A DNA stretch of 58,247 bases from Ectothiorhodospiraceae bacterium (GTDB taxonomy: Bacteria > Pseudomonadota > Gammaproteobacteria > Nitrococcales > Aquisalimonadaceae), in the NCBI GenBank assembly GCA_020831885.1, contig JAFIFU010000018.1, positions 1-58,247 of the forward strand. The letters run 5' to 3'. A program made the position numbers and the translations under genes. Of the stretch, positions 1-58,247 are shown piece after piece (the stretch's first letter is position 1; every line of letters begins with the position of its first letter). Under the pieces are notes generated by a model, which was not told the origin of the DNA, did not search any database, and worked only from the letters and a program-made list of their open reading frames with translations.

Positions 1-84
1 CCGCGCTCGCGTTCCTCCACCCCCCCCCCCGCCCCCCCCCCGCCGCCGCGGGGGGGGGGGGGCGGGGGGGGGGGCGCCCCCCGG
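1..84. other. Low-complexity G/C homopolymer edge
   Basis: Long C runs followed by long G runs with almost no A or T. No coding or regulatory pattern is visible. The opposite edge of the window has the same character, so this is more likely low-quality contig-end sequence than biology. Confidence 0.7.
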
Positions 85-125
85 CCCTGACCGGACGATC
101 ACGGTGCCATACCCGCGGAGGTCAC

Positions 126-2060
126 ATGGCGCAGACTACAGCGCCCGAAGGGCAAGGGGCAACGGAGCCCCAGTCGGACATCACCCGCCTGGGCAACCTG
201 TTCAGTTGGCAGAGTATCCTGTTCGTACTGCTGTGCAGCGCCGGCCTGGCACTGGGGGTTTTCTACATCTTCGGCTTCACCTTCCAGGGCCAGCGCCTGG
301 TTGAAGCGCAGTACTACTGGATATTCATCGGACTTTTCTCCGCCGCGGCATTTGTCGCGCTGCCGGCAACCACCGGCAGCCGAGGCCGGGTTCCATTCTA
401 TGACCTCTGCCTTGCAGCCGCCGTACTGGCCATCTGCATCTACTTCTTTCTCAACGCCTGGGACATGGTCATCATCGGCTGGACGCATGTCCCCCTGGGG
501 ATCGCCCTCTGGGCATTGATGCTGGAGGTGGCACGGCGCAGCGGCGGGCTGCCCTTCTTCCTGGTGGTGCTGCTGTTGGGGCTCTACCCGGTGGTCGCCC
601 ACCTGTTCCCCGGCATCTTCGAGGGCATCCCCTACGCATTCCCCAATACCATTGAAGCCCACGTGTTCCGCTCCGAGGGCATGCTGGGCATCACCACCAA
701 GATCGTGGCGGAGATCATTCTCGGCTTTCTGGTATTCGCCGGCATTCTCATTGCCACCGGAGCGGGCGACTTTTTCATCGATCTGGCCAATTCCACCTTC
801 GGGCGCTACCGGGGCGGACCGGCCAAGGTGGCAATCGTTGCCAGCGGCTTCTTCGGCAGTCTGAGCGGCAGCATCTTCTCGAACATCGCCGGCACTGGCT
901 CCATCACCATCCGCACCATGAAGAAGGTCGGGTACCCGCCCCACTATGCCGGCGCCATCGAAGCCTGCGCCTCCACCGGCGGCGTCCTGATGCCCCCGGT
1001 CATGGGGGCCATCGCCTTCGTGATGGCCGTCACCATCGGTGTGGATTACCGAGTGGTGGTGCTGGCGGCCATCATCCCGTCGTTCCTGTTCTACCTGGGA
1101 CTGATGCTACAGGTGGACGCCTATGCCGCGCGCACCGGACTGGTGGGCATGCCCCGGGATCAGATCCCGCAGTTCCGGCAGGTGATCAGGAAGGGGTGGC
1201 CGTACCTGTCCGTGCTGCTCTTCCTGATCTGGGGGCTGCTGGTCATGCGCTGGGAGTTCTACGCGCCATGGTACGCCTGTCTGCTGATGATCGGGCTGTC
1301 CTTTCTGCAGCGGCACACCTGGCTCACGCCCCGCCGGATGATCGAGACCATCCGCCAGATCGGCGTGCTGGTAACCCAGACCGCCGCCATCATTCTGCCC
1401 ATTGCCTTCGTGGTGAGCGCGCTGACCATCACCGGCGTCACGGGCTCGGTCACCTCCGGCCTGGTCAACCTGGGCGGCGGCAATCTGTACCTGGTCATCC
1501 TCTTCGGCATGCTGGCCTGTTTCATCATGGGCATGGCCGGTCTGGCCATCGTGGCCTACATCTTCCTGGCGGTGACCCTGGCGCCGGCCATCATTAACCT
1601 GGGGGGGCTGAACACCATTGCCGTGCACTTCTTCATCGTCTACTACGCCATGCTGTCGGTGATCACCCCGCCGGTGGGGGCAGCCGCGTTCCTGGCAGCA
1701 ACCATCGCCGGAGCCCGTCCCATGCAGACCTCGTTCACGGCCATGCGGCTGGGCATCGTCATCTATTTCGTGCCGCTGTTCTTCCTGTTCCAGCCAGCCC
1801 TGGTACTCCAGGGGGATCTCATGCCCCTGATCTACCTGCTGCCATCCATCGTCATCGGTATCGGCCTGATCGCCGCCGGCCTGGAGGGGTATCTGCTCAA
1901 GGTCGGAAACGTGAACAACTGGCTGCGCCTGCCGCTGGTGATCGCGGGCTTTGTCCTGAGCTTTCCGGCACTCACCACCACGGCCATCGGCGGCGTGGTC
2001 TCTCTCCTGATCATCGGGCTGGTATGGCGGGAAAACCGGCAGGTGGCGCTGGCCTCCTGA
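126..2060 (+). CDS. TRAP transporter permease, fused small and large membrane subunits (4TM/12TM type)
   Basis: Predicted inner-membrane permease of a tripartite ATP-independent periplasmic transporter; the fused form normally works with a TAXI-type solute-binding protein and is driven by an ion gradient. The 644-residue protein has about 16 or more hydrophobic segments. The first roughly 170 residues look like the DctQ-like part and the rest like the DctM-like part, with the Gly/Ser-rich stretch GFFGSLSGSIFSNIAGTGS (about residues 238-256) and later GMAGLAIVAYIFLAVTLAPA typical of the large subunit. A GGAGG ribosome site lies 4 bases before the ATG. The binding-protein gene is not downstream and may lie before the window. 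The substrate cannot be read from sequence. Confidence 0.9.
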   Translation: MAQTTAPEGQGATEPQSDITRLGNLFSWQSILFVLLCSAGLALGVFYIFGFTFQGQRLVEAQYYWIFIGLFSAAAFVALPATTGSRGRVPFYDLCLAAAVLAICIYFFLNAWDMVIIGWTHVPLGIALWALMLEVARRSGGLPFFLVVLLLGLYPVVAHLFPGIFEGIPYAFPNTIEAHVFRSEGMLGITTKIVAEIILGFLVFAGILIATGAGDFFIDLANSTFGRYRGGPAKVAIVASGFFGSLSGSIFSNIAGTGSITIRTMKKVGYPPHYAGAIEACASTGGVLMPPVMGAIAFVMAVTIGVDYRVVVLAAIIPSFLFYLGLMLQVDAYAARTGLVGMPRDQIPQFRQVIRKGWPYLSVLLFLIWGLLVMRWEFYAPWYACLLMIGLSFLQRHTWLTPRRMIETIRQIGVLVTQTAAIILPIAFVVSALTITGVTGSVTSGLVNLGGGNLYLVILFGMLACFIMGMAGLAIVAYIFLAVTLAPAIINLGGLNTIAVHFFIVYYAMLSVITPPVGAAAFLAATIAGARPMQTSFTAMRLGIVIYFVPLFFLFQPALVLQGDLMPLIYLLPSIVIGIGLIAAGLEGYLLKVGNVNNWLRLPLVIAGFVLSFPALTTTAIGGVVSLLIIGLVWRENRQVALAS

Positions 2061-2092
2061 TCAGGCCGGGGATCACACACCCGCCGGCACGG

Positions 2093-4744
2093 TCATGCCG
2101 TCCTGCGGGCGGTGGCGGCGATCAGTCGCCGGATCTCCGGGACACAGCTACCGCAGTTGCCACCCGCCTGGCAGACCCTGCTTACTGCCTCCGGCGTGAT
2201 GGCGCCGCCGGAAATCGCCTGCAGTATGGTGTTCTCGCCAACCCCGTAGCAGGAACAAACCGGGCGTCCGGCGTCCGCTTCCCCGGACGGGGGGTGCCCG
2301 GAAAGCAGGGCCAGGCGCTCCCGCCCGTCCAGCGCCCGCTTATCGAACAACCCACCGAGCCAGGAGCGTTCGGGCAGCGTCTCCCGTCGCCCTATGAACA
2401 GGCAGCCCAGCAGCCGGCCATTGCGTATCCAGGCGGCCCGGTAACTGCCCCGGGCCGGGTCGGTGAACTCAAGCCACTCGCCGTGCCCGCGCAGCAACCT
2501 CTCCGCCAGCGCCGGCAGATCCCGCGGCGACCCGGCTCCCGCCAGCTCGTAGCGGACAAAACCCGCCCCCTGGGCCAGTGCCCACCAGTCGCAGTCCGGG
2601 TGTTGGGCCGGCGCCTGGCGTAGTAGCAGGAACCCGTACCACCGAGCCGCCAACGACTCCAGCACCACGGGGGTATGCTTGAATTCCGGCTCCCCGGACA
2701 GCGGATCGGTGGCTGGATTGACGACAGCATCCACCCGCGCCCCCACGGCGAACTGGTCGCTCCAGTGCATGGGCATGAAAACCTGCCCGCGGCGCAGGCC
2801 GTCGTCCAGCCCCACGCGGCCGATGGCCTCGCCCCAATGGCTGCGCACCCGGGCCAGCCCGCTGTCGGCTACGCCGAAGGCGGCGGCGTCGGCGGGATGC
2901 ACATGAATGCGGGGCTCGACCGTGTGCATTGACAGCCGGGCGGATCTGCCGGTCCGTGTCATGGTATGCCAGTGATCCCGCACGCGGCCGGTGTTGAGCA
3001 CCAGCGGGTATGCCTCACTGGTGCCGTAGGCGGGCGCCCGTGGTGCAACCGGCACGAAGCGCGCCCGGCGGCTGTCGGTGAAAAACCCGCCGTCAGTGAA
3101 CAGCCTGGGGGTGTCGCTGCCATCGGCGCGCACCGGCCACTGCCGGGGTGACAGCGCATGGTACGCGGCCCGGGTCAGGCCGGTGAGACCGGACAAATCC
3201 AGGTCGCGGCTGCCGTCGTTCTCGAAGGCGGTCAACCGGGCATGCTCATCGAATATCCGGTGCGGCCCCTCATAGGCAAAGGCCTCGCCGTAGCCCAGCC
3301 GTTCGGCGACACGGCACAGCGCCCACCAGTCCGGCTTCGCCTCGCCCGGTGCTGGCAGGAAGGGGCGCTGGCGGGAAATACGCCGCTCGGAGTTGGTCAC
3401 CGTGCCCGCCTTCTCGCCCCAGGCCAGCGCCGGCAACAAGACGTCCGCCACCGCGGTGGTGTCGGTCTGGCGCACCACATCGGAGACCGCCACCAGTTCG
3501 CACTGCCGTAACCCCTCCCGCACCGCATCCGCGTCCGGCAGGCTGACCACTGGATTGGTGCCCATGATCCACACCGCCTTGATCTCGCCGCGGCGAACGG
3601 CCCGGAACAGATCCACAGCCTTGTACCCGGGTTGGCGGACCAGATTCGGGGCATTCCAGAACCGGCGCACACGCTCCAGATCCACGGGGGTGTAGTCCAT
3701 GTGCGCGGCCAACTGATTGGCCAGGCCGCCCACTTCCCGGCCGCCCATGGCGTTGGGTTGGCCGGTCACGGAGAACGGGCCGGCGCCGGGCTTGCCGATG
3801 CGTCCGGTAATCAGATGGCAATTGATGACGGCATTGACCTTGTCCGTGCCGGCCGAGGACTGATTGACACCCTGGGAGTACAGGCTGACGGTACGCTCGG
3901 TCCGGGCGAACCAGCGGTAGAACCGTGCCACTTCACTCTCGGGCAGGTCGGTCACGGCGGCCACATCGGGCACGCTGCCCTGCTTGCGCGCCTGGGCGAC
4001 CGCGGCGCCGAAGCCTTCGGTGTGCTCGTCCAGAAACAGGTAGTCCACCGGACCCTCCCGGGACAGATGGGCGAGCAGGCCGTTCCACAACCACACATCG
4101 GTGCCGGGAGCGAGCGGCAGGTGCAGATCGGCGATCTCGCACGTCTCCGTGCGGCGCGGGTCGATGACCACGACGCGCATCTGCGGGTTGCGCTGTTTCG
4201 CCGCCTTGATGCGCTGGTACAGCACAGGGTGACACCAGGCCAGGTTGGAGCCGGCCAGCACCAGCAGGTCCGCCTGTTCCAGGTCCTCGTAGTTGCCGGG
4301 CACGGTATCCGCGCCGAACGCGCGCTTGTGGCCCGCCACGGATGAAGCCATGCACAACCGCGAGTTGGTGTCCACGTGGGCGCTACCGATGAAGCCCTTG
4401 AACAGCTTGTTGGAGACGTAGTAGTCCTCGGTGAGCATCTGGCCTGACCCGTAGAACGCCACCGCTCCGGGGCCATGCTTGGCGATGATCCGGCGGAAGC
4501 CGTCAGCCACGGCTTCCAGTGCCTGCTCCCAGCGCACCCGCCGGCCCGCCACTTCCGGGTACAGCAGCCGACCCGCCAGGTCCACGGTGTCGCCCAGGGC
4601 TAAGCCCTTGGAGCACAGCCGGCCGCGATTGGCGGGATGATCCGGGTCGCCTCGCACCTCCACTGTCCCATCCTGGTGGCGACGGGCCAGCACCCCGCAG
4701 CCCACACCGCAGTAAGGGCAGGTCGTTCGCGTCATTTCGGTCAT
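2093..4744 (-). CDS. nasA: Assimilatory nitrate reductase catalytic subunit with C-terminal BFD-type [2Fe-2S] domain
   Basis: Reduces nitrate to nitrite in the cytoplasm for nitrogen assimilation. The 883-residue protein starts with a 4Fe-4S domain (Cys9, Cys12, Cys16, Cys44), followed by a molybdopterin oxidoreductase core and an MGD-binding C-terminal barrel. The last 50-60 residues hold a BFD-like [2Fe-2S] motif (CSCYGVGE ... GGNCGSC), as in gammaproteobacterial NasA enzymes that take electrons from a small donor. The open frame extends 22 codons upstream, but MTEMTRTTCPYC is the natural N-terminus. It lies 69 bp after nirD and is the last gene of nirB-nirD-nasA, so nitrate and nitrite reduction are probably co-transcribed. 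The Mo-bisPGD requirement is family knowledge. Confidence 0.95.
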   Translation of the reverse strand: MTEMTRTTCPYCGVGCGVLARRHQDGTVEVRGDPDHPANRGRLCSKGLALGDTVDLAGRLLYPEVAGRRVRWEQALEAVADGFRRIIAKHGPGAVAFYGSGQMLTEDYYVSNKLFKGFIGSAHVDTNSRLCMASSVAGHKRAFGADTVPGNYEDLEQADLLVLAGSNLAWCHPVLYQRIKAAKQRNPQMRVVVIDPRRTETCEIADLHLPLAPGTDVWLWNGLLAHLSREGPVDYLFLDEHTEGFGAAVAQARKQGSVPDVAAVTDLPESEVARFYRWFARTERTVSLYSQGVNQSSAGTDKVNAVINCHLITGRIGKPGAGPFSVTGQPNAMGGREVGGLANQLAAHMDYTPVDLERVRRFWNAPNLVRQPGYKAVDLFRAVRRGEIKAVWIMGTNPVVSLPDADAVREGLRQCELVAVSDVVRQTDTTAVADVLLPALAWGEKAGTVTNSERRISRQRPFLPAPGEAKPDWWALCRVAERLGYGEAFAYEGPHRIFDEHARLTAFENDGSRDLDLSGLTGLTRAAYHALSPRQWPVRADGSDTPRLFTDGGFFTDSRRARFVPVAPRAPAYGTSEAYPLVLNTGRVRDHWHTMTRTGRSARLSMHTVEPRIHVHPADAAAFGVADSGLARVRSHWGEAIGRVGLDDGLRRGQVFMPMHWSDQFAVGARVDAVVNPATDPLSGEPEFKHTPVVLESLAARWYGFLLLRQAPAQHPDCDWWALAQGAGFVRYELAGAGSPRDLPALAERLLRGHGEWLEFTDPARGSYRAAWIRNGRLLGCLFIGRRETLPERSWLGGLFDKRALDGRERLALLSGHPPSGEADAGRPVCSCYGVGENTILQAISGGAITPEAVSRVCQAGGNCGSCVPEIRRLIAATARRTA

Positions 4745-4813
4745 GGCATCAGTGCTTCGATTCCTCGTGCATTGCCGCCGCGGCAATGGTGCGCCGCAAG
4801 CGCCTCTCACCCT

Positions 4814-5158
4814 TCAGTCCGCCAGCGGCTCCGTGTTCAGGTACAGTTGGCGGCCTTCCTGGCGAACCTGGAAACGGGGCACACAACCCACATCCGGCGC
4901 CTTGGCCGCTCCCTCGTCCAGGTGTATGTGCCAGGCGTGCAGCGGGCAGGTGACCAGACGGCCGTGGACCATACCCTCCGACAGCGGCCCGCCTTTGTGC
5001 GGACAGCGGTCCAGCAAGGCGAACACCTCGTCGGCACTGGTGCGGAACACGGCCACCGGGCCGTGGGCCGTTTCCACCACACGGGCACCCGGCGCCGGTA
5101 TGTCGTCCAGCGTGCCGATGGCGATCCAGGTGGGTTCACACTTGTTTGCGGCTTCCAT
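4814..5158 (-). CDS. nirD: Assimilatory nitrite reductase small subunit, Rieske type
   Basis: Small subunit of NADH-dependent nitrite reductase. The 114-residue protein is one Rieske domain with all four cluster ligands in place: Cys52-x-His54 (CPH) and Cys71-x2-His74 (CPLH). Some NirD homologues have lost these ligands, so this copy can be expected to carry a [2Fe-2S] cluster and pass electrons to the siroheme subunit. It lies 60 bp downstream of nirB and 69 bp upstream of nasA on the same strand. Confidence 0.93.
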   Translation of the reverse strand: MEAANKCEPTWIAIGTLDDIPAPGARVVETAHGPVAVFRTSADEVFALLDRCPHKGGPLSEGMVHGRLVTCPLHAWHIHLDEGAAKAPDVGCVPRFQVRQEGRQLYLNTEPLAD

Positions 5159-5218
5159 AGGGTCGTCCTCATTGCGGTTTTCGTAGGTGAGCCGGTGACT
5201 GGGGCAGCGGGCCCGCCA

Positions 5219-7654
5219 CTACACGGCCCGCTTCAGCGGCACGAACCTGGCCTTGTGATCACGGCTGTAGGTCTTCCAGGGCTCCTCCGCCTGGGCGCGC
5301 TGCTGCGACTTGAGGAAGCGCTCAGCCAGGGCCTTGCGGCCCGCCGCTTCCTCCACCACACGCTGCTTGACGTAGGACAGCCCCACACGCTCGATCCACG
5401 GGGCGGTACGCTCCAGATAGTGAGCCTCCTCCCGGTAGAGCTGCATGAAGGCGGCGCAGTATTCCTTCACCTCCTCCATGGTCTCGACCCGGCAGAGCAC
5501 GTCGGTGGCCCGCAGCTTGACGCCGCCGTTGCCGCCCACATGCAGTTCCCAGCCGGACTCGATGGCCACCACGCCGAAATCCTTGATGGTGGCCTCGGCA
5601 CAGTTGCGCGGGCAGCCGGAGACGGCCATCTTGAACTTGTGCGGCGTCCAGGCGCCCCAGCTCATTCTTTCCAACTCGATGCCGCAGGTGGTGGAATCCT
5701 GGGTGCCGAAACGACACCACTCGGAACCGACGCAGGTCTTCACCGTACGCAGGGCCTTGCCGTAGGCATGACCGGAGACGAAGCCGGCAGCGGACAGATC
5801 GCCCCAGACCCCCGGGAGCTGTTCCTTCTTCACGCCGAGCAGGTCGATACGCTGGCCGCCGGTGATCTTCACCGTGGGCACGTGGTACTTCTCCGCCACC
5901 TCGGCGATGGCGCGCAGTTCCGCCGGCGTCGTGACACCGCCCCAGATCCGCGGCACCACGGAGAAGGTACCGTCCTTCTGGATGTTGGCGTGCATGCGCT
6001 CGTTGACGAAGCGCGCCTGGCTGTCATCGGCAGCCTGGTCCGGCCAGGTGGAGATCAGGTAGTAATTCAGTGCCGGACGGCATTTGTCGCAGCCGTCCGG
6101 TGTTTTCCATTCCAGGTTGTCGAACACCTGTCGCAGGCTGGTGAGGTGGCCCTCCCGGATGGCGCGTCGCACCTGCTCGTGGCTGTGCTCGGTGCACGGG
6201 CACATGGGCTTGACCTTCGCCGTCTCGTAATCACCGCCCATGGTGGCCGCCAGCAGTTGTTCCACCAGACCGGTACAGGAGCCGCAGGAGGCGGCCGCCT
6301 TGGTATGCACCTTGACCTCGTCCAGCGTGAAGAGCTGGTGCTTGCCAATGGCCTCAACGATGGCGCCCTTGCAGACCCCGTTACAGTCGCAGATCTGGGC
6401 GTCATCCGGCAGATTCGCCACCTGGTCCACACCGCCGTGGCCGGCATCCCCCAGATTGGCCTGGCCGAACAGCAGCGAATCGCGGAAATCGGCCACCGAC
6501 GTGCCTTCCCGCAGCAGCCGGAAATACCAGCTGCCTTCGCCGGTATCACCGTACAGAACGGCGCCCACAATCCGGTCATTCCTGACGCAGAGCTTTTTGT
6601 AGACGCCGCCGGCGGGATCCTGGTAAACGATGGCGTCCACACCATCGGTTTCCTGGAAATCACCGGCGGAGAACAGATCGATGCCGGTGACCTTGAGCTT
6701 GGTGGAGGTCACCGAGCCCTCGTAGTACCGGAAGCCGTAGCCGGCCAGTTGGTTGGCGCAGACCTTGGCCTGCTCGAACAGGGGCGCCACCAGGCCGTAG
6801 CAGCGGCCACGATGCTGCACGCACTCGCCAACGGCATAGATACGGGGGTCGAACGTCTGCATGGTGTCGGACACCACCACACCCCGCTCGCAGTACAGGC
6901 CGGCCCGCTGCGCCAGTCCGGTATTGGGGCGAATACCCACCGCCATCACCACCAGATCGGCGGGCAACTCGCTGCCGTCCTTGAACCGCACTGCCTCAAC
7001 GCCCCGGGCACCGCCGACGATCTCATCGGTCTCCGCCTGCATGCGGAACCGCATGCCGCGCGCCTCCAGGGAGCGCTGCAGGTAGCTACCGGCGGTCTGG
7101 TCAAGCTGGCGCTCCATCAGCCAGGGCATCAGGTGAACGACTGTCACATCCATGCCTTGCTGCATCAGGCCGTAGGCGGCTTCCAGCCCCAACAGGCCGC
7201 CACCGATCACCACGGCCCGCTGGCGCTGGCGGCTGGCCTCCAGCATGGTGTTGACATCATGCACGTCCCGGTAGGTGACCACACCGGCCAACGCATGCCC
7301 GGGCACCGGGATGATGAACGGCTTGGAACCGGTTCCAAGCAGCAACCGGTCGTACCCCGCCACCGTGCCGTCGGCGGCGTATACCTGTCTGCCAACCCGG
7401 TCGATCTCGACCACGGACTTGCCCTTGTGGAAGGTGATGCCGTGCTCGGCGTACCAGCCCTCGCCGTTGATCATGATGTCGTCCAGGGTCTTCTCCCCGG
7501 CCAGCAGCGGGGACAGCATGATGCGGTTGTAGTTGCCGTAGGGTTCGGCGCCGAACACGGTGATGTCGTACTTGTGGGGAGCAATGGTCACCAGTTCTTC
7601 AATGACCTTCATACCCGCCATACCATTGCCCACCAGAACCAGCTTTTCCTTCAT
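5219..7654 (-). CDS. nirB: NADH-dependent assimilatory nitrite reductase large subunit
   Basis: Reduces nitrite to ammonium with six electrons from NADH in the cytoplasm. The 811-residue protein has, in order, an FAD/NAD pyridine-nucleotide oxidoreductase module (N-terminal LVLVGNGMAG dinucleotide motif), a BFD-like [2Fe-2S] region (CDCNGVC ... CGSC, then CPC ... CDKC), a nitrite/sulfite reductase ferredoxin-like domain, and the siroheme/4Fe-4S signature CVGSEWC with CPRNC. The open frame runs 142 codons further upstream, but that stretch crosses a terminator-like leader. The ATG at 7654 has a GGGAGG ribosome site 5 bases away and begins MKEKLVLVGNG, so it is the real start. First gene of nirB-nirD-nasA. 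Confidence 0.96.
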   Translation of the reverse strand: MKEKLVLVGNGMAGMKVIEELVTIAPHKYDITVFGAEPYGNYNRIMLSPLLAGEKTLDDIMINGEGWYAEHGITFHKGKSVVEIDRVGRQVYAADGTVAGYDRLLLGTGSKPFIIPVPGHALAGVVTYRDVHDVNTMLEASRQRQRAVVIGGGLLGLEAAYGLMQQGMDVTVVHLMPWLMERQLDQTAGSYLQRSLEARGMRFRMQAETDEIVGGARGVEAVRFKDGSELPADLVVMAVGIRPNTGLAQRAGLYCERGVVVSDTMQTFDPRIYAVGECVQHRGRCYGLVAPLFEQAKVCANQLAGYGFRYYEGSVTSTKLKVTGIDLFSAGDFQETDGVDAIVYQDPAGGVYKKLCVRNDRIVGAVLYGDTGEGSWYFRLLREGTSVADFRDSLLFGQANLGDAGHGGVDQVANLPDDAQICDCNGVCKGAIVEAIGKHQLFTLDEVKVHTKAAASCGSCTGLVEQLLAATMGGDYETAKVKPMCPCTEHSHEQVRRAIREGHLTSLRQVFDNLEWKTPDGCDKCRPALNYYLISTWPDQAADDSQARFVNERMHANIQKDGTFSVVPRIWGGVTTPAELRAIAEVAEKYHVPTVKITGGQRIDLLGVKKEQLPGVWGDLSAAGFVSGHAYGKALRTVKTCVGSEWCRFGTQDSTTCGIELERMSWGAWTPHKFKMAVSGCPRNCAEATIKDFGVVAIESGWELHVGGNGGVKLRATDVLCRVETMEEVKEYCAAFMQLYREEAHYLERTAPWIERVGLSYVKQRVVEEAAGRKALAERFLKSQQRAQAEEPWKTYSRDHKARFVPLKRAV

Positions 7655-7683
7655 GACGCCCTCCCAGCGAACACAGAAGTGAA

Positions 7684-7735
7684 AACGGCGTTCACACCGG
7701 ACCCTGCCCTGCATGGGACCGGAATGAACGCCGTT
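7684..7735 (-). terminator. Leader attenuator (terminator hairpin) upstream of nirB
   Basis: On the minus strand an 11-bp perfect stem (AACGGCGTTCA pairing with TGAACGCCGTT) encloses a 30-base loop, inside which CCGGTCCC and GGGTCCGG can extend the stem with one mismatch. It is followed by a short U4 tract. It sits 30 bases before the nirB ATG, so it would stop transcription before the gene unless antiterminated. The U tract is weaker than in a typical intrinsic terminator. Confidence 0.62.
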
Positions 7736-7763
7736 GTTCAGGGTGCGGCCTATCGGTGACCGC
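7725..7763 (-). promoter_or_regulatory. Candidate two-hairpin ANTAR (NasR) RNA target in the nirB leader
   Basis: In the nirB leader RNA, hairpin P1 (7763 to 7745) is GCGGUC-[ACCGAUA]-GGCCGC, a 6-bp stem with one GU pair. After 4 bases comes hairpin P2 (7740 to 7725), UGAAC-[AACGGC]-GUUCA, a 5-bp perfect stem with a six-base loop having A at position 1 and G at position 4. Tandem hairpins with A1/G4 hexaloops are the known target of ANTAR proteins. The loop plus 3' arm of P2 are the same bases as the 5' arm of the terminator stem, so the two folds exclude each other. P1 has a 7-base rather than 6-base loop. Recognition by the NasR encoded at 11330-12622 is inferred. Confidence 0.68.
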
Positions 7764-7828
7764 CGGTGCGTGATTGTGCTGCTGCGTCGCAACCACACCG
7801 CACCATGACCTGCCTGCCATGCGGAAGG

Positions 7829-7845
7829 TACAAAATATGTGCCAA
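7829..7845 (-). promoter_or_regulatory. Possible sigma-54 promoter for nirB
   Basis: Reading the minus strand, TTGGCAC is followed by ATATT and TTGT. The -24 block matches the sigma-54 consensus perfectly and the GG-to-(GC) spacing is 10, but the -12 dinucleotide is GT instead of GC. The predicted start would be near 7818, giving a leader of about 165 bases that includes both ANTAR hairpins and the attenuator. Confidence 0.42.
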
Positions 7846-7986
7846 GGACGAATGGCCGTGGTTTCCCCGGACGCGGCCACCCCGTAACCGGCCTGGTCCA
7901 GCGGGCGCGGGGGAACGGCACCGTCACCGCGGGCCGGCTCGCGCTTCCCCTTGCATGCCCCATTTCGGTGAAAAGCAGGTGGATGT

Positions 7987-8003
7987 TGCACCGCAATGAT
8001 GCA
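7987..8003. promoter_or_regulatory. NtrC-like enhancer site
   Basis: The dyad TGCACC-N5-GATGCA differs by one base from the NtrC consensus TGCACY-N5-GGTGCA. It lies about 100 bp upstream of the predicted nrtA start (about 8094) and about 175 bp from the predicted nirB start, both within range for an enhancer that loops to sigma-54 holoenzyme. NtrC control of this island is an inference from the site and from known nas systems. Confidence 0.6.
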
Positions 8004-8066
8004 GACTTCGCCCCCCCGGTGGCGCCTGACGGCCGGAAACCCGGAGCAGGCTTGATGATGATCAAG

Positions 8067-8083
8067 CTGGCACGACACATGCT
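8067..8083 (+). promoter_or_regulatory. Sigma-54 promoter for the nitrate transporter operon
   Basis: CTGGCACG-ACAC-ATGCT matches YTGGCACG-N4-TTGCW with one mismatch. The invariant GG (8069-8070) and GC (8081-8082) are 10 bases apart. The predicted start is near 8094, which gives a leader of about 114 bases, close to the short attenuated leader known for Klebsiella nasF. Confidence 0.72.
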
Positions 8084-8101
8084 TTGCTGTTCACCATCGG
8101 C

Positions 8102-8117
8102 GGGTCAACGATGGTCC
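8102..8117 (+). promoter_or_regulatory. Candidate ANTAR hexaloop hairpin in the nrtA leader
   Basis: GGGUC-[AACGAU]-GGUCC forms a 5-bp stem (two GU pairs) with a six-base loop having A1 and G4. The word GGTCA(A/C)CGAT is shared with P1 of the nirB leader. A competing 7-bp stem (8093-8099 with 8109-8115) excludes it. A second hairpin, GGCG-[ACGG]-CGCC at 8135-8146, overlaps the 5' arm of the downstream terminator, but its loop is four bases as folded by eye. The case here is weaker than in the nirB leader. Confidence 0.48.
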
Positions 8118-8141
8118 ACCGATCTCCAGATCACGGCGACG

Positions 8142-8191
8142 GCGCCTGCCCGGCTTCTGCAAACGCAGTGGCCCGGCAGGCGCTTTTTTTT
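8142..8191 (+). terminator. Intrinsic terminator (attenuator) in the nrtA leader
   Basis: GCGCCTGCC (8142-8150) pairs perfectly with GGCAGGCGC (8175-8183), followed immediately by eight T residues. An inner CTGC/GCAG stem (8157-8168) closes the loop. It ends 16 bases before the nrtA ATG and downstream of the predicted sigma-54 start, so it is an attenuator of this operon rather than the end of another gene. Readthrough presumably needs the NIT-ANTAR protein NasR. Confidence 0.85.
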
Positions 8192-8207
8192 GACGAGGAA
8201 GGTTTAT

Positions 8208-9521
8208 ATGGGCAGCAAACGCAAGCACAGCCGGAGCAGGAGACAGCTCCTCCAGGGCCTGGGGGCCGCCGCCGGCGCCATGGCCATACCCGGCCTGATA
8301 TCCGGCGGCCTGACCCGCACTGCCCTGGCAGCGGGCAAGGGTCGGCCGGAGACACGTTCAGCCAGGCTCGGCTTCATCGCGCTCACCGACGCGGCACCCC
8401 TGTTTGTGGCCGCGGAAAAAGGGCTGTTCGACAAGCACGGGATGACGGATGTCCAGGTGCTGAAGCAGTCATCCTGGGGCACCACGCGGGACAACCTGGT
8501 CCTTGGCTCACCCCGGGGCGGTATTGATGGTGCGCATATCCTGACACCCATGCCTTATCTCATGACCGCCGGTGCCATGAGTGAGCAGGTGGACATGGCC
8601 ATTCTGGCGCGCCTGAATCTGGCGGGCCAATGCATCTCCGTGGGCAACGAATACCGGGAGCTGCAGGTGGGCCTGGACACCTCCGGGTTCGGCAAGGCGC
8701 TGGCCGGGAAACGCGCCGGAGGAGACGAGGTACGGGCGGCGATGACCTTCCCGGGCGGTACCCACGACCTATGGATCCGTTACTGGATGGCGGCCGGCGG
8801 AATCGACCCGGACCGGGATGTCGCCACCATCGTGGTGCCACCGGCGCAGATGGTCGCCAACATGCGGGTGGGCAGCATGGACACCTTTTGCGTCTGCGAG
8901 CCCTGGAACCAGCAATTGATCAACCAGAACATCGGCTACACGGCCAATACCACCGGCGAACTGTGGCACAACCATCCGGAGAAGGCATTCGCCATGCGCG
9001 CGGACTATGTGGAGGCCAACCCCAATGCAGCCAGGGCACTGACCATGGCGGTGATGGAGGCGCAGATGTACTGCGAGGACCCGCAGAACCGCGAGGAGGT
9101 TGCGCGCATCTGCTCACGCCGCCGGTGGATCCACGCCCCCTTTGAGGACATCGTCGACCGGATGAAGGGCCATTTCGACTATGGCACCGGGCGGGTGGTG
9201 GAAAACCATCCAGACCAGATGCGGTACTGGAAGGACCACGCCTCCTACCCGTTCAGGAGCCACGACCTGTGGTTCCTGGTGGAAAACCAGCGCTGGGGCC
9301 GCTTGCCCATGGAGCTGGACCGCCAGGCCCTGATCAACCGGGTGAACCGCGAAGACATCTGGCGGAAGGCCGCCACCGCCCTGGGCGTGGATCCGGAGGA
9401 CATCCCGGACTCCACCTCCCGCGGCGTGGAAACCTTCTTCGACGGCAAGGTGTTCGACCCGGAAAACCCCGACGCCTATCTGGACAGTCTCGCCCTCAAG
9501 CATGCGTTCCGTCGCGGTTGA
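8208..9521 (+). CDS. nrtA: Tat-exported nitrate ABC transporter substrate-binding protein (NrtA family)
   Basis: Periplasmic binding protein that delivers nitrate to the NrtB/NrtD-like membrane complex. The 437-residue protein begins with a twin-arginine signal (SRRQLLQG followed by an Ala/Gly-rich hydrophobic stretch, cleavage likely after ALA near residue 40). The mature part matches the NrtA/CmpA family (LGFIALTDAAPLFVAAEKGLF near the start). The frame is open 123 codons further upstream, but that part crosses the leader terminator. The ATG at 8208 has GAGGAAGG just before it. First gene of the transporter operon. Whether nitrite or cyanate is also bound cannot be told. Confidence 0.92.
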   Translation: MGSKRKHSRSRRQLLQGLGAAAGAMAIPGLISGGLTRTALAAGKGRPETRSARLGFIALTDAAPLFVAAEKGLFDKHGMTDVQVLKQSSWGTTRDNLVLGSPRGGIDGAHILTPMPYLMTAGAMSEQVDMAILARLNLAGQCISVGNEYRELQVGLDTSGFGKALAGKRAGGDEVRAAMTFPGGTHDLWIRYWMAAGGIDPDRDVATIVVPPAQMVANMRVGSMDTFCVCEPWNQQLINQNIGYTANTTGELWHNHPEKAFAMRADYVEANPNAARALTMAVMEAQMYCEDPQNREEVARICSRRRWIHAPFEDIVDRMKGHFDYGTGRVVENHPDQMRYWKDHASYPFRSHDLWFLVENQRWGRLPMELDRQALINRVNREDIWRKAATALGVDPEDIPDSTSRGVETFFDGKVFDPENPDAYLDSLALKHAFRRG

Positions 9522-9539
9522 CGGGAAAGGAGAATCATC

Positions 9540-10394
9540 ATGAGCATACCCGGCATGAACCAGACCGGTGCGGGCGAACCCGCGCCCACCGCCATGCACA
9601 AGCACTGGGAACGGTTACGCGGCGTGCTGCTGGATACCGTGCTGCCGCCGGTGGTGGTCGGGGGCCTGCTCCTGCTGCTATGGGAGCTGCTCAGTACACA
9701 ATCGGGCTCCACATTGCCGCCGCCCTCCCGGGTTGTCGCTGACACCCGGGAACTGATCGTCCACCCCTTCTACAACCATGGCGGGAACGACGTGGGCATG
9801 GGCTGGCAGATTCTGGCCAGCCTGGAACGGGTGGCCTACGGCTACCTGCTGGCTGTCATCGCGGGAATCAGCCTGGGCGTGCTGGTGGGCAAGTCCACCT
9901 GGGCCATGCGCGGGCTGGATCCGATTTTCCAGGTCCTGCGCACCGTGCCACCACTGGCCTGGCTGCCGATCTCACTGGCCGCGTTCCAGGCCAGTAATCC
10001 GTCCGCCATCTTCGTGATCTTCATCACTGCCATCTGGCCCATCATCATCAACACCTCGGTGGGGGTGCGGAATATCCCGGAGGACTACCAGAATGTGGCC
10101 CGGGTGCTGCGGCTCAACGGCTGGGAGAACTTCACCAGAATCATGCTGCCTGCCGCCGCCCCCTACGTGTTCTCCGGCCTGCGCATCGGTATCGGATTGT
10201 CCTGGCTGGCCATCGTGGCAGCGGAGATGTTGATCGGCGGCATCGGCATCGGTTTCTTCATCTGGGACGCCTGGAATGCGTCCATGATCAGCGACATCGT
10301 TCTGGCCCTGATCTACGTGGGTATCGTCGGCTTCCTGCTGGACCGGCTCGTGGCCCTGCTGGGCAGACTCGTCACCCGCGGCACCGCTGTCTAA
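9540..10394 (+). CDS. nrtB: Nitrate ABC transporter permease
   Basis: Inner-membrane channel subunit. The 284-residue protein has an N-terminal hydrophobic helix (residues about 29-50), further membrane segments, and the cytoplasmic loop EDYQNVARVLRLNGWENFTR, which contains the ABC-permease coupling (EAA-type) element. An AAGGAG ribosome site precedes the ATG. It lies 18 bp after nrtA and 10 bp before the ATPase gene. Assignment to nitrate rests mainly on the neighbours, since the taurine and nitrate permeases of this superfamily look alike. Confidence 0.9.
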   Translation: MSIPGMNQTGAGEPAPTAMHKHWERLRGVLLDTVLPPVVVGGLLLLLWELLSTQSGSTLPPPSRVVADTRELIVHPFYNHGGNDVGMGWQILASLERVAYGYLLAVIAGISLGVLVGKSTWAMRGLDPIFQVLRTVPPLAWLPISLAAFQASNPSAIFVIFITAIWPIIINTSVGVRNIPEDYQNVARVLRLNGWENFTRIMLPAAAPYVFSGLRIGIGLSWLAIVAAEMLIGGIGIGFFIWDAWNASMISDIVLALIYVGIVGFLLDRLVALLGRLVTRGTAV

Positions 10395-10404
10395 GGAGCT
10401 TGTC

Positions 10405-11256
10405 ATGACTGCACGCTATCTGATCATCGAAAACATTCACAAGACATTCACCCAGGGGCAGACGTCCACACCCGTACTGGAGGATGTGAGTCTGCAGGTG
10501 GAGCGAGGGGAATACATATCCATCATCGGCCACTCGGGCTGCGGAAAATCGACCGTACTGAACATCGTGGCCGGTCTGATCCCCGCCAGCAGCGGTCATG
10601 TGATCCTGGCCGGCAAGGAAGTGAACAGCCCGGGGCCGGATCGGAGCCTGGTATTCCAGAACCACTCACTGCTGCCCTGGCTGACCGTGTACGAGAACGT
10701 GGCCCTGGCGGTAAACAAGGTCTGCCGGCATATGAACAAGGCCCGGCGCCATGAATGGATACTGCACAACCTGGAAATGGTGGGCATGTCCCATGCGCTC
10801 CACCAACGCCCGGCGGAGATCTCCGGCGGCATGAAGCAGCGTGTGGGAATCGCCCGCGCCCTGGCCATGGAACCCAAACTGCTCTTGCTGGACGAGCCCT
10901 TCGGCGCACTGGATGCGCTGACCCGGGCCCATCTGCAGGACGAGGTCATGCGTATCCAGGCGGAGCTGAACAATACCGTGCTGATGATCACCCATGACGT
11001 GGACGAGGCCGTTCTGCTTTCGGACCGCATCGTGATGATGACCAATGGCCCACGGGCCACCATCGGCACAGTGCTGGACGTGGATCTGCCCCGGCCGCGC
11101 AACCGGATCCAGCTGGCGAGTGATCCGCGCTACAACCACTACCGCCGCGAGATCCTGGCTTTCCTGCACCAGCGTCAGCGCAAGGTGGAACCGCTACACG
11201 CCTCCAGCCCCCCGGGCGAGCGCGCGGCGGATTCCAGGGCGGCCCGGAGCGCATGA
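10405..11256 (+). CDS. nrtD: Nitrate ABC transporter ATP-binding protein
   Basis: Cytoplasmic ATPase that drives the nitrate importer. The 283-residue protein has Walker A GHSGCGKST, the signature ISGGMKQRVG and Walker B LLLLDEPFGALD, followed by ITHDVDEAV (switch His). An AAGGAG site lies 8 bases before the ATG. There is no NrtC-like fusion (ATPase joined to a binding domain), so one ATPase probably serves as a homodimer. The C-terminal tail of about 25 residues is low complexity. Confidence 0.92.
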   Translation: MTARYLIIENIHKTFTQGQTSTPVLEDVSLQVERGEYISIIGHSGCGKSTVLNIVAGLIPASSGHVILAGKEVNSPGPDRSLVFQNHSLLPWLTVYENVALAVNKVCRHMNKARRHEWILHNLEMVGMSHALHQRPAEISGGMKQRVGIARALAMEPKLLLLDEPFGALDALTRAHLQDEVMRIQAELNNTVLMITHDVDEAVLLSDRIVMMTNGPRATIGTVLDVDLPRPRNRIQLASDPRYNHYRREILAFLHQRQRKVEPLHASSPPGERAADSRAARSA

Positions 11257-11267
11257 CCCCCTGACAG

Positions 11268-11300
11268 CGGTTGCAGCCCGTGTGCCGGGGGCTGCAACCG
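11268..11300. terminator. Hairpin between convergent nrtD and nasR
   Basis: A 12-bp perfect stem (CGGTTGCAGCCC with GGGCTGCAACCG, loop 9 bases) lies in the 73-bp gap between two converging genes. It has no T tract on either side. It is probably a shared transcription end or a 3'-end stabilising structure. Confidence 0.6.
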
Positions 11301-11329
11301 GCAGACACCCTGGCGGCGGCGTCTTCACA

Positions 11330-12622
11330 TCAGCCCCGCTCCCGGAAAATGTCCGACATGGCGATGGTGTCCCGGGCCACGTCCGCCAGTTTGCGGCTTT
11401 GCGCCATGGCCACCTCCCGCAGGAAGCGGTAGGCCTGATCCTCGTTTATCCGGCGGTGTCGCATGATCAGCCCCTTGGCCTTTTCGATCGCCTTGCGGTC
11501 GGCCAGGGCAGCGCGGGCCTGCTCCAGCTCTTCGGACATGGTCTGCAGGCGCGCGGACTGGCTACGGACCAGGTCGATCAGGGAGCGCCCCAACTGCGGG
11601 CTGGCACAACCCGTATCCACGGCTTCCCCTCCGGGCGCTGCGCCGCGATCAAAGAAGACCGCCAGCGCCCCGGTATCCGGCGGCGTTGCTGTCAGTGCGT
11701 CCAGGTGGTTCCGATGGGATTCCAGATCCCGCCGGGCCTCGGCGATCCTGCGTCGACACAATGCCATCAGGCCATGCTCCACGCGGTCCTCGATCTGGCG
11801 GAGGGCATCGATGCGTTCCGAGGTGACCCGGAACCAGACATCACTGAGCGCCCGATCCACCGCGCCTTTCATGGCTCCGCTGAAAGCGATACGGCGCAGC
11901 CGCTCCAGCTCCGCCGGGGCCTCGGCACCACGGGCGTTCCACCACTCCCCCAGCTGTGTCTGATCGGCGAAGTCGGCGAACACCTGAAAACAGCGTTCCT
12001 GGTGATCGATAAGATGCCGCAGGCGCTCCGACAGACTGTTGCTGAAGCCGCCCCGGGCGAAACCTCCGACCCCCACGGCCCGTTCCTGACCCGCCAGTTC
12101 CTTGCCCTGCATCAGGTGAAACAGCGCCACCAACGCCCGGGAGACATCCGGGTCGGCAGCGGCATCCGCTGCCTCGAACACCAGCGCCAGGAGGCTTTGC
12201 ACCAGCGCGCTGTAACCGTCGATCACCGCTTCCGGCTGCAACGAAAGCTCACGGACCCGCTCACGCACCGTGCACAGTTCCTCCAGCCCATGCAATGCGT
12301 AAGCAATCCGGCTCAGCAACCGGCTGTTGCCCGGCACGCCGGCCAGGTCCGAATCCACCTGGGCAAGCCGGTCGCGGAACGCCCCTTCCGCCTCCCGTGT
12401 GATCTGCACAAGTGCCGGAAGGCGATCCCGGCACCGCTCTCCCCCGGATGCCACATACAGATTCGAGATGCCCCGTTCCCGCTGCATGGCGTGGACCAGC
12501 TCGCTGACGGCAGTGACCACCTGCCCCATGCGCAGCAAGTGTTCCAGCCCCAGGATCTCGCACCGTTTTGATGCAAGCAGGTACGCGGCAGCCGCGCCGC
12601 GATTACGATACCCGTCGTCCAT
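11330..12622 (-). CDS. nasR: Nitrate-sensing transcription antiterminator (NIT domain + ANTAR domain)
   Basis: RNA-binding regulator that lets RNA polymerase read through leader terminators when nitrate or nitrite is bound. The 430-residue protein has an all-helical N-terminal NIT-type sensor (about residues 30-310, beginning near MQRERGISNLY, the usual start of the nitrate-sensing fold) and a C-terminal ANTAR domain (about 365-425, DRKAIEKAKGLIMRHRRINE, then YRFLREVAM). A GGAGGG ribosome site lies 8 bases before the ATG. It converges on the nrtABD genes. The two attenuated leaders upstream of nirB and nrtA are its likely targets. Klebsiella NasR is the functional model; regulation here is inferred. 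Confidence 0.92.
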   Translation of the reverse strand: MDDGYRNRGAAAAYLLASKRCEILGLEHLLRMGQVVTAVSELVHAMQRERGISNLYVASGGERCRDRLPALVQITREAEGAFRDRLAQVDSDLAGVPGNSRLLSRIAYALHGLEELCTVRERVRELSLQPEAVIDGYSALVQSLLALVFEAADAAADPDVSRALVALFHLMQGKELAGQERAVGVGGFARGGFSNSLSERLRHLIDHQERCFQVFADFADQTQLGEWWNARGAEAPAELERLRRIAFSGAMKGAVDRALSDVWFRVTSERIDALRQIEDRVEHGLMALCRRRIAEARRDLESHRNHLDALTATPPDTGALAVFFDRGAAPGGEAVDTGCASPQLGRSLIDLVRSQSARLQTMSEELEQARAALADRKAIEKAKGLIMRHRRINEDQAYRFLREVAMAQSRKLADVARDTIAMSDIFRERG

Positions 12623-12672
12623 GGTCGTGACCCTCCGTTTGCTCCGGTATACCGAAGCAAGATCAGGGCCAG

Positions 12673-13140
12673 TCAGCAGCGGTCCTCATCGTCCACCGCA
12701 ATGTCAAAATGGAGGACATCCTCCCGGACGCCCAGCTTCGTGTACAGGGCAATGGCGGGTTCATCACCCAGATCCGCCTGGACGAATACCACATAGGCTC
12801 CCCGGGCCGCGGCGATCCTGCGCAACTGCCGTATCAGGGCCGTGGCAATGCCCTGTCGCCGGTGCGCCTCGGCCACCGCCAGATCGTAGATGTAGATCTC
12901 GCTGCGGGGCTGCTCGAACTTTCGCAGCTCATAGGCGGCTATGCCGCCAATCACCTGATCACGCTGCATGGCCACCAATGCGATGAAGGATTCACCGCCC
13001 AGCAGCCGGCGCAGATAGTCCGCGTCCGGGCGATGGGCGCCATAGACCTCGGGTTCGTCGAAGGCCTCGCCGAACATGGTCAGCAGACCCTCCATCAGGC
13101 CAAGGTCGTGCGGCCCGAGCTGGCGCAGGCGAATGCTCAC
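12673..13140 (-). CDS. AAC(3)-I-type aminoglycoside 3-N-acetyltransferase homologue (GNAT)
   Basis: A 155-residue GNAT acetyltransferase that strongly resembles the AAC(3)-I family. The run KFEQPRSEIYIYDLAV (about residues 74-89), the acetyl-CoA loop RRQGIATALI (94-103) and the ending ALYTKLGVREDVLHFDI are the family hallmarks as I remember them. Known AAC(3)-I enzymes acetylate the 3-amino group of gentamicin-type drugs. Whether this chromosomal copy does so, or acts on a native amine, is unknown. The start is GTG; its stop-start overlap with the osmC-like gene (GTGA, 4 bp) means coupled translation. No integron, IS or cassette site is visible nearby, so it looks resident rather than acquired. 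Confidence 0.85.
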   Translation of the reverse strand: MSIRLRQLGPHDLGLMEGLLTMFGEAFDEPEVYGAHRPDADYLRRLLGGESFIALVAMQRDQVIGGIAAYELRKFEQPRSEIYIYDLAVAEAHRRQGIATALIRQLRRIAAARGAYVVFVQADLGDEPAIALYTKLGVREDVLHFDIAVDDEDRC

Positions 13141-13640
13141 GATGACCCACCGTTTCCGGTTCCGGCGTCCCGGAGGATCTCCGGTTCACACACCACGGGG
13201 AAATTCACCGAATTGGCGATGAAGCACAGCTGGTGGGCGCGCTCGTGCAACTGCCGGGCCTGCTGGTGGTGGGCCATGTCCGCGACCACCACCCGGGGAC
13301 GGAGCACGACCCGCTGGAAGCGCCCGCCGCCATCCGCATCCTGCACCATGACCCCCTGGGCGTCATCCACGTAATCCACCACGCGGATTCCGGCTTCCGC
13401 GCACAGGTGCAGATACCACAGCATGTGGCAGGCGGAGAGGGAACTGACCAGGAGATCCTCCGGATTGTACCGGCTTGCATCGCCCAGGAACGCGGGGTCC
13501 GCGGAGCCCGCCAGCGGCGGCTTGCCGCCCGCCGTGATCGTGTGGGCCCGGTCGTACTCCCGGTAACCGCTGGTGCCGGACCCCCGATTCCCCGTCCACT
13601 GGATCCGAACGGTGTACTGGTGCCTGTGCCTGCTAACCAT
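13137..13640 (-). CDS. OsmC/Ohr family protein
   Basis: A 167-residue OsmC-fold protein, a family of thiol-dependent peroxidases that reduce organic hydroperoxides. Both family cysteines are present (Cys71 in SLSACHMLWYL and Cys139 in HQLCFIANS). The frame is open 18 codons upstream, but the ATG at 13640 has a G-rich ribosome site (GGGGG) a few bases away and starts right at the domain (MVSRHRHQYTVRIQW). The gene overlaps the downstream acetyltransferase by 4 bp and follows the cardiolipin synthase gene on the same strand by about 50 bp. Confidence 0.88.
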   Translation of the reverse strand: MVSRHRHQYTVRIQWTGNRGSGTSGYREYDRAHTITAGGKPPLAGSADPAFLGDASRYNPEDLLVSSLSACHMLWYLHLCAEAGIRVVDYVDDAQGVMVQDADGGGRFQRVVLRPRVVVADMAHHQQARQLHERAHQLCFIANSVNFPVVCEPEILRDAGTGNGGSS

Positions 13641-13690
13641 GAGACCCCCGTTCCGCCCGCGCCTCGGGCCCGGACGCCGCCCTCGCCGAT

Positions 13691-15115
13691 TCAAAGATAC
13701 GGCATCAGCAGTCGCGCCACCCCGTCACGCAGGCGCAGCGCAAGATTGCGCTCGTTGAGATGTTCCAGAGTGAGTTGGTGTGCATGGGCGATCCGCGTGT
13801 TCACCCGGGCCGCCAGGCCCGTGGCCAGCTTGGGGTCGTAACACTCCACGTTGAATTCGAAATTCAGCCGCAGACTGCGCGGATCCCAATTGGATGAACC
13901 CAGAAACGTCCAGCAGTCGTCCACCACCATGAGCTTGGTATGATCGAACGGTCTCCCGGTAAACCATATCCGGCAGCCGTATCCCAGGACCTGGCGGATC
14001 TGGCCCATGACAGCCCAGTGCACGAAGGGCAGATTATTGTGCGCCGGCAGGACGATGTCCACCTGCACGCCGCGCAGGGCCGCCAGATTCAGGGCTGCCG
14101 CCAGGGTGCTGTCCGGCAGGAAATACGGGGTGACCACACGGATGGTATGCCGGGCGCAGGTGATGCCTCCATGCAGGGCCATCTGGTGCTTCAGCAGATT
14201 GTCATCGGGACCCCCGCGGATGCCCCGGGCCACCACGTCGCCCACCGCCTCCAGCTCCGGGAACCAACGCCGGCCCTCCAGACGTTCGCCGGAGGAAAAC
14301 AGCCAATCCTCGTAGAACACTTCCTGCAGTTGCCGCACCACGGGACCGCGGAAGCGGAAATGAATGTCCCGTGTGGCCCGTCGACCGGAATCCAGCATGT
14401 GATTCTGGCGGATATTCATTCCGCCGGTGAAGCCGATGCGGCCATCCACCACCAGCAACTTGCGATGGTTCCGCAGATTAAGGCCGATGAAACGGGCCGG
14501 AAAACTGGGGAAGAACCGTGCCACCGAGACACCACGCCGCCGCAGATGGCCCACCATGGATGGCCAGGTGTACCGCTCGCCGGCGTTATCGATGAGTACA
14601 CGCACTTCCACGCCGCGCCTGACCGCGGCCTCCAGCGCATCGGCGAAAGCGCGACCGACACGGTCGTTGCCGAAGATGTAGGTTGCCAGCGTGACGCTCT
14701 GGCGTGCGTCATTGATGGCCTCCAACATGGCGGGATAGGCTTGCTCGCCGTCCACCAGGTGATCCACCGCATTGCCGGCAACCAGCGGCCGCGCCGTGAT
14801 CCGGTTCATGGTGCTGGCCAGTGCACCCAGGTGCGCGCGGTTGGCGGGCAGTCGCTGCAACAGGCCGGAAACGTCGATGTTATGCGGCGACTGATACCGG
14901 CTCAATTCGATCCGCCGCAGCGCGTGCGCCCTGCGGCGGATACGGTTGATCCCGAACAGCAGGTAAAGCACCGTGCCGAACACGGGAAGCAGCCAGATGA
15001 GCACCACCCAGGTGGTGGCGCTGCGCGGCTCCCGCTTGCTGAGCACGGCGTGCGCTGACGCCAGGAGTGATGTGACGGGAACGAGGATTGCGACCAGGCT
15101 GTACCAAAGATCCAT
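13691..15115 (-). CDS. cls: Cardiolipin synthase, phospholipase D type
   Basis: Inner-membrane enzyme that condenses phosphatidylglycerol into cardiolipin. The 474-residue protein has two N-terminal membrane helices (residues about 5-22 and 35-53) and two HxK-type PLD motifs: HRKLLVVDGRIGFTGGMN (His217, Lys219) and DHTKLMVVDD followed by FLGSSNWDPRS (about residues 390-410). The length matches the family. The DWxxxRS-type ending of the second motif is intact. Confidence 0.93.
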   Translation of the reverse strand: MDLWYSLVAILVPVTSLLASAHAVLSKREPRSATTWVVLIWLLPVFGTVLYLLFGINRIRRRAHALRRIELSRYQSPHNIDVSGLLQRLPANRAHLGALASTMNRITARPLVAGNAVDHLVDGEQAYPAMLEAINDARQSVTLATYIFGNDRVGRAFADALEAAVRRGVEVRVLIDNAGERYTWPSMVGHLRRRGVSVARFFPSFPARFIGLNLRNHRKLLVVDGRIGFTGGMNIRQNHMLDSGRRATRDIHFRFRGPVVRQLQEVFYEDWLFSSGERLEGRRWFPELEAVGDVVARGIRGGPDDNLLKHQMALHGGITCARHTIRVVTPYFLPDSTLAAALNLAALRGVQVDIVLPAHNNLPFVHWAVMGQIRQVLGYGCRIWFTGRPFDHTKLMVVDDCWTFLGSSNWDPRSLRLNFEFNVECYDPKLATGLAARVNTRIAHAHQLTLEHLNERNLALRLRDGVARLLMPYL

Positions 15116-15144
15116 GATGGGGCACCGGGCCCGGGACCTCCCTG

Positions 15145-16026
15145 TCAGTCAAGCGCGAAGTGCGCCACGATGCCGAGAAAAACGATACCGCCCAGGACAT
15201 TGTTGTTGAGGAATGCGCGGAAGCAGTCCTCGCGCTCGCGGTTGCGCATCAACCACTGCTGGTAGAGGAACAAGCCCGCCGCCACCAACAGCCCCAGGTA
15301 CCAGGCCCAGCCCAATCCCGACTGACGACCCGCCAGCATCAGCGTGATCAGCATCAGCACCTGCAGAACACCCACCATGAAGCGGTCCGCCTCACCGAAC
15401 AAGACGGCGGTGGATTTCACCCCGATTTTCAGGTCGTCGTCCCGGTCCACCATCGCGTACTGGGTATCGTACACGGTAGCCCAGAGCACGGCTGCAATAA
15501 ACAGCAGCCAGGCCACGGGCGGAACGGCGCCGGTCTGGGCGGCAAAAGCCATGGGCACGGCCCAGCCGAAGGCCGCCCCCAGATGCACCTGCGGCAGGTG
15601 CGTGTAACGCTTCATGAACGGATAGGTGGCGGCCAGCGCCACCGCCACGAAGGAGAGCAGGATGGTCAGCCGGTTCATCAGGAGCACAAGACCAAAGGCC
15701 ACCAGACAGAGCAGCACGAACAGCGCGAGCGCCTCCCGTTCGCTGACCTTGCCCTGAGCCATGGGTCGGTGCCGGGTACGCTTCACGTGACCGTCGATAT
15801 CGCGATCGGCGAAATCGTTGATCACGCAGCCTGCGGCGCGCATCACCAGCACCCCCAGCACGAATACCACCAGGACCCGCAGGTCCGGGAAGCCCTCCGC
15901 GGCAATCCACAACGCCCAGAGCATGGGCCAGAGCAGCAGGAAATTGCCGATGGGCCGGTCGAGCCGCGCCAGGCGCGCGTACTGCACCAGGCGATCCTGC
16001 AAGACACTTCCCTGGATGACCGTCAT
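15145..16026 (-). CDS. ubiA: 4-hydroxybenzoate polyprenyltransferase
   Basis: Second step of ubiquinone biosynthesis: attaches the polyprenyl tail to 4-hydroxybenzoate in the inner membrane. The 293-residue protein has the two Asp-rich substrate motifs, NDFADRDID and [12 protein letters not shown], and 8-9 hydrophobic helices. The open frame runs far upstream in the wrong frame over ubiC. The ATG at 16026 overlaps the ubiC stop (ATGA) and has GGAG 8 bases upstream, so it is the start. Translationally coupled to ubiC. Confidence 0.95.
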
Positions 16027-16568
16027 AGGAACAACTCCGGCAAAAACACTTCTGCGACCAGCAACGGACGCCGATTGAGCCAATGCACCCGCCGCCGCGC
16101 CCAGCGCGGCCCCGGCCGGTCGACGCCCAGCCCGCGCATCCGCCGCAGCAGCCAGCTGTCCTGGTGCAGGCGGGCCACTTCCAGTGCATCGCGCTCGGTG
16201 CCGCCCCAGGCGAACAACAGCTCCCCCAGCGGGCGGGCACCCAGCATCCGCAAGGCCCTGTTCTCGCCTACCAGCGATCGCCCCGGAATCACCGAACGCG
16301 CGAACACCAGCGGTTGTCCGCCGCAGCACAGGGCCACTTCCCGCACCCAGGCATAGCGACGCCGGTGCAACCGCAGACGCCTGACCTCGTCCAGGCCTGG
16401 ACGCCTCCACCCTTCGGCAAGCACCTGCACGGCGAAACGCCCCGGGCAGCGCGTACGCAGCCGCGCGGTCAGGGACAGGGTGCCACACAGCCAGGAATCG
16501 ATCAGCGGATCGGCACACCGGCCCAGGCCCGGGGGTCCGATCCACCATGGTGGCAATTGCTGACGCAC
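16023..16568 (-). CDS. ubiC: Chorismate pyruvate-lyase
   Basis: First committed step of ubiquinone synthesis, chorismate to 4-hydroxybenzoate plus pyruvate, in the cytoplasm. The 181-residue protein carries the family pattern [20 protein letters not shown] and [15 protein letters not shown] chose the GTG at 16568 ([11 protein letters not shown]) because a GGGAG ribosome site lies 4 bases upstream and the length then fits the family; an in-frame ATG lies 34 codons further upstream. It overlaps ubiA by 4 bp and diverges from glnS. Confidence 0.88.
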
Positions 16569-16676
16569 GACACTCCCTCGAATGGCCGGCTTTCGATGCC
16601 GGCGCAGTATCGCATGCGCGGCCGGCAGAACCGAAACCGGGGACGCCGCCCACCCGAATCCGCGCCACAAAGCAGG

Positions 16677-16682
16677 TATAAT
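16677..16682 (+). promoter_or_regulatory. Possible -10 box of glnS
   Basis: A perfect TATAAT lies 41 bases before the glnS ATG in an otherwise GC-rich gap. No good -35 hexamer is visible 16-18 bases upstream (CCGAAT at the expected place), so the assignment rests on the -10 alone. Confidence 0.4.
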
Positions 16683-16723
16683 GCCCGCCTCATTGGCTTA
16701 TTCGGGCAAGGGCCGCGGACCTC

Positions 16724-18412
16724 ATGAGCAATCAGGAAGCAGCTTCAGCCAGCAACTTCATTCGTCAGATCATCGAACGGGATCTGGCCGAGGGCAAGAA
16801 CGACGGTAAAGTGGCCACCCGCTTCCCACCGGAACCCAACGGCTACCTGCATCTGGGACATGCCAAATCCATCTGTCTGAACTTCGGCATCGCGCAGGAT
16901 TTCAACGGCACATGCAACCTGCGCTTCGATGACACCAATCCCGAGAAGGAAAGCCAGGAATACATCGACGCCATCATGGAGGACGTGCGGTGGCTGGGAT
17001 TCGAATGGAATCGGCTCTGCTATGCCTCGGATTACTTCGAACGGCTCTACGCCTTCGCGGAGGACCTGATCCGCGCGGGCAAGGCCTATGTCTGTGACCT
17101 GAACGCCGAGCAGATGCGCGAGTACCGAGGCACACTCACCGAGCCTGGCAGGAACAGCCCCTACCGCGACCGGTCGGTGGCGGAGAACCTGGATCTGTTC
17201 CGGCGCATGCGCGCCGGGGAGTTCGAAAGCGGCAGCCGGGTCCTGCGGGCGAAGATCGACATGGCCTCGCCCAACATCAACCTGCGGGACCCCACGCTGT
17301 ACCGCATCCGCAAAGGGGCCTCGCACCACCAGACCGGAGAGGCCTGGGCCATCTACCCGATGTACGACTACACCCACGCGCTGTCCGATGCGCTGGAAGG
17401 GATCACCCATTCCCTGTGCACGCTGGAATTCGAGGATCACCGGCCGCTGTATGACTGGTGCGTGGAGAACGTGGATGTACCGGCCCGGCCGTACCAGTAC
17501 GAGTTCGCCCGGCTGAACCTGGAATTCACCGTGCTCAGCAAGCGCAAGCTCACCGAACTGGTGAACGAAGGCCATGTGGAGGGATGGGATGACCCGCGCA
17601 TGCCCACCATCGCCGGGATCCGCCGCCGCGGCTTCCCGCCGGAGGCGATCCGCGAATTCTGCGCCCGCATCGGGGTGACCAAGTCCGACGGTCTGGTGGA
17701 GATCGCGATGCTGGAGAACTGCGTACGCGAAAGCCTGGACACCAACGCGCCGCGGGCCATGGCGGTGCTGCGGCCGCTGAAAGTGGTGATCACCAACTAC
17801 CCGGACGACCGGATCGAGGACATAACCGCCGCGAACCACCCCAAGGATGCATCCATGGGCTCGCGTACCGTGCCCTTCACCCGGGAGCTGTATATCGACC
17901 GGGAGGACTTCGTGGAAGTGGCGCCCAACAAGAAGTGGAAACGCCTGACGCTGGGCGGCGAGGTGCGGCTGCGCAACGCCTACGTGATCCGCTGTGACGA
18001 GGCGGTGAAAGGCGCTGACGGCCGCATCGAGGAACTCCGCTGCAGTTACGATCCGGCCACGCTGGGGGCGAACCCGGAGGGACGCAAGGTCAAGGGCGTG
18101 ATTCACTGGGTGTCCGCAAGCCACGGGGTCCCGGCGGAAATCCGCCTGTACGATCGTCTGTTCAACGTGCCGAACCCGGGCGCGGCGAAAGACCGGGACT
18201 GGCGTCAGGACCTGAACCCGGAATCGCTGGTGGTGTTGCAGGGCATGGTGGAACCCTCCCTGGCCCGGGCCGCGGCCGGTGCCCGTTTCCAGTTCGAGCG
18301 GGAAGGTTATTTCTGCGTGGACACCAGGGACAGCGCCCGGGAGCGCCCGGTGTTCAATCGCACCATCACGCTACGGGACACCTGGGCGAAGATCGCCGGC
18401 AAGGGTGACTGA
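16724..18412 (+). CDS. glnS: Glutaminyl-tRNA synthetase
   Basis: Charges tRNA-Gln directly with glutamine. The 562-residue class I synthetase has the HIGH-type motif ([14 protein letters not shown], about residues 36-49), the KMSKS-type motif VLSKRKL (about 267-273) and the anticodon-binding beta-barrel domain at the C-terminus. Having GlnRS, instead of only the GatCAB route, fits Gammaproteobacteria. It is a single-gene unit diverging from ubiCA. Confidence 0.97.
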
Positions 18413-18469
18413 CCCCGCCGCTCCGTCACCGTCAGCTTGTTTGCGATGCCGGGCGTGGTGCGCACGGAA

Positions 18470-18508
18470 CCGAGGACGGTGCCGGGGGGTTGGCCCGGAC
18501 TGTCGGCG
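18470..18508 (+). repeat. Intergenic repeat, copy 1
   Basis: About 39 bp in the glnS-recG gap begin CCGAGGACGGTGCCGG and end CCGGACTGTCGGCG. Nearly the same sequence occurs at 34938-34978 in another intergenic gap 16 kb away. The rest of the glnS-recG gap (18413-18549) shows no gene. Confidence 0.6.
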
Positions 18509-18549
18509 GCCAAGTCGAAGCCACCCAGCACGGCTGCGCGCGGCACACC

Positions 18550-20664
18550 CTACACGCGACCGTAGCGCTGTGCTTCGCCGACCCAGCGCTGGATGAGCAG
18601 GTCCACGCCCACCGGGTCCTCCTGCAGCAGCCGGTCCGCCATCCGCTGGACGCGGGGCAGCAGCGCTCCGTCCCGGCTGAGGTCCGCCACGCGGAACTGC
18701 CAGGCGCCGGTCTGGCGTGTGCCCAGCAGTTCCCCCGGTCCGCGGATCTCCAGATCCTGGCGGGCAATCTCGAAGCCGTCTGTGGTCTCCCGCAGTACGC
18801 TCAGTCGACGGCGGGCGGTTTCCGTCAGCGGGGCCCGGTACAACAGGACACAGGAACTGGCGGTTGCCCCACGCCCCACCCGGCCACGCAACTGGTGAAG
18901 CTGGGCCAGACCCAGCCGCTCCGGGTTCTCGATCACCATCAGGCTGGCGTTGGGGACGTCCACACCCACCTCGATCACTGTGGTGGCCACCAGCAGATGG
19001 AGCTCGCCGGCGGCGAAGGCCGCCATCACCGCCTCCTTGTCGGCCGGTTTCATACGCCCGTGCACCAGTCCCACGCGGATCTCCGGAATGGCCTCGGCCA
19101 GCATGGCGGCCGTATTCTCCGCTGCCTCGGCCTGTAACTGGTCCGATTCCTCGATCAGCGTGCACACCCAATAGGCCTGACGCCCCTCGGCGCAGGCCTT
19201 GGCGATGCCCGTCACCACTTCATCACGCCGGCTGTCGGGCACCGCCACCGTGGTCACCGGCGTTCGACCGGGGGGCAGTTCGTCGATGACCGACACATCC
19301 AGGTCCGCATAGGCCGTCATGGCCAGGGTCCGGGGAATGGGGGTGGCAGTCATGATCAACTGGTGCGGCTGGGCGGTGGCCGACTGCCCCTTCTCCTTCA
19401 GCGCCAGCCGCTGGTGCACACCGAAGCGATGCTGTTCGTCCACGATCACCAGCCCCAGACGCTGGAAAGCCACCTGGTCCTGAAACAGCGCATGCGTCCC
19501 CACGGCAATCCCGCATCGCCCGTCCGCCATGCGCTCCAGCATATCCCGGCGGCGCGCCGCGGTGAGCTTGCCGGACAGCCAGGTCACCTCCACGCCCAAG
19601 GGTTCCAGCCAGTCCCGGAAATTGCGGTAGTGCTGCTCCGCCAGCAGCTCCGTGGGAGCCATGACTGCTGCCTGCAGACCGCATTCCACGGCCCGCAGCG
19701 CCGCCAGTGCGGCCACCACGGTCTTGCCGGAGCCCACATCCCCCTGGACCAGGCGCAGCATGGGTTCACGCTGCGCCATGTCGGCGGCAACCTCCTGGTC
19801 CACGCGCTGCTGGGCACCGGTTAGCCGGAACGGCAAGCCCTCAAGGAAGGCGTTCACCAGCCGCCCGTTGCCGCGCAGCACCGGGGCACCCCGTTGGTTG
19901 CGCAATTGATGGCGCACCCGGCGCAGGCTCAGGTGGTGCGCCAGCAACTCTTCCATGGCCAGACGGCGGCGGGCCGGGTGGGTGCCGTTCTCCAGGGCCT
20001 CCAGATCCGCATCCGCAGGCGGCGCGTGTAACTGTTCCAGGGCTCCCAGCAGGTCCGGCAAGCCCTCGCCGGCCACAAGCGCTGCCGGAAGCAGATCCCG
20101 CAGGCCGCGGCGCGCCATGGCCAGCGACTGCTCCGCCAGGCGGCGCAGCGTGGCCTGGTTCACGCCCTCGGTGGCGGGGTAGACAGGGGTAAGCCGTGCG
20201 TCGCTGACCGGCTCGTCCAGGCTGCCCACCGCATGGTATTCCGGATGCACCATCTGCATCTGCCAGGCGTTGACACCGGGGCGCGCCTCACCATAGCACT
20301 CCAGTACACGCCCCTGACGGAACTGCTGCAGTTGATTCGGAAAGAAATGAAAGAACACCAGCGTGATGCTGCCGGTACCATCGGAGAGCCGGCACATGAG
20401 GCGCTTGCGCCGACCCTGAGCCACTTCCGCCAGTTCCACCCGACCGCGGATCAGAGCATGCTGCCCGGACTGCAGACTGCCGATGGGGATGCGCCGGGTA
20501 CGGTCCTCGTAACGCATGGGCAGGTGGAACAGCACATCCCCCACGGTGCGGATGCCAAGCCGCTCCAGCCGCTCGGACAGGCGCTGGGCAACACCGCGCA
20601 GGGTGGAAACCGGCTGATCGAGCCGGGCGCCTGTCTCAGCGGCCGGGCGGGAGGAAGCTGGCAT
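18550..20664 (-). CDS. recG: ATP-dependent DNA helicase RecG
   Basis: Branch-migrating helicase that rescues stalled replication forks and processes Holliday junctions. The 704-residue protein has an N-terminal wedge/OB region (LPMRYEDRT), Walker A GDVGSGKTVVA, the DExH box DEQHRFGV, and the helicase C-terminal motifs ATTVIEVGVDVPNAS and QLRGRVGRG. No strong ribosome site is seen before the ATG. It lies 15 bp downstream of ridA, so translation may depend on the upstream gene. The gmk-rpoZ-spoT-recG order is common in Gammaproteobacteria. Confidence 0.96.
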   Translation of the reverse strand: MPASSRPAAETGARLDQPVSTLRGVAQRLSERLERLGIRTVGDVLFHLPMRYEDRTRRIPIGSLQSGQHALIRGRVELAEVAQGRRKRLMCRLSDGTGSITLVFFHFFPNQLQQFRQGRVLECYGEARPGVNAWQMQMVHPEYHAVGSLDEPVSDARLTPVYPATEGVNQATLRRLAEQSLAMARRGLRDLLPAALVAGEGLPDLLGALEQLHAPPADADLEALENGTHPARRRLAMEELLAHHLSLRRVRHQLRNQRGAPVLRGNGRLVNAFLEGLPFRLTGAQQRVDQEVAADMAQREPMLRLVQGDVGSGKTVVAALAALRAVECGLQAAVMAPTELLAEQHYRNFRDWLEPLGVEVTWLSGKLTAARRRDMLERMADGRCGIAVGTHALFQDQVAFQRLGLVIVDEQHRFGVHQRLALKEKGQSATAQPHQLIMTATPIPRTLAMTAYADLDVSVIDELPPGRTPVTTVAVPDSRRDEVVTGIAKACAEGRQAYWVCTLIEESDQLQAEAAENTAAMLAEAIPEIRVGLVHGRMKPADKEAVMAAFAAGELHLLVATTVIEVGVDVPNASLMVIENPERLGLAQLHQLRGRVGRGATASSCVLLYRAPLTETARRRLSVLRETTDGFEIARQDLEIRGPGELLGTRQTGAWQFRVADLSRDGALLPRVQRMADRLLQEDPVGVDLLIQRWVGEAQRYGRV

Positions 20665-20679
20665 GGGCGTTGACGTCCG

Positions 20680-21069
20680 TCAGGCGGAACCGGGGATCAT
20701 CACGGCCTCCATCTCCACCTGGGCTCCCTTGGGAAGGCTGTCCACCCCGACAGCAGCACGGGCCGGATACGGTTCATGGAAGTATTGGGACATCACCTCG
20801 TTCACCACCCCGAAGTTGCCGAGATCGGTCAGGTAGATGTTCAGCTTGACGATGTCCTGCAGCCCACCGCCGGCGGCTTCGCAGACCGCCTTGAGGTTCT
20901 CGAACACACGCTCCACCTGGGCCCGGATATCCCCCTGCACCAGTTCCATGGTATCCGGCTCCAGCGGTATCTGCCCGGACAGGTACACCGTCTCACCCAC
21001 CTGCACGGCCTGGGAATAGGGACCAATAGCCGAGGGGGCATTGTCGGTACTGATAATCTTGCGTTGCAT
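20680..21069 (-). CDS. ridA: RidA family enamine/imine deaminase
   Basis: Hydrolyses reactive enamine/imine intermediates released by PLP enzymes. The 129-residue protein ([20 protein letters not shown]) has the RidA signature regions, including the late Arg in [23 protein letters not shown]. The open frame has 27 extra codons upstream, but GGGAG lies 6 bases before the ATG at 21069 and the homologous N-terminus starts there. It sits between spoT and recG on the same strand, as in many gammaproteobacteria. Confidence 0.94.
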
Positions 21070-21245
21070 CGCGATCTCCCGAGGAGTTGATTCTGAATCA
21101 AAGGTACGTGCCCGGCCCCACTCGCTCAACAGGCGATAGCGGGAGAACACGCAACACGCTGCATGCCAATCCGATTGAACTCATCGTTCCGCTTCAGGTC
21201 ACCCATACGTAACAGCCGTAGCAACGCCACGAAGGAGCAGATTTC

Positions 21246-21584
21246 ATGTCTGACCGTAGCAAGGCTTTCAGCCGTCGCCACTTCCTGAAAGGCACCGCAC
21301 TGGGGCTGGCCACACTGCCGCTGGCCGGCACCGTCCTGCGCGCGCCGTCGGCCCGCGCGGACGAGCTACCCCGGCTGGAAGAGGACGACCCGGCCGCCCA
21401 GGCCGTTGATTACGTCCATGACGCAGCGGACGCGGCCGATCACCCGGACTACGAGGAAGGCCAGCTATGCGCCAACTGCCAGCTTTACACCGACGAGAAC
21501 GGTGAATGGGGCGAGTGCTCGGTATTTCCGGGCAAACTGGTGGCGGCCCAGGGCTGGTGCAACGTCTGGGTGCCGGTCAACTGA
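21246..21584 (+). CDS. High-potential iron-sulfur protein (HiPIP), Tat-exported
   Basis: Small periplasmic [4Fe-4S] electron carrier that typically shuttles electrons from the bc1 complex to a photosynthetic reaction centre or a terminal oxidase. The 112-residue precursor has a twin-arginine signal (SRRHFLKG, cleavage near ARA-DE, residue 39) and the HiPIP ligand spacing Cys75-x2-Cys78-x12-Cys91-x13-Cys105. The mature part is acidic. An AAGGAG site lies 8 bases before the ATG. HiPIPs are common in purple sulfur bacteria and relatives. The gene faces against its neighbours, with its own terminator downstream. Confidence 0.95.
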   Translation: MSDRSKAFSRRHFLKGTALGLATLPLAGTVLRAPSARADELPRLEEDDPAAQAVDYVHDAADAADHPDYEEGQLCANCQLYTDENGEWGECSVFPGKLVAAQGWCNVWVPVN

Positions 21585-21602
21585 CCCACCCCTCGCTCAC
21601 CG

Positions 21603-21628
21603 ACGCCCCGCCCTGCGGGGCGTTCTCC
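21603..21628 (+). terminator. Terminator after the HiPIP gene
   Basis: ACGCCCCG-[CCCTG]-CGGGGCGT is a perfect 8-bp stem followed by a short T-rich tail (TCTCCGTT). It can act in both directions between two converging genes. Confidence 0.7.
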
Positions 21629-21642
21629 GTTCCACCCCCCAC

Positions 21643-23379
21643 TCAGGGTTTCCCGTCCAGGCCCACCATGACCGGATCGTGGTCAGAGGATCGCCAGGGT
21701 TCGTTTCGGGCCAGCCCCCTACGACCGCCCCGCTGATCAAAGGCCAGAAATACCGGCTCGTCGGCGTTGATGTGCCAGACGGTGATACCGCTGATGCGCC
21801 GGCCAAGCGAGGCGTTGCCGAAGATATAATCCAGCATGCCGGCTTCGCCGCGGAACACGTAACTGTAGTGACGGTCCTCGGGCAGGTGGCGCCGCACCAG
21901 GTTGATGTATCCCGCCTCCTCCAGGACCCGCACCGGATCCTCGTCCGCGTAGCTGTTGAAATCCCCCAGCAGGGCGACGGCGTCCACGTCATGGGCCACG
22001 CGCTGTTCCTCGATGAACCCGAGCAGCGCCCGGGACTGGCGCGTACGCCGTTCGTTCCAGCAGCCCTGTCCCCGATCCACATCGCCCCTGTCCGGACACC
22101 GGGTCTTGGACTTGTGGTGCACCACCGCCGCCAGAAACGGCTCACCGCCGGCGGTGGGCCGGAACACAGCGGCTACCGGCGGCCGGTTGTGGACACCATC
22201 GTGGTCAGCCAGCACGGCACTCCGGGCCTCCAGCGCCCCGGGCCGGTAAACCAGAGCCACACGGATGGCGTCCCTGCCCTGACGGTCGGGACCGTCCAGC
22301 CGGACGTAACGATCCCGCGGCGGCAACCGGGCATTCAACCGCTGGAGCAGGTCGTCCAGCACTCCGGGGGAATTCTCCAGCTCCACCAGCGCCAGCAGAT
22401 CGGCGTCCAGGCCCCGCAGCGCGGCCAGCAGTTTTCCCCGCTGGCGCTCCAGCGCCTCCGGGGAATCCGCACCACGTTCCCCCAGGGTCAGAAAGTAGTT
22501 CTCCAGGTTCAGGGTCGCCAGGCGTACCCCCGCCACCGGCTCCGGTTCCCGGGGCCGCGGATTGCCCGCCTGGAACTCCACGTCCCCCACCGGGTGGACC
22601 CGCCAGGCGTCAAAGGCGTGCACCAGCACGCCCTCCAGGTGCGTCACCCGGTCTCCGGCGCGGCGGGTGTGGTGCTCGTCCAGATAGGGGATCGGCTCCG
22701 GATTGCTGCGATAGCTGCCATCGTCCAGCACGATCTGGTGCAGCCCGTCGTCGACGCCGCCGGAGCGGGTGCGCATCAGGCGGTGGCCGGCACTGAGGTG
22801 CAGACTGCCGAAGCGGCCCAGCTCGTAGTTTCCGGTCACCACCAGCTCCTGGGGAAATCCCACCAGAAGTCCATGGAAACGCGGGAGTGTTTCCGGCTCC
22901 AGCGGTAGCTCCAGCGGCACCGGCTCCGGCAGCCCGGGCTCACCGCAGAACGCCAGGGCTTCCAGCCGCTGCAGTTGGGGCCAGCCCCGATACGTATCGA
23001 AGCGGGCCCGCACCTGTACACGGACACCGGGGCCCAGCGAATCCCATTGTCCGCCGGTCAACGCCGGAGCGTAGACGAAAAGACCACTGTCGTACCGGGT
23101 CTCGGAGTGGCCATCCTGGATGAAAAATCCGTTGAGGCCCTGTCGGCCCGGGTAGACGCCGGTGACCACACCGCCGGTGACCACGTGGGAGCCGGGCGGG
23201 GAATCACCACCCCCCGGAACGTGATTCAGCAGTTCCGCCAGGGGGATTTCCTCAGCCCTGTCACAGCTTCCGTCCGCGGGTTGTCCGAAAAGCAGGAACC
23301 CGATCAGCGACAGCAGCAGAACCGCGGGCCAGATCAGAGGCCGCAGGCGGGCTACAGGGGATTGACTCACAGCGTCCAT
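21643..23379 (-). CDS. Secreted endonuclease/exonuclease/phosphatase-family nuclease (ExeM/NucH-like)
   Basis: A 578-residue protein with an N-terminal membrane/signal helix (residues about 14-33), an OB-like middle region, and a C-terminal EEP nuclease domain opening with VRLATLNLENYFLT and containing DADLLALVELENS and the final catalytic SSDHDPVMVGL. Proteins of this arrangement are extracellular DNases. The product is therefore probably an exported or membrane-anchored DNase that scavenges DNA. It follows HiPIP convergently and precedes ridA in position but not in function. It is an unusual guest between spoT and recG. Confidence 0.88.
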   Translation of the reverse strand: MDAVSQSPVARLRPLIWPAVLLLSLIGFLLFGQPADGSCDRAEEIPLAELLNHVPGGGDSPPGSHVVTGGVVTGVYPGRQGLNGFFIQDGHSETRYDSGLFVYAPALTGGQWDSLGPGVRVQVRARFDTYRGWPQLQRLEALAFCGEPGLPEPVPLELPLEPETLPRFHGLLVGFPQELVVTGNYELGRFGSLHLSAGHRLMRTRSGGVDDGLHQIVLDDGSYRSNPEPIPYLDEHHTRRAGDRVTHLEGVLVHAFDAWRVHPVGDVEFQAGNPRPREPEPVAGVRLATLNLENYFLTLGERGADSPEALERQRGKLLAALRGLDADLLALVELENSPGVLDDLLQRLNARLPPRDRYVRLDGPDRQGRDAIRVALVYRPGALEARSAVLADHDGVHNRPPVAAVFRPTAGGEPFLAAVVHHKSKTRCPDRGDVDRGQGCWNERRTRQSRALLGFIEEQRVAHDVDAVALLGDFNSYADEDPVRVLEEAGYINLVRRHLPEDRHYSYVFRGEAGMLDYIFGNASLGRRISGITVWHINADEPVFLAFDQRGGRRGLARNEPWRSSDHDPVMVGLDGKP

Positions 23380-23426
23380 GCGTTCGTTTCCGTCATGCGA
23401 ACCAGGGGTGAGACGGCGGGCGTGGG

Positions 23427-25604
23427 TCAGCCGCGTACCCGGGTGATGCGCAGCACCGTGCTCAGCACGCGCAACCGCCGCATGATCCGGGCCAGGTGCA
23501 CACGATCGCGCACACCGATGGTGAGATTGATGGTCACGATCATCCCTTCCCGTTCGTCCACCGATACATTGGTGATATTGCCTTCCGTGTCCGAGATCGT
23601 GGCCGCCACCTCGGCCAGCACACCGCGCTGGTTCACCACGTCCACGCGAACGGGGACGTTGAACTCACGGTCGATCTCCCGTTCCCACTGAACATCCAGC
23701 CACTTCTCCGGATGCTTCCGGTATTCCTGCAGATTCTTGCAGTCCTGCAGGTGAACCACCACGCCGCGGCCGGAGCTGGCGAAACCGATGATGGGGTCGC
23801 CCGGTATCGGGTTGCAGCACTTGGCGAAGGTGACCACGGCGCCCTCGGTGCCCTTGATGGTGAGCGGCTGGGTGGCCTCCGCCGGTTGATCGCCACCCTC
23901 CTCGTTCACCACCCCGGCCAGATGCCGTGCCGCCAGCCACGGCATACGCTTGCCCAGGCCGATACTCTCAAGCAACTGGTCCATGGATTCAACGCCCAGG
24001 CTTTCCAGCCCCTTGCCGATCGCGGCACGATCCAGGCGGTCCAGGTCGGCCCCCAGCGCTTCCAGCGACTGATTCAACAAGCGGCGCCCCAGGCTCGCTG
24101 CTTCTTCGTGGCGGAGATTTTTCAAGGCATGGCGGATCGCGGAGCGGGCCTTGGCGGTGACCACGAAATCCAGCCACGCCGGGTTGGGACGCGCCCCCGG
24201 CGCCGTGATGATGTCCACCGTCTGCCCGGTCTGCAAGGGCGTGCGCAGCGGCACCAGCCGTTTGTCAACCCGCGCCGCCAGGCAGGTATCCCCGATGTCC
24301 GAGTGTACGGCATAGGCGAAATCCACCAGGGTGGCCCCCCGGGGCAGTTCCATGATCTCGCCCCGGGGTGTGAACACATAGACCTCGTCCGGGAACAGGT
24401 CGATTTTGACGTTCTCGATGAACTCCAGCGGATTCCCGGCGTTGCGCTGCATCTCCAGGAGATCCTTGACCCATTCCCGGGCGCGGGTCTGCGCCGTGTT
24501 CGGGCCGGCCTCTCCGGTCTTGTACACCCAATGGGCGGCAACGCCCATTTCAGCCACCCGATGCATTTCCGCCGTCCGGATCTGCACCTCGATCTGCACC
24601 CCCTGGGGGCCCCACAGCGTGGTGTGCAGCGACTGGTAGCCGTTGCTCTTGGGGATGGCGATGTAATCCTTGAAGTAACCGGGTACCGGCTTGTACAGAC
24701 TGTGCATCACGCCCAGAGCACGGTAGCAGGCATCCACGGCATCGGTGACGATGCGGAAGCCGTGCACATCGAAGATGCTGTGAAAGCCGCGGGGCTCCCC
24801 GCCGGTGTTCAGCATCTTCAGGTAAATGCTGTACAGGTGCTTTTCACGCCCCTCCACGGCGGCTTCGATCCCGGCCTCCCGCAGGCGCTCTTCCAGCGCC
24901 TCCTTCACCTTGCCCACCAGCTCCTTCTGGTTTTTGCGCGTCTTGCGCACCTGATGCTTGATGACGCGGAAGCGCATCGGGTACATGGCGGCAAAGGCGA
25001 GGTCTTCGAGTTCGATGCGGATGTGGTTGATGCCGAGGCGGTTGGCGATGGGGGCGTAGATCTCCAGGGTCTCCCGGGCTATCCGGCGCCGCTTGTGGGG
25101 CGGCATCACCCAGATCGTACGCATGTTGTGCAGGCGGTCCGCCAGCTTGACCAGAATGACGCGGATATCCCGCGCCATGGCCAGGACCATCTTGCGGAAA
25201 TTCGCCGCCTGGGCCTCGGCCTTGCTCTCGAAGTGAATCTGGGTGAGTTTGGAGACCCCGTCCACCAGTTCGGCCACATCCTCGCCGAAATCCCGGGCGA
25301 TCTGCTCCTTGGAACTGGGCGTGTCCTCAATGACGTCGTGCAGGATGGCGGAAACCACGCTCTGGTGGTCCATCCGCATCTCCGCCAGAATCCGGGCAAC
25401 CGCGAGGGGGTGGGTAATGTACGGCTCACCGGAGAGGCGGCGCTGGCCTTCATGTGCCGCGGCGCCGAACAGGTAGGCATCGTAGACGATCCTGACCTGT
25501 TCCGGCTCCAAATACGATTCCAGCAGCGAGCAGAGCTCGCTGACCCTGTGGCTTGGATCCACCCCGGGATAGAGTTCCGGGGCCGCAGGCTCCGCACGTG
25601 CCAC
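23427..25604 (-). CDS. spoT: Bifunctional (p)ppGpp synthetase/hydrolase
   Basis: Makes and degrades the stringent-response alarmones. The 725-residue Rel/SpoT protein has the HD hydrolase domain (AILHDVIEDT, about residues 88-97), the synthetase domain (FRIVTDAVDACYRALGVMHSLYKP region), a TGS domain (FTPRGEIMELPRGATLVDFAYAVHSD), and a C-terminal ACT domain. Both catalytic domains look intact. The best start is GTG at 25604, with GGAGG 5 bases away; a TTG one codon earlier is also possible. It lies 14 bp after rpoZ. Confidence 0.95.
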   Translation of the reverse strand: MARAEPAAPELYPGVDPSHRVSELCSLLESYLEPEQVRIVYDAYLFGAAAHEGQRRLSGEPYITHPLAVARILAEMRMDHQSVVSAILHDVIEDTPSSKEQIARDFGEDVAELVDGVSKLTQIHFESKAEAQAANFRKMVLAMARDIRVILVKLADRLHNMRTIWVMPPHKRRRIARETLEIYAPIANRLGINHIRIELEDLAFAAMYPMRFRVIKHQVRKTRKNQKELVGKVKEALEERLREAGIEAAVEGREKHLYSIYLKMLNTGGEPRGFHSIFDVHGFRIVTDAVDACYRALGVMHSLYKPVPGYFKDYIAIPKSNGYQSLHTTLWGPQGVQIEVQIRTAEMHRVAEMGVAAHWVYKTGEAGPNTAQTRAREWVKDLLEMQRNAGNPLEFIENVKIDLFPDEVYVFTPRGEIMELPRGATLVDFAYAVHSDIGDTCLAARVDKRLVPLRTPLQTGQTVDIITAPGARPNPAWLDFVVTAKARSAIRHALKNLRHEEAASLGRRLLNQSLEALGADLDRLDRAAIGKGLESLGVESMDQLLESIGLGKRMPWLAARHLAGVVNEEGGDQPAEATQPLTIKGTEGAVVTFAKCCNPIPGDPIIGFASSGRGVVVHLQDCKNLQEYRKHPEKWLDVQWEREIDREFNVPVRVDVVNQRGVLAEVAATISDTEGNITNVSVDEREGMIVTINLTIGVRDRVHLARIMRRLRVLSTVLRITRVRG

Positions 25605-25618
25605 CAACGCCTCCGAGT

Positions 25619-25891
25619 TCAGCCCAGCGGCCGCTCCTGCTCGGCAGCGTGGTCGGCCTGGGCCTCCTCCACTGCCAGTTGCATGTCCATCATGTCGTCC
25701 CGGAGGATATCCGCATCCACGTGATGATCGGCGATTTCGCGCAGCGCCAGCACCGTGGGCTTGTCATTCTCCAGGGGGACGAAGGGCTGCGCACCGTTGG
25801 CGATCTGGCGCGCGCGCTTGGCCGCCACCAGCACCAGTTCGAAACGGTTGGCGACACGATCCAGGCAGTCTTCTACGGTCACTCGGGCCAT
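25619..25891 (-). CDS. rpoZ: RNA polymerase omega subunit
   Basis: Small structural subunit of RNA polymerase that helps beta-prime fold and forms part of a ppGpp site. The 90-residue protein has [30 protein letters not shown]-type conservation throughout the first 70 residues; the last 20 are a variable acidic tail. It sits directly before spoT, as in E. coli. A GGAG ribosome site is present. Confidence 0.95.
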
Positions 25892-25989
25892 GGTTCACTC
25901 CGACTGTGAAATGCTTCAGTTGACTAGCATACAGCAATTCGCACGCGCGTGGTGCTCTGCACCATACCGGCGCACCATCCTGGTGCATC

Positions 25990-27470
<1,481 letters not shown>

Positions 27471-27616
27471 GGCATGCGCCCTTCCATTGCCCGGGGAAAG
27501 CGTTCAATGATAACGCGTTCCCGGATAGCGACGAAACCAGGACACCACCCCCTTGCCCACGTGCATCCGGATTAGGGCAGAATGGGGCAAGGCCCAGGGA
27601 CAAGAGAGGATTGGCC

Positions 27617-29086
27617 ATGGACAGCGACAGCGCCGTTCCCACCGGACCGGGCCCGGCCGCGGGAGCCGACACGGATCCACAGACCATCGAGGCCATGCAA
27701 ACGGTGTTCAGCCGCCAGCGTGCCGCTTACGATTCCGACCCTTACCCGGACGCGGCGGCCCGCCGCCAGGACCTGGACCGCCTGCGCACGGCGCTTCTCC
27801 GGCACCGGGACGCGCTGGTGAGCGCCGTTGACCGGGATTTCGGCGGGCGCGCGCGGCAGGAGACCCTGACCGCGGACATCATTCCCTCCCTCAACAGCAT
27901 TCGCCACACCCGCCGGCACCTGAAACGCTGGATGCGCAGCCGGCGTCGCTGGCCGCACCCGCTGATGCAGCCGGCCGGCGCCCGCATCGAGTACCAGCCC
28001 CTGGGTGTGGTGGGCGTGATGGTGCCCTGGAACTACCCGGTATTCCTGTCCCTGGGGCCACTGGTCAGTGCCCTGGGGGCCGGCAACCGGGTCATGATCA
28101 AGCTCTCGGAATTCACCCCGGAAACCAACCAGGTTCTCCGCGCCCTGCTGGCGGATGCCTTCAACGAGGATCAGGTGGCAGTGGTACTGGGAGATGTGCC
28201 GGTCAGCCAGGCGTTTTCGGAATTGCCATTCGACCACCTGCTGTTCACCGGCTCCACCGATGTGGGCCGGAAGGTCATGGCCGCCGCTGCGCGAAATCTC
28301 ACCCCGCTCACGCTGGAACTCGGCGGCAAGTCACCGGCCATCGTTGACCGGGACGCGCCGATGGGCGCGTCGGTGGAACGCCTGTTATTCGGCAAACTGG
28401 TCAATGCGGGCCAGACCTGCATCGCACCGGACTACGTACTGTGCGTCGAGGACCGCGTGGAGGAACTGATTTCCGCCATTCAGAAGACCACCGCCCGCCT
28501 TTTCCCGGGCATGCGGAACAACCCGGACTACACCAGCATCATCAACAGTGCCCAGCACCGCCGCCTGCTAGCGCTGCTGGACGATGCGCGCCAGCGGGGC
28601 GCCCGGGTGCTGGAGATAAACCCCGCCGGCGAGAGCTTCGAGGGCAGCCGCAAGCTGCCGCTGCACCTGGTGCTGGACACGCCGGCGGATGCCCGGGTGC
28701 TGCAGGAGGAACTGTTCGGGCCGATTTTGCCCATCATCCCGGTTGCCGACCTGGATGCGGCGCTGGAGCGCATTGCTGCCGGGCCGCGCCCGCTGGCGCT
28801 GTACTATTTCGGCCAGGACCGGAAACGCCAGCAACAGGTGCTGCAACGCAGTCACTCCGGGGGCGTTTGCCTGAACGACACGCTGATGCACGTGGCCCAG
28901 GACGAGCTGCCCTTCGGCGGTGTGGGTGAGTCCGGCATGGGGCACTACCACGGCCACCACGGCTTTCTCACTTTTTCCAAGGAGAAAGCCGTGTTCTCCC
29001 GCGGGCGGATCAACAGTGCCCGCCTTATCTACCCCCCTTATGGCGGCCGGTTACAGCAGTTGATCCAGCGTCTGATGCTCAGGTAA
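27617..29086 (+). CDS. Aldehyde dehydrogenase, coniferyl-aldehyde dehydrogenase type
   Basis: NAD(P)-dependent oxidation of an aldehyde to the acid. The 489-residue ALDH has VVGVMVPWNYPVFLSLGP near residue 132, the catalytic Glu in LTLELGGKSPAIV and the catalytic Cys in NAGQTCIAPDYV, and lacks large gaps. The pattern with an early RRHLKRWMR region resembles the coniferyl-aldehyde dehydrogenase (CalB-like) subgroup. The actual substrate is likely a hydrophobic or fatty aldehyde. AGAGGA lies 7 bases before the ATG at 27617; a TTG two codons earlier is less likely. Confidence 0.88.
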   Translation: MDSDSAVPTGPGPAAGADTDPQTIEAMQTVFSRQRAAYDSDPYPDAAARRQDLDRLRTALLRHRDALVSAVDRDFGGRARQETLTADIIPSLNSIRHTRRHLKRWMRSRRRWPHPLMQPAGARIEYQPLGVVGVMVPWNYPVFLSLGPLVSALGAGNRVMIKLSEFTPETNQVLRALLADAFNEDQVAVVLGDVPVSQAFSELPFDHLLFTGSTDVGRKVMAAAARNLTPLTLELGGKSPAIVDRDAPMGASVERLLFGKLVNAGQTCIAPDYVLCVEDRVEELISAIQKTTARLFPGMRNNPDYTSIINSAQHRRLLALLDDARQRGARVLEINPAGESFEGSRKLPLHLVLDTPADARVLQEELFGPILPIIPVADLDAALERIAAGPRPLALYYFGQDRKRQQQVLQRSHSGGVCLNDTLMHVAQDELPFGGVGESGMGHYHGHHGFLTFSKEKAVFSRGRINSARLIYPPYGGRLQQLIQRLMLR

Positions 29087-29099
29087 TCGCCACCATGGG

Positions 29100-29639
29100 C
29101 TAAAAGCCCGACCCCGGTTGCTTGAGGAAATCCAGCTCTTCCGCCGTACTTTCGCGGCCGAGCACGGCATTGCGGTGCGGATAGCGCCCGAAGCGCTCTA
29201 TGATCGCCTTGTGCTTGCGCTCGAACTCCAGGTTGGTTTCCAGCCCGGGCTGCGCGAACAACTGCATGGCACGTCTGTGGATGCGCAGGGATTCGCTGTG
29301 CATATAGGGCATGTACAAGAACGCGCGACGCTGCGGGGGCAGTTCCCGGTCGGCGCCGGCGCGGATGGCTTCCTGCGCCAGCACCAGGGCCATGCCGTCC
29401 CAGACAAAGGCTTCCGGACGGTCGCGGTGGATGTTCCGGCTGAACTGATCCAGCACGATGATCTCGGCCAGCCGGCCCCGGGCGCTGTCCCGCCAGGTCC
29501 AGCACTCGCCGGCGGCGGCCTGCCGGTGCACATCACCGAAGCGCCGGCCGATCTCCCGGTCCAGTCCGGCATCCTTCGCGAACCACTGCTCTGGCGTCAA
29601 TTCCTGGAACCAGAACTCCAGTACGTCTTCCGCTGTCAT
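29100..29639 (-). CDS. DUF924 family protein
   Basis: A 179-residue TPR-like, DUF924-family cytoplasmic protein of unknown function. It begins MTAEDVLEFWFQELTPEQWF and contains the conserved EIIVLDQFSRNIHRDRPEAF and LYMPYMHSESL. The frame stays open for 184 more codons upstream, but GGGAGGAG lies 9 bases before the ATG at 29639 and family homology starts there. Its stop is only 14 bp from the convergent aldehyde dehydrogenase, with a small GGGC-TAAAA-GCCC hairpin over the stop codon. Confidence 0.9.
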   Translation of the reverse strand: MTAEDVLEFWFQELTPEQWFAKDAGLDREIGRRFGDVHRQAAAGECWTWRDSARGRLAEIIVLDQFSRNIHRDRPEAFVWDGMALVLAQEAIRAGADRELPPQRRAFLYMPYMHSESLRIHRRAMQLFAQPGLETNLEFERKHKAIIERFGRYPHRNAVLGRESTAEELDFLKQPGSGF

Positions 29640-29840
29640 CGGTGTACTCTCCTCCCGGCCGTCCACCGGCGCCCACCCGGCCAACGGGCGGACCACCAAC
29701 ACACACGTTGGTAAGCTACCATGACAACCGGCTGGGATGGGGTCCCATCCGGCCCCGCCACCGGGCAGGCAGCGAATACGGGGCCGCGGAATCACCACGA
29801 TGACAAACACGTTCTGACGCAACGTTCCGCAGGTATCGCT

Positions 29841-30527
29841 ATGGAAACGATCCAAGCCGACTGGGACATTCCCACCATCCCGCTGACCGGGGGGAGGGGC
29901 AGCTTTCCGGTGCGCCGCATTTTCTGTGTCGGCCGCAACTACGCCGCCCACACCCGGGAGATGGGACGCGACCCGGACCGGGAGTCGCCCTTTTTCTTCA
30001 CCAAGTTCGCCGACTCCGTGACCGCGAACGGCGCCACCATCGCCTACCCGCCGGAAACCACCGAGCTGCACTACGAGGCGGAGCTGGTCATGGCCATCGG
30101 TGACGCGGGCTCCCGCGTAACCGCCGCCAATGCCAGGGGGCTGATCTACGGTTACGCCGTGGGCCTGGACATGACCCGGCGGGACCTGCAACGGGTGGCC
30201 CGGGAGCTGGGCCGCCCCTGGGACACCGCGAAGAATTTCCCGGACTCAGCCCCCATGACCGCCATCCATCCGGCGGCGGAGGTGGGCCATCCCCGCACCG
30301 GCGCGATCTGGCTGGAGCTGGATGGCGACCGCAGACAGGAGGCGGACCTGGCCGACATGCTCTGGAGCTGCGATGAGATCGTCGCACACCTGTCGCGGCT
30401 CTACCGGCTGTTGCCGGGTGACCTGATCATGACCGGCACCCCGGCCGGCGTCGGCCCGGTGGCCCGGGGCCAGGAACTGCTGGCCCATGTGGATGGCCTG
30501 GAGAAACTGCGCGTGCGCATCGGCTGA
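29841..30527 (+). CDS. Fumarylacetoacetate hydrolase (FAH) family protein
   Basis: A 228-residue FAH-fold hydrolase/decarboxylase. The metal-binding Glu pair is in [13 protein letters not shown], and the family segments [39 protein letters not shown] and [11 protein letters not shown] are all present. Small members of this type include oxaloacetate decarboxylases and acylpyruvases. The frame is open 40 codons upstream, but homology begins near METIQADW at 29841. The ribosome site is weak. Precise substrate unknown. Confidence 0.88.
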
Positions 30528-30631
30528 CACCGGGCCCGGCAACCGGATATCGCGGCAACCGCCCGCACTCACCGATGTGCTACCCTTTCGCTCCCACGAA
30601 TCCCAACCCCCCTGCCGGCAGGAGATCGATC

Positions 30632-31351
30632 ATGCGCCCCAGTGGCCGTCGCCCCGACGAAATGCGCCCCGTACGTCTGACCCGCCATTTCACCCGCCAT
30701 GCCGAAGGCTCGGTACTGGTGGAATTCGGCGACACCCGCGTGCTCTGTACCGCATCGGTGGACGAATCGGTACCGGGTTTCCTGCGGGGCAAAGGCCAGG
30801 GCTGGGTGACCGCCGAGTACGGCATGCTGCCCCGCTCCACCAATACCCGCATGGGCCGGGAGGCGGCCCGGGGCAAGCAGCAGGGTCGCACCATCGAGAT
30901 ACAGCGCCTGATCGGCCGCTCCCTGCGGGCCGTGGTGGACCTGAACGCCCTGGGGGAACGCAGCGTGGTGCTGGACTGTGATGTGCTGCAGGCCGATGGC
31001 GGGACCCGCACGGCGTCCATCACCGGTGCCTATGTGGCGCTGGCGGATGCGATGAACACGCTGGTCAGGCGACGCAAACTCCGGGCCAGCCCCCTGCACG
31101 GACAGGTGGCCTCGGTCTCCGTGGGCATCTACCGCGGGGAACCCGTGCTGGACCTGGATTACCCGGAGGACAGCGAAGCGGAAACCGACATGAACGTGGT
31201 GATGAACGATGCCGGCAACTTCATCGAGGTGCAGGGCACGGCGGAAGGACACGCGTTCCGTATGGAGGAACTCAATGCCATGCTGACGCTGGCCCACAAG
31301 GGCATCGGGGAACTGGTCGTCGCCCAGCAACAGGCATTGGCGGCGTCGTGA
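30632..31351 (+). CDS. rph: Ribonuclease PH
   Basis: Phosphorolytic 3'-to-5' exoribonuclease that trims tRNA 3' ends. The 239-residue protein has [13 protein letters not shown] at the N-terminus, [27 protein letters not shown] and the catalytic-site region [22 protein letters not shown] lies 7 bases before the ATG at 30632. It overlaps or abuts rdgB downstream; the rph-rdgB-hemW order is common in Gammaproteobacteria. Confidence 0.96.
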
Positions 31352-31362
31352 CGGGGATACCG

Positions 31363-31965
31363 ATGAAACGCATCGTCTTCGCCAGCAACAACCCGGGCAA
31401 GGTCCGGGAAGTGGCGCGTCTGCTGAAGCCCACGGGACTGCAGGTGGTCCCCCAATCCGAGTACCTTGTGCCGGAGGCGGAGGAGACTGGGCTGAGCTTC
31501 GTGGAGAACGCGATCCTCAAGGCCCGCAACGCCTGCCAGCATACCGGACTGCCCGCCATCGCCGACGACTCCGGCCTGGAAGTGGACGCCCTGCAGGGCG
31601 AACCCGGCATCTACTCGGCCCGCTACGCAGGCCCGGACGCCAACGATGCGGACAACAACAGCCTGCTGCTCGGGGAACTGGCCGGCGTCCCTGAAGCCGA
31701 GCGCTCCGCCCGCTTCCAATGCGCCATGGTTTTCATGCGCCACGCGGAGGATCCGATGCCGCTGGTCTGCCAGGCGAGCTGGGAAGGGCGGATCCTGGAG
31801 TCCCCACGCGGCGACGGCGGCTTCGGCTACGATCCGCTGTTCTGGCTGTCCGATTCCGGTTGCACCGCCGCGGAACTGGATGCGGACACCAAGAACCGCC
31901 TCAGTCATCGCGGTCAGGCTTTGCGGGCGCTGGTGGCCGCCCTGCAGGAGCGGACCGGCCGCTGA
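31363..31965 (+). CDS. rdgB: XTP/dITP diphosphatase (Ham1 family)
   Basis: House-cleaning enzyme that hydrolyses non-canonical purine nucleotides. The 200-residue protein has the N-terminal SNNPGKVREV nucleotide motif, ADDSGLEVDAL and DGGFGYDPLF. A GTG overlapping the rph stop (31348) is possible, but the ATG at 31363 gives the standard N-terminus MKRIVFASNN. It lies 14 bp before hemW. Confidence 0.95.
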   Translation: MKRIVFASNNPGKVREVARLLKPTGLQVVPQSEYLVPEAEETGLSFVENAILKARNACQHTGLPAIADDSGLEVDALQGEPGIYSARYAGPDANDADNNSLLLGELAGVPEAERSARFQCAMVFMRHAEDPMPLVCQASWEGRILESPRGDGGFGYDPLFWLSDSGCTAAELDADTKNRLSHRGQALRALVAALQERTGR

Positions 31966-31979
31966 ACGGGATACACGTG

Positions 31980-33125
31980 ATGCATGCACCGCCGTTGTCC
32001 TTGTACGTCCACATCCCCTGGTGCGTGCGCAAGTGCCCCTACTGCGACTTCAATTCCCATGCGGCGCCTGCGCGGCTTCCGGTGGCCGATTATCTGGCGG
32101 CGCTGCGCGCCGATCTGGCTGGGGAACTGGCCAGCGCCCCGGGCCGACAGATCCAGACCGTGTTCATCGGCGGCGGCACGCCCAGCCTGTTCCCGCCGCA
32201 GGCCATTGCACAACTGCTGGAGGATCTCCGCCCGCATCTGCCCACGGCGGCCGAGATCACCCTGGAGGCCAACCCCGGCACGGTGGAGCAGGCGCGCTTC
32301 GCGGATTTCCGCCAGGCAGGCGTGAACCGACTTTCCATCGGCGTGCAGAGTTTCAACCCGCAGATGCTCCGGCGCCTGGGCCGCATCCATGGCCGGGATG
32401 AGGCCGTCCGCGCCGCCGAGGCCGCGGTGGCCGCCGGTTTCAGCAACTTCAACCTGGACTTGATGTTCGCCCTGCCGGAGCAGACCCTGGCGCAGATGCT
32501 GGATGACCTGCGCTACGCCGTCGCGCTGGACCCGCCGCACCTCTCCCATTACCAGCTCACGCTGGAGCCGAACACCGTGTTCTACAGCAAGCCGCCTGCC
32601 CTGCCGGACGACGACAGCGCCTGGGCCATGCAGCAGGCGGCCGGCGAGGTGCTGGCGGGGCACGGTTACAGTCACTACGAGGTGTCCGCCTGGGCTCGGC
32701 AGGGACGGGAATGCCGGCATAACCGCAACTACTGGCTGTTCGGTGACTATCTGGCCATCGGCGCCGGGGCCCACGGTAAGCTCACCAACCCCGTCGACGG
32801 CTCGGTCCGCCGCTACCGCAAGGCGAAGGTGCCGGCCCTCTACATGGGGCAGGTACGGGCGGGCACGCCGAATGTGGAGGAACGACGGCTCCATCGGGAT
32901 GACCTGGTTCTGGAGTTCATGATGAACGCCTTGCGCCTCAGCGACGGCTTTACCATTCCCATGTTCGAACAGCGGACCGGGCTGCCGTTCAAAGCCGCCG
33001 AACCGGGACTGGGCACGGCTCTGGAGCACGGCTGGGTGGAACAGCACGGTGAGCGGATCCGGACCACGGCCCAGGGGCGTTGTTTCCTGAACGCCGTGCT
33101 GGAGCTGTTCCTCCCGGAAGGGTGA
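31980..33125 (+). CDS. hemW: Radical SAM heme chaperone HemW
   Basis: Heme-binding radical SAM protein, formerly called an oxygen-independent coproporphyrinogen oxidase-like protein; it is thought to deliver heme to respiratory enzymes. The 381-residue protein has the CxxxCxxC motif (Cys15, Cys19, Cys22: WCVRKCPYC) followed by DF, the GGGTPS SAM motif and the HemN C-terminal domain. It lacks the extra N-terminal region of true HemN. The upstream open frame is an rdgB shadow; the ATG at 31980 gives the family start MHAPPLSLYVHIPWC. Confidence 0.95.
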   Translation: MHAPPLSLYVHIPWCVRKCPYCDFNSHAAPARLPVADYLAALRADLAGELASAPGRQIQTVFIGGGTPSLFPPQAIAQLLEDLRPHLPTAAEITLEANPGTVEQARFADFRQAGVNRLSIGVQSFNPQMLRRLGRIHGRDEAVRAAEAAVAAGFSNFNLDLMFALPEQTLAQMLDDLRYAVALDPPHLSHYQLTLEPNTVFYSKPPALPDDDSAWAMQQAAGEVLAGHGYSHYEVSAWARQGRECRHNRNYWLFGDYLAIGAGAHGKLTNPVDGSVRRYRKAKVPALYMGQVRAGTPNVEERRLHRDDLVLEFMMNALRLSDGFTIPMFEQRTGLPFKAAEPGLGTALEHGWVEQHGERIRTTAQGRCFLNAVLELFLPEG

Positions 33126-33153
33126 ACGCCCTCACGACCTTTCGGAGTGCGAC

Positions 33154-33342
33154 ATGCTGGAAGCGATTACCGTCCACTGCCCTTATTGCGGCGAAACCTT
33201 CGACACGGCGGTGGACTGCTCCGCCGGCTCGCAGCGGTACGTGGAGGACTGCCAGGTCTGCTGCCAGCCCATCGAGTACCTCGTTGAGGTGGACCTGGAC
33301 GGCACACTGAGCCGGGTCGACTTTCTGCGGGATGACGATTGA
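33154..33342 (+). CDS. CPXCG-motif cysteine-rich small protein
   Basis: A 62-residue acidic protein with CPYCG (residues 9-13) and CxxCCxPIE (Cys33, Cys36, Cys37), the pattern of the CPXCG zinc-ribbon-like family of unknown function. It probably binds zinc. TTTCGGAG lies 9 bases upstream of the ATG. Its stop overlaps a possible TTG start of the next ORF by 4 bp, so it is likely co-transcribed with the AAA ATPase and with hemW upstream. Confidence 0.88.
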   Translation: MLEAITVHCPYCGETFDTAVDCSAGSQRYVEDCQVCCQPIEYLVEVDLDGTLSRVDFLRDDD

Positions 33343-33404
33343 GCAGCGCCGGCGGAAACCGGTATAAGGTGAACGACAGCAGGGTCAGGGAAGCGAGAAC
33401 GGCA

Positions 33405-34883
33405 ATGGCCACCGACGACGGACACGACCTGGAGTTGCTCCTGCGCTCCAATATCCCGCTTATCGCCGTGGAAACCCAGGAGGAGCAGCGGGTCCGGGAC
33501 ATGCTTCTCCGGATGATGCCCCGCCTCGGCCAGAGCCTGTTCCAGTGGAGCATCACGGACGGCCTGCGGCGGCTGGACCTGGAAGGCCCGCCCTTCCAGG
33601 GCACCGATGATCCCGCCGCCTTTCTGCGCCATGTCCGGGACGCCGGGCAGCCGGGGATCTATCTGCTCGCCGATTTCCACCCCTATCTGAGCGATCCGGT
33701 CAACGTGCGCCTGATGAAGGAGATCGCCCAGGCCTACGGGCGACAGCCACGGACACTGGCCCTGGTCAGTCACCGCTTCGAGCACCCGCCGGAACTGCGC
33801 AAGTTCTTCGCACGCTACGAGCCCTCGCTGCCCGGCCGCGATGACCTGTACCGCATTGTCAACGAGGAAGCGGTGAAATGGGCGCAGCAGAACGGCGGCC
33901 AGCGCGTACGCACCGACCGTGCCTCGCTGGACCGTCTGGTGCAGAACCTGACCGGGCTCACCGCCTGGGACGCCCGGCGCCTGGCGTGGAACGCCATCCG
34001 GCGTGACGGCGCGATCACGGAATCCGATCTGCCGGACGTCATGGCCGCCAAGCACCGGCTGCTGGACAACGGCGGCGCCCTGAGCTTCACCTATGACACC
34101 GCCCAGTTCTCCGATGTGGGCGGGCTGAACCGGCTGAAGCGCTGGCTGGAACGCCGCCGCCAGGCCTTTCTGGAGCCGGATCCGCAACTGGACCCGCCCA
34201 AGGGCATGCTGCTGGTGGGCGTGCAGGGCGGCGGCAAAAGCCTGGCCGCCAAGGCCGTGGCCGGCCTGTGGGGCGTCCCCCTGCTGGGCCTGGACATGGG
34301 CACGCTTTACAACAAGTATTATGGGGAGAGCGAGCGCAACCTGCGGGAGGCACTGCGGACCGCGGAAGTCATGGCCCCCTGCGTGCTGTGGATCGACGAA
34401 ATCGAGAAAGCGGTGTCCCAGTCGGACAACGATGGCGGCGTCTCCCAGCGCATGCTGGGCACCGTGCTCACCTGGATGGCCGAGAACCGCAAGCAGGTGT
34501 TCATCGTCGCCACCGCCAATGCCATCGACCGCCTGCCGCCGGAGCTGATCCGGAAGGGACGACTGGACGAGATCTTCTTCGTGGACCTGCCTTCGGACGC
34601 CGTGCGGCGGGAGATCTTCGCCATCCACCTGGGCAAACGCGATCTGCAACCGGAACAGTTCGACCTGCCCGGACTGGCCGCCGCCAGCGGGGGCTTCTCC
34701 GGCGCCGAGATCGAACAGGCTGTCGTGGCGGCGCTGTACCTGGCCCGGGAACGGGACGAGCCGGTGAACACCGAGCACGTGCTCACGGAAATCCGCGAAA
34801 CCCGGCCCCTCAGCACGGTGATGCGGGAACAACTGGACCGGCTGCGGGGCTGGGCCCGGGACAGAACCGTACCGGCGGACTGA
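33405..34883 (+). CDS. AAA+ ATPase, Ycf46-like
   Basis: A 492-residue AAA ATPase. The first 200 residues form an N-terminal domain found in Ycf46-type proteins (LLLRSNIPLIAVETQEE, then LVSHRF). The AAA module has Walker A GVQGGGKSLAAK, where the usual PPGTGK Pro-Gly is replaced by Val-Gln-Gly, Walker B CVLWIDEIEKA, sensor-1 VATAN and the Arg-finger region ELIRKGRLDEIFF. Ycf46 is studied in cyanobacteria, where it affects inorganic carbon uptake; its role in proteobacteria is not established. The TTG frame opens at 33339, but the ATG at 33405 fits the family start. Confidence 0.85.
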   Translation: MATDDGHDLELLLRSNIPLIAVETQEEQRVRDMLLRMMPRLGQSLFQWSITDGLRRLDLEGPPFQGTDDPAAFLRHVRDAGQPGIYLLADFHPYLSDPVNVRLMKEIAQAYGRQPRTLALVSHRFEHPPELRKFFARYEPSLPGRDDLYRIVNEEAVKWAQQNGGQRVRTDRASLDRLVQNLTGLTAWDARRLAWNAIRRDGAITESDLPDVMAAKHRLLDNGGALSFTYDTAQFSDVGGLNRLKRWLERRRQAFLEPDPQLDPPKGMLLVGVQGGGKSLAAKAVAGLWGVPLLGLDMGTLYNKYYGESERNLREALRTAEVMAPCVLWIDEIEKAVSQSDNDGGVSQRMLGTVLTWMAENRKQVFIVATANAIDRLPPELIRKGRLDEIFFVDLPSDAVRREIFAIHLGKRDLQPEQFDLPGLAAASGGFSGAEIEQAVVAALYLARERDEPVNTEHVLTEIRETRPLSTVMREQLDRLRGWARDRTVPAD

Positions 34884-34937
34884 CCCGCAGGGAGATCGGA
34901 TCCGCGGACGCAGCGCAGCGGAGAACACCCACCGAAT

Positions 34938-34978
34938 CCGAGGACGGTGTCGGGAGGGATGGGGCCGGACTGTCGGCG
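34938..34978 (+). repeat. Intergenic repeat, copy 2
   Basis: It matches the repeat at 18470-18508 over about 39 of 41 positions allowing two small indels (CCGAGGACGGTGTCGG ... CCGGACTGTCGGCG). It lies in the 267-bp gap between the AAA ATPase and cysQ. Confidence 0.6.
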
Positions 34979-34996
34979 AGAGGGATCTCGCCGACA
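34971..34996. repeat. 11-bp inverted repeat (hairpin) in the AAA-cysQ gap
   Basis: TGTCGGCGAGA-[GGGA]-TCTCGCCGACA is a perfect stem that begins inside repeat copy 2. There is no T tract after it. It could be a terminator lacking U's or a palindromic repeat unit. The remainder of the gap (34997-35150) shows no gene. Confidence 0.6.
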
Positions 34997-35150
34997 AGCC
35001 TACAGGGATGTATTCACGGCGTGTCCGGGCCAGATTCCCCCGGTGGCGGCCGGTTCGAAGCCACTCGTGGTCAATGCCGGAAACTGTCCGAACCAACGCA
35101 TGTACATAGCGCCGTCCAGGCGACCCACCGATGTCATAGGATTTGGAAGC

Positions 35151-35918
<768 letters not shown>

Positions 35919-35933
35919 TGCGGCGGCCCATGC

Positions 35934-36734
35934 TCAGGCGCCGCTCTGGAGCGGCTCCCGCGCCTTGACCGCGTGGCCCACCAGGGCCCGGAACAAGGCC
36001 TGCTGCTCGTCCCGCTGGGGCAGGTACTCCGGATGCCATTGCACGCCGAACACACAGGGGTGTTCGGCGTGTTCCACGGCCTGGATCACCCTGTTGTCTT
36101 CCCAGGCCACCACCTGAAGACCACGACCGGGTTCCCGGATTGCCTGGCGGTGCAGGGAGTTGACCTGGCAACTGTCCTTGCCCAGCAGCCTGGCCAGGCG
36201 GCTGCCGCCGTCCAGGTGGATGGTCTTCTGCGGCCAGATGGTCCACAGGCTGGGGGTTTCCTCGTAGTAGTCCGAGAGATCCTGATGCAGGCTGCCGCCG
36301 CAGACTACGCTCAGCAGTTGGGCGCCGCGGCAAATGCCCAGAATGGGCATATCCCTCTCCAGCGCCTGCAGCAGCAGCCGGGTTTCCAGCGCGTCCCGGG
36401 CCGGGTCGCCGCGGATCATCTGTTTCGTGGCCAGGCCGCGGCGCAGCAGCCAGATCAGCGGGAACAGCGCCAGGGTGAGCAGAAACCGGGGCAGGCCGGG
36501 GCTGCGCCGGCGCAGCTCGCGCAACTGGGGCGAGGCCGGCGGTTCGCCGTAGAGGGCCGGGTCCACATCCGCCCCGCCGCCGATGATCAGACCGTCCAGG
36601 GTGTCGATGTCCCGGGGGCGGCTCGGCGTGACGTGCACGGGTTGACCGCCCGCCCGGCGGATCGCCAGCCAGCAGAACACCCAGGCGGCCAGGCCGCCCC
36701 GGTCCGGGCCGGTGACTCCGATCCGCGGCCTCAT
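35934..36734 (-). CDS. Class I glutamine amidotransferase, gamma-glutamyl-GABA hydrolase (PuuD) type, with hydrophobic insert
   Basis: A 266-residue peptidase C26-like protein. The nucleophile is Cys135 in ILGICRGAQLL and the His/Glu pair is His234/Glu236 in GVQWHPEY. Compared with PuuD-type enzymes it has an extra segment (about residues 65-108) with an 18-20-residue hydrophobic run (81-101, PRFLLTLALFPLIWLLRRG) flanked by basic residues, which may anchor it to the membrane. The start overlaps the stop of the upstream amidoligase (ATGA), so the two are coupled. The amidoligase pairing suggests that it cuts or transfers a gamma-glutamyl-type amide made by its partner. Confidence 0.85.
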   Translation of the reverse strand: MRPRIGVTGPDRGGLAAWVFCWLAIRRAGGQPVHVTPSRPRDIDTLDGLIIGGGADVDPALYGEPPASPQLRELRRRSPGLPRFLLTLALFPLIWLLRRGLATKQMIRGDPARDALETRLLLQALERDMPILGICRGAQLLSVVCGGSLHQDLSDYYEETPSLWTIWPQKTIHLDGGSRLARLLGKDSCQVNSLHRQAIREPGRGLQVVAWEDNRVIQAVEHAEHPCVFGVQWHPEYLPQRDEQQALFRALVGHAVKAREPLQSGA

Positions 36735-37735
36735 GCCGGCAACCAGTCCGTGCACCGTTCCGCCCAGAGCCGGTCGATGCCCCCCAGCGGCGGGCCCTGA
36801 TGCCGCAGAAAGCGTTCGCCCAGCTCCTGCAAGTGTGCCGGGCGGGCGGCCAGCCACTCCACCATCACCCATCCCCGCCATTCCTGCGCCAGCGTCCAGT
36901 CCGGTTCGTCGATCCGGCAGTTGGGCAGACGGTAGTGGAACGCGGGGCGGGGCTTGACCAGACTGGCCTCAGGTACGCCGCGCACGGCCCGGTCACCCAG
37001 CAGGTGGCGGAACAGGGGCAGCATGTCCAACGCACGGTTACGCGTGGTGTTATGACGCAGGTAATCCGTCACCAGCCGCGGTAGCTCCGGTGCGTAGTCC
37101 GGGGCAACCACCAGACGCCGGTAGGGGTCGGGAAAAGGATCGATGTACGGTGTCAGCCGTCGGCTCCAGTCGATTTCGCCCCCCAGGTGCAGCCAGTCGT
37201 AGAGCAGCAGGAAGGCTTTCAGGTGGGCCAGGATGGTGGCGGTGTCGGTTCGCGGGGCCTCCGGGTTCAGATGCAGGCCGAAGGCGTACAACACCGATGC
37301 CCGTGTCCCCTGGGCATGGGCCAGCTGCAGCCGGTTGCGCAGCTGTTCCAGCAGGTGCACCTCCGCCATGGGTATGGGCGGGGAGACAATCTCATGGGGC
37401 ACCACCGTGCCCGCCAGGCGGGCGAGCAGATCCTCGATTCGTCCACCGGGCTCCACCTCCAGGCCCAGCCGCTTGAGGAAGCGGGCATAGCTGCGGTCCT
37501 TGAGCAAGGTGGTGTCGATCTCCACTTTGAAATCGCCCCAGCGGGTGCCGGTCACGGTTTGCACGAACGGGTCGCGACGTTCCACCCGCCCGCCATACAG
37601 ATCCATCACCAGCTCGCAGATCTGGTGCAGCGGCAGTCCGGCGAACTCCAGTTCAACACCCAGCCGGCGGGGCTGGCCATCCTCGCGGTAAAGCTGTTCC
37701 GGCAGAGGGAACTCGGGAAAGACGATAGCATTCAT
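36731..37735 (-). CDS. Amidoligase enzyme family protein (Amidoligase_2)
   Basis: A 334-residue protein of the glutamine-synthetase/glutamate-cysteine-ligase-like amidoligase superfamily. It shows the first-strand motif LGVELEF (residues 25-31), DFKVEIDTTLL (68-78), EIVSPPIP and the later FGLHLNPE metal/substrate motifs. Members are predicted to form an amide or peptide bond with ATP on an unidentified small molecule or protein. In earlier genome surveys (Iyer and colleagues) such genes are paired with PuuD-type amidotransferases, as here. The long open frame upstream is antisense to metY and not coding. The ATG at 37735 is natural; its ribosome site is weak. Confidence 0.85.
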   Translation of the reverse strand: MNAIVFPEFPLPEQLYREDGQPRRLGVELEFAGLPLHQICELVMDLYGGRVERRDPFVQTVTGTRWGDFKVEIDTTLLKDRSYARFLKRLGLEVEPGGRIEDLLARLAGTVVPHEIVSPPIPMAEVHLLEQLRNRLQLAHAQGTRASVLYAFGLHLNPEAPRTDTATILAHLKAFLLLYDWLHLGGEIDWSRRLTPYIDPFPDPYRRLVVAPDYAPELPRLVTDYLRHNTTRNRALDMLPLFRHLLGDRAVRGVPEASLVKPRPAFHYRLPNCRIDEPDWTLAQEWRGWVMVEWLAARPAHLQELGERFLRHQGPPLGGIDRLWAERCTDWLPA

Positions 37736-37939
37736 AGGCCCAAGTCTACCCGCCCCGACTGGCCAGGTGGTAGCGGCGCGCCCGGTGTTGGATAAGCATA
37801 TGCGCATACGGTCGTACGCCACCCGTCCATCGCCTGCTATCCTTTGGCACCGCACCGTTTGCATGTTTTCTTGGACCAATGCCGGGCACACAAGCCTGCG
37901 GTAGAACGAACCCGCGAACCATTTTCCGGAGGAACCCGA

Positions 37940-39214
37940 ATGAAACTGGAAACCCTCGCTGTCCACGGCGGTTACAGCCCCGATCCCACCACCAAGGCCG
38001 TGGCGGTGCCCATCTATCAGACCACCTCCTATGCCTTCGATGACACCCAGCACGGCGCGGACCTGTTCGACCTGAAGGTGGAGGGCAATATCTACACCCG
38101 GATCATGAATCCCACCAACGCGGTGCTGGAGCAGCGGGTGGCGCAGATGGAGGGCGGCATCGGCGGTCTGGCGGTGAGTTCCGGCATGGCGGCCATCACC
38201 TATGCCATCGAGACCATCGCGGAAGCCGGTGACAACATCATTGCCACCAGCCAGCTTTACGGAGGCACGTATAACCTGTTCGCCCACTCGCTGCCACGCC
38301 GGGGGATCGAGGTGCGTTTCATCTCCCATGACGAGCTGGACAATCTGGCCTCCTTGATCGACAGCCGTACCAAGGCGGTGTTCTGCGAAACCGTGGGCAA
38401 CCCCTCCGGCAACGTGGTGGACATCGAGCGCATGGCCGAGATCGCCCATGCCGACGGCGTGCCGCTGATCGTGGACAACACCGTGCCCACACCCTATCTG
38501 TGGCGCCCCATCGAGCACGGAGCTGATATCGTGATCCATTCGCTGACCAAGTACATGGGCGGCCATGGCACCACGGTGGCCGGTGTGGTGGTGGATTCCG
38601 GCAGGTTCCCCTGGGCGGAGCACAAGGAGCGCTTCGCCATGCTGAACGAGCCCGATCCCTCCTATCACGGTGTGGTCTATACCGATGCCCTGGGTCCGGC
38701 GGCCTTCATCGGCCGCTGCCGCGTGGTGCCGCTGCGCAATACCGGTGCCGCCCTCTCGCCCTTCAATGCCTTCCAGATCCTGCAGGGGATCGAGACGCTG
38801 CCGCTGCGCATGGACCGCCATTGCGAGAACGCCCAGAAGGTGGCGGAATACCTGGAAGGGCATGGGCAGGTGAGCTGGGTGAAGTTCGCCGGCCTGAAGA
38901 GCAGCCCGGACCATGCCCTGGCGCGGAAATACATGGACGGTCGCGCAGCCAGCGTGCTGAGTTTCGGCATCAAGGGCGGTGCCGAGGCGGGGGCCCGGTT
39001 CATCGACGCGCTGCAGTTGATCACCCGGCTGGTGAACATCGGCGATGCCAAATCCCTGGCCTGCCACCCGGCCACCACCACCCATCGCCAGCTCAACGAC
39101 GAGGAACTGGCCTCGGCCGGGGTCACCAAGGACATGGTGCGGTTGTCCATCGGTATCGAGCACGTGGACGACATTCTGGCGGATATCGAGCAGGCGCTGA
39201 GGGCGGCCGGCTGA
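37940..39214 (+). CDS. metY: O-acetylhomoserine sulfhydrylase / aminocarboxypropyltransferase
   Basis: PLP enzyme that makes homocysteine (or methionine) from O-acetylhomoserine and sulfide. The 424-residue Cys/Met-metabolism protein has the PLP lysine Lys204 in HSLTKYMGGHG, and SSGMAAITYAI and TVGNPSGNVVD at the expected positions. GGAGG lies 7 bases before the ATG at 37940. The 204-bp gap upstream (37736-37939) shows no SAM- or SAH-riboswitch that I recognise and no gene. It is followed by a hairpin terminator, so it is probably a single-gene unit. Confidence 0.94.
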   Translation: MKLETLAVHGGYSPDPTTKAVAVPIYQTTSYAFDDTQHGADLFDLKVEGNIYTRIMNPTNAVLEQRVAQMEGGIGGLAVSSGMAAITYAIETIAEAGDNIIATSQLYGGTYNLFAHSLPRRGIEVRFISHDELDNLASLIDSRTKAVFCETVGNPSGNVVDIERMAEIAHADGVPLIVDNTVPTPYLWRPIEHGADIVIHSLTKYMGGHGTTVAGVVVDSGRFPWAEHKERFAMLNEPDPSYHGVVYTDALGPAAFIGRCRVVPLRNTGAALSPFNAFQILQGIETLPLRMDRHCENAQKVAEYLEGHGQVSWVKFAGLKSSPDHALARKYMDGRAASVLSFGIKGGAEAGARFIDALQLITRLVNIGDAKSLACHPATTTHRQLNDEELASAGVTKDMVRLSIGIEHVDDILADIEQALRAAG

Positions 39215-39227
39215 TCCCTGGCGTAAA

Positions 39228-39256
39228 GGCCCGCCCGGAACCGGGGCGGGCCATTG
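39228..39256 (+). terminator. Terminator after metY
   Basis: GGCCCGCCC pairs perfectly with GGGCGGGCC across a 7-base loop, 13 bp after the metY stop. The downstream tract (ATTGCT) is only weakly T-rich. Confidence 0.65.
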
Positions 39257-39356
39257 CTGGTCAATGCATCATGGGCCGTGGGGCCCGCACCAGGCGCCCG
39301 GGACGGATCACCCCGTCCCTGCTGAACGCCTGGCGACTCAGGTGGAGGCTGGCTTC

Positions 39357-39884
39357 ATGCACCCGAAAACGATCTTTACCCCACGCCTGGCGATTGTGGC
39401 CCTGCTGATGTTGGGGCTGGCGGGGGCGGGTTCCTGGTGGATGGGCCGGGACAATGCCACCGCGCCGTCCGGGGCCGTGGCCGCGTTGGGTGCCACGGAA
39501 CAGGATATCAAAGTCTACAAGACCCCCTGGTGCGGCTGCTGTACCGATTGGGTGGACTACCTGGAACGTGAGGGGATGCGCACCGAGGTGGTGGACGTGG
39601 ACCAGGAAGCGCTCAATGAGATCAAGCTCCAGGCCGGGCTCCGCCAGGAGCTGGCATCATGCCATACCGCGTTTATCGACGGTTACGTGGTGGAGGGGCA
39701 TGTGCCGGTGGAGGATATCCGCGCGCTTCTGGAGCAGCGCCCGGACGGTGTCCTGGGCATCGCCGTGCCCGGAATGCCGGTCGGCTCTCCCGGCATGGAG
39801 ATCGGTGACCGGCGTGATCCGTATGACGTGGTGGCTTTCGATGCCGAGGGCAACACGGAGGTTTTCTCCAGCTACCATCAATAG
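39357..39884 (+). CDS. DUF411 family metal-binding protein, membrane-anchored or exported
   Basis: A 175-residue protein with one N-terminal hydrophobic helix (about residues 11-29) and a DUF411 domain with the metal motif WCGCC (Cys59, Cys61, Cys62) plus a later conserved Cys in ELASCHTAFIDGYVVEGHVP. DUF411 proteins are linked to copper or other soft-metal handling in the periplasm. GGAGG lies 8 bases before the ATG at 39357. No copper genes are adjacent, so the metal is not settled by context. Confidence 0.9.
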   Translation: MHPKTIFTPRLAIVALLMLGLAGAGSWWMGRDNATAPSGAVAALGATEQDIKVYKTPWCGCCTDWVDYLEREGMRTEVVDVDQEALNEIKLQAGLRQELASCHTAFIDGYVVEGHVPVEDIRALLEQRPDGVLGIAVPGMPVGSPGMEIGDRRDPYDVVAFDAEGNTEVFSSYHQ

Positions 39885-39905
39885 GGTCTCAATCGGTATG
39901 GCCCT

Positions 39906-39944
39906 GCTCCGCTGAGCGCCATGGGAACAGATCAGCGCTTCCTT
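39906..39944 (-). repeat. MITE-family fragment upstream of the M48 lipoprotein
   Basis: On the minus strand AAGGAAGCGCTGATCTGTTC continues into CCATGGCGCTCAGCGGAGC, which matches the first 40 bases of the full element at 53244 with a handful of changes. It overlaps a spurious upstream ATG (39921) of the next gene. Confidence 0.75.
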
Positions 39945-39959
39945 GAGCACGAGGATTCC

Positions 39960-40793
39960 ATGAACACCCACATCCGCCATCCCGCACCCCGAGGCATCCT
40001 GCGTCTACTGCTGGCCGCCGTGGCCGGTTTCGCCCTGGCTGCCTGCTCCACTTCGCCCACGGGCCGCGCCCAGCTCACGTTCTTTCCCCAGGGCGAACTG
40101 AACCGCATGGGGCTGGCGGCCTACGAGGAAATGAAGGAGCAGACCCCGGCCACCGATGACGAGGCCAAGCGCCGTTACGTGCAGTGCATCACCGATGCGC
40201 TGATCGCGGAACTGGATTCCAGTGACCGGCGCCGGCATGACTGGGAAGTGACCGTATTCCAGGATGATGCGGTGAACGCCTTTGCCCTGCCGGGCGGCAA
40301 GATGGGGGTTTACACGGGCCTGCTGGACGTGGCCGGGAACCAGCATCAGGTGGCCGCGGTGATGGGCCACGAGATCGGCCATGTACTGGCGGACCACGGT
40401 AACGAACGCATCTCCACGGCTTTTGCCACCACGGCCGGCCTGCAACTGGCGCATATCATCGGCGGGGACGACTCCCCGCAGCGGGCGCAGCTTCTGGGCC
40501 TGTTGGGACTTGGCGCCCAGGTGGGTATCCTGCTGCCCTTCAGCCGTGCTCACGAGCGGGAAGCGGATGTGATCGGCCTGGATCTGATGGCCCGCGCCGG
40601 TTTCGACCCCCGGGAGAGTGTGACCCTCTGGGAGAACATGTCCCAGGCGGGGGGCGGCCAGCCGCCGGAGTTCCTGTCCACACATCCTTCCCACGGCACG
40701 CGCATCCGCAACCTGCAGGAGCACATGCCCGCGGCCATGGAGCACTATGAGGCCGCCCGCCGGGCCGGCAAGCGGCCTGACTGCCGGCTGTAG
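39960..40793 (+). CDS. M48-family metallopeptidase lipoprotein
   Basis: A 277-residue lipoprotein with lipobox LAAC (Cys29) after a hydrophobic signal and the zinc motif HEIGH (His137, Glu138, His141). HEREADVIGLDLMARAGFD supplies the third ligand Glu. It resembles the LoiP/YggG-type outer-membrane-associated proteases. A GAGG ribosome site lies 5 bases before the ATG at 39960. The frame opens at 39921, but those 13 codons are repeat sequence. Confidence 0.92.
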   Translation: MNTHIRHPAPRGILRLLLAAVAGFALAACSTSPTGRAQLTFFPQGELNRMGLAAYEEMKEQTPATDDEAKRRYVQCITDALIAELDSSDRRRHDWEVTVFQDDAVNAFALPGGKMGVYTGLLDVAGNQHQVAAVMGHEIGHVLADHGNERISTAFATTAGLQLAHIIGGDDSPQRAQLLGLLGLGAQVGILLPFSRAHEREADVIGLDLMARAGFDPRESVTLWENMSQAGGGQPPEFLSTHPSHGTRIRNLQEHMPAAMEHYEAARRAGKRPDCRL

Positions 40794-40850
40794 GACGCCA
40801 CCGCGACACGCATGCAGCCATGCACAGGCGCGGGACCGGACACGGGATAT

Positions 40851-42299
40851 TCAGGGCAGGTTGGGGAAGCGGATGCCCACCATTTCCTGCATCACCCGCA
40901 CCACCTGGCAACTGTAGCCGAACTCGTTGTCGTACCAGACGTAGAGCACGCATTTGTTGCCGTTGACCAGGGTGGAAGCGGAATCCACCACGCCGGCGTG
41001 ACGGGAACCCACCAGATCCGTGGAGACGATCTCCGTGGATGCGGTGTAGTCGATCTGTTCCTGGAGTTGGGAGTGCAGGGCCGTGTCACGCAGGTAACCG
41101 TTCAGCTCTTCCTTACTGGTATCCCGGGCCAGGGTCAGGTTCAGCACCGCCAGCGATACATTGGGTGTGGGCACGCGGATGGCGTTGCCGGTGAGCTTGC
41201 CTTTGAGTTCCGGCAGTGCCTTGGCCACGGCCTTGGCGGCGCCGGTTTCCGTGAGCACCATGTTCAGCGGGGCGCTGCGGCCGCGGCGCGAGCCCGGGTG
41301 GTAGTTGTCGATCAGGTTCTGATCGTTGGTGTACGAGTGCACGGTCTCCACGTGGCCGTGCTCGATGCCGTACTCGTCCTGCAGGGCCTTCAGCACCGGC
41401 ACGATGGCGTTGGTGGTGCAACTGGCGGCGGACACGATGCGATCGTTGGACGTCAGGCCGTGGTGGTTCACGCCGTAGACAATGTTGGGCAGATCGCCCT
41501 TGCCGGGCGCCGTGAGCAGCACCTTGGATACGCCCTTTGCCTTCAGGTGCAGCCCCAGACCGTCCTGGTCGCGCCACTTGCCGGTGTTGTCCACCACCAG
41601 CGCGTTGTCGATGCCGTACTGGGTGTAGTCGATGCTGTCCGGGGAATCGGCGTAGATCACCTTGATGAAGTTGCCATTGGCGATGATGGCATTGGCATCG
41701 TCCAGGACGTGGATGGTGCCGTTGAACGGGCCGTGTACGGAATCGCGGCGCAGCAGGCTGGCGCGCTTCTCGATGTCATGGCCCTTGCCCTTGCGCACCA
41801 CGATGGCCCGCAGGCGCATCTTGTTGCCGCTGCCGGTGCGCTCGATCAGCAGGCGGGCCAGCAGGCGGCCGATACGGCCGAACCCGTAGAGCACGATATC
41901 CTGGGGTTCACGCAGTTGCAGTTCCCCCTGGCCGTCCAGAATGCTGCCCAGCTTTCGCCGCAGGTAGTCGGCGATGGTCTCGTCCTTCTGTCCTTCCTTG
42001 AGGAACTCGGTGGTCAGCTTGCCCAGATCCAGCCGGGCCGGGCTCAGGTCCAGCTTCATCAGCTCTTCCAGCACCGGGAAGGTGTTGTGGATGGAGAGCC
42101 CCTCCGGTTCGTACTGCTTGACGAAACGGTGCGCCTTGAGTATGTCGATGGTGGTGCAATTGATCAGCGGCCGGCCGTAAATTCGGAGAACCACGCCCTT
42201 GTCGCGATAGAGCTTGCCGATCATCGGCAACATCAATTCGGCCAGTTCCTGGCGCTGGGTCCAGTCGTTAAGATAGGAATCCTGCTGTTGCTGATTCAT
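40851..42299 (-). CDS. gap: Glyceraldehyde-3-phosphate dehydrogenase, long form
   Basis: Catalyses glyceraldehyde-3-phosphate to 1,3-bisphosphoglycerate with NAD(P). The 482-residue protein has the core GAPDH fold (GFGRIGRLLARLL near residue 140, catalytic Cys in SAASCTTNAIVP near 283, RRGRSAPLNMVLTETGAAKA) preceded by about 125 extra N-terminal residues, as in the long GAPDH of Pseudomonas and other gammaproteobacteria. The ATG start gives MNQQQQDSYL. Direction (glycolytic or gluconeogenic) cannot be read from the sequence. Confidence 0.94.
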   Translation of the reverse strand: MNQQQQDSYLNDWTQRQELAELMLPMIGKLYRDKGVVLRIYGRPLINCTTIDILKAHRFVKQYEPEGLSIHNTFPVLEELMKLDLSPARLDLGKLTTEFLKEGQKDETIADYLRRKLGSILDGQGELQLREPQDIVLYGFGRIGRLLARLLIERTGSGNKMRLRAIVVRKGKGHDIEKRASLLRRDSVHGPFNGTIHVLDDANAIIANGNFIKVIYADSPDSIDYTQYGIDNALVVDNTGKWRDQDGLGLHLKAKGVSKVLLTAPGKGDLPNIVYGVNHHGLTSNDRIVSAASCTTNAIVPVLKALQDEYGIEHGHVETVHSYTNDQNLIDNYHPGSRRGRSAPLNMVLTETGAAKAVAKALPELKGKLTGNAIRVPTPNVSLAVLNLTLARDTSKEELNGYLRDTALHSQLQEQIDYTASTEIVSTDLVGSRHAGVVDSASTLVNGNKCVLYVWYDNEFGYSCQVVRVMQEMVGIRFPNLP

Positions 42300-42349
42300 G
42301 CTGACTCCGGATGGGCTCTGGCAGTTGAGGGGTGCTCATCAAACGGGCG

Positions 42350-42372
42350 GCCGGATTCTACGAAAATCCGGC
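42350..42372. promoter_or_regulatory. Inverted repeat between divergent gap and SRPBCC gene
   Basis: GCCGGATT-[CTACGAA]-AATCCGGC is a perfect 8-bp dyad, 51 bp from the gap start and 71 bp from the SRPBCC gene. It could be an operator for either promoter. No regulator is identified. Confidence 0.4.
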
Positions 42373-42442
42373 GCTGGAGTCACGGGCAATCAATTCAAGG
42401 ACTTGATTTCGCCGGCGGCGGTGTGGCTGCCGGCCGACAACC

Positions 42443-42916
42443 ATGCGCAAGGAAATCATCGCCGATACCCGCATTTCCGCGGCGCCCCGGACCATCTGGG
42501 CGCCGCTTCTGGATTTTTCCGCCTATGCAGCCTGGAATCCGCTGATCCCGCAGGCCGCCTGCGACGGCGAGCCCCGCACCGGGCAGCGGATCACGCTGCG
42601 TTATTGCCCGCCCGGCCTCCGGGCCAGAGATGCCCGGGCGGAACTGCTCCGGGTGCTGCCCGGGCAGGAACTGAGCTGGTTGCAGCGCTGGCTCCCGGTG
42701 GCGGGTCTGCTGGACATGGAGCACCGTTTCATCCTGGAGTCGGAACCGGACCCGGAACAGGGCACGCGGCTGCTGCAGCGTGTCCGCTTCAGCGGTACGC
42801 TGGTGCCGCTGTTCTGGTGGCGGTTGCGGGGGCCGTGGCAACAGGGCGCAATGGCACTGAACCGGGCGCTGCGGGACGAAGCGCTCAGCGCGGCGCCTGA
42901 CGCACCCGGCGGATGA
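42443..42916 (+). CDS. SRPBCC (START-like) family protein
   Basis: A 157-residue protein with the SRPBCC pattern: RKEIIADTRISAAPRTIWAPLLDFSAYAAWNPLIPQA at the start, a hydrophobic-cavity beta core, and a long C-terminal helix (GPWQQGAMALNRALRDEAL). These are lipid- or small-hydrophobe-binding proteins. No specific function can be given. The last 32 bp overlap the 3' end of the convergent thioesterase gene. Confidence 0.85.
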   Translation: MRKEIIADTRISAAPRTIWAPLLDFSAYAAWNPLIPQAACDGEPRTGQRITLRYCPPGLRARDARAELLRVLPGQELSWLQRWLPVAGLLDMEHRFILESEPDPEQGTRLLQRVRFSGTLVPLFWWRLRGPWQQGAMALNRALRDEALSAAPDAPGG

Positions 42917-43304
42917 CGCCGCTGAAACCCAGAACCGGGTTCGCATTGGTGTACATGCGGCCCCGCACGAACAGCATCCGCCCGGTGGCGTGCAGCACCT
43001 CGCCATCCGCATGAACTGCATCGCCCTCCAGCGCCGGTGCGGTGAAGTCGCCGTTCAGCGAGACGGTCAGGGCGGTGTCCTGGCCCAGCCGGTGCCGGGC
43101 GATGATGAACAGGGCGTAGTCGGCCAGCAGCATCAGCATCCCGCCGTGGACGGCCCCCAGGCAGTTGCAGTGGCGCCGTTCCACCACGAAGCCGCAGCGA
43201 CCACGGCCCTGGGCATCCAGGGTCCAGTAGAGCGGGCCATTGTGGACTTCGAAGGGATCGCCGCTGGCGACTTCCCAGCCGGCGAAGGGGTGGGTTTCGG
43301 TCAT
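42885..43304 (-). CDS. PaaI-type hotdog-fold acyl-CoA thioesterase
   Basis: A 139-residue hotdog protein with the family signature NCLGAVHGGMLMLLADYALFIIA and a final strand ATGRMLFVRGRMYTN. It hydrolyses acyl-CoA esters by family analogy. The 3' end overlaps the convergent SRPBCC gene by 32 bp. It is divergent from the MFS gene, separated by about 155 bp without a gene. Confidence 0.87.
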   Translation of the reverse strand: MTETHPFAGWEVASGDPFEVHNGPLYWTLDAQGRGRCGFVVERRHCNCLGAVHGGMLMLLADYALFIIARHRLGQDTALTVSLNGDFTAPALEGDAVHADGEVLHATGRMLFVRGRMYTNANPVLGFSGVIRRVRQAPR

Positions 43305-43459
43305 GCTGGTCTCCTGATTCGGAAGGATCGTGGAGCGCCGGGACTGGCTTTCCGGCCTGCCGGCGCTTTACCGTACGTGTAAATGGGTAGCTTACTAAGG
43401 TTTCCTGGCCCGCGGCCAGGCGCGGTGGTGGATGCAGCGACGGACAACAGGGAGCGGAC

Positions 43460-44632
43460 ATGACGGGGGAAGGTGGCATGCGTCTGGACCGGGTGCTGGC
43501 GGGGGCCGTGGCCATTCTGGTGGGGCTGGGCATGGCCCGGTTCGGGTATCCGCCCCTGGTGCCGGGCATGATCGACATGGGCTGGTTCACGCCCGCGGCG
43601 GCCGGCTACCTGGGGGCGGCGAACCTGTTGGGTTATCTGTTCGGCGCCCTGAGCGCGGCCTGGTTCGCCGGTCGTGTCGGCGCGGCAACGGCGATTCGTG
43701 TGGGGCTCCTCCTTGTGACGCTGAGCTTTCTGCTGTCCTCCTGGGCGGCTCCGTTCCTGTGGTTTTTCCTGTGGCGGTTTCTCTCCGGCTGGGCCGGGGG
43801 CATTCTGATGGTGGTGGCGGCCTCCACGGTGCTGACCGGCACCCCGGCACCCCGGCGTCCGCTGGCGGGGGCCATTGTCTTCAGCGGTGCCGGGGTGGGG
43901 GTTCTGTTCTCCGCCAACGTGGTGCCCTGGCTGACCACCCTGTCCATGAGCTGGGCCTGGCTGGCCATGGGCGTGCTCTGCCTGCTGCTGACCCTGGCCA
44001 CCTGGCGGGCCTGGCGGGAGGATGCGCTTGCCGGCGGCGGGGCCGCCGCGCAACCGCTGCCTCCCATGCGGGCGGTGCCCCTGGCGGTGCTGCTGGTGGT
44101 GGTGGCCTACGGCCTGCAATCCGTCGGCTACGTGCCGCATACGCTGTTCTGGGTGGATTTCCTGGCCCGGGAACAGGGGCTGGGCACGGCTTTCGCCTCG
44201 TTCCAGTGGAGCGTGTTCGCCCTGGGCGCCATCGCGGGGCCCTTCATGTCCGGCTGGGTGGCGGCCCGTCTGGGCTGGTATCCGGCCCTGTTGCTGGCGG
44301 TGGCGCTGATGTCCGCCGCGCTGTTCCTGTCCAGCGTGGCGGATGCGCTGCTGCTGGCCTCCATCTGCTCCTTCGTGGTGGGGGCCATGGTGCCGGCCCT
44401 GGTCTCCCTGACATCCGGTTATCTGTCGCAACTGGTGCCATTGCAGGAGCACCGCCGGGCCTGGGGCTGGGCCACGGCGTCCTTCGCCCTGGCCCAGGCC
44501 GTGGGCGGTTATGCCCTGGCCGGTGTGTTCGGCTGGCTGGGCAGCTACCCACCGGTGTTCATCATCGGCGGACTGTCGCTGGTCCTGGGCTTCCTGGTGA
44601 CCGCCCTGTCCCGGTTCGGGCGAACGGTCTGA
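43460..44632 (+). CDS. MFS transporter, YbfB/YjiJ family
   Basis: A 390-residue protein with about 12 membrane helices, the family start LAGAVAILVGLGMARFGYPPLVPGM and the loop AARLGWYPALL. The YbfB/YjiJ family contains poorly characterised exporters/importers. GGAG lies 5 bases before the ATG at 43460. It is followed by a MITE-family remnant. Confidence 0.88.
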   Translation: MTGEGGMRLDRVLAGAVAILVGLGMARFGYPPLVPGMIDMGWFTPAAAGYLGAANLLGYLFGALSAAWFAGRVGAATAIRVGLLLVTLSFLLSSWAAPFLWFFLWRFLSGWAGGILMVVAASTVLTGTPAPRRPLAGAIVFSGAGVGVLFSANVVPWLTTLSMSWAWLAMGVLCLLLTLATWRAWREDALAGGGAAAQPLPPMRAVPLAVLLVVVAYGLQSVGYVPHTLFWVDFLAREQGLGTAFASFQWSVFALGAIAGPFMSGWVAARLGWYPALLLAVALMSAALFLSSVADALLLASICSFVVGAMVPALVSLTSGYLSQLVPLQEHRRAWGWATASFALAQAVGGYALAGVFGWLGSYPPVFIIGGLSLVLGFLVTALSRFGRTV

Positions 44633-44648
44633 GCCGGAGGCCGCCTAT

Positions 44649-44714
44649 GGGAAACGCTGTAAAGCCCCGCAGGGCAGGCCCTTCGGGCACACTGGGAATT
44701 GATCAGCGCTTCCT
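44649..44714 (-). repeat. MITE-family short derivative between MFS and dehydrogenase genes
   Basis: One end is GGGAAACGCTG (44649-44659), the other (minus strand) AGGAAGCGCTGATCAATTCC. Between them lies GCCCTGCGGGGCTTTACAGC (minus), which matches the interior of the full element at 53301-53325. It is about 66 bp long and probably an internal-deletion copy. Confidence 0.72.
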
Positions 44715-45648
44715 ATACGGGCGTGAGCAGCTCCCGGCCGGCGAAGTGGGCGCGGATGTTGTCCACCACCAGTTGCCCCATCTCCAGCCGGGTTTCCACG
44801 GTGGCGCTGGCGTAGTGGGGCTGCAGCACCACGTTGTCCATGGCGAGGAGCGGTTCCGGCACCGCGGGTTCCTCGGCGAACACGTCCAGGCCGGCGCCGC
44901 GGATGCGGCCCGCTTCCAGGGCCCGGACCAGTTCCGGTTCGTCCACCGTTGAGCCGCGGCCGATGTTGATCAGCGTGCCTTCCGGGCCCAGGGCGTCCAG
45001 CACGGCGCCATCGACCATCCCTTCCGTGGCCGTGCCCCCCGGAACGATGACCATGAGGAAATCGCTGTCCGCGGCCAGCTGCCTGGGCGTCTCGTAGTAG
45101 CGGTAGGGTACCTCCGGGTTGGGGTTGCGCTGATGGTAGCCGATGGTCATGTCGAAGCCCGCGGCCCGCCGGGCCACCGCCTGACCGATGCGGCCCAGGC
45201 CCAGGATACCCAGCCGCTTGCCGGTGACCCGGTGGCCCAGGCCCAGGCCGCGCAGCCAGTTGCCGGCCCGTACGTTCCGGTCGGCCTGGCACAGATTGCG
45301 GGCCGTGGCCAGCATCAGGGCGATGCCGGCATCGGCCACGTCCGCGGTGAGCACATCCGGCGTGGTGGCCACCCGGATGTTCCGGGCCCGGGCGGCTTCC
45401 AGGTTCAGCGCATCGGTGCCGATACCCGAGGAAGCCACCACCTCCAGTGCCGGCAGGGCATCCAGCAGGGTCATCGGCAGCCCCTGCACGGCATTGGTGG
45501 TCAACCCCCGAATCCGCGGCCCCACCTCCTGCAGCAGGGCCTGTGCTTCGGCGGCTGTCTCGGGAAGAACGTGAACGGAGAACTCCTCCTGCAACTGCGG
45601 GATGACGTTGGGCGGCATGCGGCCCGTGATCAGGATGGCGGCATTCAT
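44713..45648 (-). CDS. D-isomer-specific 2-hydroxyacid dehydrogenase
   Basis: A 311-residue NAD(P)-dependent dehydrogenase with the Rossmann motif LGILGLGRIGQAVARRAAGFD (about residues 147-167), the Arg/Glu/His catalytic set (SSGIGTDALN, LINIGRGSTVDEPEL, NVVLQPHYAS) and no N-terminal ACT domain. It resembles glyoxylate/hydroxypyruvate reductases. The ribosome site AGAGGAG lies in the loop of a hairpin just upstream (45653-45690). Confidence 0.92.
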   Translation of the reverse strand: MNAAILITGRMPPNVIPQLQEEFSVHVLPETAAEAQALLQEVGPRIRGLTTNAVQGLPMTLLDALPALEVVASSGIGTDALNLEAARARNIRVATTPDVLTADVADAGIALMLATARNLCQADRNVRAGNWLRGLGLGHRVTGKRLGILGLGRIGQAVARRAAGFDMTIGYHQRNPNPEVPYRYYETPRQLAADSDFLMVIVPGGTATEGMVDGAVLDALGPEGTLINIGRGSTVDEPELVRALEAGRIRGAGLDVFAEEPAVPEPLLAMDNVVLQPHYASATVETRLEMGQLVVDNIRAHFAGRELLTPV

Positions 45649-45652
45649 GGTC

Positions 45653-45690
45653 GGGCTACGCTCCTCTGGTCGGAATGTCGAGCGTAGCCC
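45653..45690 (-). promoter_or_regulatory. Hairpin over the dehydrogenase ribosome binding site
   Basis: GGGCTACGCTC (45653-45663) pairs perfectly (11 bp) with GAGCGTAGCCC (45680-45690). In the minus-strand RNA the AGAGGAG ribosome site is at the loop/stem edge, 4-17 bases before the dehydrogenase ATG. It could also end transcription of the upstream lipoprotein gene. Confidence 0.5.
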
Positions 45691-45696
45691 ATTCCG

Positions 45697-46614
45697 TCAG
45701 CGCGACTCCAGTTGCAAGCCGCGGTCGCCCACATCGCCCCAGCGCAGCTCCTGTACCGCTGGGCCGGGTTCCGCCACCAGTTGCAGTTCGGCGCCGGTGC
45801 CGGTGTCCGAACCCAGGCGCAACGCCACCGGTCGGTGGTCCAGATGCAGACTCACGATGCCCTGCCGCACGGTTTCGCCATGTTCATCCAGCACCAGCGG
45901 GTGTCCGGCCCGGGTATAGATCAGGCGCCGTTGTCCTTCGGCATCCCGGCGGACGGCCTTGATGTGCAGTACCGCCCGCCCGTCGCCCATCCGTTCCACC
46001 ATCAGGTCTGCCTGGCCGATGGCGTCTGCGTTCCGGCGCAGGGTGAAGTGATGGTTGCCGCTCTCCAGGGTCCGGGCTGTCTCTACTGCGGCAAGGAGCA
46101 CCGGAAGCAACGTCTGTGCATCCTCCAGTTCCGAATGCACGGTCCCGGCGGACAAGGGCGTGGATTGCAGACGCAGCGCCCCGGCATCGATCTGCCAGAG
46201 CGAGGCTTCCTTGTACGAGGGGCTCAGGGTGGTGGTCAGCGTGTAGTGGGTGCGTCCGTAATCCCAGCCGATGACATCGATCAGCCACTCGCCCGGGGTC
46301 GGATTGTAGAACACGCAGGTGTCGGCCCGCGTGCCGCGCTCCACCGAGTCGCAGGTGTCGTAGTCCCGCGGGCCGGCCACGAACAGATCCGCATCCTGGC
46401 TCAGCCTGTGCAGCCGGATCTCCAGTCGCGTGGTGCCGCGGGGAACGTGGGTGGCGTAGCTCTTCCAGTGATCGTCCAGCACGCTGGAATGGATGGAGAC
46501 CGTGTTTCCGGCGTGTTTGGACGAGCGCTTGCGGTCGCGGTCGCTCTCCGTGCAGCCGGCGAGCAGTACCGCGGCGGCAAGGATGAGGACGCTTCCCGAG
46601 AGACGGTGGCGCAT
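45697..46614 (-). CDS. Lipoprotein with PPC-like (pre-peptidase C-terminal) domain
   Basis: A 305-residue predicted lipoprotein (lipobox LLAGC, Cys20). Residues about 45-130 look like a PPC beta-sandwich (TRLEIRLHRLSQDADLFVAGPRDYDTCDSV, then PGEWLIDVIGWDYGRTHYTLTTTLS). The C-terminal half resembles DUF3108-like beta-strand-rich sequence (LIYTRAGHPLVLDE). Function unknown; location likely outer membrane or periplasm. It is separated from the dehydrogenase downstream by a strong hairpin. Confidence 0.78.
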   Translation of the reverse strand: MRHRLSGSVLILAAAVLLAGCTESDRDRKRSSKHAGNTVSIHSSVLDDHWKSYATHVPRGTTRLEIRLHRLSQDADLFVAGPRDYDTCDSVERGTRADTCVFYNPTPGEWLIDVIGWDYGRTHYTLTTTLSPSYKEASLWQIDAGALRLQSTPLSAGTVHSELEDAQTLLPVLLAAVETARTLESGNHHFTLRRNADAIGQADLMVERMGDGRAVLHIKAVRRDAEGQRRLIYTRAGHPLVLDEHGETVRQGIVSLHLDHRPVALRLGSDTGTGAELQLVAEPGPAVQELRWGDVGDRGLQLESR

Positions 46615-46734
46615 GATGACCTCGCAGTCCGTGAGTCATGGGCCTCATGCTGCACCCTGAAAACCGAACAGAAGCTGAACGGCGCCAGGCGCTCTGCGAT
46701 GACATTGTGTCGATTCGGCCCTTTCTCCACCGAC

Positions 46735-46757
46735 TAAGGAAACACTGATCTATTCCT
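46735..46757 (+). repeat. MITE-family terminal fragment
   Basis: TAAGGAAACACTGATCTATT, followed by CCT, matches the left terminal repeat of the 53244 element. It sits 42 bp upstream of the first YCII gene, in its promoter region. Confidence 0.7.
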
Positions 46758-46798
46758 GAAGCATGTCCAATCCGGATAAGCCGCGATCGGGAGGCCCC

Positions 46799-47155
46799 AT
46801 GAAATACCTGTGTCTGATCTACGTTGATGAAAAGCGATTGGAGGCCACGCCGCCCCAGGAACTGGAGGCGGTGGCGGCGGCCTGTGACGCCCATTCCGAG
46901 GAACTGCGGCGGTCGGGGCGGCTACTCGCCAGCGAGCGACTGGAGTCGGTTCAGACCGCCACCACCGTGCGCAAGGTCGACGGGTCGGTGGTGACCACGG
47001 ATGGACCATTTGCGGAGACCAAGGAGCAACTGGCCGGTTTTTTCCTGGTGGACGCCCGGGACCTCAATGACGCGATCCGGATTGCGGCGGATATTCCGCC
47101 GGGGCGCTTCGGATGCATCGAGGTGCGCCCCGTCCTCGACAGCGGGAATACCTAG
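46799..47155 (+). CDS. YCII/DGPF-domain protein (first of two)
   Basis: A 118-residue single-domain protein of the YCII-related (DGPF) family: MKYLCLIYVDEKR at the start and VVTTDGPFAETKEQLAGFFLVDARDLNDA, which contains the signature DGPF. Function is unknown for the family; in actinobacteria and proteobacteria such genes often sit beside an ECF sigma factor, which is absent here. GGGAGG lies 5 bases before the ATG at 46799. It is followed by a paralogue. Confidence 0.85.
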   Translation: MKYLCLIYVDEKRLEATPPQELEAVAAACDAHSEELRRSGRLLASERLESVQTATTVRKVDGSVVTTDGPFAETKEQLAGFFLVDARDLNDAIRIAADIPPGRFGCIEVRPVLDSGNT

Positions 47156-47168
47156 GGAAGCACTGATG
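47153..47168 (+). repeat. MITE-family terminal fragment
   Basis: TAGGGAAGCACTGATG matches the right terminal repeat of the full element (read in that orientation). It starts at the stop codon of the first YCII gene, and with the copy at 46735 it brackets that gene in direct orientation. It is short, so a chance match cannot be excluded. Confidence 0.55.
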
Positions 47169-47185
47169 AACGAAGGAGTGCAGGT

Positions 47186-47599
47186 ATGCGATTCATGATC
47201 ATTGTGAAGGGTGACGAGAAGGTGGAGGCCGGCGCCATGCCGGATCCGGCGGCGGTGGCGGAGATGGCCGATTACCATGAGGAACTGCAGCGGGCCGGCG
47301 TGCTGGTGGACGCTTCCGGGCTCCAGCCCAGCGCCAAGGGTTTCCGTATCCGGTACCGGGGAACGGACCGACAGGTGGTGGATGGCCCGTTCACCGAGAC
47401 CAAGGAGTTGGTCGGCGGGTACACCATCATCCGCGTTCCGTCCCGGGAAGAGGCCGTGAAATGGGCGCTGCGTTTTCCCAACCCGCGGGGATCGGGGGAG
47501 GATTGCGAGATCGAGGTACGGCAGATGTTCGAGCTGGACGACTTCGAGCCCGGTGAGGCCATCGAGCGCTTCCGGAAAATGGGGGTCGGGGGCGCGTGA
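47186..47599 (+). CDS. YCII/DGPF-domain protein (second of two)
   Basis: A 137-residue paralogue of the preceding gene, with MRFMIIVKGDEKVEAG at the start and VVDGPFTETKELVGGYTIIRVPSREEAV. The C-terminus has an extra acidic tail (about 15 residues) compared with the first copy. GGAG lies 8 bases before the ATG. The two probably form one transcript ending at the hairpin at 47603-47636. Confidence 0.85.
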   Translation: MRFMIIVKGDEKVEAGAMPDPAAVAEMADYHEELQRAGVLVDASGLQPSAKGFRIRYRGTDRQVVDGPFTETKELVGGYTIIRVPSREEAVKWALRFPNPRGSGEDCEIEVRQMFELDDFEPGEAIERFRKMGVGGA

Positions 47600-47602
47600 T
47601 CA

Positions 47603-47636
47603 GGCGGGGGCTTCCGGAGAAACCGGAAGCCCCGCC
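47603..47636. terminator. Bidirectional terminator between YCII gene and ettA
   Basis: GGGGCTTCCGG-[AGAAA]-CCGGAAGCCCC, extended by GGCG/CGCC across one bulged base, lies in the 55-bp gap between converging genes. T tracts are absent. The stem is the strongest in this part of the window. Confidence 0.68.
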
Positions 47637-47654
47637 CATGGCGGTCACCGCGAC

Positions 47655-49322
<1,668 letters not shown>

Positions 49323-49395
49323 GGAATAAGGATTTGCCTGTGGCTTGCCTAAAAGGGCACATTATCCCGGACCGGGAGCAGGAAGCCAAACCTGA

Positions 49396-49440
49396 GAAGG
49401 AAGCGCTGATCTATTTCCAGGGAATCGATCGGCGCTTCCT
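49396..49440. repeat. Minimal palindromic MITE-family copy
   Basis: GGAAGCGCTGATCTATTTCC (49399-49418) and its imperfect inverse GGAATCGATCGGCGCTTCC (49421-49439) are separated by 2 bases: both ends of the repeat family with almost no interior. It lies upstream of ettA and of the frameshifted membrane gene. Confidence 0.75.
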
Positions 49441-49523
49441 GAAATGCATGAAAATCCGGGCAGGGATTCCATGCGCCCCGGGGCCGCAATGACGCCAGAT
49501 TCGAACGACAGGGACGGTTCCGC

Positions 49524-50742
49524 ATGATCACACCGTATTGGCACAGGCTGCCGGCCTTCTTCCGTTTCCCGCTGCGCCGCCCGGCGCTGGATCTGCTGAT
49601 GCTCACCGTGCTGCTGGGCGTGGTGCCACTGATTCTGGGGCTGGGCTTCCTGGCCTTGATCAGCGCACTGGTGATGCTGTTCATCCTGATGAAGTACGGC
49701 TACGAAACGCTCCAGTCCGCCGCTTCCGGCGAAGAGGAGCCGTTGCCGCTGGCCGAGGCCATGTCCGGGGAGGGGTACCTGCTGCCGCTCAAGCAGATGG
49801 CCGTGATCATCTGCCTGTTCGTGGTGGCCGGCTGGCGGGCGCCGTGTCCCCGGTGTTCATGGTTTTGATGCTGGTTCTGGTGTCTCTGCTGTTGCCTGCC
49901 AGCGTGATCATCCTCGGCACCGAGCGCAGCTTCTTCGCCGCGGTCAACCCGGTCAATCTGTTCTCGGTGGCCATGCGCATCGGCTGGGTCTGTTCGGCCT
50001 GCTGTTGTGCATTCAGATCGCAACCGCGACGGCCAGCGGCCTGGTGGACTTCCTGCTCCCGGCCCGGGCTAATCCGTACCTCAACTACAGCGGCATGATC
50101 TTCGTCGGTAATTACTTCACGTTGATGGCCTTTTATCTGCTGGGTTACGTGGTTTATCAGTACCACGAACCGCTCGGACACCCGGTCTATCTCCCGGAGG
50201 ACGATGCGGAGCAGGAGCTTGCCCTGTTCGAAGCGCTGATGGAGAACGGCAAGCACCAGGCGGCCCTGACGGAGCTGCGCGGGTTGCTGGACCGCAATCC
50301 CGACCGACGTGACCTCAAGGAGCGTCTGGTCCGCCTGGCGCGGCTAACCGGCGATTCCGAAACCCTGATGCTGGAAGGGCCGGAGGCCATGGCCGCCCTG
50401 GTCCGGGGCGGGCGGGTCCGGGATGCCACCGATCTGTACCTGGATTGTCTGGCGGCGGATCCGGGGTTCCGCCCCCAGGCACCCGAACTCCACGACGTGA
50501 TCGCTGCGGAGCTGCGCAAGTGTGGCCTGCTCCGGGAGGCGCTGTCCTTGCTGAACGGCTTCCATCAGCGGTTTCCCGGGAATCCGCTGGTGCCGCGAGC
50601 CTACCTGCTGGCGGCGCGCATTTTCCTGGACGATGCCGGCAAGCCGGAGCAGGCGAGGAAGCTGCTGGCCTATCTGCAGCGGCATTTCGCCGACAGCCCC
50701 TATGCGGCCGAGGTGGAGTCGCTGAAGCGCAGCCTGGCATGA
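49524..50742 (+). pseudogene. Frameshifted membrane protein with C-terminal helical-repeat domain
   Basis: Three overlapping reading frames give one continuous protein: 49524 to about 49835 (frame start MITPYWHRLPAFFRF, two or three membrane helices), about 49830 to 49990 (AGAVSPVFMVLMLVLVSLLLP), and about 49995 to 50742 (GLLLCIQIATATASGLVDFLLP, then a soluble helical region LMENGKHQAALTELRGLLDRNPDRR ... of TPR-like character). Each join looks like a single missing base: one near GGCTGGCGGGCG (about 49830) and one in a GGG run (about 49987). The gene may be a true pseudogene or reflect two sequencing errors. I do not recognise the family. About 400 residues would be expected intact. Confidence 0.72.
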
Positions 50743-50824
50743 GGTGTGCGCTGCAAGGCCCGTGGCACCGGCCAGCGGGTTCGTGGCTGCGCCGTTGCGG
50801 GTGGTTTCCGCCGTTGTTCCCGGC

Positions 50825-52195
50825 CTATGCGGGTGTCGCCGGGGGTTCGCGTTTGAGCCGCTTTTCGGCTTGTTTCGCCAGGCGCTGCACCTCGCGGCTG
50901 CTGACGATCTCCCCTTGGCTGGCGAAGCGTTCGTGATTGGCCTCGATCTCGTCCAGCACGTACAGGTAGTTCACCATCAGGCCCAGGCTCTGCCGGAGCC
51001 CGTTGTCGGAGATATCCCCCAGCCAGTTGAGCCGGTGCAGCCGTGCGCCGTTGCCCAGGTGGAACCGGGCCACCGGGTTGGCGGGCTGGCCCTTGCGGCC
51101 CTTGGCTTCCAACAGGTAGCGCGCGGCCAGCGGCATCAGCAGCGACTGCAGACCCTCCGCGGCCTGCAGCAGGCTGCGCGGGTCGGGCGTGTCCAGGATG
51201 GCCAGCGCGTTACGGTCCGCCTCGCCCAGCGGGAAAGCCGGATCGTCACGCTGCTGCCGCAGCCAGTCCACGAAACCCGGCAGCGGTGACAGGGTGACGA
51301 AATGGCGCAGATTCGGCAGCTCCTGCCGCAGTTCCTGCACCACCTGCTTGATCAGGAAATTGCCGAAGGAGATACCCCGCAGGCCCACCTGGCAGTTGCT
51401 GATGCTGTAGAAGGCCGCCGTATCCGCCTCTTCCGCCGCGCCGGGCTCGGCGGCCTGGCTGTCCAGGATGGGCTGGATGCGGTCCGGCAGGCCGTCGGTG
51501 AGAGCGACCTGCACGAAGATCAGCGGCTCATCGCCGGTGGCCGGGTGGAAAAAGGCGAAGCAGCGCCGGTCCGCCGGATTCAGTCGGCGGCGTAGATCAT
51601 CCCAGCCACGCATGGCGTGGACGGCTTCGTAGGCGATGATCTTCTCCAGCACGCTGGCGGATGTATGCCAGTCGATACGGCGCAGCACCAGGAAACCGCG
51701 GTTGAACCAGGAGCTGAACAGCGAGGAGAAATCAGCGTCCAATGGCCGTAGCTCGGGATGGTCCGGCAGCAGCCGTTGCAGGTCCGCCCGCATCCTGACC
51801 AGTTCGAAGGTGTAGCCGGGCAGCAGGTTGAGGCGCCGGAGCAACTCCTGGCGCGGGGGCTCGCAGGCGCGGAACAGGGCCTGGGCTCTGGCGCTGTCAG
51901 GCTGGTCGCTATAGGCGGCATAGGCGCGGTGGACCGCATCCGGATCCGGGTTGAAACCGCCGGCCAGCGCCCGGAAGAAGTTCAGCCGCTCACCCGCATC
52001 CAGCCGCTGATAGCACTGCAGTGCGCGATGGGCATGGGCCATGCTGGAGGCTTCTCCGTCGCTGGCCAGCAGTACCCGGCATTGCTCCAGCAACAGTTCC
52101 GCCCGCTGACCGCTGTCGTCGTGCCTGCCGAGCCAGCGGCGGGCATAGCGCTGGGTCAGGGTGCTCAGCAGGTCGTTCAGGAATGTGCCGTTCAT
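50825..52195 (-). CDS. Malonyl-CoA decarboxylase
   Basis: Converts malonyl-CoA to acetyl-CoA and CO2. The 456-residue protein has the N-terminal helical domain and the C-terminal catalytic GNAT-like domain (IAYEAVHAMRGWDDLRRRLNPADRRCFAFFHPATGDEPLIFVQVAL, split over the positions about 187-240, and ISNCQVGLRGISFGNFLIKQV with the catalytic Ser/His region FVTLSPLPGF). AAAGGA lies 5 bases before the ATG. No malonate transporter or malonyl-CoA synthetase genes are adjacent. Confidence 0.94.
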   Translation of the reverse strand: MNGTFLNDLLSTLTQRYARRWLGRHDDSGQRAELLLEQCRVLLASDGEASSMAHAHRALQCYQRLDAGERLNFFRALAGGFNPDPDAVHRAYAAYSDQPDSARAQALFRACEPPRQELLRRLNLLPGYTFELVRMRADLQRLLPDHPELRPLDADFSSLFSSWFNRGFLVLRRIDWHTSASVLEKIIAYEAVHAMRGWDDLRRRLNPADRRCFAFFHPATGDEPLIFVQVALTDGLPDRIQPILDSQAAEPGAAEEADTAAFYSISNCQVGLRGISFGNFLIKQVVQELRQELPNLRHFVTLSPLPGFVDWLRQQRDDPAFPLGEADRNALAILDTPDPRSLLQAAEGLQSLLMPLAARYLLEAKGRKGQPANPVARFHLGNGARLHRLNWLGDISDNGLRQSLGLMVNYLYVLDEIEANHERFASQGEIVSSREVQRLAKQAEKRLKREPPATPA

Positions 52196-52288
52196 GGTGG
52201 TCCTTTCCCCGTGGTCGGCGTCTTGTCGGGCTCTCCACGGACTTTATCACGCGTACACCGGCCGCAGCAGCCGGGTGGGATATACGGG

Positions 52289-53107
52289 CTAGGCGCCGGG
52301 CGGCACGCCGCCGTGAATCTGCCGCATCAGGTTTCTGGCGTACTCGGCCTGGGTTTGGGCCGGATAGTCCCGGACCAGCGCCTCCAGGAGCGGCTGTGCC
52401 CGTTCCGGGTCGCGTGCTCTCAGGTGGGCGTCGGCCTGCGCCAGTTGGTGTTCCGGCGCATCTTCCGGTCGTTGCTCCGTCACGTAGGCGCGATTGATGG
52501 CGGAAGGCCGGAACCGCCCTATCGCCGCCGCCATCAGTGCCCCGGCAACCAGCCCAGAGGCATGCGCCGCATAGTTGATGTTGCTCTCGTCTCCCAGCCA
52601 GAGCCAGGACGCCAGCTCGTAACCCAGCCAGAGTGGAAGCAACAGGATGGCGGGCGCGCGGGTGACGTTGAAGTACACCCACACGAAATAGAAGAACTGC
52701 ACCCGTGTACGGCCGAACAGCACGCAGTACATACCCATCATTGCGGCGCTGGCTCCCGAGGCGCCAACCCCCGGAATGAAACGGTCACCTGCTACCACCA
52801 GGTCGGCGGCGCCCGCCAGGACGCCCCCCAGCAGATAGGCTGCCAGCATCAGCCGGCTACCGATGGCCCCTTCCACCAGAAAGCCGATGGCCAGCAGGAA
52901 AAGCATGTTGCCTACCAGGTGGATGATTCCGCCATGCAGGAACATGTGGCTGAGCAGGGTCATTGGTTCCGGTTCGGCGGGCCGCAGACCCCAGGACCAG
53001 AACACCACCCGGTCCATCCGGGCATCGAATTCGGCGCGTTCGCGCAGCCATTCGGCGTGCCGTGGGTGATCGGCGGGCAGGGCGTCGCCGCCGCGGACCC
53101 GGGTCAT
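52289..53107 (-). CDS. Rhomboid-family intramembrane serine protease, N-terminus probably disrupted
   Basis: The open frame encodes 272 residues with the rhomboid core: HMFLHGGIIHLVGNMLFL, the catalytic Ser in GVGASGASAAMMGMY, and the catalytic His in NYAAHASGLVAGAL, then a soluble C-terminal tail with TPR-like helices. The first membrane helix usual for the family is missing. Upstream, a GTG at 53213 with a good AAGGA site begins VLLIPFDRKP, a typical rhomboid N-terminus, which continues as DARAVAAEDITAAEVLWK only if one C is removed from a CCCC run near 53183. The present ORF start at 53107 is therefore doubtful, and the gene may be inactive or mis-assembled. Confidence 0.75.
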   Translation of the reverse strand: MTRVRGGDALPADHPRHAEWLRERAEFDARMDRVVFWSWGLRPAEPEPMTLLSHMFLHGGIIHLVGNMLFLLAIGFLVEGAIGSRLMLAAYLLGGVLAGAADLVVAGDRFIPGVGASGASAAMMGMYCVLFGRTRVQFFYFVWVYFNVTRAPAILLLPLWLGYELASWLWLGDESNINYAAHASGLVAGALMAAAIGRFRPSAINRAYVTEQRPEDAPEHQLAQADAHLRARDPERAQPLLEALVRDYPAQTQAEYARNLMRQIHGGVPPGA

Positions 53108-53243
53108 GAAGTCCGGATCGTCAACCAGTTTCCACAGGACCTCGGCTGCGGTGATGTCCTCCGCCGCAACCGCCCGCGCATCGGGGTTTTCGGTCGAAGG
53201 GGATAAGCAGCACGGAGAGATCCTTTTTCCTGTGGCTTCCGGG

Positions 53244-53443
53244 TAGGGAAACGCTGACCTATTCCCATGGCGCTCTGCGGAGCCATTCGCCTGCGCGAAT
53301 GCCCCGCCCTACGGGGCTTTGCAGCGTGTCCGGGTGCCGCGTTGCGGCTCTTGCCAAGGGCTCGCCATTGCCTGCGAGCCGCGCCTTGCCCCCGAACACG
53401 CTGCAAAGCCAGAGCACCATGGGAATAGGTCAGTGCTTCCCTA
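53244..53443. mobile_element. MITE-like element with 27-bp terminal inverted repeats
   Basis: The 200-bp element begins TAGGGAAACGCTGACCTATT and ends with its inverse (53417-53443), two mismatches in 27. Interior inverted repeats (53315-53334 with 53391-53410, one mismatch in 20) and smaller stems make the whole element a quasi-palindrome. It encodes no protein. TA at both outer edges could be the target duplication. At least six shorter relatives occur at 39906, 44649, 46735, 47153, 49396 and 56697. Confidence 0.82.
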
Positions 53444-54322
53444 AGCGTTATATCGGATCGCTCCCAGATCCGACACGTCGTAGCCCTCCATGGCCTCCGC
53501 CCGCTGGCGGAAGCGCTCGCTGCGGGCAAAGCCGAACAGCCGCTGTACCCGGGGATCGAAGTAGCTGCGCCGGCGCATGGCCAGATCGAACCATTCGGTC
53601 TGCAGGGGGATGAAGTGCAGGCCGTGTCGGACCGCCGAGGCGCGGACCCCCAGGCCCGCGTCGGCCCGCCCGGAGCGTACTTCCAGCGCCAGATCATCCT
53701 CGCTCAGAGCCGGGTGCGGGAGCAACTGCAGGGCGCCGGGTTCCAGTCCCGCGTCCGCGAGCAGTTGCCGGAACAGCGTACTGGCGCCGGCTTCCGGTTG
53801 CCGGCTTGCAACCCGCAGTCGCCGGCTTGCCAGATCCTCCAGTCTGTTGATCCCCCGCGGGTTGCCTGCCGGCAACAGCAGCCCCTGCTGGCGCCGGGCC
53901 CAGTGGATGATCACCAGGTCCCGCATGCCGCCGAGGCCGAGCCTGTCGGGGTCGTTATAGCTCGCGTCTTCCGCATGACGGACGTGTATCCCGGCCAGCA
54001 TGGCGTCGCCGGCCAGCAGCCGCTGAACGCCGTCCCCGCTGCCGTGGCAAAGCTGGGCCAGTTCGCTCCCGGACTCCCGCAGCGCCCAGTCCAGCAAAGG
54101 GTCCTGGCTGCCGGCCAGCACCGGGGGGACCGGTCGGCTGGCCCGCTGATCACCCTCCAGATGGTTCATCAGCCACAGGTCGATGGCCTGTTTCGGAAAC
54201 AGCAGCTTGCCGGTGACCTTGGTGCAGGGGATCAGCCGCTGGCGCACCAGTTCGTACACCTTGCGTTCCCGCAGGCGCAAGTAGGCGGCGACTTCGGCGG
54301 TGGTCATCCAGGTGTTCGTCAT
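53441..54322 (-). CDS. Helix-turn-helix regulator with periplasmic-binding-protein-like sensor domain (tungstate/molybdate type)
   Basis: A 293-residue protein with an N-terminal MerR/excisionase-like HTH (MTTAEVAAYLRLRERKVYELVRQRLIP, about residues 6-32) followed by a PBP-like domain (about 85-285) related to the substrate-binding domain of molybdate transporters. It is divergent from tupBCA, so it probably senses tungstate or molybdate and controls that operon. The stop codon (TAG, 53441-53443) lies in the terminal repeat of the MITE, so the native C-terminus may have been altered by the insertion. No ribosome site is seen at the ATG. Confidence 0.82.
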   Translation of the reverse strand: MTNTWMTTAEVAAYLRLRERKVYELVRQRLIPCTKVTGKLLFPKQAIDLWLMNHLEGDQRASRPVPPVLAGSQDPLLDWALRESGSELAQLCHGSGDGVQRLLAGDAMLAGIHVRHAEDASYNDPDRLGLGGMRDLVIIHWARRQQGLLLPAGNPRGINRLEDLASRRLRVASRQPEAGASTLFRQLLADAGLEPGALQLLPHPALSEDDLALEVRSGRADAGLGVRASAVRHGLHFIPLQTEWFDLAMRRRSYFDPRVQRLFGFARSERFRQRAEAMEGYDVSDLGAIRYNA

Positions 54323-54353
54323 GTTGTTTTGCTGTTCACATGGGTTTTATTTA

Positions 54354-54374
54354 CGGCAATACCTGTTATAGCCG
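54354..54374. promoter_or_regulatory. Candidate operator in the tup-regulator divergent gap
   Basis: CGGC-A-ATA-CCTGT-TAT-A-GCCG is a 21-bp palindrome in the 92-bp AT-richer gap between the regulator and tupB. It is placed where the regulator could control both directions. No experimental site for this regulator type is known to me. Confidence 0.5.
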
Positions 54375-54414
54375 AAAAAATGGGCACATGATGCAGGAAA
54401 AGCCGGGAGGAGCG

Positions 54415-55119
54415 ATGGAATCCGCGGATAATGCATTCATCACCGCTTTCCATTTGATTGTCAGCATGGATCCGGTGCTGACCGGCATCGTGCTGCTTTC
54501 GCTCCAGGTGAGTCTGTCCGCCGTGCTGATCGCGACGCTCATCGGCCTGCCGCTGGGGGCTGCCGTGGCGCTGTGGCGCTTTCCCGGCCGCGGCCTGCTG
54601 ATCACATTGCTCAATGCCTTCATGGGCCTGCCGCCGGTGGTGGCCGGGCTCATGGTCTACCTGATGCTTTCCCGCGCCGGGCCGCTGGGGCAATTCGGTC
54701 TTCTGTTCACGCCCACGGCCATGGTTATCGCCCAGTGCCTGCTGGTGCTTCCCATCATCGCGGCCTTGACCCGGCAGGTGGTGGAGGATCTGTGGAAGGA
54801 GTACGCGGAACAGCTCAAGTCCCTGGGCGCGAGCCGTGCCCGGGCCATTCCCACCCTGCTCTGGGATGGCCGGATCAGCCTGGTGACCACGGTGCTTGCC
54901 GGGTTCGGGCGGGCCAGTGCCGAGGTCGGCGCGGTGCTGATCGTGGGCGGCAACATTGATGGTGTCACCCGGGTCATGACCACCGCCATCGCCCTGGAGA
55001 CCAGTAGAGGCGATCTGCCCCTGGCCCTGGGCCTGGGTCTGGTGCTCATGCTGATGGTGGCGGCGGTCAACGGCGCCGCATTCCTGTTGGGCGAATCGGC
55101 CCGGAGGCAGGCGGGATGA
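54415..55119 (+). CDS. tupB: Tungstate ABC transporter permease
   Basis: Membrane subunit of the TupABC tungstate importer. The 234-residue protein has five or six helices and the ABC coupling loop EYAEQLKSLGASRARAIPTLLWDGRISL. GGGAGG lies just before the ATG at 54415; the longer frame from 54340 is not supported. Its last four bases overlap tupC. A sulfate or molybdate permease would look similar, so the substrate call depends on tupA next door. Confidence 0.88.
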   Translation: MESADNAFITAFHLIVSMDPVLTGIVLLSLQVSLSAVLIATLIGLPLGAAVALWRFPGRGLLITLLNAFMGLPPVVAGLMVYLMLSRAGPLGQFGLLFTPTAMVIAQCLLVLPIIAALTRQVVEDLWKEYAEQLKSLGASRARAIPTLLWDGRISLVTTVLAGFGRASAEVGAVLIVGGNIDGVTRVMTTAIALETSRGDLPLALGLGLVLMLMVAAVNGAAFLLGESARRQAG

Positions 55120-55859
55120 GCGATCTCCGTGTTCCGGTGGGGCTGTTGCCGCTGGCGCTCCGGGAAGTGGGCTTCCGGCATGGCGACCAGGATCTGCTGA
55201 AGGGGATCACGCTGCAGTTCGGATCCTCCGGGAAGACCCTGGTGATGGGACCCAACGGGGCCGGCAAGAGTCTGCTCATGCGCCTGTGTCACGGGCTGCT
55301 GCGCCCCACCGAGGGCAGCATTCGCTGGCACGGAGGGGGGCGCCTGGGTGGGCAGGCGCTTCGGCGCCGTCAGGCCATGGTTTTCCAGCGGCCGGTTCTG
55401 TTGCGGCGCTCGGCCCGGGCCAACGTGGAATACCCCTTGGTGCTGCAGGGGGTGTCCCGCCGCCAGCGGCGGCGTCAGGCTGATGCCGCTCTGGAACGTT
55501 TCGGCCTCAGTGCCCTCGCCGGGCGGCCGGCACGGGTGCTTTCCGGTGGCGAGCAACAACGGCTCGCCCTGGCGCGGGCCTGGGTGATGCGGCCGGAAAT
55601 CCTGTTCCTGGATGAACCCACCTCCGCCCTGGATCCGGCGGCCACCAAGGCTGTGGAGGACGCGGTGCTGACCTTCCACGAGGAGGGCACCCGCATTGTC
55701 ATGAGCAGCCACAACCTGGGGCAGGCCCGGCGCCTGGCGGACGATGTGGTGTTCCTGTGCCGCGGGCGTCTGCTGGAGCACAGTCCGGCGGAGACGTTCT
55801 TCACTGCGCCCGCATCGGCCGAAGCCGCCGCCTTCCTGCGCGGCGATCTGGTGTGGTGA
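55116..55859 (+). CDS. tupC: Tungstate ABC transporter ATP-binding protein
   Basis: The 247-residue ATPase has Walker A GPNGAGKSLLM, the signature LSGGEQQRLALARAW, Walker B LFLDEPTSALD and switch His in SSHNLGQA. It is translationally coupled to tupB (ATGA overlap) and followed by tupA 24 bp downstream. Confidence 0.88.
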   Translation: MSDLRVPVGLLPLALREVGFRHGDQDLLKGITLQFGSSGKTLVMGPNGAGKSLLMRLCHGLLRPTEGSIRWHGGGRLGGQALRRRQAMVFQRPVLLRRSARANVEYPLVLQGVSRRQRRRQADAALERFGLSALAGRPARVLSGGEQQRLALARAWVMRPEILFLDEPTSALDPAATKAVEDAVLTFHEEGTRIVMSSHNLGQARRLADDVVFLCRGRLLEHSPAETFFTAPASAEAAAFLRGDLVW

Positions 55860-55883
55860 TGCCCTGAGGGGAGGAAAGGCTTC

Positions 55884-56696
55884 GTGATCAGGCATGGCAG
55901 GCGGTTCGCCTTGGGGCTTGTGCTGCTGGCGCTGTCCAGTGGCACGGTCGCCGCGGATCGGCACATCATCCTGGCGTCCACCACGTCCACCGAGCAATCC
56001 GGTCTGTTCGGGCACATCATCCCCAGGTTTCGCGACAGCACCGGTATCGACGTCCGCGTCGTGGCGGTGGGTACGGGTCAGGCCTTTGCCATTGCCCGCC
56101 GGGGTGATGCGGACGCCCTGCTGGTGCACGACCGTCGCGGCGAGGAGGCTTTTCTGGCCGATGGCTACGGGCTGGAACGCCGGGACGTCATGTACAACGA
56201 CTTCATCATCATCGGCCCAGGGGAGGATCCGGCGAAGGTGTCCGACGCCGATACCGCTGCCGAGGCCATGCGGCGCATCGCCGGCGCGCAGGCGCCGTTC
56301 GCCTCCCGCGGGGATGACAGCGGCACACACCGTGCCGAACGACGGATCTGGGAATCCGCCGGCATCACGCCTTCCGGCAGTTGGTACCGCGAGCTGGGAA
56401 GCGGCATGGGCCCCACGCTGAATACGGCTGCCGGCATGGACGCCTATGTGCTGGCGGATCGCGGAACCTGGGCCGGTTTCGGCAACCGTCAGAACCTGAC
56501 GGTGCTGTTCGAGGATGACGAAGCGCTGTCCAACGTGTACGGCAGTCTGCTGATCAATCCCGAGCGGCACCCTCACGTGAAACATGATCTGGCGGAGGCC
56601 TGGCACCGCTGGCTGGTCTCCGGAGCGGGCCAGGAAGCGATCGCCTCGTTCACAAGGGGCGGGGAGCCGTTGTTCGTTCCGGTGGTTACGCGGTAA
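55884..56696 (+). CDS. tupA: Tungstate ABC transporter substrate-binding protein
   Basis: Periplasmic tungstate-binding protein. The 270-residue precursor has a signal peptide (cleavage near VAA-DRH, about residue 24) and the family motif ASTTSTEQSGLFGHIIPRF next to it; TTTS/TTST near the N-terminus and DGYGLERRDVMYNDFIIIGP later are typical of TupA rather than ModA. The start is GTG, with GGGAGG a dozen bases upstream. The C-terminus is followed by a fragment of the MITE family. Confidence 0.9.
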   Translation: MIRHGRRFALGLVLLALSSGTVAADRHIILASTTSTEQSGLFGHIIPRFRDSTGIDVRVVAVGTGQAFAIARRGDADALLVHDRRGEEAFLADGYGLERRDVMYNDFIIIGPGEDPAKVSDADTAAEAMRRIAGAQAPFASRGDDSGTHRAERRIWESAGITPSGSWYRELGSGMGPTLNTAAGMDAYVLADRGTWAGFGNRQNLTVLFEDDEALSNVYGSLLINPERHPHVKHDLAEAWHRWLVSGAGQEAIASFTRGGEPLFVPVVTR

Positions 56697-56715
56697 TTCC
56701 CGAAAGCGCTTCCTT
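56697..56715 (-). repeat. MITE-family terminal fragment between tupA and rimK
   Basis: On the minus strand AAGGAAGCGCTTTCGGGAA; the first 11 bases match the family end, the rest diverges. It fills the 17-bp gap between the stop of tupA and the stop of the convergent rimK-like gene. Confidence 0.45.
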
Positions 56716-57631
56716 ATCCCTTGCCCCGCGTTCCTGTCTTTCCAGGGCGGGCCTTTTTCTCGATGAACTGGATGATGGTGCCGGCGATATCCCTTTCCGT
56801 GGCGCGTTCGATGCCTTCCAGACCGGGGGAGGAGTTGACCTCCAGCACCACCGGGCCGTGATTGGAGCGCATGATGTCCACCCCGGCCACGTTCAGGCCC
56901 ATGATGCGGGCGGCGCGCACCGCGGTGGAGCGCTCTTCGGGTGTGATCCGGATGTTGCGGACCGACCCGCCCCGGTGCACGTTGGACCGGAACTCGCCCT
57001 CTTTCGCCTGCCGCATCATGGAGCCCACCACCTTGTCGCCCACGACGAAACAGCGGATGTCCGCGCCCCCGGCCTCCTTGATGTATTCCTGGGTCAGAAA
57101 GTAGACCCGCAGACCCCGGAAGGCATCGATCACGCTTTCCGCTGCCTTGTTGGTCTCTGCCAGCACCACGCCCTTGCCCTGCGTCCCTTCCAGCAGCTTG
57201 ATCACCAGTGGCGCGCCGCCCACCATGTTGATCAGATCGGTGTTGTCATCCGGGGAGTGGCCGAAGCCGGTGACCGGCAGGCCGATACCCTTGCGGGAGA
57301 GGAGCTGGAGCGAACGCAGTTTGTCCCGGGCCCGGCTGATGGCGACGGATTCGTTCACGCAGAAGGTGCCCATCATCTCGAACTGTCGCACCACTGCGGT
57401 GCCGTAGAAGGTGATGGAGGCGCCGATGCGTGGGATCACGGCATCCACCGGCTCCAGCAGTTCCCCCTTGTAGTGGATCTCCGGGCGGTGGGAACTGATA
57501 TTCATGTAGCAGCGCAACGGGTCGATGACCCGCACATCATGGCCACGGGATTCGGCCGCTTCCACCAGGCGATTGGTGGAGTAAAGGCGCCGGTTGCGTG
57601 ACAGGATGATGATCTTGCGCGGTTCGGTCAT
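56714..57631 (-). CDS. rimK: RimK-family ATP-grasp ligase (alpha-L-glutamate ligase type)
   Basis: A 305-residue ATP-grasp enzyme of the RimK family, which in E. coli adds glutamate residues to the C-terminus of ribosomal protein S6. Seen here: [20 protein letters not shown], the ATP-binding [19 protein letters not shown] and the metal-site [31 protein letters not shown] lies 6 bases before the ATG. It is 36 bp downstream of a RimB-like protease gene, as in many proteobacteria. The S6 target is inferred. Confidence 0.9.
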
Positions 57632-57667
57632 GGTGGACTCCTGCCTGGAGGGCGCGCGCCGGCGGCG

Positions 57668-58099
57668 CTATCGCCCGAAAAGGTACGAGGCGCTGGGGTC
57701 GACGACCAGGTGCCGGCGCATGGCCCGCCGACCCAACAGCATGCGGAAACCCATGCTGTCCCGGTTGGTCAGCGTCAGGTCGATGGGCCACTGGTCGTCG
57801 CCCAGCCGGAGCAGGGTGCGGATCACCGGGCGCACTTCCACATGCCCGCTGGAGCTGCGGATCTCCCGCTCGTCCAGTATCTCCGCCACGCAATGCACGG
57901 TGACGTCGCTGCGCCTCTGCAGCGGGTGTATGTCGAAACGCACCCGCGGCCGCCCGTTCTCCTGGAAGCGCCGGACATGGATGGCATGCAGCGCGGAGGT
58001 CAGCGCTCCCGTGTCCACTTTGGCCTTGATGGCGTCGATGCCCAACTCGGGCAGCTTCACCCACTCCCGCCAACCGACGATCTGCTTCCTCACCTGCAT
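57668..58099 (-). CDS. rimB: ATP-dependent zinc protease / RimB-like retropepsin-fold protein
   Basis: A 143-residue protein of the family annotated as ATP-dependent zinc protease and shown in some species (RimB) to trim glutamate added by RimK. The aspartic-protease motif AKVDTGALTSALHA (Asp about 28) and the later MGFRMLLGRRAMRRHLVVD are characteristic. It lies directly upstream of rimK on the same strand. The ribosome site is weak. Confidence 0.87.
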   Translation of the reverse strand: MQVRKQIVGWREWVKLPELGIDAIKAKVDTGALTSALHAIHVRRFQENGRPRVRFDIHPLQRRSDVTVHCVAEILDEREIRSSSGHVEVRPVIRTLLRLGDDQWPIDLTLTNRDSMGFRMLLGRRAMRRHLVVDPSASYLFGR

Positions 58100-58168
58100 G
58101 TTCCGGTGACCACCCTGTTGCGTAAAGACGCATTCGTTCCGGAAGCGTCCTGGGGCTTCGATCCGGCC

Positions 58169-58247
58169 GGGGGGGGGGGGGGGGGCGGCGGGCGCGGCGG
58201 GCGGGGCGCCGGCGGCAGGGGGGGGGCTGCCGGCGCGCCGGGCGGCC
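58169..58247. other. Low-complexity G/C homopolymer edge
   Basis: A run of about 16 G followed by mixed G/C triplets with nearly no A or T. No gene or site is visible. It mirrors the left edge of the window. Confidence 0.65.

Follow-up and report, generated by a model that had tools for sequence, protein, structure and literature searches.

How is the nitrite reductase operon of this Ectothiorhodospiraceae bacterium switched on, and by which protein, given that a pair of hairpins and a terminator precede nirB? We addressed this question in the window (the whole 58,247-nt stretch of DNA that was analysed), in 14 genomes of the family, and more widely in the class.

Genes and promoters of the nitrate assimilation cluster

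The cluster comprises the following genes:

2093 to 4810, minus strand: assimilatory-type nitrate reductase (Pfam molybdopterin and BFD domains; start codon uncertain)
4814 to 5158, minus strand: nirD, nitrite reductase small subunit (TIGR02378, above cut-off)
5219 to 7654, minus strand: nirB, nitrite reductase large subunit (TIGR02374, above cut-off)
8208 to 9521, plus strand: NrtA/NasF-type substrate-binding protein (PF13379, NMT1_2)
9540 to 10394, plus strand: nitrate ABC transporter permease (TIGR01183, above cut-off)
10405 to 11256, plus strand: nitrate ABC transporter ATPase (TIGR01184, above cut-off)
11330 to 12622, minus strand: nasR, NIT-ANTAR regulator (PF08376 and PF03861)

The nitrate reductase matches the NCBIfam NasC and NasA models below their cut-offs, no NCBIfam model matches the substrate-binding protein above its cut-off, and none matches the NasR of the window. 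NasR nonetheless combines NIT and ANTAR domains in one protein and resembles the Klebsiella oxytoca NasR structure 4akk (E 2.2e-45), and it is assigned to this type of regulator. Its gene lies about 3.7 kb from the nirB leader and is the NIT-ANTAR protein that the preliminary description had placed in the same island. A search of viral contigs for NirB returned no relative.

Four candidate regulatory sites were located:

7829 to 7844, minus strand: sigma54-like promoter of nirB, TGGCAC-N5-TTGTA, the sole match without mismatch in the 58-kb window
8068 to 8083, plus strand: sigma54-like promoter of the transporter operon, TGGCAC-N5-ATGCT, one mismatch
12656 to 12671, minus strand: sigma54-like site upstream of nasR, TGGCCC-N5-TTGCT, one mismatch
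7987 to 8003, plus strand: possible, weak NtrC site TGCACCGCAATGATGCA between the two promoters, with one mismatch and one of three such matches in the window

With at most one mismatch, the window holds four sigma54-like matches, and the transporter and nasR sites are two of the three with one mismatch. At two mismatches the window contains 43 matches, about as many as chance predicts (42.6), and the weight of these sites therefore lies in their position.

Structure of the nirB leader

The leader RNA is transcribed from the minus strand and consists of these elements:

7763 to 7745, minus strand: P1 hairpin of 6 bp, with GCGGUC (7763-7758), loop ACCGAUA (7757-7751) and GGCCGC (7750-7745)
7744 to 7741, minus strand: P1-P2 linker, ACCC, 4 nt
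7740 to 7725, minus strand: P2 hairpin of 5 bp with a C:G closing pair, UGAAC (7740-7736), hexaloop AACGGC (7735-7730) and GUUCA (7729-7725)
7735 to 7684, minus strand: intrinsic terminator, 5' arm AACGGCGUUCA (7735-7725) pairing with 3' arm UGAACGCCGUU (7694-7684)
7685 to 7682, minus strand: weak U-tract of the terminator, TTTTC

P2 and the terminator are alternative hairpins: the 11 bases of the terminator 5' arm are exactly the P2 loop plus the P2 3' arm. The lengths of P1, linker, P2 and the 11-bp terminator stem, and the 11-base overlap, had been given in the preliminary description, and we recovered all of them on the minus strand between 7763 and 7684.

Several features correspond to what is expected of ANTAR targets. 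The tandem hairpins have 6 and 5 bp, where at least 3 bp are expected. Adenine at position 1 and guanine at position 4 (A1/G4) occur in both loops in the window, and a C:G pair closes both, as described for NasR by SELEX (PMC7496416). P2 overlaps an intrinsic terminator by 11 shared bases, with a U-tract that is weak in this genome. The exception is loop size, as P2 has a hexaloop and the P1 loop has 7 nt. By the hexanucleotide-loop rule the leader is thus not a strict member of the class, because of its P1 loop; judged from its sequence, it appears to work like an ANTAR two-hairpin target with a variant P1. The earlier word "textbook" is too strong for a leader with a 7-nt P1 loop and a weak U-tract, whereas the proposed ANTAR target with a switch between P2 and terminator is supported.

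The reading frame of nirB is open through the leader (7655-8080, minus strand; a 953-aa ORF). This looks like chance, because the leaders of relatives differ by indels.

Folding and terminator strength

The predicted fold of the 165-nt leader consists of P1 and the terminator (z -3.47), and one of 200 shuffled sequences folds equally well or better. Computed apart, P1 and P2 together have an energy of -13.3 kcal/mol and the terminator alone one of -37.1 kcal/mol; thus the terminator is expected to win unless P2 is held during transcription.

Termination itself may be leaky, given the poor U-tract. The stem is followed by TTTTC in the window and by 8-9 T in all seven family relatives, and the terminator score (with hairpin lengths counted by hand) is about 12 in the window compared with 53-72 in those relatives. 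It could be, then, that attenuation by this leader is weak or in decay here, with the sigma54/NtrC promoter mainly setting expression and termination so leaky that NasR makes little difference. The U-tract TTTTCACTTCTGTG, compared with the T runs of the relatives, is what speaks for this. Against it, the long stem pairs perfectly across 11-12 bp, and both hairpins and their A1/G4 loops are intact; we regard a weak or decaying attenuator as fairly unlikely.

A second leader before the divergent transporter operon

The transporter operon, on the opposite strand, is preceded by a leader that formed no part of the earlier finding:

8102 to 8117, plus strand: P1, GGGUC[AACGAU]GGUCC
8118 to 8134, plus strand: linker of 17 nt, containing a GAUC-UCCA-GAUC hairpin
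8135 to 8146, plus strand: P2, GGC[GACGGC]GCC, with G at loop position 1
8141 to 8191, plus strand: terminator, stem 8141-8184 and a T8 run at 8184-8191

Here the P1 hexaloop AACGAU has A1 and G4, and the P2 hexaloop GACGGC departs from the A1/G4 rule by its G1. The terminator overlaps P2 and stands before a nitrogen gene, whose start codon is at 8208. The contrast with Klebsiella drawn in the preliminary description, in which the transporter stood apart from the leader, is therefore not supported, as the divergent transporter operon has a leader of its own.

Conservation in the family

Orthologs of nirB were identified in eight of the 14 family genomes (full-length identity 82-100%; in G013 the gene is split into two pieces on two contigs, with 85 and 90% identity). 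The other six lack a nirB ortholog, their best matches being partial and of 28-34% identity. A search with a P2 15-mer places the leader before nirB in all eight genomes having the gene, an outcome on which the preliminary description had let its reading depend. The 15-mer occurs in nine of the 14 genomes; the copy in G010 is inside a coding region, and in G003 a further copy precedes the transporter. Full-length NasR is encoded in exactly the eight genomes that have nirB and the leader, and the six without nirB have neither leader nor full NasR. Among these six, the match to NasR is limited to 77 N-terminal residues in G010 and to the ANTAR part in G002, G007 and G011, and G008 and G012 show none. 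This distribution supports NasR, the protein named beforehand, as the likely regulator.

The P1 loop varies. It has 7 nt in five of the eight leaders (ACCGAUA, ACCGGUC, AUUGAUC, AUCGACG, ACCGAUC; in G013 only if an A.G mismatch is allowed in the stem), 6 nt in one (AAUGGC) and 5 nt in two (AUGGC, AUGAC). The P2 loop is AACGGC in six and AAAGGC in two. A1, G4 and the closing pair of P2 are kept in all eight, and A1/G4 of P1 in seven, the exception being G004. In isolated folds, P1 forms as drawn in seven of the eight (not G013) and P2 likewise in seven (not G004).

When the seven nirB leaders other than that of G004 were aligned with one G003 transporter leader, the structure being drawn from the same sequences, 94.3% of P1/P2 cells pair, five of 11 pairs change on both sides, and none of 500 shuffles is as high. 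The signal is weaker for the eight nirB leaders only, with G004 included (90.8% of cells and three pairs in which both partners changed, a level that 21 of 500 shuffles reach). All changes on both sides in the first alignment are in P1 (five of six P1 pairs); covariation does not test P2, because P2 is nearly invariant. For the eight nirB leaders, RNAalifold predicts P1 together with the alternative terminator, the 5' arm of which lies on P2. When nirB, transporter and enterobacterial leaders were aligned together, the hairpins did not line up correctly, and this alignment was set aside.

Upstream of the transporter in two family members (L113, about 11500-11850, and L117) there is a P1-like hairpin, CGCC[AATGGY]GGCG. 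We saw no P2 or terminator in these two transporter upstream regions.

Distribution beyond the family

A covariance model of the nirB P1-P2 region scores its own leader at 57.7 bits and has no other match within this genome below E 0.07, in a search that scored 150 of 2563 first-look candidates. The model is narrow, since it missed both the transporter leader and the leader on contig C1 described below. It matched 23 of 369 class genomes, the own genome included. Inspection by eye places a terminator over P2 in 16 of the other 22 matches; the remaining six look like coding-region chance. The genes behind the 16 likely leaders encode 12 NMT1_2 (NrtA-type) proteins, three pyridine nucleotide (FAD) oxidoreductases of the type found in the NirB N-terminus and one alginate-export-like porin. 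A 7-nt P1 loop occurs in one of them (L156).

NasR matches at 1e-25 are found in 12 genomes, and only two of these, the own genome included, have a model match. As NasR and model matches seldom coincide in class genomes, the motif by itself does not reveal which protein acts on it.

We also scanned 88 NasR-bearing loci, four duplicates having been removed beforehand; 24 have a match, at least two of which are coding artefacts. These counts are rough, because the results differ between the two scanners (L056, L058, L061 and L108, all Billgrantia leaders, were found by the first and not by the second) and each includes some coding artefacts. Transporter and nirB have separate leaders in the window and in L094, L098, L100 (Comamonas), L103 (Piscinibacter) and L116 (G003). 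In L103 the two operons are on opposite strands with nasR between them. Among the NasR loci L044-L112, mostly from Vreelandella/Halomonas, 51 of 69 lack a nirB, nitrate permease or ATPase match in the flanks examined (up to 10 kb, some shorter).

At a Methylonatrum locus (L041:11552-11475, minus strand), a second ANTAR-type leader with a terminator has no more than a short reading frame behind it, and the locus has no transporter gene. This second leader looks like a relic of a lost transporter operon.

P1-P2 linkers span 15-42 nt in the 14 long-linker leaders examined, and some contain a small extra hairpin. Thirteen of them (L056 was excluded as near-identical to L063) are structured relative to dinucleotide shuffles (Fisher p 0.0014, replacing a 12-linker mononucleotide version with p 0.0009) and not relative to neighbouring windows of equal length (p 0.46). 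Small hairpins of -5 to -17 kcal/mol were seen in the long linkers of L103, L184, L071, L085 and L104; by eye, the genes of L103 and L184 are transporter-type, those of L071 and L085 FAD genes, and that of L104 cobA-like.

Which ANTAR protein

The genome with the window encodes four ANTAR proteins, and one other than NasR could target the nirB leader, by itself or jointly with NasR; the NasT-like REC-ANTAR protein encoded on contig C1 is a candidate. Consistent with this, G291 alone among the genomes of the 16 likely leaders has a NasR match at 1e-25, the other 15 leaders coming from genomes that lack one, and NasT is reported to control nirBD in Pseudomonas (PMC12830290, PMC8092218). Orthologs of the NasT-like protein (at least 46% identity) were identified in G000, G001, G002, G003, G010, G011 and G013, that is, in only four of the eight leader genomes and in three of the six others. 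In G004, G005, G006 and G009, which have leader and NasR, there is no NasT-like ortholog (best matches are partial, at most 40%), whereas G002, G010 and G011 have the ortholog and no nirB leader. Thus, by ortholog distribution, the NasT-like protein does not track the nirB leader and NasR does. The NasT-like protein moreover adjoins a leader of its own. On this comparison of two of the four ANTAR proteins (the other two are encoded on contigs C87 and C122), we consider regulation by an ANTAR protein other than NasR quite unlikely.

The C1 region (L001:1807-1960, G000) encodes the NasT-like REC-ANTAR protein, followed by a sigma54-like site, an ANTAR-type leader and an NrtA-like gene whose product has a Cys-rich N-terminus. 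This leader has P1 CCC[AATGAC]GGG inside a longer stem, P2 GGC[AAGGGC]GTC and a terminator. Leaders of this type are visible in all four genomes inspected (G000, G001, G002 and G011).

Rarity of the arrangement

A scan for two A1/G4 hairpins with a terminator overlapping P2 gave two matches in the window, the nirB leader (79) and the transporter leader (68); the top score in 200 first-order resampled windows was 56. This score permits P1 loops of 5-7 nt and G1 in P2; because it was built after the motif had been seen, it shows how rare the arrangement is and does not serve as a blind test. In a simpler scan made before, the nirB leader scored 40.5 and all 12 resampled windows stayed below 30. 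Searching the window against Rfam 15 gave no match at the gathering score and, with lax settings, two far sub-threshold matches. An inverted repeat arising by chance, or a hairpin at an mRNA end that regulates nothing, is an extremely improbable alternative: GC-rich sequence presumably makes hairpins common, and shuffled leaders also fold well (mean -64.7 kcal/mol), but none of 200 resampled windows reaches the score, and conservation before nirB in all eight family genomes contradicts it.

Proposed mechanism and comparison with known systems

We conclude, with a probability of roughly 85%, that nirB, nirD and the nitrate reductase, the operon named as target in the preliminary description, are controlled by nitrate-dependent NasR antitermination; binding, nitrate dependence and readthrough are extrapolated from the literature on Klebsiella NasR and EutV. 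The transcript would start at the sigma54 (nitrogen-limitation) promoter, about 50 nt before P1. When nitrate is absent, the P2 loop and 3' arm would pair with the later 3' arm, and polymerase would tend to stop before nirB. When nitrate or nitrite is present, NasR dimers would bind the P1 and P2 loops as these emerge; P2 held by NasR would keep the terminator from forming, and polymerase would read into nirB, nirD and the nitrate reductase. NasR is expected to act also on the second leader, before the divergent nitrate ABC transporter operon.

A1/G4 loops with overlap of P2 and terminator are the published ANTAR mechanism (PMC3369936, PMC3369931), and NasR prefers C:G-closed loops with A1/G4 (PMC7496416). 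Readthrough of the nasF leader with NasR is 52% with nitrate and 5% without (PMC7496416). Targets predicted by Ramesh et al. include nitrite reductase and nitrate transporters (PMC3369931), and NasT is reported to control the nirBD leader in Pseudomonas (PMC12830290, PMC8092218). The overlap mechanism and an ANTAR leader on nirBD (Pseudomonas) are thus already in print. By title or abstract, with partial coverage of the literature, we found no report of a NasR nirB leader or of a heptaloop ANTAR target.

The cluster resembles nasF/NasR of K. oxytoca in its NIT-ANTAR regulator, its A1/G4 tandem hairpins, a second hairpin over the terminator, and its nitrate-assimilation genes (PMC3369931, PMC7496416, PMC3369936). 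It differs from the published description of nasF in that one leader serves one operon there, whereas here there are two divergent leaders and a 7-nt P1 loop before nirB. The single-leader layout was observed in one Erwinia and one Pantoea plasmid. With the Pseudomonas nirBD leader (NalA) and NasT it shares ANTAR antitermination on nirBD and a sigma54/NtrC promoter (PMC12830290, PMC8092218); NasT there is a REC-ANTAR protein held by NasS, in contrast to the one-component NIT-ANTAR protein here. The Enterococcus eut leaders likewise have a two-hairpin target in which P2 excludes the terminator, but EutV is a phosphorylated response regulator.

Natural EutV linkers have 5-12 nt, and linkers of 3 nt, of 14 nt or with 20 nt added fail (PMC3369931, PMC8934654). 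The 4-nt linker of the nirB leader falls between the failed length of 3 nt and the natural range, and the 17-nt linker of the transporter leader lies beyond that range. Long linkers as such are not new, because a survey of actinobacterial ANTAR targets accepts 2-25 nt (PMC8164766).

Implications

In summary, this ANTAR-type leader is real and conserved, new for the organism and of an ordinary kind. Its points of lasting value are the divergent leader pair and the deviations from the rules on loop size and linker length. We suggest, tentatively and as something rather doubtful, that the NasR of this family reads P1 loops of variable length (7 nt in five leaders, 5 nt in two, 6 nt in one) beside a P2 that is strictly a hexaloop, and works on leaders, the transporter leader included, with linkers beyond the EutV range. 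If true, the published loop-size and spacing rules would hold for EutV and not for ANTAR proteins generally. The 7-nt P1 loop, the 4-nt and 17-nt linkers and the G1 in P2 are natural variants for testing rules that rest mainly on EutV. With this cluster, NIT-ANTAR control would also extend to nitrate-assimilation genes that are split between divergent operons, each with its own leader, for which the family genomes provide a clean test of co-occurrence.
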